The position numbers were made by a program, and so were the translations under genes. Under the pieces are notes generated by a model. It saw only the letters and a program-made list of their open reading frames with translations, was not told where the DNA came from and did no database searches. Source: Strigops habroptila (Eukaryota > Chordata > Aves > Psittaciformes > Psittacidae). From it: a DNA stretch of 64,000 nt. The stretch covers positions 3,578,796 to 3,642,795 of the forward strand of contig NC_044296.2 of assembly GCF_004027225.2 (NCBI RefSeq). The letters run 5' to 3'. This document shows positions 1 to 64,000 of this stretch, piece by piece (within the stretch, counting starts at the first letter, position 1; each line of letters begins with the position of its first letter).

Positions 1-3291
<3,291 letters not shown>

Positions 3292-3964
3292 GGCGGCTCC
3301 AGCCCCGTGGACGGGTCGGGGCCGTGCTCGGGGCTCCCTCCTCCGCCGATCCCGGCTCAGGACCCCCCAGCCCCGTCCCCGCTGCTGCCACCAGGCAGCC
3401 GCAGCGCCCGGCGAGGGGGGGCCCCGCGCCCCGGGGTTGGGTTACGGCGCGGCTGCGGTTACAACCGGGCAGCACCGGCGGGGGGGGGGGGCTCGGGGAC
3501 AAGCCCCATTGGGGCTCCGTGAGCCCCTGAACACCCACGAGTTGGGGGGCTCGGGGACATGGCTCGACCTGGAGGGGGGGGTGAGGGCTGCAGGGTCGGG
3601 GTTTGGGGGTGCAGGAAGGGGGGGACATAGAGTGGCCACCCCCTGCCCGGCTCCCCTCGTCTGGCACCCCCTGCCCTCACCTTGCCTTGCCCTATAGACC
3701 CCCCCATCCCTGTCCTGGATCCCCCCCATCCCGCTCCCCTTCACCGGGGCTGGGATAAGGGTCGGGGGGGGCCGCAGCCCCACGGTGAGAGACCGACCCC
3801 CCCAACCCCAACCTGGTGCCCTCCCTCTTGCCCGGCACAAAGATGGAGGCGGCGGCGACACCGCCTCAGCCCGGTCCGTGCCCGCGCACGCGCGGCCCAG
3901 GTGCGGCGCTTCCGCCCGCGCTCGGTGCTGGCAACAATGCGCGGTGCGGCGGCCGCGCCGGGCC

Positions 3965-6900
3965 ATGGCGGTGAACTACGCGGCCGGGCTCTCGCCCTAC
4001 TCGGACAAGGGCAAGTGCGGCCTCCCCGAGGTGAGCGCGGTGCGGCGCGGTGCGGTGCGGTGCGGTGCGGCGGCACCCCCCCCCGGGGGACACGCGGCGG
4101 CCGCACCGGTTTCCATGGCAACCGCGCCCCCGGCCCCTCTGGGGGTGCCTCCCTGGGGGAGCCCAAAGCGAGGGACCCCCTTTGTGTGTCCCCAGACCCG
4201 CGGCTCCCTCCTCGTTGTCCTCCAGCCCCCAGCACCAGGGGCCTTGTCCGAAGCCCCTCTCCAGGTTTCCTGGAGCCCCTTTAGGCACTGGAGCTGCTCT
4301 AAGGTGTCCCCTTAAGGAGCCTTCTCTCCTCCAGGCTGAAGATGCTCTTTCTGATTAAATGGTTTTGTCATTAAGGCATGCAAAATGTTGTATGGATAAG
4401 AAGGAGTTGTGGCTTGCTGTGTCTCTGTGTGTAGGATCTATCCCTGTTCTCTCCATTCCCATGGTGTTTTTCTCCTGTGCTCAGATTTTTGACCCGCCGG
4501 AGGAGGTGGAGAGGAAGGTTCGGGAGCTGGCAGAATTGATCAGGAGCTCCTCCAACGTGGTGTTCCACACGGGGGCTGGAATCAGCACTGCCTCGGGGAT
4601 CCCTGACTTCAGGTAAGGGCAGCAGGCAAAGGGTGGGGAGGTTCTTGTAAAGCTCTGAATGCTGCCCCAGCCAGAACAACTCCGGTTTTGAGCAATCCCT
4701 TTGATGTTAGGCTGTGCCCATGGAATCATAGAATCATGGAATGGTTTGGGTTGGAAAGGACCTTAAAGCTCCTCCAGCTCCAACCCCCTGCCACGAGCAG
4801 GGACACCTTCCACTAGAGCAGGTTGCTCCAAGCCCCTGTGTCCAACCTGGCCTTGAACACTGCCAGGGATGGGGCAGCCACAGCTTCTCTGGGCACCCTG
4901 TGCCAGCGCCTCAGCACCCTCACAGGGAAGAACTTCTGTCTTATATCTAATATATCTAATTTATATCTAATATATATATATATTAGATATATATATTAGA
5001 TATATATATATAATATATATATTATATATATAATATTATATATATTAGATATAATTAGATATATATATCTAATTATATCTAATATATCTAATATATCTAA
5101 TATATCTTCTGTCTTATATCTAATCTATATATTTTATATATAAAAAAAACCTGAACTTCCCCTGCTTCAGTTTGAACCCATCACCCCTTGTCCTATCGCT
5201 ACAGTCCCTGATGAAGAGTCTCTCTCCAGCATCCTTGTAGCCCCCTTCAGACACTGGAAGCTGCTCTGAGGTCTCCACGCAGCTTCTCTTCTCCAGGCTG
5301 AACAGCCCCAATGTTCTCAGCCTGTCTTCATAGGGGAGGTGCTCTAGCCCTTGGTCACCCTCATGGCCACCCTCCATGTGCTCTGCTTCCCTCAAAAACA
5401 AAATCACTGGTGGCCAACATTCATTCAGTAGTGCCTCGCTCCTCCATTGACAGGGCACGTGGTGCATTTACAACTGTCCTCTCAGAGCCCGAGCTCTCCG
5501 TTCTGACCCTTTCTGTCCCCACTGCTGCAGGGGGCCCAATGGTGTCTGGACTATGGAAGAAAAGGGGCTCTCCCCAAAATTCGACACCACCTTTGAGAGT
5601 GCCAGACCCTCCAAGACTCACATGGCGCTGCTGGGGCTGCAGAGGGTTGGCATCCTGAAATTCCTGGTCAGCCAGAACGTGGATGGCCTTCACGTGCGCT
5701 CCGGATTCCCACGGTACTGCCTGTCCCGCCCGGCTCCGGGTTCCTCATCCCTTTCCCAGCGCTGCCACATGGCTGTTCTTGCTGCCTGATAAGCGACAGC
5801 CTCATGTGCAAGCATGTTTGATGCTGGGGCTTGATTTCCAAGGCTGGTTTGGAAGCTGTGTCTGATGTGGGGAGTGGAACCTGGAAGGGGGACGTAAACC
5901 AGCTTGAATTGAAGAGAGGTTATGGCAGTAATTCAGAGGGTGGTGAAATGAAACCAGCCTCGGTTGATGCTCTCTAGAGGGACACCCAGAAGCCATTTGT
6001 TGGTCACACTGTTGGGCTCTCACATGTTGTCACCCGCCAGCTGTGTGGCTGGAGCTGTTGGTGCCGCTGTGAGCAGCCTGAACCATGGCCTGGGGAAGGA
6101 CACGCTGGCTTCAAGCCAGGCACATGCTCCTGGGAGGTGGGCTCAGAGCACGTGGGCCTTTCCACTGCCTCTGTACCCACCCAGAGGGGTGAAGGGACTG
6201 CAGGGAGGATGAAACTGCTGCTGCTGGTTGCAGAGCCACGTGGTGCCCTGCTTGACCAGCGCTGTCTCACAGCACTGGATCTTGAGCTACTTTTACACTT
6301 TGCTTAAATTGAATTTGTTGAGAGAAAATAAAGAGAGCGCTGCCCCAGAGATGAAACCAGAGAGCCTTACAGAGCATTTTGCCTCTCAATACGTTTGCAA
6401 AACTGCAAGGGCAGCAAGAAGGAGAGAGTCCCACAGTTGGGACCGCTCTGATGTACCTGTGGTGTGGTCAGGGACCCTGCGTGGCCCTGTTCCCTCTGCA
6501 GGGAGCTGCAGTGTATGGAGACAGGGTACAGCATCTGCTCCCCATGTGGTGGGCACTGAGGTATGTTTAGTAGTGGCTGTTTCAGAGGTGTCCTCAAAGG
6601 AACCCACCTCTCCATTAGCACTCATGGCAACAGGCTCTTCAGCCTGTTATAAAAGCCATTTCCAGCACTTAAGACATTGTCTTGTGAGGCACAGTGCTTG
6701 GAGCTGCCTGGAAAGGGAAGGGAAGAGCAGCTGAATTCAAGTAATAAAATAAGATGGAGTTGCGATGAGAACAACGAGCATGAATGGAACCTTGGAGAGG
6801 ATGCATCTCATGAGCATCTTCAGCCATAAGTGGCTGAGATGCCTCCCAGGGGGAAATTCCAGTTATTAAAAGCCTTCAGTCCTGCTCTTTGTGCCACATT

Positions 6901-9900
6901 TGGCTTTTAAAACTAAGCAACCCTGGGAAAAAGAATAGGAAATAAGAACTAGAACTCAGCCGTGCTCCCTGCAGCCCACTGCCGCTGGCGCCCGCTGGTT
7001 TAGCACAGCTCTTCCACACAAGTAAAGCATGTGCTTAAGTAAGTGCTGCTGACCTGAGGCCAAAACAGGGGAAATCAAGTCAGTCCTGTCTCCATCCACC
7101 CCGGAGGAGGTTCCCAGTCACCGTGGGGCTCGCAGGAGCACAGGGAGAGCGTGGCCTTGTTTTCCTCTAGCGTCTGCCTTGAGCTCAAGGGGAGTTTTAG
7201 TCAAAACAAGCAGCGAAAGAGCCGTGCAAGGACAGGGAGGAACAGCAGGAGCTGGGAAGAGCAAAGCTCCAGGTTCCCACTGGGCGCAGAGATTTGAGGC
7301 TGGATCAGAACGGGGGCTGGAATTGGTGCTGCAGATGGAAGCATTTAAAATGCAAAGGCTGGGACGTGCTGTCCTTCCCCTCGCTCCTGGTTGTGGCCAT
7401 GGCATAGAACTGCTCCCAGGCCGTGGTGGAGGGAGCCCCTGAGGTGCAGGGTGTTGGCGAGGAGGGGGCTTGGGCAGCTCGCCCTGTTGTCCCAGGGCTC
7501 TCCCAGCTCACCTCTGGTGTTTCTCCTGCAGGGACAAGTTGGCTGAGCTCCACGGGAACATGTTTGTGGAAGAGTGTGTGAAATGTGGCAAGTACGTGAG
7601 CCCTGAGCCGGGCGGTGGGAGCTTTGTTGGTGTCCCCAGGGAATGACGGAGGCCCTGGGCACATTATGGGGTTGTCACCTGGCGGGTCTGAAGCTCAGAG
7701 TGTGTGGGGCCATAGGCAGATCTGTTCATCTGAATCCTAAACCCTGTCAAACGATGGGAAATGAACATTCTGGGAATTCTCCGGTGCCGGGGAGGCCCTT
7801 GGCAAATCCTGCTCCTCGTGGCAAGGTGGGCTGCCTGCAGCAGAGGCTGCGTCTGCCAGCGGGAGAGAGCCGAGCAGAGGAGGTTGCTGCAGGCTGGGTT
7901 TCCACCTGGTTTGTGGCAGACTTGGGGGCTGATGCTCAGAGCTGCCGTCAGTGGTGCCAGGGTAGAGCCACGGGCAGCGATGAGTGAAGGACTGAGGTGC
8001 TGCACTCATGGCCTGTGGCTCTGAGCCGTCCTCACAGCGCAGGGGGTGAGGTGTGAGCTGTGCTGAGCTGTGGCAGGGTGGGTGTTTGACAGCGGGTGCC
8101 ACCTCCCATTGCCTGACCAGCCCCATGTCTCTTGCAGGCAGTACGTGCGGGACGCCGTGGTGGGCAGCATGGGGCTGAAAGCCCACGGCAGGCTCTGCAG
8201 CGTCACCAAAGCCCGAGGGCTGCGGGCCTGCAGGTGCGTCTATGGGGACACTGGATGGGGACAATGCCCTGCCGGGGACGGCAGCTCGTGAGCCCCTTCC
8301 CCTCCAGCAGCGTGCACTGCGCTGGAGCTGCTTGCTTCCATAGGGAAGTGGTTCCAGCTCTGTAGCTGGAGGTACCCTGAGGTGATCTGGGATCCAGACA
8401 CGTTCCGTGTACCCCTTGTGCTTCCTCACCCAGGCTGGCCACGTGCAGCACAGCTGCTTTTCCCATCCAGGGGTGGGTACAGAGCTGGGGGCTCAGGGCC
8501 GTGGGGCAGAGCTCTGCTGGCTCCAGTCTGATATGGGGGAGTGAAAGGCTCATCCCAGCTCTCAGCTGGGACAGCAGAACAGCGAGGGGTTTGGTGGCAT
8601 TGCAGCACCAGCCACAAAACCCCTCGTGCAAGTGAATTCTCTGCCTTCCCTCGCCCGTCAGTGGGTCCTCTCCACTTGTCTGGGCTCTCTCTGTCCCTTC
8701 GCAGCGCTGGGACAGGGATGCTGGGACAGGATCTGGGCCACTGTCCCCTCTCCCAGGGCAGCTCTGCCGCTGTTCCTGCCTGGCAGGGGACACCACCAAA
8801 GCCACTGTGTGTGTTTTCTAGAGGGAAGTTAGAGACACCATTCTGGACTGGGAAGATTCCCTGCCCGACCGCGACCTCACGCTGGCGGATGAGCTTGCAG
8901 GTACCCGTGCTGGGGCTCCCCACATTTGCAGGAGGCTGCCTGGGCTCTGCCTGCAGCACTCTGCCCATGGGCTGACCCAGCCTGGGTTTGCCCATCTGCA
9001 CCTCACAGCCCTGAGGCTGTCCCCACAGCACAGCAACACCCAGCCCTGCCCCAGAGAGTGGCCAAGAGAAACCACTCCCTGCGCCCTGGCTGGGAAGCTT
9101 GTAGAGTCCACACTGGAGCAGGGTTGGAGAAGCAGCCTGCAAACAGCCACGGCTCTTTCTCTGCCATGGATGTTTTGTCTCTTCCCTGCAGGAAAGCTGA
9201 TCTCTCCATCACTCTGGGGACCTCTCTGCAGATCAAACCCAGCGGCAACCTCCCACTGATCACGAAGAAGAGAGGAGGGAAGCTGGTCATCGTCAACCTA
9301 CAGGCAACCAAACACGTGAGTGAGAGTGTCCTGGCTGCTGCCCGGCTCCTTTCTCCTTGTTTCACTTGTTCCAGCCCCATCACAGGGTGGCCAGGCAGAA
9401 GAGTGGCCTCGCTTAGCAAGCAAGCAGGCTGAACTTCCCTGGTTGGAGGGTTTAAACCCGCAACAAACCCCTGGAAATGTATAGAAATCCTGACCTATCC
9501 TCTGGTGAATTCCAGCCTCATGAAATAACCTCACACACGTGCCCATGCCACAGGGCAGTTCGGTTCCTCTTCAGCCCTGGGTTTGGTGCTCTAACTGTCC
9601 AAAGTGTTTGGAGTTTCTGGGGTGTCACTGGAGCTCCTTGTCCCTGTCCCCTGGGGCTCACCAGCCAGGCCTCTGCATCCATATCCCCGTCTCGACTGCA
9701 TTCTGAGGTGCACCCTGGTAGAGCCCCAGGTAGAGGGCACCTGGTAGAGCAGTGCAGGGAGCAGTGCCAGACGGGTCAGTTCATGTTCCACCAGGGATGA
9801 TTCCTTAAGGACAGGAGCCCCGGAGCCTGCGTGCAGCCAGGCTGTCATCCAGGCGCTGTCCCTGTGCGCTCCCAAGGAGGGACACTGGTTGCCCCTTCAG

Positions 9901-10602
9901 GGACTGTAGCAATAGGACAAAGGGAGATGGATTTAAACCAAAACAGAGGAAGTTCAGCTTAGATATAAGGCAGAAGTTCTTCCCTGTGAGGGTGCTGAGG
10001 TGCTGGCACAGGGTGCCCAGAGAAGTGGTTAATGCTCCATCCCTGGCAGTGTTCAAGGCCAGGCTGGACAGAGCCTTGGGCGACATGGTCTAGTGTGAGG
10101 CATCCCTGCCCATGGCAGGGGGTTGGAACTGGATAATCTTAAGGTCCTTTCCACCCTGAACCATTCTATGATTCTATGTCCTTGCCTGTGGTAGGGAGTT
10201 TGGCCTTGATGGTCTTTAAAGGTCTCTTTCAACCAAAACCATTCTATGTCCCCTTGCTTGCCCCAGGACAAACAGGCTGACCTCCGCATCCACGCGTACG
10301 TCGATGATGTGATGACGAAGCTGATGAAGCACTTGGGGCTGGAGGTGCCGGAGTGGACGGGGCCGGTGGTGGTGGAACACGCGGAGCTCTCCAAGCCCGA
10401 GCAGCTCTGCAGGTTTGAGGCCGGGGCTCGAGGGCTGTGCAAGGAGGAGCCGCTCTCCCAGCACAACGGCACGGGTGGGCTAAGCCCTGACCTTGGGACC
10501 ACGCTGGTGGAACACCGTGACAGCCTGAAGCATGAGTGTCCCAGCCCGGACATGGGGCCAACAATGGTGAAGAAGATGAAGGTGGAGCCTCTCCTCACCT
10601 GA
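3965..10602 (+). CDS. SIRT6: SIRT6, NAD-dependent protein deacylase sirtuin-6
   Basis: Eight coding exons: 3965-4030, 4485-4612, 5531-5713, 7532-7591, 8138-8233, 8822-8900, 9192-9315 and 10267-10602. The protein starts [20 protein letters not shown] and carries the sirtuin NAD pocket [16 protein letters not shown] (about residues 52-67), SQNVDGLH, the catalytic His in LAELHGN (residue 133, as in human) and zinc cysteines at the expected spacing (EECVKC, then GRLC and LRAC). [14 protein letters not shown] follows. The last exon gives a C-terminal tail of about 111 residues. Expected length is about 357 aa against 355 in human. SIRT6 removes H3K9/K56 acetyl and long-chain acyl groups in chromatin and acts in DNA repair and metabolism. 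Oddity: exon 6 is 79 nt where frame continuity needs a multiple of 3 (81 expected), so the reading frame as given breaks there; see findings. Confidence 0.95.
4240..4340 (-). repeat. CR1 LINE fragment (internal, SIRT6 intron 1)
   Basis: Matches, nearly base for base, the segment of the other CR1 copies here containing CTGGAGAGGGGCTTTGG and GCCTGGAG, on the minus strand. Only about 100 bp remains, without the 3' tail. Confidence 0.85.
4722..5395 (-). repeat. CR1 LINE with internal AT microsatellite (SIRT6 intron 2)
   Basis: Reverse-oriented CR1 3' end. It begins with the inverted octamer tail (ATAGAATCATGGAATGG) and runs through the usual 3' UTR into the segment before it. Between 4941 and about 5150 it is interrupted by an (ATATCTAAT)n-type array; CR1 homology resumes at CTGAACTTCC. 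Confidence 0.92.
4941..5150. repeat. ATATCTAAT / TA microsatellite inside CR1
   Basis: About 210 bp of ATATCTAAT, ATATTAGAT and plain TA units. The string CTTCTGTCTTATATCTAA occurs at both edges (about 4933 and 5106), so the array looks grown from, and partly duplicated with, the CR1 segment that reads TTAGATATAAG in the sense direction. Confidence 0.9.
9893..10178 (+). repeat. CR1 LINE 3' end (SIRT6 intron 7)
   Basis: Sense-oriented CR1 3' region: GGGACTGTAGCAATAGGAC at the left, a TTAGATATAAGGCAGAAG segment, a CATCCCTGGCAGTGTTC segment, and a terminal CCATTCTATGATTCTATG octamer tail at 10161-10178. Confidence 0.93.
10179..10248 (+). repeat. Second CR1 3' tail abutting SIRT6 exon 8
   Basis: Older CR1 tail fragment (GGTCTTTAAAGGTCTCTTTC, then CCATTCTATG) directly behind the previous copy. 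It ends 18 nt before SIRT6 exon 8, so the splice branch-point region of that exon lies in or next to CR1 sequence. Confidence 0.85.
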
Positions 10603-11115
10603 CCCAGACTGTTCCCTGCCTGTCCAGACACTCTGTGCCACTTTTCCTACCGACTTTTTTTAATACCCTGAAACACTGTCCCTTTTTTATGTAAGTATTA
10701 AAAACACTCGGATCATGACTCGGGGCAGCTGCGCCTGCGGGCCCAGGCAGGGCACTTGAGACGTACCGAGCCCCTTGTTCCTCCTCTGCAAGGAGGTGGT
10801 TGTGGGGCACCCCCCAGACTTCAGGGGGTTGAGGGATGGGGCGCTGGGGCAGCTGACACCACCCCGAATGAAGCCGGGGCTGGGCAGTGGGTGCCTGGTC
10901 CTGCTGCCTCTGGCCGTGCCCACAGCTTTGGTGCAGCACCCGGCATGGTGTGGCCACAGGCCATGGTTCTGCTCTGCACCGTTGCCTCGTGGCAGCCAGG
11001 CTTGAGGTGTCCCCACCCCAGGGGTCCTGGAAACCTTGTGGCTCCCCCCGTGTTGAATTAAAGCAGGTGCGTTTTTTCCAAAATATCTTGTATTTAGAGA
11101 TGAAAATAAAGCTTA
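10603..11115 (+). terminator. SIRT6: SIRT6 3' UTR and poly(A) signals
   Basis: Two candidate signals follow the stop: ATTAAA at 10697-10702 and AATAAA at 11105-11110, the second beside a short A-run. On the opposite strand, ATTAAA at 10664-10659 could serve CREB3L3, so the convergent 3' UTRs may overlap. Which signals are used is inference. Confidence 0.5.
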
Positions 11116-11385
11116 AAAAAAAAAAACCAAACCAAAAAGAGCCACTTGCAACATCAACCAGTCCAGGGCCCTTGCAGCTCCTGATGCATGGGAGGCTGGA
11201 GCCACTCCTCCCCTCCCAGTAAGGCCACTGGGAACCATCTCATTTTCCCAGTTGACAGATACAAGCAAAGCCAAGCATGTCCAGCATCCACCTTTAGGTG
11301 TGCCCAGGGGCAGATCCTAAAGGGGTCACTCCGAGGTGCCACCCTGCACCACCCCAGCGTGTCCCCCGTGGTGCCTGGGTGCTGC

Positions 11386-14306
<2,921 letters not shown>

Positions 14307-14308
14307 AG

Positions 14309-16180
14309 CTGTGGGGTGGCAGGGTCAGGACCCTAACCCAGTCCCCATGATTGCCCCCCAAGTTGCACAGCCCAGGGACACCCTGTATCGTAGGGCTGGT
14401 GCAAGGGAGCAGGGAGCATGTTTGGGCATGGGCACATGTGTGCAGGACCATGGGGAGGTCTATCTACATGTGTGTGACTGTGTGGATGTGTGCACGGCTG
14501 GATGTGCACATGGCTGTGCTGGCACATGTGTGTGCAGAGCTGTGTGTCTGTGCAGCCCTAGACCATGCAATGACATACGTGTGTTAACACACATATGTGA
14601 GGGCACCTGTATGTGAGCACATGTGGGCACATCTGGCAAAGCCCTACATGCATGTGTGCAGGAGGGAGAGCACAAGCATGCAGGGACTCAGGGGCAGGGC
14701 AGCGTCCCCCCATCGCCTCCTTCCAGCAGCTGAACCTCCCAAATCCAACAGACCCACAGATCCAGGGGCTCCTCACAGGCACCCACCTGCCCCAGCCCCA
14801 CCAAGGCCCCCACGTGCAGGAGCAGGATGAGCACCCAGACCCCATCCAGCCCAATCTCCTGTGTGCTCTTAGACCAGGTTAATCATTCTGGGTGGCAAGT
14901 GGAGGGGGAGGAGACTGCTGCCACCACCCGCCCCGAGGAGGGGACTCAGCCCTGCTTTGCCACTGCCACCCCAGGACTCAAGAGAAACCCAACGGGCCAA
15001 CTCAGCAGTTGCCCAACCCGCTGGTCAGCCAACTGACAACCCAACTAACCAAGCAGCTGACCAACTGGTTGATCTGCCAAATCAATTAACCACTCACGAA
15101 ACACACCAAATGGTCAACTGTTGTTCAACTGACCAAATAACTGACGCACTGACCAACGAGTCAACTGTCTAAGTGATTGGTCAACCAACCCACCACCAAC
15201 TACCTGACCCACCACTCAACCACCACCCAACCGCCCATCCCACTCTACCCAACCCATCGCCCAACTGCCCTCGCCAACCTACTAAGCACTGACTTAAGTG
15301 TTCCTCAAGCCCAATTTGGGGACAGTTGTCATTACCATGATGTTTGGTCGGCCAAGCCATGCAAGGAGCTTTACTGCACCCTGTCTTTCACCCTCAATCC
15401 TTCCAATGAGTTGTGATGGCCCCATGGGACCATTGGGTAGACAGACACCATGAAGTGCTGTCAGCCAGGACATACCTATATGCAAGATTCCACTCCCACA
15501 GGCTCGTCCTGTCTTCTCAACACCCTCAACGCACAGGGGAGCCGGCGGACACCGATCGGGGACACCTCCTCCTCCTCCTCCGTGGTGCTGTGACCCAAGT
15601 GGCAAAGTTTAAACTCCAACAGCACAGAAATAACATCCCGGATTGCAAAATCTCCTGTCCCTGATTGGGGACAGGGTGAGCAATGGCAGGGGACGGCCCC
15701 GTCGCACTCCTGTCACTCATTAGCCAAATGTTTTTGTCCTCCTGCGCCACGCAGGGCAGCAGGGGTGGGCGAAGTCCAAGCACTGGGATTGCCCGTGAAC
15801 TTTCACCCATTTTGGGGCTCATTTCCCTTTTTTTCGGGTCAGTGTCTCCGTTAATCACATTTATAGGTGTCGGGAACAACATCCGCTGAAGACGTTGACT
15901 TGGACTCTATCACTTGTGGCTTCCTCCACCACAACCTGTGGCCAGGGCTGACCTGGGGCTCTGCTGCCTGCACCCTTCGTGCCTCAGTTTCCCCTGCCGC
16001 TGCCTGGGGGGCAGAACACGCTGTGGTTTGGTGACCGCTGAATTCATCCCGCGGTGAAGGCATCAACCAAACGTGTGTCACCCACAGCACCCTCCACACT
16101 GGATCCCATGGGATCCGCACGAGGGGAGGGACCGCCTGAGCAACGCGGCCTGTGCCCGGGGACAAGGCCGTGTCCTGCTA
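14309..16180. other. CREB3L3-MAP2K2 divergent intergenic region
   Basis: No coding gene seen. It should hold the CREB3L3 non-coding first exon and promoter; a donor-like CAG/gtgggt exists on the minus strand near 14786, and an HNF1 half-site GGTTAATCATT lies at 14877-14887. A GT-rich stretch with ACATGTGTGTG words lies at about 14400-14660 and a degenerate CAAC/ACCAA array at about 14990-15290. The rest (15300-16180) is unremarkable single-copy sequence. Confidence 0.6.
14990..15290. repeat. Degenerate CAAC-type tetranucleotide array
   Basis: About 300 bp dominated by CAAC, ACCAAC and AACTGACC words with many substitutions, strongly C/A-biased on this strand. It reads as an old, decayed microsatellite. 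Confidence 0.7.
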
Positions 16181-16748
16181 TCTCCTGCCCGGCGCCCTCT
16201 GCCCGGGGCGGCCGCGCGGAACGCCGCTGCCCTCGCTGCCGGGCCGCTCCCTGCTTTATGGCCCGATCGCAACGCCTGGACCCGAGCAAAGGGCGCCCGC
16301 CCGCGCGGCGCCATGATCCCGCGGGCCCTCGAGCATCGATGGGCCTGCCGCGGGGGGCAGGCGGGAGGGCAGCGGCTGCGCAGGGCTGGCAGGGGCTGCG
16401 GGAGCGGGGCGGGTGTGTGCTCCTGTTAATTACGAGGCTGTTAATTACGGAGGAGGCGCCCTACGGCCCCTGCCTCAGGCCGCGCCCTCCCCGCACCGCC
16501 CCGCACCGCCCCTCCGCCACGGCCACCTCCCTCTCCCCTCAGCGAGCTCTCGCGAGACTTCCCTACCCCATTCCCCGCGGGCTCTCAGGCCTCGCCTCCC
16601 ATAGGCTCCGCCCGCTTGTGGCCACGCCCCCACCCTCCCTGCGCGCCCCCGATAGGCTCCGCCTGCTTGTGGCCACGCCCCCCCTTTCCCTCCCCGCGCG
16701 CGCGCGCGCGCTCCCGGTAGGCCCCCGCAGGCGCGGCGCGGCCCGGCC

Positions 16749-26544
<9,796 letters not shown>

Positions 26545-28210
26545 GGGCCCCGGGGTCAGCACATCTGCCTCCGCCACCATTTCCTCTCCTTCAGCAGGCG
26601 ACACAAGCGCCCTCCCTCCTTCCTCCTCCTCCTCCTCTCGGGCCCCTCCTCGCCTCGCGTCCCAGCGGCAAAGCACCATCGTCCCCTCGGAAGCATCTCT
26701 CGGCCGCCCCGCAGCCGGAGCGGGGTTGGTTTCTATGGATGGTGTTGGGAGGGGGGGTGGTTTCCAGGCCTCTGCTCCAGCTCCGGAGCTCCTGACACTT
26801 GGGCAATGTGGTGCTGCTTCTGTTCATTTTTCTTTGTTTTGGTTTTGAAACATGGTCACTTGGGTTAAAGAAAGAAAAGAATCGTGTGTGGGAGATGTGG
26901 CCGGACCTCCACCTCCTCCTGGTGGGCTCCGACGGGGGGAGATCAGTGAAGGGATGGAGAAACTCTGCCTTGCGTGGCTGGGAATGGTGTCGCTTTCCCA
27001 TCGCTTTCCCAGTGCTGGGACAGGGGTTAGTGGCTGAGCGGGAGCGGAGCAGGGAGCTCCCTCCTGGCTCTGCTGAGGGTGGAGGAGAGGAGAGAGTTGT
27101 GTTTTATTGGGTTTCTTGTTAAAGAGTTGTGTTAAAGCCTGTTCTTGTCACACACTGGATGTTTATGAAGGGTCTTGATGCGTTGAGTGCGGGCAGAGCT
27201 CTTGGAGTGGGAGGGAATTTGGGGGGAGCTGCGGGTTGGGGGTGAATGGGGCCATGGCAAGCCCTGTCTTGGACCTTTGGGTGCCTTCCCTGGCTCCTTC
27301 CAGTGCAGGGCTGGGAGGCAGAGCTGCTGTGGCCAGGGCAGGAGTGGGGTCCCCCCCGACCCACCATCTCCTAAGGATGGGAATGAGTGAACCCCATCCA
27401 GGCTCCTGGTTTTCCCTCTCCAGCTGCCTCTTACCAAGTGCCCTTGGCTATGGGGGATGTAGCAGAGCCCGGGGGTCCCCATCGGACCCCCCTTGAGCCC
27501 CCCACTCCCCTGGGATGGGGCTGTGGGGTGCCAAGGCTGGGCCTGGCAGGGCAGGGATGAACCCCCCCAGTTGTCCCCAGGCCCCCTTGGCCTCACCGGG
27601 GGTCGTGGTCCCTCCTGGCCCTGTCCCCCCCTGCCCGGGAAGGACCTTGCGCACCCCATGGCTCCGGCTGGGCCCTGCTCTCACCTCGTTTTCCACCACG
27701 TGTGTGCATTGTTGGGGGACCCATCTCCCCCAGGCCCCTGCAGGAGGTGATTTGGGGAAGCTTGGTGCGATTTTTACCTATTTTCCTTCTTTTCAGGCTG
27801 GTTTTTTTTTCCCTGGTGGGTCCTGCTCTCAGCAAGGGGGGGCTGTCAGTAACCCTAAGGGGCTGCCAGGGCCCCCGTAACCCCAAACCCCTCATCTCCT
27901 TCTGCAGCAAAGGCACTGTCCTGCTGGGGACAACCACATCCCCCCACGGTAATCCCAGGGGGAGACCCCACATTTGGGGGGGTCTGTGCTCACTGGCTCT
28001 TCTTGGGCTGCTTGTGGTGGGTGGGTTTTGCCCCTAATAGAAATGGGAGGTGGGGAAGGGGCAGGTCTAAAGCTTTGGGGTATTTTGGGGTGGTTTCAGT
28101 GCTGGGTTTTGGAGGAGGGGGAGGCAGTTGTGGTGGTGCAATTACTTTTTTAGACTCAATATTTTCGTCATGGGGTGAAAAAAACCCACCCAAATAAATG
28201 GCACTTTACA
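26545..28210 (+). terminator. MAP2K2: MAP2K2 3' UTR and poly(A) signal
   Basis: No reading frame of interest follows the stop. The first clear AATAAA on this strand is at 28193-28198, giving a 3' UTR of about 1.65 kb. The exact cleavage site is inferred. Confidence 0.6.
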
Positions 28211-29980
28211 GCTAATGGGCCTTTTCTCTTCTTGGTTGTGCCCCGAGTAGCTTTAACCCCTCTGGAGCTGGGATGCTGCTGGGTTCTCCCTGGATGGGAG
28301 CGATGTTGGTGAATGTGCCTGGAGACTGGGATGCGCTGGTGGCTCTCGGTGCCAGCAGAAGCAGGGGATAAGAGGATGATCGTGGCATGAAGCATGGATG
28401 CGGGGTGCGAGGATGGAGCAATGCCCTAAATCCCACTGAGGGAGGCGGGATGGGCTCTGGGTTCTTTGGGGTGAAGTAGTTATGGCCAGAATCGGGCCCA
28501 AACCAGACAAATATCTTTATTTTGTGGAGTCCTTGTGCTGTTCCAGTGCCCACGGTGGCACTTTGGGGGGGTCCTGCTTTTGTTTCTGGTGCTTTGGGGT
28601 CCCCTGGGGAGGGGGGGTGTCTGTGCCGTCCTCCAGAGACCAGGATAAACTCACTCCCCCCATGGGAGCTGCAGCAGGTTATGTGATGTTGGCTTGGAGT
28701 CTTTGGGGGGGGCCCCCATTGGCTGGGTGTGAGTTGTGGGGACACATAAAGGATGGGGTACCCCAAACCCCACTGCTCCTACAGGACAGGAGGGGGGTGT
28801 TGGGGGTCCTGCCTCCCCCCCAAGACCTATGTGGGTGCTCTCTGTATGTGTTGGGGGCAGTTTTGGGGTGTCCCGGGCCTGGTGGGGCCACGCTGGGGCT
28901 TGGTTTGGGGCAGGGGGGGTCTGTGCACGTCCCTGTTGTGACGGGGGAAAGCGAAAGCAGCCGCGAGCAGGAGGCTGCGGCGCGTGGCTGGGCCCTGGGG
29001 TGCAGCCGGCCCCCCCCCCCCCCCCCGTGTTGGGGCCCTACAGCCGTGTTTCCCCATCCTGCCTCAGTTTCCCCACCTCTGGAATGGGGTTAATGATATT
29101 GAGCCCCCCCTAAAAACCCCTCTGGGGGGCTCCCGCTGGCCTGGGGGGGACACACACGGTGGGGTGAATGCTCCATGTGAGGGGCCAAAAAGGGGAGAAA
29201 TGGGGAATCCCGGGGCACTGTTGATCAAAACCTTCTCTTGTCTTTCTCCTCCTTTAATTAATTTTTCCTTAAATTATTACTAATTCCAGCGGAACCTGAC
29301 AACCTGCAGGAATCCAGCTTCGAGGAGCTGTTCACTCTGGAGCGGAATGGTGGGGGGCTATTATAGCCCTGCAGCTCCGGTCCTGGGAGGGGGGGTGTGT
29401 GCTGGAGGTGTGTGTCTGTCTGTGACCCCCCAACCTGGCCCTGGGGCAGGCTGGAGGTGGTGGCCGTCCCCTGTCCCCTCCCCTGTCCCCACAGCACTGG
29501 CTTCGAGCCCACCACTGACCTTGGGCAGAGCTTCTCTGTGTCCCCTTCCCAGTGTGGGGGGGTCAGGGGACAGCGGGGGACCCTGAGGGACAGGGAGAAG
29601 GGAGGGGACATGCAGGGGGCTGGGGTGACACGGGGTGGGGGAGGGCACATAAAGGTGTCCAGTGGGGTGACACAGGTGGGTTTGGGGGTGTGGGGAGGTG
29701 CCCCATGGGGAGTCACCCGGAAGGGGGGATAGGACACCTTGTGGGGTGACACGTGGTGGTGGTGGGTGGTGACACGGGGGGGGTTCGGGGGTCGGGAGGA
29801 AGTGCCCTATGGAGTGACATGGGGGGGGTGGAGGTGACCTGTGTGGGGTGTAAGGTGCTCTATGGGGTGACAGGGGGGTGGGTCGGGGGTCCTGGGGCTG
29901 CCCCATGGGGTGACCCGCAGGGGGTGACCTGGGGTTTGGGGGCACCTTGTGGGGTGACACGTGGTGCTGGGGGGGGGGGT
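28211..29980. other. MAP2K2-ZBTB7A intergenic region
   Basis: No convincing gene. A minus-strand AATAAA (28521-28516) could end a leftward transcript from the ZBTB7A island, but no exon structure was recognised. A run of about 18 C lies near 29011-29028, and a G-rich minisatellite starts at 29621. Open frames here are due to GC-rich composition. Confidence 0.5.
29621..29965. repeat. G-rich minisatellite (GGGGTGACAC units)
   Basis: At least nine copies of a GGGGTGACA(C)-type core are separated by variable G/T-rich spacers (for example near 29623, 29666, 29743, 29768, 29864 and 29951). It lies just upstream of the ZBTB7A CpG island. Confidence 0.75.
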
Positions 29981-31500
29981 CCGGAGCTTTGGTGGGGGCT
30001 GCTCGAGGGGTCCGCGGGGGGCTCTTAAAGGGCCCCGCACCCCAACGCGGCCGCGGCGCGCTGCGGGGGGCGCCCCCCGCCGGCTGCGAGGCTGCGCCCC
30101 GGGGCGGGGGGGGGCGGGCGCGGACGGGGGGGGTGGGGGGGGCGGTGCGCGGCCCCTTTAAGAGCGGGGCGGCCCCGGCCGGAGCAGGAAGAGAGCCGCA
30201 TACGGGCCTCGGCGAGCAGCTCCCGCGGGGCGGCCAGAGCCTGCTCCGCCCGCACGGCTCGGCCCGGCCCGGCTCGGCACGGCGCGGCCCGCTCCGCTCG
30301 CTCGGACCGCACGGCCCGGTACGGGGCTGGGGGGGGGGGGGAGAACGGCGGGGGTCAGGCCCGAGCCCGGGGCTGGGGGGGGGGTGGTTGAAGCCCGACC
30401 TCCCCCCCCCCCCCCCCCGGGGGCACCGTTGGGGCGGTGCGGGGTGGGGAGGGGGTGCGGGGGGCGCGGGCCGGGGGGGTTGGAGCGGAGCCGGGCGCTG
30501 CCCCCCCCCCGCATACGTTGTACTTGGCCGGGCCGGAGGGGGGGGGGGGTCGTGGATCGGGGGGGGGTGGGGGGGGAGGAGGGAAGGGCCCCACCGGGGG
30601 GGGTGGAGTGGGGGGGGGGGGTGCGCGGCGCGGGTGCTGCTGGGAGTTGTAGTCCGTCGTGCGCGCCGCCGCGCAGGTGCGTGCGAACGCGCGGACTACG
30701 GTTCCCGGCGTGCCCCGCGCGCGCGGCGAGTGGGAGGCGTGTTGATGGGCAGCGGGCGGGGCCAATTGGGGCGCGCCCTCCACCCCGCGAACCCCCCCCT
30801 CTCCACCAATCCCCCCCGCCCCCCCCCCCCCCCCGCGCCTCTCCCCTCCCCGCGCCCGCTTGGCCCTGCCCAATGGCGGGCGGCCGCGCGGGGTGCGGGG
30901 TGGCCGAGGACAAGCGCGGCGGGGCCTGCGCTACCCCGCGGGCGGGCCCGGCCCTGGGGAGGGGGGGGCCGGGCGGCGGCGGCGGCCGCGGGGCCGGGAC
31001 CTCGGCTCGGCGCCCCCCGCCCGGCCTCCATGGCCGCGGCCCGCCTGGGGGAAGGGGTGGGGTCGTGGCGCCCGGCCAAGGCTCCCTGTGGGCCCGCGGC
31101 GGGGGGGGGGGGGACCGACCCGGCCCGGCGGAGGAAGAGGGGGGGCAGCCGGCTGCAGGGTGGGGTCCCCCGGGGCGTGCGGCCTGCGAGCCCGGCCCCG
31201 AGCACCCCAAGGTCGTCTCCGTTGGTGGTTGGGGGGGGAGGGATCGGGCCCGGCCGCGCTGCCCCGGCGCCGCTCCGCGCGGTTCGCGGTGGTTTTGTGC
31301 CGTTCCTTATCGGCCCCCGGCCGGCTCCGCACCCACCCCCGGGTGCTGAGGGGGGGGCTGGAGGCCGCGCGGTTCGTAGCGATAATCCCCGCCCCCGCCC
31401 CCCCCGCCTTGCTCCGCCTCGGTGGCTGCGGCCCTGGGAGCTGGAGGCCGGGCCCTGGGGGGGCTCTGCGGGATAAACCTCCCTTGAGCTGCGCAGTGAC
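29980..31500 (+). promoter_or_regulatory. ZBTB7A: ZBTB7A CpG-island promoter and probable non-coding exon 1
   Basis: About 1.5 kb of very CpG- and G-rich sequence. A plausible untranslated first exon is about 30180-30318, ending CCCG/gtacgg. Two ZNF143/THAP11-type elements lie in inverted orientation: TGCTGGGAGTTGTAGT at 30638-30653 and ACTACGGTTCCCGGCGTGC at 30695-30713. CCAAT boxes follow at about 30772 and 30870. The two clusters suggest more than one start site. Many runs of 5-14 G make both assembly accuracy and G-quadruplex formation relevant. Confidence 0.65.
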
Positions 31501-31709
31501 CCGCGCTGGCGGAGCGGGGCATGAGGGGCGGCATCCCGCACCCCCCGCAGCCTGGGCAGGGCTGTGACGCTTCCCGGTGCCCTGGCTCTTGAGTTGGAGG
31601 TGACAGGTTGGGAATGGAGATCGTGCTTAAGGTACCCGCAGCTCTTGTGCTGAGCCCCCGCGGGAGAGCTGGAGGTTCCTGCTGGCTTCCCCGGGGGGTG
31701 CTGCAGCTT

Positions 31710-31805
31710 CTGGGCAACCTCATCTAGTTGAAGATGTCCTTGCTCATTGCAGGGGGGTTGGACTAGATGAGCTCTGAAGGTCCCTTCCAGCCCAAACCAC
31801 TCTCT
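31710..31805 (+). repeat. CR1 LINE 3' tail (ZBTB7A intron 1)
   Basis: GGGCAACCTCATCTAGTTG through GGACTAGATGAGCTCTGAAG to CCAAACCAC. A diverged sense-oriented CR1 terminus of another subfamily (AGATGTCC...CTCATTGCAGG). Confidence 0.85.
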
Positions 31806-34800
31806 GAGGCTGGTGGCAGGAGGCAAGGGCACGGGGAGATGGCTGTGGTGACCGTGGTGTGGAAGCAGAGGCAGGCTGCTCGCAGCCCGGGGAAAGGGCT
31901 GTGTTGTTTCAGTAGTGCAGGGAAAACCCTTGGACCTGAACATGGAACGGGACTCCTGGCACCTGGGACTTCCCCTTTACCAGTACTTCTAAATCCCAGC
32001 GTTCCCATGCTGGAAGTGCCTGGTGTGCACCCACAGCCTCAGCTCCTGGAGCGCCTCTTACATGCGGGGCAGCAACAGTTTCGGCTCAAGGACTCTTGGG
32101 AAGAGTTTGCTACCGGTCTGAGTTCAAGATTAGCCTGTGCCCGGTACTGTTAAACGTCTCTGCTATCGAAACCGTAACTCATTATATAAGTGCTTTATAG
32201 ACACGGGCAGAGGAGGTCTCTGCCTGGAAGAATTTACAACCTAATGAGGGCTGAAGTTGTGTGCAGCGTAGCAGCGGAGCTAAAAGGTCATCCCATGGCT
32301 GTAAAAAGTTCCTTTTTCCTTTCTTTTTCTCGAGGAAATGTTTTATTTCGGAGTGTTTCTGCTGGTCCCAGTTGGAAGGGGCAGCAAGTGGCCGCTTCTG
32401 GAGGCCGATCGGGGTGAGCTGGGCTGGTTTAGTTCTGGGGGGGGTTGCTGGAGATGTTGTGTTTAAACAGCTTTAAAAACAAAAAGGGGGAGACGGAGAG
32501 AAACTGAGCAGTTTATTAGAGAGGAGCCGTTCTTGTTTAATATTCATTCTGGCCCCTGTTTAGGCTTGTTCTGGTGAAAGAGGGAGTGAAGAGGCGCAAC
32601 CAAAACACTGGTGAGATGGTGGGATTTTTCCACCGAGCCTTAATTGCGTTAGTAACTTGGGGAGGGTTTTGCAAGGCATGAGCTCTTCATAAACTCGGCG
32701 GTGAAGGAAAGTAGTTCTTCGCTTTCTGCTGACCTGCAACTCTTGTTAAGGCTTTATTTCTGCTTGCTTGCTTTATTATTTGCTCTCATATGCACCTTGT
32801 GTTGTGGCAGTGGGCTCGATGATGAGCTTTAGCTGTGTCGTGGGCTTCGCGAGGCGAAGAGAGGTGCTGGGTGGAATTCCTTTGGCTCGGTGAAGGCAAT
32901 GGGTTTGCTTTTGTGTTTTGGGACTTTGAAAGCACAGTTGAAAGTTACAGTTGTTTTCCCAGCGTGAGAACCTGGATGTCGGCTCGGGACGCAAATCAGG
33001 GAAGAAATTTATGCCGATCCCAAGGCTCTGTGATGGTTTGTGTGCGCTGCCTGTCTTACTCCAGACATTGTTTGGTGCCTGAGTGCTGAGGTTTAACTCT
33101 TTAGAATCGGGTCCCCAGCCTAAAACGTCAAGTCGTCAAAACGAAAAACTGGGGCTGGGAGATGTCTGCGCTTGAGATGGAGCCTAAACTCTTGAGAACT
33201 GGGTTTAATCTTGATTAAAACTGACACTTGAGGGTTTTTTCCCAGTCTTGGGATGCTGCGTTTATGGAAAGAGAACTTCTGCGGCAAACAATTAGAATTC
33301 TACTTGTTATCTTATATAGTCAGAGCAATAAATTGTTGCTCTTCACTATGCTCTCAACCAGCCTTAACCTCAAATTTGAAGAGTCTGGTTTCAAACTGTA
33401 ATTAAAAGCCTTTTGATGGGGAAAAACTCAGGGAAAGGGGGAAAGGCGGGCAGGCTCTAGGATGAAGGGAAGTGTTTGTACCCAGTCCCGTGACCCTTTG
33501 ATCCACACCGGTGTGTGATTGTGCTCGGTGCTGCCTCCCGGTCGGCGTGAGCCGGTTCCCCATGTGTCTGTCCCGATACCTGTGCCTGGAGCATCCCGCC
33601 GATCCCAGAGGAGCTCTGGCAGGACGTCAGAGCGGGAGTAAAGGAGGTCAGACAAGCGTCGGGATCCTCTGCGAGTATCCAGGGACAATTGTTTCTCGCC
33701 CAGCTCCATGGCCGTATCGTCTTCCCTCGGTGCATAGTTTCAGTTTCCCTGCCTCCCTGGTGTCACTGCTGGCTCCTGTAGCAGCGCCCGGACACGGCTT
33801 CCATGGAGCACACGGAACAAAAGTGGTTTTATGCCTCAGATGGTGGTGGGGCTCCTTCCCCTGGCGCCCCGGTTGTGTGAGGCACTTGTGAATGTTCCTG
33901 GGAGCCTGCGGGCAGCAGCTCTGGGATGCAGGTGGAGGGGAACGCTCAAGATCAGCGTCCCCTCCGAACGTGACAAGGTGTGAGAAACTGGAAACTGGTG
34001 CGAGCTGCCCCGTGGCTGCAGGTGGGAGCCAAGGCCACGGTGGTGAGATGAGCCGCAGATCCCCTGGCAAGCAGCGGCTTTCTGACGCCGCTGCTTCGCC
34101 GACCCCTTAAAACATGCATCCAGGAGGAGTGTCGGGAGCGTGATCTCCCTGGAGACAGCCTTTGCTGTCTCAAATACTTTCCATCGAGCTCTTCGAAGCC
34201 ACGCACGGATCCGCGTCCCCTCCCGGCGCTTGTGGGTGGTTTCTTTGCACCTTCGGGACCATTTTTCACCTTCTTCCCACCCCTGCAGCTCTGTAATTCC
34301 CATCTGAAAGCACAGGAGATCCTCTCCCCGCTTTTGGAAGCGCTGCTGCCCTGCTTAGTGTCACAGCAGAGGATGCTGCAAGCGTCCCGGTGCTGCGTTT
34401 TAACTCCTTCTTGCCCGCTGTTAAACTCCAGTTGTGCGCCCTGTTTCCTTCCTGGTTCGTGCACTTACCAAATTCTCACCAGCAAACTGGAAACCAGTGA
34501 GTAGATATCTCTTTTTTTTTCCTCCTGTTTGCTTGACTGCCCGCCCAGCCCAGAGCTGGGCAAGCATCGAAAGTGGGCTTGTAGCTACAGGTTGCTGCTC
34601 TCTAGTTACCCGGAGCCTCCTGCCCCAACAGGCAGAGTACACGCGGTACCGGTTCAGCGTTCCCTCCCTTCATCCCTGTTGTGTGCTGAGGAGGGAAGGA
34701 AAGGAGCTCCATGGCAGGACAGCGTTGGTGGGGATGAAGCGTGTGGCATGTTTGCTCTTGGGATTCGCTTTTGCACGTCGTGTGGAGCCGAGAATGGCGA

Positions 34801-36944
34801 GACGAGCGCTCTGTTTATCCACAAACTAGGAATTACCTAAGGGACTGCCCTGCCTGGTACGCTCTGCTTTGTCAGGAAACTCCAGTCTTAGTCTTTATTT
34901 ATTTTTCCATTTTTTTCTCGCCCTTCTTTGTAGAAAAGAGGTCTTTGAGGTGCCATTTGAAGCACTTGGGTTAGTGCTGGACCTCCAAAGCTGAGGGCAG
35001 GGGGAGCGAGGCAGGAAACATCAGGGCTGTCAGAGGGGGAGGATGACGTGGAGGCTGCAAAGGGGAACCTGTGACATGGCTGTGGGGTGGGAGAGGGATG
35101 GGTGGATTTGGGGCTTGGGAGGAGCCGGGGTGGAAAGCAGGGTGTGCAGGGAGCAGGTCGGGAAGCAGATGGGGGTATTTGGGATTTGAGCAGTTCTTAC
35201 GGTTCCCTGTGTTTGGGAGATGGAGAGGAGCTGTAATGAGGGAGGGGATCGTGGGGTGAAGGGACAGTTGATGTTGGCCTTTCTCAGGGAAAGGGCTGCT
35301 GGTGACTTGGGGGGATTTTGGCCAGAGTGGGGAGCGCAGGATTTGGCCTCTGAGGGGGAGGAGGGTGTGTAAACACCCGCAGAAGCCCTTGTTTTCATCC
35401 AGCCTGATGTGCTGGTGGCCCCGCAGCCCTCGTGCTTTGCCCAGCGGTGGGTTAATGCTGGCGGCAGCTTTGCTTCTTCAGGACGAGTCTCCAGTCGCTC
35501 CCTTTGGCGAAGGGGCCGAATCCTGCCTTTTTGAAACACTGTCAGCTTATTCCTGCATGGATCCTGGGGCCTTCAGCCTTATGGGGCTTTTGAGTTGGAA
35601 AAGAAACCTTCCCTTTCCGTATGCACCGTGCTCATAGGCAAGAGCTGGTCCTTCCGCCGGGATTGAAACACACGGTTTCATGTCTTGCGTTCTTTTTTCC
35701 CCTCTGCATGCAACTCCTGGGGCTTTCTGCAGTATTCAGGAGCACTCGGGGCTGAATAGCAAAGGGGTTGGCGTTGTGCAGGATCCCCCGAAGCCCCCGC
35801 TGTGGCTTTGCAGGGAGCTGCTCTGTTGCCGTACGGCAGCAGCGGAGCTATGTGGGAGAGAACCCGTCGGAGGGCTGCGGCAAGAGGCGTGTGGGAACGC
35901 TTGGGCTTGGCTTTTGAAGAGTTTGTTTCAGCAGCAAAACAAGCAGCTTCCATTAACACCGGGGTGGCCTTCCCTGCCCGTAAACCAGGCCTGGGTGTTC
36001 TCTGCAGGCTGGGGGCTGCGTGTGGCTCGGATGAGGAGAGGAGCAAGGTCTGGGAGCAACTGGAGTGAAGGCAACTGAGAGCCTTGCTGAAGGTGGGTTT
36101 GGGCAGGGTCTGAGGGTCACTGGGTGGCTCTTGGCCTCCTCAGTGGATGGTGGCTCGTTTCTTCTTAGCATGGAGAAATTCCTGTTCCTTGGTGGCCGTT
36201 GGTGCCGCTCGGTGACAATTCCAGCACACAGACCTCATCTGATGGAGCCGGGACCATCGTGTTGAGAAACACCAAGGCACATCAATGATGCTGGTGCCGG
36301 GGGTGCTTCTAGCACGAAAGTAAACCCCTGCACCTCCAGAATTTCAAGGGATACACGTGGGGTCCTTGGGTCTGTGACTGCACAGGCTCGAACCGAGGCA
36401 CATTCCTGCTGGATTAACTACGGTCCCTGATGACAAAGGAGAAAATTGGCACGGAGGTCTGGGTGGAGTAACCAGTTCAAGCTCACCTTGCAACATCACA
36501 GAGGTCTCGGGACGTCCTGGTGGCTGCTGTCAGTGCTGAAAAGTGGGTGGCTTTGGGGGGTGGCAGCTCGGGGAGGCTCTTTGGCTGCGCTGGGATGGGT
36601 CTGGTGCATTCAGGGCCGCGGTGCTTTGTGGCGTGACATGGCAGCAGGAGCAGACCACTGCTCTGTCAGGATCTAAGGCTGCTTCTGGGTTCTGCCAGTA
36701 GTTGATGCTGCAGCGGAAACCCAACTTCCCCGTGTGCTGTGTGAGGCTGTGCCGTGCCCTGGAAGGAAATCCCTTCCCAGCAGTGGGGATCTGCAGCGTT
36801 GCAGAGCGTGATGTTTGGTCATCCCTCGTCTGGTTTCTTCATTGTGGAAGTGAGCTGCCAGCATCTTCAGAGACAGAGCCACGCTGTGATGCATCTCTGT
36901 GTGGTGAATGCCAGCAGGTCGAGGTGAAAGCCCATAGCCATTAG

Positions 36945-37192
36945 ATTCTTCCTCCACAGAGGGGACATCCAAGCTGGATGTGAGGAAAGAAATCTCTACA
37001 GGGGGTGGTAAAACACTGGCACAGGTTGCCCAGAGAGGTGGTGGCTGCACCATCCCTGGAGGCATTCCAGGACAGGCTGGATGTGGTTCTGGGCAACCTG
37101 GTCTGATTGAAGATGTCCCTGCTCATTGCAGGGGGCTGGACTAGATGAGCTTTGAAGGTCCCTTCCAACCCAAACCATTCTATGATTCCATA
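36945..37192 (+). repeat. CR1 LINE 3' end (ZBTB7A intron 1)
   Basis: About 250 bp sense-oriented with ACAGGTTGCCCAGAGAGGTG, GGATGTGGTTCTGGGCAACC and the tail CCATTCTATGATTCCATAG. It shares the CTCATTGCAGGGGG type with the copies at 31710 and 47379. Confidence 0.92.
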
Positions 37193-40100
37193 GCCCTCAT
37201 CCTCAGAGGTGCCTCTCCAGGCATTCAGGACATTCAGGGAGCCCTGTGCACTGCGAAGGTGACTCTCCCTTTGCTGATTCTGGTTTAACTCTCTTAGTTA
37301 GCAGTAGTAATGCTCTCAGCATTGTGGTTGGGCTTAGCGGTTGGAGCCTGGATCGGCTTACGGAGTCCGAGTGGGGAAGCAGGGAGAGAAACAGGGATGG
37401 GATTGCTGCAGGGGTAGTTGTTTGGTGGGTTTGGTGTTGAAGGCGGTAGTGGTGAGCCCTTCCCTCAGCAGCACTTGTCCTTTCACTGTCCATGCTGCTA
37501 GAAAAAAGCCACATCTGGCATGTCCTTTCTCTTCTAGGCCATCATGTGAAAAGCACTCAAGCAGTTTGAGAACATGAAGAGCAAATCAGCCCTTTCTTCC
37601 TGGCGTGTTCTGTGTCCCTCATGATTTCCTCTAGCGCAGTGAGGAGTCCCAGACCTCTAGCATCTCCTGAAACAGCACCACAGAGACCAGCTCCGCCTGG
37701 GTAGTGGTTATCTCCCTGCTCTGGTGCGGTAGCACCATCTCTTCTGCTGCTTGCCTTGCAGCCTGCCTCAGTGATGGGATTTAGGAGTCCCAGTTCCAGT
37801 GGCTCTGGTTGTGGCTTGGCACAACTGGTCACTGTTACACCACGGAGGTGCCTTGGTGAAGTTCTTCTCTGCTTCTTCCCACTGCTGACACAGGGGTGAG
37901 GGCTGGGAGAGGGGCACATTTGAATACTGGAATGATTATAAATGGGTTGAGGTGTAAAATTTAAATTGGCCTCTTGGGGATACCACGGTTTGCCTGAGGG
38001 AGCAGGGAGATTGCCGAATTCCCCACAGAACCTGTCTGTCCAGGAGCTGCTGGGCGATGTGTCACCTTGATGAGAGCCTTGGTGGTTGTCCCTTGGTAGC
38101 CCGGTTCGATATCCAAGCTGAAACGCTGGTGTAACATGGGCTTGGGACTTCTTCATCCGAATTCTTCAATGCAGCTCTTCCAGCCCAATTTAGATTCTCT
38201 GCCAAATATATCAGACCTACGCAGGCTGCTCTGAATGAGCACAGGATGCAGCCGTTCCCGAGCGAGGAAATGGCTGGCTGGCGACTGGGGAAGGGCTGTC
38301 CTTGCTCCACCGGCTCTGCAGATCTGCCCCTCTTGGCCAGCCCGAGGAGAGGAGAACACCACGGCAAAGCCAGCTCTTGGCTCCGCTCCTGCCTCTGAGG
38401 TGCTCTGCTGTGGGAGGGGATTAGTATTATTACTGTATTTTAAATAGGAAGGAAAATCAAGGTTCTTTATTACTTGTGGTCATCAAAGTTCCCATGATGC
38501 TCATTGAGGGTCTGAGGGGCGTTCAATTCCAGCGCTCCATCCAGACTTCAGTGGGAGCAATTACCAGATATTCTTCCTACCAGAGTTCCCTTGGCAGCAG
38601 CTGCAGGATGTGGGATTCTCCTTTCCTGCCTGAACTTCTGTGCTGCTAAATCCTGGTGCGTCCTGCCCTGGAGATTGTTGTTTCTGTAGTGTATTAGGTG
38701 TTTCTTCCTGGTCGATATATAGCTCATAAAGTGCTTTGGCTCTCCTAAGATGAAGGATGTAGCGGTGGAAGGAAGGGTGGTTGATGTATCTGCAGGGTTT
38801 TGGGGTAGATTTGCTTTTACCTTGGGCAGCTGCTTGGGATGAAGCAGTCCTAGAACACGGGTTCACTCTGCTGGAGCTTCCTATGCTGCCCAGGTATTTG
38901 TTTCTAGACAGTAGGGAGAGGCAAACCTCCCTGGCAGGTCTGACCTGGCAGTGGCAAGGAAAGCCCCAGCTCGTTTGCTTACCTGATAGTGGTGCGAGTT
39001 CATCAAGTTGGACTGAAACGAAGGGTGGTTGCTGTGACTGAGGAGCTTGGGCTGCCTTGATGCCGTCACAGCATCTCGGTTGCTTTTCCACTTCATGTTC
39101 AATTTGAGACATCGGAAAGTGGGATGCTCGGAGAGCTCTGAACTTTGGAAGCATCAGAAGTGAACACTTTGAGGAGCCAGTGGAGTGGTAGTTTGGGCTG
39201 GTTATGTGCTCAGGAGCCCAGTGCCTGCTCAGGAGCTGACTGAATCCTCATGATGTGACCAGTTTCGTTCCTTAGACGAGCCTTCCTGTTGTGAATCCAG
39301 TGATTAGAGCTGTGGTAACAGAGACCCTGCACTGAATAAAGGGAACATGATGCTTCCCAGAGTCAGGGCCTTCAGACAAGGAGTTCTGGGAGCTGGAGGG
39401 GTTGGAAAACAGAGTCGTATTGTCCACCAAGAGCCCGCGGATATTTGCAGGATGCTTGTTCTGCTCTGATCTCTTCACTTCAATAGCTGCATGATCTTGG
39501 TCATGCCATGTGTGTCCTCTGGTGTTTTACCCTGCGTGCGATGTCCTGTCGAGACATAAGGAAGCTGGAATCCCCTCTTTGCTGTTGGTGGCTCAAATAC
39601 CTGCTAAGCACAAAAGAGATCTTCCCATTGCATTGTCAAAAATTGAGATTCATTTAAAAAAACAAAAAAACAAAAAAACCAAAAAAACCACTTGCTTTTA
39701 TTTGATCTCAATTTTGCCACCCAATGCAGTCGGCTTCCGTTGGTGCACAGGGTCTTCCTCTCGGGAACACGCATCTTTTGCAGGTCTGCATAACTCAGAT
39801 GGTTTGGCACTAAGCTGCCAACAGCACATTCCTTTAGAGAGCAGTTGAATTTTAATAGCACCATAGAGTGGTTGAAATAGTGACTTCTCCCAAGCAGGCA
39901 AAACACCCTCCTTCATTTCCTCCTGCCTACCACCTTCCCACCTTCTTGGCTTTGTGTTGCTCCGTGCTAGGTGTGTTTCCCCGGGCCTCTGCATAGTTTA
40001 GGGTGGATCCTGGGCAGAGGGAGACCTGCTCGGGCTTGTCCTTGAGCTGTTGCAGAGCTTGGTGTCAGCAGAGACGATGGCTCATGCTCCGAATGGCCTG

Positions 40101-43100
40101 AGAGCTGCCTTTTATCTCGAGGGATCCAGGCTTGCCGATGTGGCCGTGCAGCTGGAAGAAGGAAAGAGGGGAACTGGGATGATCGCTCCCTAAATATAAA
40201 GTGAAGAGACAAGGGCTTGCGTTGTGTGACCTATAATTGGGGTGAGCTATTCATAGGGAAAAAATGCCCATTTCTCCGGTCGGTGGTGAGTGAGGGCTGG
40301 GATAATGTTTGGGCCTTGGGCAGCAAACCACTGCCTTTTTTTTTTTTATACATATGTGTATATATAGCAACATTATTTTAATAATTCTTTTCATAGCAGT
40401 GTTTCTGCAGAGTCTGCCCTCGCTGTCATACGCACATTTCCTACAAGAACCTGGGCACAGCAGCTTGTGATCCCCATTCCTTGGGTACCTTTGAGCAGCA
40501 AGAGGCCAAATAACCACTGTACTGTACTATGTACTGTACAAATAACCACGTGCTGTAGCCCAAAAGGCAGTTACTCCCAGGAAACCTCGTGCTGGCGATT
40601 GTAGAGGTGCCCTAAAGCCATTTTGCCTCGTGCTCGGTGGAAAAGGCGACGATAATTTTCCCCTCCTGCCCCGAGCGGGCGCGTGTTGTTGCTGCAGCTT
40701 CTCCTCTGTGCTGCTGGAGCGGGTGGCACCTGCAAGGAAAGGAGAGCTCTGCCCTTTCTAAAGTGCTTCGGGATCTCTTCCAGATGAAGAGCACATCGAA
40801 AACATTCCCTGTTACCGGCTCAGCAGATGTGACTCAGCTCTTCACCTGATACCTGCGCATTTCAGAGCCCTTCCGAGCTGCTCAGGTTCCCCGGTTTGCC
40901 CAGTGCAAAGAGGCAAAAGAGAGAAAGGAAAAACCCCAACCAAACCACTGAGGTTACATGGAAAACTAGTAATTAAGCAGCGTTTTGTCAGCACTTTCGG
41001 TTGTGATCCCGTCTTAATGTGGTCGTCTCATTTGAATGTCAATGTCAAATTCCACAACTCCTGTAGGAAAGCGATGGGGTGACATCCCGCTGGATGCGGG
41101 TGCAAGCTCAGGGGTTTCGGTTAACTCTGTTCTGCTCTTCTGCAGTTCCTCTGGTAGGTTTGAAAGGAGCAAGTTGATAACTTGAGTTTAAGAAAAGAAC
41201 CTTTTAGTGTTGAGGAGCAGCATCAAACAAGAGTTGGCCTCAGTGCGGAAGTGGTTGGATGTGGAACAGCCGAGGTTGCCTTGAGCAGCATCTCGGGGTT
41301 CTGCACCACTTCTCGCACAACAAAATGACATTTTTCCTGCCTGGAATCAGGCTGCTTTTGTGTTGGGCTGAACTCTGGAGCTGGGAATAGCCAAAACTCA
41401 CTTGAGTTGGTGTCTTGGAAATGCAGAGCGGGCTTAGCAACGCCGAAAGCCGAGTTAACTGAGCAGTTAGGGATGTGCCTTGTGTTAGGCCAGGCTTGTA
41501 AATAAGGTTTGTAAATACATTTGAGAGCTCTGGGGTTGTTGTAAACTCCCTCTTTCAACCGGGCTGTATTTTAAGTTGATGGTGCTCCCTCAGCTGCTAC
41601 GAGTGATACGTGAGGGCGAGTTCCAGACATCTCAAACACAGACACTTTGGGGTGAAATGTGGCACCTTTGTGACCCTGCAGAGACACACAGTCTGGGACA
41701 GTAAGTGTGTGATGCTGCTGGGTGTACAGAGAGAAAAGAGCTGCCCGGGAAATATAGGTCAGTAGTTGAAGCTCCCCCTCGGTGGCCCATTCAGACCTTA
41801 CTCTTGCCAAGGTAGGGAGCTGGCTGGCTGTTGTGCCAATGGCTTTCCTCACTGTCACCTGGCCATCAGGACCTTTCCCAGAGGATTTTGCCCATCCTGC
41901 CACTGCGGTGCTGTGTCCTGTGCCTGCTCTGAGCATGAGCAGAAGGTGGGGAGGTTCGTTTTGTGAACCTGGGAAGGTGCAAGGCTCTGTCTCTTGTTGC
42001 TAATCCCCAAGCTTTAACACTCCGGCCATTCAGCCCCTTGACAAGGGAGCAGGGTGTGATTTGAAGGGCTCAGTCTCTGTCTGTGGCTCGAGCATTCCGG
42101 GTGCTGCAGCCGTTCCTAGGGGGCTCAGGGCAGCCCCATCCACCCCTCGGCCACCGCAGACGAGGGACACAAAGGGCGTGTTGTGCGAGGAGAATGAGCT
42201 GCAAAGTTGTACAACTTTCCATGCCAGCCCTCGGCAGTCTCATGACCCTGCCGCCGTTCCCACACTGTCCGGCTCATTGTGCCACCCCCCTGGCTGGGGT
42301 TGGGGGTGACCTTGCTGCACGGCCTGACTTGCTCCCCCCAGATCCCCGAGGTCCCCAGAGCCCGGCTGTGTGGGTGATGGAGCTTGGCTGCCCACAGGAC
42401 TATTGCCCGAAGCTTCAGAATGCTTCACGCAGCTCAGATTCTCTTTGAGGGGTTTGGGAAAGCTTTGTAAATCATCTAATTCAGAGGGGAAGCAGGGGGA
42501 GGGAGGCTCTTGTGTCATTTCCAGGGCCAGGAAGCATTTGGGAGGGGGGGGGGCAGAGGTGTCAGACACATTTTTTTGGGGAGCAGTGTGCTGTGGTGGC
42601 TCAGATCAGGGGGGTTCAGGGAGCTCTGGGGCTGCCCTGGTGGGAATGAGGCAGTGGAGGCTTCCCCCATGGTACCCCAGCCACTTGGGAGGCCAGGAAG
42701 GGTCCCTTGGACCCCCTGTGGATGCAGAGATGCAGTGACCTTGCCCAAGGTCACCCCTGAAGCCGGTGCCCGCATTCGGAGCTTTCCTGGTCCCCAGGCA
42801 GTGCTCAGCCATCAAACAGCCCTTTCCTCCCTAGCGAGGGCTCCTTATCTTAAAAACCCGTGAACTAACAGCTCTGAATCCAATCTCTGCTGCTGCAGGA
42901 GCCTGGGAACCAGCTCTGGAGTCGGTGTCCTTGCTCCGGGCATCCCGGGAAGCTGCTTTGCTTCCATGCTTGGGCTTCATGGCAGGACTTGCGCCCTGTG
43001 CATCCTGCCCGGCTTCTCGGGCTCTTCCCTCCCACCCTGGCCCCCTGGCACGTTTGCTGGTTTATACATCACTGGTGTTTAATATTAAGGGTTTTCCTTC

Positions 43101-44189
43101 AGAGCGGTGTCACACGGACTCAGAACTGCCCTCTCCTGTGTTTTCTTTGGATAAAATAAGGTGCAGAAATTCCTTTTGTGTGTTGTTTTTTTTTTCCTCT
43201 TGGATTAACAAAGCTTTTAAAAAACGAGAAAACACAAAGAACCCCTGAGAAATGTGCTCGGAGCCCGGGATGGGGCTGGCTGCGTGTGTTGGGAAGCCTG
43301 TGTTGTTTTGCAACCTGGTTGCAAACATGGTGCTGGGAGTCGCTTCCTGTATAAATTACTTGGGTTCTGGATGTGCTCCTGACTCATCCATCCCCCCCTG
43401 TGTCATGTGGGGCAGCTGCTTCCCCCTGTGCCTCAGTTTCCCCATCTGTAAACTGGGGACCTTGGTACTTACACCGGTGCCAAGGTGCTTTGTGAACCAG
43501 ATGACTTATGTCTTGTCTTCTCTTGATCCCAGTGCTTGGGGTGGTGGTGATAAAATATATTGATGGAAAGGCAGACAGCATCTCTGCTGCAAGGAGGATG
43601 GGGGTTGACTGCTGGAGGTGGAGAGGAGGAGAACATCATTCCCAGTTTCAGGAATCAGTAAACCAGGGCTGGGCAAAGTTGAGGGTCTTCTTGTGGGCAG
43701 GCAGAGCGGTGAAGCTGGTTTTGTTCTTGCCTGTGTTTGCCCCAGTGCCCTTCTCCCAGCAAAGGGGGATCCCTTTGGAACGGAGCTGCTCAATTCGCTC
43801 TGGCTTCTTCAGCCTTTGAAGAGAGGATGTGTTTAAAGCCAAGTGGATCCGTTTCTGTTGTGCTGGCGTGTCAGGGGTGACTTACTTATCTTTTCCCAAG
43901 CAAACCTGTTGTAAAGAGCGTTGGAAAGAACTGCGGCTTCTGCTGAAGCCTTTCTGAGATGGGGGCTGGCGCCAGCTCCGGGGCTCACCCTTGGTGAGAC
44001 CGGTCTCCTCTCTGGTCACTGCAGGGGCTCCTGCTCCTGGGGAAGGTGCAGTGGGTGCCTCGGGTTTGGGTGGCTAAGCTGGTCTCTGCAGAGCTCAGGC
44101 TGGGGTGGTTGATGCTCCCCTGTTCCTGCACCCTGCCTGCAGACCCGGGGACCCCAGGGACAAGCGATGGGAATGGTTTTCCTGGTGAT

Positions 44190-44338
44190 GCCCCATCCCT
44201 GGCAGTGTTCAAGGCCAGGTTGGACACAGGGGCTTGGAGCAACCTGCTCTAGTGGAAGGTGTCCCTGCCCGTGGCAGGGGGTTGGAGCTGGATGAGCTTT
44301 AAGGTCCCTTTCAACCCAAACCATTCCATGATGTGATT
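44190..44338 (+). repeat. CR1 LINE 3' end (ZBTB7A intron 1)
   Basis: Sense-oriented last 150 bp of the young subfamily (CTTGGAGCAACCTGCTCTAG, then AACCATTCCATGATG). Confidence 0.92.
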
Positions 44339-44883
44339 CTGCGACTGTCATGAGTTTGGCTGGGCAGAGCAGAGCTGAATGAGCGTGGGACCCTCCCAGT
44401 AGAAGTGGTGGGATTGGGAAATACTTGCATAGGTGGACTGGCATCCAGTGGTGAGGCTCAGGCCGCTGTAGCCCAAGGCCGGGCATGCCTGCCAGCTCGG
44501 TCCAGATGCAGCCTGGCTGTATTAACCCTGGTCCTTGCCAAGGCTCGCTTGCTGTGACCCAGATCCGTGCTAATTCAGCTGTCCTCCCAGACTGTAGCTT
44601 GGGAGCATCTGGGCTGCATTTCTCCTCCTTCCCAGAGCGGAGGTAAGCATGGATCCGTCCTCGCCTGCTGATGGAGGCATGTCTTAGGTGTTGCGCAGGA
44701 TGGTGGGCTTGATGATGTGGAGAGGAGCCGGTAGCTGGTGCTTGCTGCAGAGCACGCTGGCATCAGCAGATAGGTCCCTGCTCTGCGTTGGGAGTTTGCC
44801 CGTGCGATGTGATGCCTCCAAGCAGCCAAGGCCTCCGCGACTCACTGTGTTTCCTTCTTCTCTCGTAGCCTTTTGCATCGAAG

Positions 44884-47800
44884 ATGGCGGGTGGCGTGGA
44901 CGGCCCCATAGGGATCCCTTTCCCTGATCACAGCAGCGACATCCTCAGCAGTCTGAATGAGCAGAGAAACAACGGGCTGTTGTGCGACGTGGTCATCTTG
45001 GTGGAAGGCCAGGAGTTCCCCACCCACCGCTCCGTCCTGGCGGCCTGCAGCCAGTACTTCAAGAAGCTCTTCACCTCAGGGTTAGTGGTGGACCAGCAAA
45101 ACGTGTATGAGATAGACTTTGTGAGCGCAGATGCCTTGTCGGCTCTGCTGGAGTTCGCTTACACCGCGACCCTTACTGTCAGCACTTCAAATGTCAATGA
45201 CATCCTCAACGCCGCCACACTGCTGGAGATCCCGGCGGTAAGGGATGTTTGCACGGATCTCCTGGACAGGAAGATTCTGGCCAAAAATGACCAGATGGAT
45301 ACAGTAGATCAAATTGATCAAAGGAACCATCTCAGAGCAAAAGAGTACCTGGAGTTCTTCCAGAGCAACCCCGTCAATGGCCATCAAGGCAGCTTTCCGT
45401 GGACCAACCCAGAGTTGAGAGACCTTCAGAGACTGAACTTCCGAGGCCAAGAGGAGGAGGAGGAGGCGGACTGCAATGGCATGGACTTCTACTCGCAAGC
45501 CCCCCTAAACGAAAGACCAAAGGCGAATGACTGTGATCCTGACAGCAACCCAGCCATGTGGCTGGACAGAGAGGAGGAGGAGGCGGCTCCTGGCTCCATG
45601 TTTTCACCTTCTCAGAATGGACATTACAGCAGCCGTGGCCTGGCCACACCGGGAGAAGAGGAGGGGACCCCGGGGGGGACTCTGGACCAGCAGGAAGCCG
45701 GTGACTCCCCCAGCTTTGTTCCTGCTGGAGCGGAGACGGAGGATGATGCAAGGGAGGTGGATGGGATGGCTGCGAGCGCCCTGCTGCAGCAGATGATGAA
45801 TTCCGTGGGGAGGCAGCAGCTCGGGGAGGACGACCGAAAGGATGACGATGGGGTCATGGATTATTACTTGAAATATTTCGGCAGTTCGAACGAGGGCGAT
45901 GTCTATCCATCCTGGTCCCAGAAGGTGGAGAAGAAGATCAGGGCAAAAGCATTCCAAAAGTGCCCCATCTGCGAGAAGGTGATCCAGGGAGCCGGCAAGC
46001 TGCCGCGCCACATCCGCACCCACACCGGCGAGAAGCCCTACGAGTGCAACATCTGCAAAGTCCGATTCACCAGGTAAGGAGCGGGCGGCCGCTGGGGAGA
46101 GGGGCTGTCACACACAAAACCAGCTCTTGGCTTTCCCCAGGCGCTCTCACAGGACTGATCTGGGGCAATTTTATCTTGCCTGCTCAACTCATTCCCATCC
46201 TAACAGGCAAGTTGGATATGAAGGCCAGGGTTTGCCAGAGAGATGAGCAATTTGGGTGCCTGACTCTTGAGGTATCTCAAGAGGCCTGTCTTGATAGCCA
46301 CTGCCACAGCATCCCAGTGTCCTGAATTGCTGAGCTCTGCTGGAAACCTGGCCAGACCTGGGCTTCTTCAGAGGCCAAATAACGTGGTTGATGAAACAGA
46401 ACAGCAGCCCTTGGTATTTCCATCATGGCTGAGGTGCCCAGGGTTGAGGCAAGAGCTGGAGAGTTGTTTAGAAATGGCTCCATGGGGTGCCTGAAGCACT
46501 GGTGGCTGGTAGTTGGGTTGGGAAGAGGTTGGACCCTGCGCTGCTCGTGTCCAGACTCGGCCAACCGTAATGTTCTGAGCGATGGTGGCCCCGAACAACA
46601 CACAAACCCCGGTGGTTCAGCTCCCTGGGGGCGTTCTCCTCAGCCCTGTTTCTAATCAGGGTTCCTCCGCTCCTTCCCTCCGCCATGGGAACACTGAAGA
46701 AAGGGGATATTGTTTGGATCCCTGTGGTTCACTCGAGTCCGCGCGTTGCAGCGCCGCCTCCTCTCTCTGCTCTCTGTGGCTGAGCTGGGGCTGGGGTCCC
46801 ACCCTGGTCCCCCCCCCCAGCCCTGCTGAGGGGCTGCGTGGGCTGCCTGGCGCAGGAGCCAGACTGCTTGTCCTGCCTGCTGGAATATTCCTGGCCTTGA
46901 GAGTGCCGACCGCTTCCCTGCCAGCGCCACCCCTTCCCCAGAGCCTCACTGAGGTCCATGGGGCAGCCCATGGACGTGGCAAGTGAAGCCGATGGGGCTG
47001 AGCCATGGGCAGGAGGCCGCGTCCTGCCCCACGGCGCTGCCAGCCCCCTCGCCGGTGCACACCATGGCCGTGGCCGCACCCAGCCCCACGCTGGAGAGCT
47101 GAGGAATGCAGATAATGGCGGGGGCAGGATGCCAGCACCCGGCCCTGCGCTGGGCCCTGCCACGCGGCACCTCCCTGCCCAGCGCGGGGCCCGAGCCCTC
47201 CGCCACACCTGAGCGGGACAAGGTCCTCCTGCGGATGGATGAGCTGGAGGATGTGGGAATGCCACGGGGTCCCTGGAGGCTGCTGGCGCTGGAGGGGAGG
47301 GGGAGAGATGAGGGGAAGCATGGGGCTTCTGGGGAGGAGGGCACTGATGGGGCAGCACCAACCTCATTGCCAAGCGGGATGTGGTTCTGGGCAACCTCAT
47401 CCAGTTGAACATGTCCCTGCTCATTGCAGGGGGGTTGGAAGTGGATGAGCTTTGAAAGCCTCTTCCAACCCAAACTATTTGGTGATTGCTTTTCAGTCTC
47501 GCCCTCCTCCTGTGGGTATGGGATGGGGACCTGCTCCCCTTGGCCTCCCTGTGAAGAACAGGGGGGAAGCGCTCTCTCCCAGCCCCTCCAACCAAGGCCC
47601 TTTCATACTATACCAGGGCTGTGCTATTTTCCAGCCAAAATACCTCCCCCTGCTTCTTCCTGCAGCTGGCATTTGGGCACGGAGAAGCCTGGATGGGGAC
47701 AGAGGCACATGAGCTTGGCTCGGGCACTCACACCACTTATGGAACATCCTCCATGAGGCTGCAGCTGGTTTCCAGCTCCCTCTGCCCTCGGGTGCCACAG

Positions 47801-50016
47801 CCCTGTCCCCCCAGGACAGGCTGCCATGGGGTACAGCAGAGTGTGGCCATCTCAGGCCGCTGGCCCAGGTCTCCTCTGCTCTGGGTTGTTCTCAGCAGTG
47901 CTGTCCATGAGTTGCTTTTTGCTGCGTCTCCCGCAGCACCTGGGCTGTGCTCAAAGCCTTATCTCAGAGGCCTCTGATGTCAAAATGGGTGCAAACCTGA
48001 CCCATGCCCTCCATCAGCCTTATTGCCTGCCTTTGCCTTCCTTCTCTGTGCTCTCCATCCTCATCTCATCGGGTGACAGTGCATTGCTTGAAAACTAATC
48101 TCTTCCCTTTGCCATTAAAAATGCTGTGTGTCATAGAATCATGGAATGGTTTGGGGTGGAAGGGACCTTAAAGCTCATCCAGTTCCAACCCCCTGCCACG
48201 GGCAGGGACACCTTCCACTAGAGCAGTGGGGAAGCCTGGGCAGGGGGAACCTGCTGGGAGAAGTGCTCCCTTGTCCTGCAGGAGCGTTTGGGGTAAAGGC
48301 TGTTTGGTTTGGGGTGTTCCCCTGCCACCCCCTTGCTGGGTGAGGACCGGAGCCCGTCGGTTCACGCTGACTTCTGCTTCCTGGTTCCTCTGTGTTGGCA
48401 GGGGGAGGAGCGCTGATGGCGCTCTGATAAATCTGCTGAAGGAAAAGCAGAGTGATTTCATAAAAACGATAACGATTTATACAATTCTATAAAGAAATCC
48501 TATTTGAAAAGCAGTTTTGGTGTGTACCACGTTGCTTTAAGCCAGGCCTGCCTTCCCAGCCCCTTTGGGAGCGGTGTTAAAACCAGAGGCGGACACGTTC
48601 TTAGTGTTTTGATTCTTCCCTGAAGGTTTAGGACTTCCTGGGGCCTCGTGCTGCTGGAACTTGCCCCCATGGGTGAAGGCAGCAGTGGTTGTGCTGCACC
48701 AGACCCTGTTCCATAGCGGAGAGCTGGGTCCCCGGTGCCGAGGGGCGCAGTTCCCGTGCGGAGCTCCTCGCTGAGCCACGCGCTCCGTGCCTGATGGGTT
48801 TTTCCTCCAGGAAGCAGCGAGTCCCCGCGGCTCACGTGGCTTCGTTGGCCTCCAGCCCGGCTGCTGCAACTGCCCTCCCCTGGCTCCGGCGCGCTGCGGC
48901 AGCACGGCCTGCCCGGAGCCAGCCCCACGCTGCGCCATGCTCACACCCATACCCGGGCTCGGCCCTGTGGCCAGCTCTGGGCTGCAAGAGAGACATTGAG
49001 GTGCTGGAGCGGGGCCAGAGAAGGGCACCGGAGCTGGTGCAGGGCCTGGGGCACAAGTGTGATGAGGAACGGCTGAGGGACCTGGGGGGGTTTAGTCTGG
49101 AGAAGAGAAGGCTCAGGGGGGACCTTCTCGCTCTCTGCAACTGCCTGACAGGAGGATGGAGCCAGGAGGGGGCTGGTCTCTGCTCCCAAGGAACAAGGGA
49201 TGGGACAAGAGGAAACGGCCTCAAGCTGCACCAGGGGAGGTTTAGATGGAGATTGGGAAGAGTTTATCCACCAAAAGGGTGCTCAGGCATTGGAACAGGC
49301 TGCCCAGGGCAGGGCTGGAGCCACCGTCCCTGCAAGTGTTCACACACCGTGTGGCCGAGGCCCTCAGTGCCATGGGTTAGCGGTGGCCTTGGCAGTGCTG
49401 GGCAGCGGTTGGGCTGGATGAGCTTAAAGGTCTTTTCCAACCCCATTGATTCCATGACCCTGCATCAGGCGATGCTCAGCCCCGTCCCAGTGCGTGGGGA
49501 TGAAGGCAGACCCCCCCCAGCTGACCTGCCCTCCCCTTCCCTGTCCTTTGTGTCCCCCGCAGGCAGGACAAGCTGAAGGTTCACATGAGGAAGCACACGG
49601 GGGAGAAGCCGTACTTGTGCCAGCAATGCGGCGCCGCGTTCGCTCACAACTACGACTTGAAGAACCACATGCGCGTCCACACCGGCCTGCGGCCCTACCA
49701 GTGCGACAGCTGCTTCAAGACTTTCGTCCGCTCCGACCACTTGCACAGGCACCTTAAAAAAGATGGATGCAACGGTATTCCATCCCGGAGGGGCCGTAAA
49801 CCCCGGGTGAGGGATGCCGGGGGTCTACCCACCACCCCGCCGGGGAATCCTGAAGATGGAAGTTTCCCAACTGGTGGGGAGAGTCAAGAATCAGAGGACA
49901 CCCTGCAGAGGAACGGCCAGGAGCAGCAGCACTTTGAGGAGAATTCAAATAATGAAGCATCAGGATTGAATGTAGCAGGAGGGTCGTCCGAGGGTAACAC
50001 GCAAGGACTCTCCTAA
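44884..50016 (+). CDS. ZBTB7A: ZBTB7A (LRF/Pokemon), BTB-zinc-finger transcriptional repressor
   Basis: Two coding exons, 44884-46073 and 49563-50016, give 547 aa (human 584). The exon before the ATG starts at 44869 after a ctcgtag acceptor. The BTB/POZ domain (about residues 10-130) includes [38 protein letters not shown] and [12 protein letters not shown]. An acidic, low-complexity middle follows. Four C2H2-type fingers lie at about 360-380 ([14 protein letters not shown]), 388-408 ([14 protein letters not shown]), 416-436 ([14 protein letters not shown]) and 444-466 ([14 protein letters not shown]); the intron splits finger 2. A basic RRGRKPRVR follows. ZBTB7A binds GC-rich sites in the nucleus, recruits corepressors, and silences fetal globin in mammals. 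The bird protein lacks the long alanine runs of the human middle region, which explains most of the length difference. Confidence 0.97.
47379..47488 (+). repeat. CR1 LINE 3' tail (ZBTB7A intron 2)
   Basis: GATGTGGTTCTGGGCAACCT through CTCATTGCAGGGGGGTTGG to CAACCCAAACTATT. A diverged sense-oriented terminus. Confidence 0.88.
48131..48226 (-). repeat. CR1 LINE 3' tail (ZBTB7A intron 2)
   Basis: Inverted tail starting TCATAGAATCATGGAATGG and ending at CTTCCACTAGAGCAG. It is close to the young subfamily. Confidence 0.92.
48971..49458 (+). repeat. CR1 LINE 3' region, older copy (ZBTB7A intron 2)
   Basis: About 490 bp sense-oriented, from CCAGCTCTGGGCTGCAAGAG through GAGGAACGGCTGAGGGACCT to GGTCTTTTCCAACCCCATTG. 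It diverges more than the young copies and ends about 105 bp before ZBTB7A coding exon 2. Confidence 0.9.
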
Positions 50017-50759
50017 ACCAAAAAACACGAAACAGAAAGTGTCACAAAAATCTAGTTAGTAACTTTTCCTCCCGTTTTTTCTCTCTAAAGATGTTTCTCT
50101 CCCTTTTTTTTAAGAAAAAAAAAAGAAAAAAAAGAGAAAAAAGGAAAAAAAAAAAAGAAAAAAGAATATATATAATGTTTCCAATCTTCCCATCGTAAGC
50201 AGGGCTCCCCCGAGGATCCCTCAGTAGCCAAGGACCTTTTCTTGGAAAGGCAGACGCTAGGAAGCACGGGGTGGGGATGGAAAGTGGCTCTGTCACATGG
50301 AAAAGAGCTTCCATGTAAATCCAAAGCTTTATTTTGTGTCCAAACACACGTTAAAAAGAAAGAAAGAAAAAAAAAATAATAAAAAAAAACCTATTTCAGA
50401 GAGAGATCTATTTAAGAAAAAAAAAGCAAAAATAGCAAAAAAAAAGTGGTAGGAGAGGAAGGGCTCGGTCAGGGCGGGACACGGTGCCTGGAGCGGGGCC
50501 TTCCCCACTCCGCTCTATGGGAAGTCAGAGCTCCAGCGGTGGCTGCTGCGTCCCGGGGCAGCATCCAGGGACACGGGGGTCAGGTTTTTGGGGTGAGGGC
50601 TCAGGGTCCGTCCCAGCAGCCCCGTATGAAGGTGGGTTTGGCACCAGGGGAGCGACGGCGGCGGCTCCGGGGAGAAAATTGCCGAAAATTGCCTAAAAAT
50701 TTGCCTAATCATGTGAGGGACGAGCAGGAGTTTGCAGGGCGCCGGGGTGGGACACGCGG

Positions 50760-50925
50760 TGCGGGGACACCCCGTGGTGGGGACACCCGTTGTTGGTGTG
50801 GGGGCACCCAAGGCTGGGGACAGTCAGCAATGGGGACACCCCATGTTGGGAACACTCTGGCATTGGGGACACCCAATGTTGGGGATACCTAATGTTGGGG
50901 ACCCCCAGTGCTGGGGACACTGTCA
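50760..50925. repeat. Minisatellite, GGGGACACCC-AATGTT units
   Basis: About ten imperfect units around GGGGACACCC, the later ones spaced by CAATGTTG / TAATGTTG. It lies within 0.9 kb of the ZBTB7A stop codon, probably in the 3' UTR. Confidence 0.8.
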
Positions 50926-52705
50926 CCACCAAGGGTGCCCCCATCCCCATCCTGGGGTGTCTGTCTGCTCCCGGGAAGGAGCTGAGATGGATCCGGATCC
51001 CACCGGCCCCTTCCCAGCACCCGCTGCCCCAGCAGAGTTTGGGGCTGGGTTGGGGGGGCCCCAGCTCCTTCCCCCCCACCCCCTCAGTCTCTGCAGTGGG
51101 TTTTAGGCACCGGCCGGCACAGCCGAGCCCCGAAAGCACCTAAAAATGGCAAATTCCTTTTGGAAAAGGTTATTTGAGGTCTCCCTTGAAGGGGCAGGAG
51201 GCCTTTGGGCAGGGAGGGGGGTGATGAGCTGCAGCACCCCGCTCCCCCCAGCCCCCCCATTCCCAAAAAGTAAATATATATATATATATAGAGATGCTCT
51301 ATGGCTCGAGAGGCGGGTAAATACCCCTCGGGGTTAGCGGAGGACGATGAGAAAAGGCACCTTTCAGCTGGTCACCTGTTTTCTAAATGCACATTTTTAA
51401 ATGAAACGAAACAAAACAAAAAAAAAAAAGAGATTTTAAGCCCTTTTATTTTAAAAAAAAAAAAGCACTTTTTAGATTCTCTTCCTTTTATTTTTTGGTT
51501 TTATTTCCTTTTTTTTTTTTTTTTTGGTGTTTTCGTTTTTACTTTCAAAAAGCAAAGAGCAGGTTTTTTGGCCGAATGTATTTTGGAGAGGGAGTGAGAG
51601 GGGAGTGTGTGCTGGGGGGGAGGGCTGAGTGGTGGGGCTGGGGGAGAGATGGATGTTTTATTTAATGCAGAAATAAAAACAAAACGGAAAAAAAAAGCAA
51701 TAAAAAAAGAATTAAAAAAAAAAAAGGAGAATTAAAAAAAAAAAAACCACAAAAAACCATGATTAAAAAAAAAAACACAATAAAACAGAAAAAAAAATAC
51801 AAAGAAGTCTTAGCACTTTGCGATGGAACGGGTACTTTGAGCTCACTTTATCTTAATTTAAAAAGCAAAAGCAAAAAGATGTTTACAAGTGAAAAAAAAA
51901 ACCAACTTCTACGGAAAAAAAAAGTTATTAAAAAAAAAAAAAAGAAAGCCTAAATTTATTTTTGTAAGAAAAAAAAAATAAAAATGTGTATGTATATATA
52001 TATATATATATTTAACAAAGAAAGAGAAAAACCAACAAAAAAACCCCATAGGCAGAATCCCAAGTTGTAGTTCATGGAGCCCCAGCAGCCGGCAGTGGTG
52101 GGATGGGAGGAACGGGGCTCATTCCGACACCAGGCTGAGTTTTAAAGGCAGAAATCCCACGGAAGCTCGAATTCCGGGCGGGAATGCCGGGGTTTGCTCT
52201 GGGGCTGTGTGTTGTTCATTTCTCCCCTTTATTATCATTTTAAGTTTATTCTATTTTATTTCTTCGATGTTTTCTAGCCAGTGCTAGGCCAGACGTCGCT
52301 CCGGACATTGTGGGGGGGGACCCCATGCTCCCGGGGCTTTGTATCCCCCCAGAATTCAGATCCGGGCATCAAATCCCTTGGGAAGAGGCCCAGATAAAAC
52401 CCCCCCCCGCCCCTCCATGGGCTCCTCTGCGTAGCACTGGCTAATTCTGGCATATGCAAAAAGAAAACCCAGCGCGGAATTGTAAATAGACACTTACTTG
52501 AGGTTCTTTATCGTACTTGTTGTGGTATCTCTGGTCTAGTTTGTGTTGATTTGATTTTTCACACACCCCCCCCCTCACCCCCAGCTCCTCGCTGCTGCTT
52601 CCCACCCCCCCCATTCCCGGTCCCCAAAGGAGCCCTGGAAGTGTGTGGGGTTTGGGGCACTTGAGGGATAAACCTGCGGCTCCCTGGGGCTGGCAAAGCT
52701 TGGGC

Positions 52706-53470
52706 AGGAGCGGGAATGGGAGAGAGGAAAGAGGGGAAAGGAAAGGGGGAATCGAGTAAGGTGGGGAAGTGAGGGGAATAGAAAAGAAATAAGAGGGAAT
52801 AAAAAAGAATTCATGGAATCCCAGGCTGGTTTGGGTTGAAGGGACCTTAAAGCTCCTCCAGTCCCAACCCCTGCCCCGGGCAGGGACACCTTCCACTAGA
52901 GCAGGTTGCTCCAAGCCCCTGTGTCCAACCTGGCCTTGAACACTGCCAGGGATGGGGCAGCCACAGCTTCTCTGGGCACCCTGTGCCAGCGCCTCAGCAC
53001 CCTCACAGGGAAGAGCTTCTGCCTAAGAGCTCATCTCAATCTCCCCTCTGGCAGGTTAAAGCCATTCCCCTTGTCCTGTCCCTACAGGCCCTTGTCCAAA
53101 GCCCCTCTCCAGGTTTCCTGGAGCCCCTTTAGGCACTGGAGCTGCTCTAAGGTCTCTCTTCTCCAGGCTGAACCAGCCCAAGGAGGGATAAAAAAGGAAT
53201 AAAGGGAAAAAAGGAAGGGGAAAAACAAAGAGAAATTGGGAGGGAGGGGGAGAGGGAAGGAAGAAATAAGGGGGAATAAAAAAAATAAAGGGGAATAATA
53301 AAGGGGGGAGGGTAAATAAAGGGGGCTAAAAAAAGAGAGAAAAAAGAAATAAGGGGAATAAAAAGAAATGAGGGTGGGGAAATAAAGGGGGAAGAAGAAA
53401 GGCGGGGGAGAGGGAAAAGAAAAAAGGGGTAAAAACAAAGAGAAAATGGCAAAAAAAAAGGAAGAGGAAA
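52706..53470. repeat. Purine-only (GA)n-like tract split by a CR1
   Basis: Bases 52706-52811 and about 53181-53470 consist almost wholly of G and A on this strand (GGGAATAAAAAAG, GGGAGGGAGGGGGAGAGGG and similar). The two halves have the same texture and flank one CR1 insertion. Confidence 0.85.
52812..53180 (-). repeat. CR1 LINE, young copy inside the purine tract
   Basis: Inverted copy with 3' end at 52812 (reads CATGGAATCCCAGGCTGG), running to TTCTCCAGGCTGAACCAGCC. It shares the unusual CCAGGCTGGGATTCCATG terminus with the copy at 60758. Confidence 0.94.
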
Positions 53471-55022
53471 GGTTTAGTCTCAGGATTCCCCACAGCGAGA
53501 ATGTCCCCAGGCCTGTGACAGCCCCGTGTCCCCCCCCCCCGAGCCCCCAGCCCGGCCCTTGCTGGCAGCACTTGAGCACAGCTTCAGTTTGCACTAGAAT
53601 AAAGAAAACAGGCAAAACCTCCCCAAAACCCCCCCCCCAAAACCCGCAGGTTTGTCCCGTCCCGCCGCCCTCGTTCATTGTCGTGGTTTCATTTGGGTTG
53701 ATTTCAGTTGATTTGATTTTGGTTTGATTTCTGCAATTCAGGTTGTGACAAAGTGTTGCCAAAGATCCTGCTGAGTTAGGCCAGGCCGGGAAAAACCGGG
53801 AATAAACCAAAATGCATTAGACATTCCCAAGCCCTGGCCTACCCCCCCCCCGACCCCACAGGTGCCGCTGATGAGGGAAAACAGAGGGAAAATGAAGCTT
53901 TTTTGGTACAAAAGAGGTAAAAAACCCCTCTGAAACCTCCCCCTGCCCCACTGTAAGGCTGGGGGGGGGTGTGTGTGTGGGCATGACACCCCCCCCCCCC
54001 CAAAGTGGCTGGTGACGGGGTTTGGGGTGTATTGGTGGCAATGGGGAGGCTTTGGGGGGGGGGCATCTCCTTCCTCCCCCCAGTGTAAAGATGCTGCATC
54101 CAGCCCCACTGGGGGCTTGTAACCCCCAAAATGGGGCTGAGGGGGGCGAAAAAGTGGGGGGGGGGTCTTACCCACCCCCCGCTCCCCCGCTGGGCTGTGA
54201 TGGGGGGGCTGGTTCTTCTGCAGGGTAAAGGGCTTATTCCCCCCCCTTCAACCCCCATTCAGCACCCACCACTTAGTGCGTGTGTGTGTGTGTGGTTGTG
54301 TGTGTCCCCCCCCGAAAACACCCCCCCGAGGCCTGATTTGAGTATTTAAAAGCAAATAAAGTTCTATCTCGGAGCTCGGATCTATTTATATTTTCGATTA
54401 TAAAGTTTTATTTAAATAAAAGAGGAACCGTTTTGAATCTGCACCGGGGGGGGGGGGTGGGAGGGTTGGGGGGGGCCAAACTGTAGCAAACGTTGCGTTT
54501 CAAGTTGTGTTTTATAATAATTATATATATATATATATACACACACAGCGAGAGCTGGAAGGTCTCCTGGGGCAGGGGGGGACGTGTGAGCCCAGCGAGG
54601 ATGCTCGAGATGGGGCCACTTCTTGGTTTCTTCTTTTCCCCTTTCTCTTTTTTGGGTTTTTTTTTTTCTCTGCGTCTTTATATATATATATATAATCTAT
54701 TCAAGAGATTCTCTATCTAAAGCACTCGCAAGGTTGCAGCGGTTTTTATGTGTAAAACTACTTTTGTGGTATATCTGGGGAGGGGGGGGCGAAAAGGAGT
54801 GAGGAGAAAAAGACAAAACAAAACGGAAAATGAAATATATATATATATTAAAAAACAAGCACAGAAAAGACATTCCATAGATTGTAACTTTGATAGTTCT
54901 TTATAAAGTGTGGGAGACGAGGAAAAAAGAAAACAAACAAAAAAAAAAACAAACAAAAAAAGATAAAAATTAAAATAATAAAAATTGCACTTTTGGGGGG
55001 GGCTTTAAAAACAGAAAAAGAA

Positions 55023-55157
55023 AATAAACTATATATTAAAAACACCCGAGCGACCGGCTGCGTTGTTGTTTGGAGAGGAAGAAGCTTCTTGGCGGGGGGG
55101 GGATCCTTCTGATTTGGGGGATTTTGAGGGGTTTTCTCTTGGTTTTGGGGGTTTATT
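55023..55157. terminator. Convergent poly(A) signals: ZBTB7A side and FOXQ2 side
   Basis: AATAAA on the plus strand at 55023-55028 and AATAAA on the minus strand at 55157-55152 lie about 125 bp apart, between the 3' ends of ZBTB7A and the forkhead gene. Use of either is inferred. Confidence 0.4.
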
Positions 55158-55639
55158 TCTCTTTTCGGGGGGTTTAAGCCCTATTTGGGGTGTCCAGGGG
55201 TGTGTATGGGGGGGTCAGTCCCAGGCTGGTGCCGTGCCTCAGTGTCCCCAAAGGGAACAATCCCCCCGCTTTGGTGGTGCAGGGTTTGGGGGCCCAGCAC
55301 CCCAGCACAGAGCCGGGTCCCCCCCTCCCCATCTCCCCCCATTAAGCTGCTGGTGGGGGGCCGAGGTGTGATGAGGGGGGGACCTCGGGGCTCTAATCGC
55401 GTTTGGGCACAGATTAGGGCCGGGGCAAACACCGGCACCCAGATGGCAGCGGGTTAAGGAGCCTTCGGGGATGGGGTTTGGGGTGTTCACCCCCCCACAC
55501 ACAACCCCCCCAATGGGCGTTGGGACCAGCTGCAAGTGGGGAAACTGAGGCAGGCGGAGGGGACCCTAAAACCCAACCCCCCCAGTCCTGCTGCCACGCC
55601 ATCCCCGAGCGAGCCCCATCACCCCGGACCCCCTTTTAG

Positions 55640-55860
55640 CCCCCCCACAGGGCCCGGCCCGCGTTAGGGGATTACTTTGTGTCATAAGCTTCCTAGTTTT
55701 CGGGAGCGCGAAGAGCTTTGGGGGGTTTATCTCCCGGGATTTAGTGGCCAAGTCGCCTTCCCCAGCGAGACGCCCTAATGCCACTTAACACCTGGGAGCC
55801 GCGAGGCTCATTAGGGGCGTCAGGGACAATTAGTGAGGAAATAATTAGGGCAGGGGCCTG
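55640..55860. promoter_or_regulatory. AT-motif block 3' of FOXQ2, candidate enhancer
   Basis: A non-repetitive stretch amid G-runs. It contains GGGGATTA (55667-55674, CRX/OTX-type core), CAATTAG (55827-55833) and ATAATTAGG (55841-55849). There is no coding content. A regulatory role is inference only. Confidence 0.3.
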
Positions 55861-56210
55861 GTGGGTCTAAGCCCCATATGTGCCTGCGCTGGCGGGGTGG
55901 GGTGGTGGTGGCAGGGACCCCTCCATGGGTGACACCAATGGGCCCTGGGGGGGGACATGGGGCAGCAGGTCCTTTCCTGGGTGGGGAGGTCCCCACTGGG
56001 GCATGGGGGTGCTGGGGGGTCCCGCTGAGGGATGTGAACTCTGGGCTCAGGCCCCATCGCAGTGGGAGATCCAAGGGGGGGCCCTTGGTGTGACTGGGAC
56101 ACGCACATGGGGCGACATCCAGAGCATCCCTGAGCTGATCCTGCCCATAGTTTGGGGGGTCCCATCTGGGCTTCCCTGCCCTTCCCAGCCCCAAGCAGGG
56201 GTAGGGGGGC

Positions 56211-57231
56211 CTACAAGAAGGGGGCCCGGGGCAGGAGGGGACCCCAGGGAGTAGGAACCCGGCCCCAGCCCCAGCGGGTGCGTTGGGGGGCAGCCGGCAG
56301 GGCCAGGGGGGGCGCGGGGGGTGCCGGGGGGCACCAGGGGCAGCAGCAGCCGAGGCCATACAGGGCGTAGGGGTGGTAGAAGCCGACATTCACCCTGCGA
56401 GGGGGAAACAGAGCATGTGGGTCAGCCCTGAGCCCCCAAAACACACCCCCACAGGACCCCCCCGGCCCCACTGACCTGCGGACGCGGCGCCGGGCCCGCC
56501 GGCGGTGGTAGTCCCCTTTGGCGAAGTCCTCCAGGTTGGCCGGGTGGATGGCCCAGAAGTGGCCTTTGCCGTTGTCGCTGCGCCCGGCCTTGACGAAGCA
56601 CTCGTTGAGGGAGAGGTTGTGGCGGACGCTGTTGCGCCAACTCTTCTCCTGGGCCGAGAGGTGCCGTCAGCCACCGCGGCCCCGCCGCAGCCACCCCGCG
56701 TGCGCATCAGTAGGCACCAGAGTGAACAGCGCCCGACCCGCACGGAGCAACCAGCCCCCGGCGCTGCTTGGATCCATCCCGAGACCTGGATGCTGGATCG
56801 GGCTCAGCGGAGACGTGGTGAGTCAAAGCCAGCCCCGACCCCACCCCAACACCAGCACTGTGGGCTCAGCCCCCGTTTGCCCACCCTGAACCATCAAAAC
56901 CGTACCAAAACCAGGGGAAAAGTCAGGGAAAATGGGTCTGGCAGCCCCTCACCTTGTTCTTGAAGTAGGGGTAGTTGTCCATGATCCACTGGTAGATGTC
57001 GGAGAGCAGCAGCTTCTTCTCGGGCGAGGAGAGGATGGCGGTGGAGATGAGGGCGATGTACGACTGTGCCGGCTTGTCCCCGGGCTCCGCCGGGGGCCGC
57101 GGGGGTGCCGGGGGGCTGCGGCCGGGGGGCTCGGGGCTGGCGGGGGCCCGGTCCCCCCGTGCCGACAGCAGGTACTCAATGGTGAAGGAGGCCCCGGGCG
57201 GGCGCCGCTGCCCGGGCCCCGCGTCCCCCAT
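56211..57231 (-). CDS. FOXQ2: FOXQ2, forkhead box transcription factor
   Basis: Three minus-strand exons with joined phases: 56953-57231 (93 codons), 56476-56648 and 56211-56394, making 211 aa. The ATG is the first in frame and sits in a strong Kozak context (GGCACCATGG). An N-terminal SFTIEYLLS (residues 15-23) resembles the Groucho-binding EH1 motif. The forkhead domain spans about residues 53-150: [32 protein letters not shown], then [19 protein letters not shown] (recognition helix), [20 protein letters not shown] and [10 protein letters not shown]. The PAQSYI opening and [17 protein letters not shown] are, as I know the family, FoxQ2 features; FOXQ1 and FOXL1 read PPYSYIALI. The C-terminus is short, proline- and cysteine-rich ([12 protein letters not shown]). 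FoxQ2 patterns anterior neural tissue in invertebrates and specifies blue cones in zebrafish. PIAS4 ends about 330 bp upstream on the same strand. Main doubt is subclass naming, not gene reality. Confidence 0.88.
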
Positions 57232-57545
57232 GGTGCCGGCGGTGCGTGGGGAGCGCTCAGGGCCCGGGCGGTAATTAGTGCAGATTAGAGCATTTGCTAA
57301 TTGTGTTTTCACAAACGGGCTGCCTCCAAAGCGGGTGTTTATCTGGCAAAGCCGCGGCTTTAGTGGGATTTGGGCCTTTAAGCCTCATCAATAAAATGAT
57401 TAATCCGCTGGAGGTGGAGGAATTCAAAGTGGCACCGAGGTGCCCGTGGGGCCACCGTGGTCCTTCTGCACCACCACATCCATAACCCACCCCCCTCCAC
57501 GGACCCGGTTTTGGGGTGAGGAGCAATCCCACGGAGCCAAAAAGC
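57232..57545 (-). promoter_or_regulatory. FOXQ2: FOXQ2 upstream region with homeodomain sites
   Basis: Only about 330 bp separates the FOXQ2 ATG from the PIAS4 poly(A) signal. It contains GTAATTAG (57271-57278), CAGATTAG (57281-57288, reads CTAATCTG on the gene strand), GCTAATTG (about 57296-57303) and TGATTAATCC (57397-57406, holding the CRX/OTX core TAATCC). No TATA box is clear. Binding is inferred from motifs alone. Confidence 0.5.
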
Positions 57546-57559
57546 CACCACCGCGTTAA

Positions 57560-60500
57560 ATGTAAATCTTTCTTTTTATTTAACAAACACTATAATTTGA
57601 ACTTTGAAGAATGTGTACTGAGGGAAAGAAAAATAATTTTCTTTTTGTCTTTTTTTGTCTTTTTTTTTCTTTTTTTTTTTTCTCTTCTCTTTACCCAAAA
57701 AAAAAAAAAAAAAAATAAGGAAAGAAACAGGATATAAGAAAACAAACATATGTACAGGAAGAGCTGGCCAACTCAAACAGAAAGCAGTAACACAACCATG
57801 ATGTTTCCAAACAGTGGCTTGGCCTGGAAAATGTAAAAAAGCAATTAAATTAGAATACAAATATTAGGAACAAAAAGTGGACTCTAAAGCTACCGTGTAG
57901 CCAAGGACCGAGCCACTGAACTTCAGACAGTGAAACCGAACATTTTGAGCTCTACCCACGTTTGTTTTAAGCCCCCGCCCACCCCACTGAAACCTGAAAA
58001 CATATTGCTTGAGACACAAACAGAAGAAAAAGAGAGAAGGAAAAGGAAAGTCCACGTCGAACAAGCGAGAGCGTCGCTGGGGGGGGACTCGTGGTGCGGC
58101 TGCCCCCGGCCGCAACGCGCCCGCAGGATGCTGAGGGGACATCGGGGGGTTCGGCACCCCCCAACCCCCTTTTGCCTTCAAGTTTTTGTTTGAGGAGACA
58201 AAACGGAGCTGGGCAGGAAGGGCCAGGAGCGAGGACGAGCCCCCGGCAGCGCCCGGCGCCCGCCTGAGCTGGGCAGGGGATTGGGGGGATCCTGCACCGG
58301 GAAAGACGGGGAGAAGCGGGAGAGGAAGCTCCCGAACCCCCCGGTGGAAGCTTCCTGCTCGGCAGCATTTAGAGGATCGGTTCTTTACTTTTGGGCGAGT
58401 CACTACAAGGAATTCACATCGCTCTGGGTGGACCTCGGTGGCTTTTCTGGTGAGGCGACATCGGCCGCGCTTTGCTTTAACCCAAGCGCGGGGTTGAGTT
58501 TGGTGCCGCTTTGGCCCAAGGGGAGGCAGGAGGGTTGGGACCATGCCGGCAGCCGGGAACAGCAGCTCCCCACGCCACCTCTCACCCGGAGGTCTCCGTG
58601 CAGCACAGGATGATGCGCTGGCAGCCCAAGTGCTGGGCATGGGGACACGGCTGCTGCGTGCCACCCGTCCCACGGGCACGGCGAGGGGTAGGGGCACAGA
58701 ACAACCTGCTTCCAACGTTTGTTTCTCCTCTACAGCTGAGAAAAGCCAGCGAGGTCCAAAGCAAAAGAGAGTTCAGAGGCGTCAAAGCAGGAGCAGCGGA
58801 GCTGCTTCTGCAAAGTTAATTACAAAAATTCCCTAAGACAAAAGTCAAAAAGGTTCCCCGTTTGCAAACTCAAAAGTAACAACGTTTTGCCACCAAGAGC
58901 ATAGCAGTAGCTTTGGGTCTGGGACCAAAGTCTTGAACAGAGAAGTGGAAAGTCCAGAGGCTGTTTAACACGTGGTCGCAGGGCTCCACGCATCGTCCCT
59001 CGGCTCTGTCCTCAACACCCTGCGCCAAAAGTGCCGCCAGCAGCGCCGGTGCCGGGCCGTGCACTGGGTCGTGACTGAAAGAAACCTGAATTGGAGTTTA
59101 CCGAGGTAGTTGGCTAGAAACTGAGATTCCCCCACCTGGCACCTTGTCGAAGGCCCTCGCAGCCCTCGCCCCCTGCCCTGCTCCTGCTCACGTGCCAGGC
59201 GTCCGGCTGTCCTGCAGGTCACTGCCACCACCTCCAGAAACGAAGCCGCCTCAACGAAAAGGGAATGCGCAGCCCTTTTTTAAGTCTTCAAAAACACCAA
59301 GTTATTGCACTTCAAAAATACAACAGATTTGTGGTTCGAGCCCCTCCCCAACCCTTCCCCATGGCTTCTGCTCAACTAAAGTGATGCACTACGCACAATT
59401 TCTACGTTTACCTTCGGATTAGCTTAAAAGGATTCAAACCGTGTCTCTTTACATGAGGTGCAGAGCTGCTGGAGCTCCTATCTAGAACAGTGCGATTCCA
59501 ATTGTACGTCTCTCCCCTTTCGCCCCATGCCCCCCATCCCCAACCCCTAAAAATCCCCTCTAAGCCTCCTGGGTTATGCAAACCTCCCTCACCCCCCCGC
59601 CCTGGCTCCCCCCTCCCGCCCCACCCCGGACTCACACGTCCAGCAAACCCCTTTAGATTAATTAAGGAATGGTTAATTAACAAGACATTAAAATGCACAC
59701 AGCTTTGGAGATGCACGGAGCTGGCTGTCCTGGCAACGTGCAGGTGGAGCTGTGCGTTCCGACTGCCTGGCTGAACACAACTTTCCTTCCTTCCGACTCC
59801 AGTTCAGGGTCAGGCTTTGAGCGGGGTCGTTTTTTCCAACCAAGCAGCAGCTCAATGGTTTGTTTGTTTGTTTTTTCTTTCTTTTTCGTTTGTAGTTTGC
59901 TTTTTGTTTTCTTGTTTTGTCTCGTTTTAATGATTAATTTGGAATAGGAAGGTCAAAGGAGATGAGGGAGGAAGGGAGATGAGATGGGAAAGGACGTTAT
60001 CCCCCTCCTCCAGTTTAATAAGCACCAGAGTATTCAAGTCTGTCCGTTCTGAGATTCAGAGCTGCTTCCGCAGTCAGCAGGCAGAAACTAAACCTTTCTC
60101 ATAAGAGCAGCGTCGTTTTGGTTGGGGTCCCTCATCGTCGTCATCCTCTTCCTCATCTTCCTCCTCCTCTTCCTCTGATGAGGAGCTGTCCAGTGTTAAA
60201 TCCACAACGTCTGCAGTGGCCTTACCGTTCTCACCGTTACTGTTGGGGGTGGGCAACAGCCCGTTCACATCAGAGGAACCTGAGGAGGGGGAAGAGAGGA
60301 CACACTGAGACCCCTCACACCAGCTGAGGGTCTGCTCCCACACCCTCGGTCTCTCATGGCCATGCAGTGACTCGGCCAGCTGGGAGCTATGACCATCATC
60401 TAGGCCAACTGCCCGACCAAAAGCTATATCATGTTATTAAGGGCATTGTCTGAATGCATCAAACATGGAGAGGCTTGAAGACGGACCTCCTCTTGAGGAA

Positions 60501-61966
60501 GCCCATTCAAGGTTTAACCACCCTCTCAGTAAAGAGATGTTTCCTAACGTCCAGTCTAAAAGGCCAAGGGGTGCATGAAACAAACACCATTCCAGCAGCT
60601 GCCTAAAAGAAGAGCCAATGCCACACACCCGATGCTCTCGCTGGGGTCAGACCCTGCTGTGGTGCCCAGCGCCTGCGCCACCTGCCTGGGAGGTGTCTTC
60701 TCAAGAGCAGCCCTGAGGAGAAGGACGTGGGGTGTTGGGTGAGGAGAAGCTCCCCATGACCCGGCTTCAGTGTGTGCTTGAGCCCAGAACCCCCCCGTGT
60801 GCTGGGTGCACCCCCAGAGCGTGAGCAGCAGGTCAAGGAGGGGATCCTGCCCCTCTGCTGCGCTCTGGGGAGACCCCTCCTGCAGTCCTGATCCAGCTCT
60901 GGGGCAGCAGCACAAGAGGGACGTGGAGCTGCTGGAGCGAAGCCAGAGGAGGCCCCGGAGCTGCTGCGAGGGCTGGAGCAGCTCTGCTCTGGAGCCAGGC
61001 TGAGAGAGCTGGGCTGGGGCAGCCTGGAGAAGAGAAGGCTCCTGAAGGGGAGACCTTAGAGCAGCTCCAGTGCCTAAAGGGGCTCCAGGAAACCTGGAGA
61101 GGGGCTTTGGACAAGGGCCTGTAGGGACAGGCCAAGGGGAATGGCTTTAACCTGCCAGAGGGGAGATTGAGATGAGCTCTGAGGCAGAAGCTCTTCCCTG
61201 TGAGGGTGCTGAGGCGTTGGCACAGGGTGCCCAGAGAAGCTGTGGCTGCCCCATCCCTGGCAGTGTTCAAGGCCAGGTTGGACACAGGGGCTTGGAGCAA
61301 CCTGCTCTAGTGGAAGGTGTCCCTGCCTGTGGCAGGGGTTGGGACTGGATGAGCTTTAAGGTCCCTTCAACCCAAACCAGGCTGGGATTCCATGAACAGG
61401 GAACTGGCTACACAACCCCACTGCCAACCCCATCAGCAGACTGCAGCCCTGCCAAAGGACACAGCCTCGCACCGGCTGCCCCACAGACAGCTCTTCTTGG
61501 CAAACCCTTCTTTTCCCACACAAGAACAACGGTGCTGCTCCGGGCTGCTGCCAATGACATTTTGGGGGTCATGGCATATACTGACAAACTTGTTTGTAAC
61601 AACCCAGCTTTGCCAAATAACCCCACCTGGGCTGGGACCTCCTCCACAGGCCCATGATGCTGTTAATTTCTGGAGAGGCTGAAAATGAAGGGTCTGTCCA
61701 AAGGAAGCTCCCAAAGAGCCAAACTCACATTAAGGTATCTCACAGCTTTTCCCAAGCCAGTTGGGGAACTCCAGTTTTGCAGTCTGTGTGCATTACCTAC
61801 TGTAATTTCAAGTCTTCACCCCTGGAGATACTCACCTAGAACTAATATGGGACACTGAGGGCTGCAGCTCCGCTCCTTCTCAGCTCTGATGGGACACCAG
61901 GAGCCATCCACCAGGTACTCGATTTCATCTGCATCTTCACATTCTGTCAGGATCTTTGAGAGGAGC
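57560..61966 (-). CDS. PIAS4: PIAS4 (PIASy), SUMO E3 ligase (last two coding exons and 3' UTR)
   Basis: Two terminal coding exons on the minus strand are 61836-61966 and 60074-60279 (stop at 60076-60074); upstream exons are off the right edge. The first encodes [20 protein letters not shown] then [19 protein letters not shown], the region just after the SP-RING in PIAS4. The last encodes the SUMO-interaction motif [11 protein letters not shown], an acidic E/D run, and the tail [15 protein letters not shown] that matches the PIAS4 C-terminus. PIAS4 attaches SUMO to transcription and DNA-repair factors in the nucleus. The 3' UTR of about 2.5 kb (57560-60073) ends at an AATAAA on the minus strand (57580-57575). 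Junction phase 1 is consistent. FOXQ2 follows on the same strand. Confidence 0.93.
57636..57720. repeat. Adjacent T-run and A-run in the PIAS4 3' UTR
   Basis: A stretch of interrupted T (about 57640-57690) is followed, after CTCTTCTCTTTACCC, by about 20 A. The arms could fold back as a hairpin near the 3' end of the PIAS4 mRNA. Length is liable to sequencing error. Confidence 0.6.
60395..60590 (-). repeat. Old CR1 LINE fragment (PIAS4 last intron)
   Basis: Diverged inverted CR1-like stretch: TTTAACCACCCTCTCAGTAA and AGATGTTTCCTAACGTCCAG resemble the region of other bird CR1s that precedes the 3' UTR. The subfamily is uncertain. Confidence 0.55.
60758..61394 (+). repeat. CR1 LINE, young copy, most complete in the window (PIAS4 intron)
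   Basis: About 640 bp from GACCCGGCTTCAGTGTGTG to AACCAGGCTGGGATTCCATG. It is 5' truncated and encodes no full ORF2. It lies antisense to PIAS4 and shares its 5' start with the copy at 25393 and its 3' terminus with the copy at 52812. Confidence 0.95.
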
Positions 61967-64000
61967 CTGGACGGGAGAAAAGATGCCATCTAGTAAGCTT
62001 GAGGCAATCAGAATGTATTTAGTGATGGGCCTGAAACTGGATCTTCACCTTCAATAGCCCTAAATTGAACAGAAATGTGGTGTTAGCAGAAGGCTGCCCA
62101 GCAGATGGACCTCAAGGACTTGATATATTCCCATAAACCACCCCAGTCCTTTCTGACAATGAACCTGACCCACGAACTAACAGTTTCATTACATGCCATT
62201 AGAAGATAGTTTTGCCTCTTCACCCAGTTTTCCAAGCAGTGGCACTGATTCCAGGTCTCTTGGTGCCCCATCTAGAGCTGGGTGAGGGCTGGTGCAGGAA
62301 CCTTCACACTGAGGCATTAGCAAAGGCAAAATACCCTCCAACATTAGGAACTAAGCAATCCAGTACTTCACTTCCTTCCTTTTGTTTTCCAAAGCCTCCC
62401 CAGCAGCCACCAAAACAATATAAGCAGCCTCCTGCAACAGCAAAAAACCCCATGTCCCCCACTGAAAACACACCCAGTGGAGACACCTCGATGACAAAGA
62501 CACCGACCAGAAGGAGCGAGCCTCCACTCACTGTGCCTCCAAAACTGGGTCCTGGCTTCATTCTGACCTGTCCCACCCCTTGCCTGGGGTGTTTCTTTGC
62601 ACCTACGATTGGAACCACTGTTCTGCAAGGCTTTATTCACTCCTGGCCTTGAACGTTTCCATTTGGTATGAAGGAGAACTAGTAGCAAAAACCTGACAAG
62701 CTCCAGAGAACTATTTGCAGCACAGTGGTGGGAGAAAGTTGCTGCTTTCTCCCAGCTCAAGTAAGAAACATGTTTCCACAGATGGTCCTGTCATCACCCA
62801 GCTGAGCAACCACCAAGGCTGCAATTCCAAACAAGCTGACAAGGCCCAGAGGAGCTTAGACTCGACCAACCACTCACCTCCTCAGGAGCCTGTGCCCCCT
62901 TTTTTGACCACCAACCTCCAGCTGAGACCACCAGGTTCCCTCCAGCTTACTTTCAAGCGAGGTCTGAAGGCTGCCTTCATCCAACAGAACCACGCTGAAG
63001 CCCAGCCTTGAGCACAAAGAGATCCACTGAGCCTTCACCAGTGACAACCTCCTCCTCACCTCACCACTCACACGTGCATTGCTGACCTGTAGAGGTTCCA
63101 CAATCCAGCCCCTCACACCTTCCCCTTCAGTCCCAGCAGCCTTGTTGGAGATCTCAAAGGAACTGGCTTTTCCTGCCGGTGTTGGCCACAGGGCAAAGCA
63201 AACAGGTTATCTATGCCTGAGCTGCTTCAGACAGTCTGAAAAGCCACAAGTCCTGGACCAAATCAGTACCTACAAACACAGCAATGCCCAGAATATTACC
63301 AGCCTGGCCCTGGGAATACACCACCCAGGTGGAGACTCATCTGCTCACTTCACTGCCTTGTGTGCCAAGGGAGCTGGGTGCACCTGAACAATTCCTCTCA
63401 ACGCTTCCTACTTTTGAGGGAACCTGGATCAGAGGCCAATTATCCAAGCCAGGAGGGTGGAGGTAATTTTCCAGAAGCCAAGAACCATGCAGCTTGCTCC
63501 ACCAGTCCTCAGGGCTGCTCTCTGCTTGGCTGCACCACGGTGGGTGTCAGTGGTCCCAGCCTGGAAACCAGGCTCGCTGAGTTCTGAGGCAAAGCAGCTT
63601 CTTCTGGGGGGTGGGTGGAGATTTCTATTGGCTTTAATTCACTCCTTGTTTCTCCCTTTACTCTTGGACAAAAGCCAGGCAATTTATTGTGCTCTTCTCT
63701 AGAGAACCCATATTTCTGGAGCTGACAAGCATCGTTGCCAGCTGTCTGGCTTGCCTCAGGTGGCCCCTGCTGCCAGCCCAGCTCGCTCTGCAGTCTGCAT
63801 CTAGGACTCCATCCACCAGGTCTGCACCAAGGAGAGGGAGATCTCCTGGGTTTTAGAGTAATCCTCTTGGCACACAGCTGCATTTTTAAGTTTTCCAGTA
63901 TGAAACCTCACTCAGACACAGGAGCATCATGTCCAAAGTGTTCCTGTAGTGCTGAACTGTAGCATTCCGGCTCTCTGAGCTCACAGTGAGCCCTCTGCTC
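61967..64000 (-). other. PIAS4: PIAS4 intron, nothing else seen
   Basis: Upstream of the penultimate exon (acceptor at 61967) I found no further exon with PIAS4-like content, no recent CR1 and no simple repeat of note. It appears to be ordinary intron sequence running off the window. Confidence 0.55.

Follow-up and report, generated by a model that had tools for sequence, protein, structure and literature searches.

The question raised by this locus is whether the small forkhead gene between ZBTB7A and PIAS4, in the 64,000-nt stretch of Strigops habroptila DNA analyzed here (the window), is an intact FoxQ2 gene, and what relatives it has elsewhere in the genome. Joining three minus-strand exons at their splice sites gives a frame of 636 nt that translates, with no internal stop, into a protein of 211 residues:

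57231–56953, minus strand: FOXQ2 exon 1, 279 nt, with the start codon, the EH1-like motif and the first half of the forkhead; 3' end AAG|GTGAGG
57166–57186, minus strand: EH1-like (Groucho-binding type) motif FTIEYLL, residues 16–22, N-terminal to the forkhead
56648–56476, minus strand: FOXQ2 exon 2, 173 nt, with the recognition helix and wings; borders CCCAG|GAG and CGCAG|GTCAGT
56394–56211, minus strand: FOXQ2 exon 3, 184 nt, with the C-terminal tail; start CGCAG|GGTG, stop TAG

The two introns (304 and 81 bp) are in phases 0 and 2 with canonical donors and acceptors, and the context of the start ATG, GGCACCATGG, is strong. A single Pfam family was found in the protein, Forkhead (PF00250), at residues 53–135 with an E-value of 2.7e-35 and 120.8 bits against a cut-off of 27. 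The domain is complete, spanning profile positions 2–87 and covering 86 of the 88. The splice sites, the frame and this Pfam match bear out the original prediction of three exons in matching phases encoding 211 residues with a full forkhead, and the suggestion that such a small GC-rich gene is easily missed fits the 92.5% GC at third codon positions. The gene is present in single copy, near-identical matches to the three exons being confined to this locus in the whole genome (1.15 Gb, 89 contigs). Scans of the window with Rfam (gathering threshold) and for tRNAs gave no matches.

The strict EH1 pattern matches the protein once, and shuffles of the non-domain sequence match it in 0 of 20,000 cases (12 of 20,000 with a loose pattern). 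An EH-I-like motif N-terminal to the forkhead has been described for one FoxQ2 group (FoxQ2-N; PMC4077281). According to PMC9539403, most FoxQ2 proteins outside the clade with a C-terminal motif lack an EH-i-like motif, so that its presence is not firm evidence for the class.

The neighboring genes run in the order SIRT6, CREB3L3, MAP2K2, ZBTB7A, FOXQ2, PIAS4, EEF2, where SIRT6, MAP2K2, ZBTB7A, PIAS4 and EEF2 are names assigned by reading the sequence. The flanking frames are as follows:

44869–46074, plus strand: open frame, presumed ZBTB7A first coding exon, with BTB (1.2e-32) and the first zinc finger
49525–50013, plus strand: open frame, presumed ZBTB7A last coding exon, with zinc fingers
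60077–60433, minus strand: open frame, presumed PIAS4 C-terminal exon, with an acidic tail of SUMO-binding type
61819–61989, minus strand: open frame, presumed PIAS4 exon after the SP-RING

Within 20 kb beyond the window, exons with MIZ/SP-RING (2e-19) and SAP (2.2e-07) matches support the PIAS4 name, and these are followed on the plus strand by what we take to be the first exon of EEF2. CREB3L3 is marked by a bZIP match (3.1e-08) in 12617–13045. Pfam returned no family for the frames read as MAP2K2 (17822–18514) and SIRT6 (4359–4613), so these two names are provisional. The predicted position of the gene between ZBTB7A (plus) and PIAS4 (minus) is thereby confirmed in this genome, with domains identified by Pfam and names read from the sequence. 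The neighbors probably follow the same order on human 19p13.3, and FOXQ2 here falls between PIAS4 and ZBTB7A.

Two stretches close to the gene are rich in TAAT cores:

57260–57460, no strand assigned: TAAT-core cluster just upstream of the start codon, weak candidate promoter element
55690–55890, no strand assigned: TAAT-core cluster downstream of FOXQ2, weak candidate enhancer

The upstream stretch holds 6 cores where mononucleotide shuffles give 1.2 (a count of 6 is reached in 0.22% of 5000), with TAATCY/RGATTA sites at 57401 and 57282 that we take to be of OTX/CRX type, and the downstream stretch holds 5 against 0.8 (0.06% of 5000 reach 5). These clusters are only a hint, because both were picked after looking and equal or greater counts occur in 200-bp stretches elsewhere in the window, around 29.2 kb and 59.6 kb.

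Separately, a scan of 46500–64000 found a 347-nt inverted repeat, 98% complementary, with arms at 52810–53156 and 61050–61396 lying 7.9 kb apart on either side of FOXQ2. Since a similar translated stretch recurs at 25326–25859, the arms are probably young transposon copies. The window, otherwise GC-rich, also carries an AT-rich tandem array at 4942–5132 with a period of 37 that can also be read as 2 or 9.

The forkheads of this bird's genome were gathered exon by exon with PF00250, giving 56 matches from which 33 rows were prepared. Seven of the 33 were dropped as incomplete (FOXO_L039, FOXN_L024, FOXN_L023, FOXL3_L025, L018, L019 and L020), and the 26 rows in the tree represent 33 of the 56 matches, the others being partial or unprepared. 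Split genes were assembled from exons located by pattern, and some carry at least one extra residue at the joint. Among these 26 forkheads of one genome, the window gene is sister to a second gene, L017 on contig C3, with an ultrafast bootstrap of 98 and an SH-aLRT of 97. L017 is also the best genome match to the window protein beyond its own exons (3.7e-37; the next is 9.4e-29), with 61% identity over the domain and 59% over the tree columns.

L017 is an intronless gene on the minus strand, running from the ATG at C3:27936394 to the stop at 27935543, with 283 codons within an open frame of 298; mononucleotide shuffling of its 3.25 kb, repeated 300 times, produced no open frame longer than 156. 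Its Pfam Forkhead match has an E-value of 5.5e-35. A pattern scan of the L017 protein gave no EH1-like motif. About 7.3 kb away lies PPP1R3A (C3:27943682–27944002, plus strand; PDB 2m83, 7.6e-63). On the other side of L017 from PPP1R3A, a FoxP gene is present at about 0.4 Mb, as measured to FOXP coiled-coil exons at C3:27528398–27537409, and past these exons is an MDFI-family gene (C3:27341050–27353908). The human order is PPP1R3A, FOXP2, MDFIC. The FOXP call on C3 comes from the coiled-coil exons, the forkhead search having found no FOXP2 forkhead exons on that contig. Other FOXP coiled-coil matches are on C19 and C11, together with FOXP-type forkhead exons and MDFI-family genes, and C84 has another FOXP-type forkhead exon; the C3 exons are therefore FOXP2 by exclusion.

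MDFI-family genes thus lie near FOXP exons on three contigs (C3 at 27.34 Mb, C19 at 2.71 Mb and C11 at 31.13 Mb). This pairing resembles paralogous FOXP regions derived from genome duplication, and a FoxQ2-like match is found near the C3 copy only.

The sister grouping makes both bird genes FoxQ2-like, and by itself it cannot separate FoxQ2I from FoxQ2III. The FoxQ2III genes of amphioxus, lamprey and skate are in close proximity to FoxP genes and are expressed in the gut (PMC12828049). A FoxQ2III retained in a bird would be expected to appear as a FoxQ2-type gene near FOXP, and on its class and gene order L017 is probably FoxQ2III. It is reasonably likely, in our view, that a pair of ancient FoxQ2 genes has survived in birds, with FoxQ2I flanked by ZBTB7A and PIAS4 and FoxQ2III located in the interval from FOXP2 to PPP1R3A. 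PMC12828049 has FoxQ2III lost in bony fishes; in the sections covered, the vertebrates named for its BLAST searches are lamprey, skate, a newt and Xenopus, and its first sequence set came from the literature. We found no published report of a FoxQ2-type gene beside FOXP2 or PPP1R3A in the literature searched, a body that excludes most subscription papers.

Alternatively, L017 might have arisen from FoxQ2I long ago, by retrocopying or dispersed duplication, and have come to lie near PPP1R3A by chance. It is intronless beside a window gene with two introns, it has no EH1-like motif, and the sister relationship of the two bird genes is also what duplication within vertebrates would give. However, a copy of this kind would have to be very old, since beyond the domain the two proteins share no convincing similarity (best local scores 34 and 24). 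An intronless forkhead is moreover the usual state in clade I (PMC9539403), and the site near FOXP matches that of FoxQ2III in amphioxus, lamprey and skate (PMC12828049). We regard a chance copy as unlikely, though it keeps an appreciable share of our belief, and retain FoxQ2III as the preferred reading of L017.

The class of the window gene itself was examined by tree and by motif. A stem of 0.8 changes per column separates the window gene and L017 from the FOXQ1, FOXL1, FOXP, FOXK, FOXM, FOXN and FOXJ rows, where we take L022 to be FOXQ1, L003 and L004 to be FOXL1, and L047 to be FOXP. Both FoxQ2-like rows were flagged for long end branches (0.43 and 0.42), the FOXN, FOXM, FOXP and FOXJ rows are long as well, and the backbone is weak, with 10 of 23 inner branches open; the pairing with L017 is thus firm and the placement among the other classes is not. 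The domain tree foreseen in the original prediction sets the gene apart from the FOXQ1, FOXL1 and FOXP rows, with the forkheads of this genome as its whole comparison and a poorly resolved backbone.

In the alignment, the full run GKGx[FY]WxIHPxNLxDFxxGD occurs in the window gene and L017 and in 0 of the 24 other rows reaching it. The longer wing signature GR..[DN]GKG.[FY]W.IHP.NL.DF..GD is likewise whole in these two only of the 26 rows reaching it. This wing run matches the signature of the FoxQ2 class, for which a conserved domain exists as cd20035. A short wing and IHP alone are not specific to FoxQ2: ahead of GKG the wing is short in the FOXM and FOXP rows as well, and the FOXM row also reads IHP. 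Contig collections from viruses and prokaryotes, searched for relatives of FoxQ2, gave 183 and 233 pattern matches, none of which was confirmed. With the tree confined to the forkheads of this genome, the class name rests on signatures taken as typical of FoxQ2 together with the exclusion of other classes.

The forkhead domain is likewise present in FOXQ1 and FOXL1, but these differ from the window gene in having an unbroken forkhead, a longer wing 1, LNP or LDP in place of IHP, and branches of their own. We reject a FOXQ1 or FOXL1 identity on the tree and the gene structure. The preference of the original prediction for FoxQ2 over these two classes is upheld by the sole partner of the gene, the FoxQ2-like L017 (98/97), and by the presence of the wing signature it had cited.

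The intron in the forkhead of the window gene falls between KNK and EKSW. In the clade II genes of this bird (FOXK, FOXO, FOXM, FOXJ and FOXP) the forkhead intron comes five residues further on, at W[KQ]|N, and that of the FOXN row L033 is about two residues earlier than that of the window gene. Clade I Fox genes are described in PMC9539403 as typically free of a forkhead intron, with gained introns listed, one of them in a FoxQ2. A site five residues away from that of clade II suggests that the window gene, as a member of clade I, acquired its intron independently.

Membership of the window gene in some other Fox class, be it FOXQ1, FOXL1 or a divergent branch of clade II, with a mere resemblance to FoxQ2, would agree with a forkhead intron as a clade II trait under the rule in PMC9539403, with the small offset from the FOXN row L033, with the short wing and IHP of the FOXM row, and with PDB matches led by FOXC2, FOXL2 and FOXA (HNF-3), although the 46 listed matches include none named as a FoxQ2. 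It is made very improbable by the stem that separates the gene from the seven classes named above in the tree, by the unbroken FOXQ1 and FOXL1 forkheads of this genome, and by the distance of its intron from the W[KQ]|N site. Scarcely more credible is a decaying or unexpressed relic, for which the short, low-complexity, GC- and proline-rich tail might speak, given the three-exon open frame, canonical splice sites and intact recognition helix, and the retinal expression of chicken FoxQ2I reported in PMC12828049.

The gene clusters encountered in the forkhead search include a FOXF-FOXC-FOXL1 cluster in two copies, at C25:15427570–15480040 and C26:4107984–4154327, the class names FOXF, FOXC and FOXL1 being our assumption. 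C26 also has what we take to be FOXE1- and FOXB-type genes, which are Z-linked in chicken. A fusion of chromosome 11 to the sex chromosomes, giving a neo-ZW pair, is reported as common to all parrots (PMC8854603). The copies on two contigs fit such a pair, and the bird may be female.

We consider the window gene, with high confidence, to be the bird orthologue of FoxQ2I (FOXQ2), an assignment drawn from class and gene order. As such it is mostly known, a gene of a known kind in a known group rather than one new to science. PMC12828049 places bird FoxQ2 in FoxQ2I, with HCR signal in chicken photoreceptors at E8 and E16, finds no blue cones in zebrafish without FoxQ2I, and has the gene lost in placental mammals and in amphibians. 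The absence from placental mammals and the blue-cone role in zebrafish, both stated in advance, agree with that report. It credits the conserved FoxQ2I synteny of bony fishes to Ogawa 2021, and the Gallus FoxQ2 sequence used there, incomplete at first, was lengthened manually from genomic sequence. In PMC12057980, PR3 cones depend on FOXQ2, both being lost in eutherians and kept in monotremes, and FOXQ2 is expressed in PR6. Complete loss of foxQ2 in tetrapods had been claimed (PMC9539403) and was later contradicted by PMC12828049.

Expression, co-repressor binding and a cone function of the window gene are what we infer from these comparisons and from its motifs. The small forkhead protein would bind DNA through its winged helix, and its N-terminal EH1-like motif probably recruits Groucho/TLE co-repressors. 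By analogy with chicken and zebrafish, its most likely role is to set the identity of blue (SWS2) single cones, both in photoreceptor precursors and in mature cones, and in birds it perhaps also acts in the accessory member of double cones.

The opsins of this genome were surveyed with two queries. The rhodopsin query gave at least 118 matches with 116 of 420 candidates scored, and ten exon stretches were read. The SWS2 query gave at least 22 matches with 113 of 385 candidates scored, the best among the matches listed being 63% identical over 62 residues, on C3. By contig we take the opsin sets to be RH1 (C11), RH2 (C19), SWS1 (C3), pinopsin (C14) and VA opsin (C5). No blue opsin SWS2 was seen among the scored candidates and the ten stretches read with the rhodopsin query, and the blue-cone role is therefore without support from this genome. 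As a separate observation, exons that we take to be of RH2 type lie at C19:3067745–3070754, about 0.33 Mb from the C19 FOXP exons.

For the window gene, the present model gives a complete bird FOXQ2 with its neighbors, where a 2025 study (PMC13332834) left FOXQ2 unanalyzed since the standard genomes of chicken and lizard lack it. The second FoxQ2-like gene, which lies outside the window, is the new point and matters more than the window gene, lying as it does near a much-studied locus, FOXP2 by exclusion. If birds do keep both genes, the published loss of FoxQ2III in bony fishes would be wrong and would not fall at the base of bony vertebrates, the linkage of FoxQ2III with FoxP would have persisted all the way from amphioxus to birds, and sauropsids might still have a midgut cell type positive for FoxQ2III. 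Whether the FoxQ2III gut cell type was lost in bony fishes or only its regulators changed is an open question in PMC12828049, and if L017 is FoxQ2III the fate of that cell type could be tested in chick embryos.

The window gene has the same FoxQ2-type forkhead and wing as the FoxQ2I of chicken, reptiles and ray-finned fishes, a group with a bird member and a neighborhood reported as fixed in bony fishes (PMC12828049), and this comparison, made by description rather than by aligned sequences, brings out no difference from the published gene. FoxQ2III, lost in bony fishes according to the same source, is apparently present here in a bird, a likeness drawn from gene order rather than from an alignment. 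FoxQ2III is near FoxP in amphioxus, lamprey and skate (PMC12828049), and L017 here lies between FOXP-type exons and PPP1R3A.
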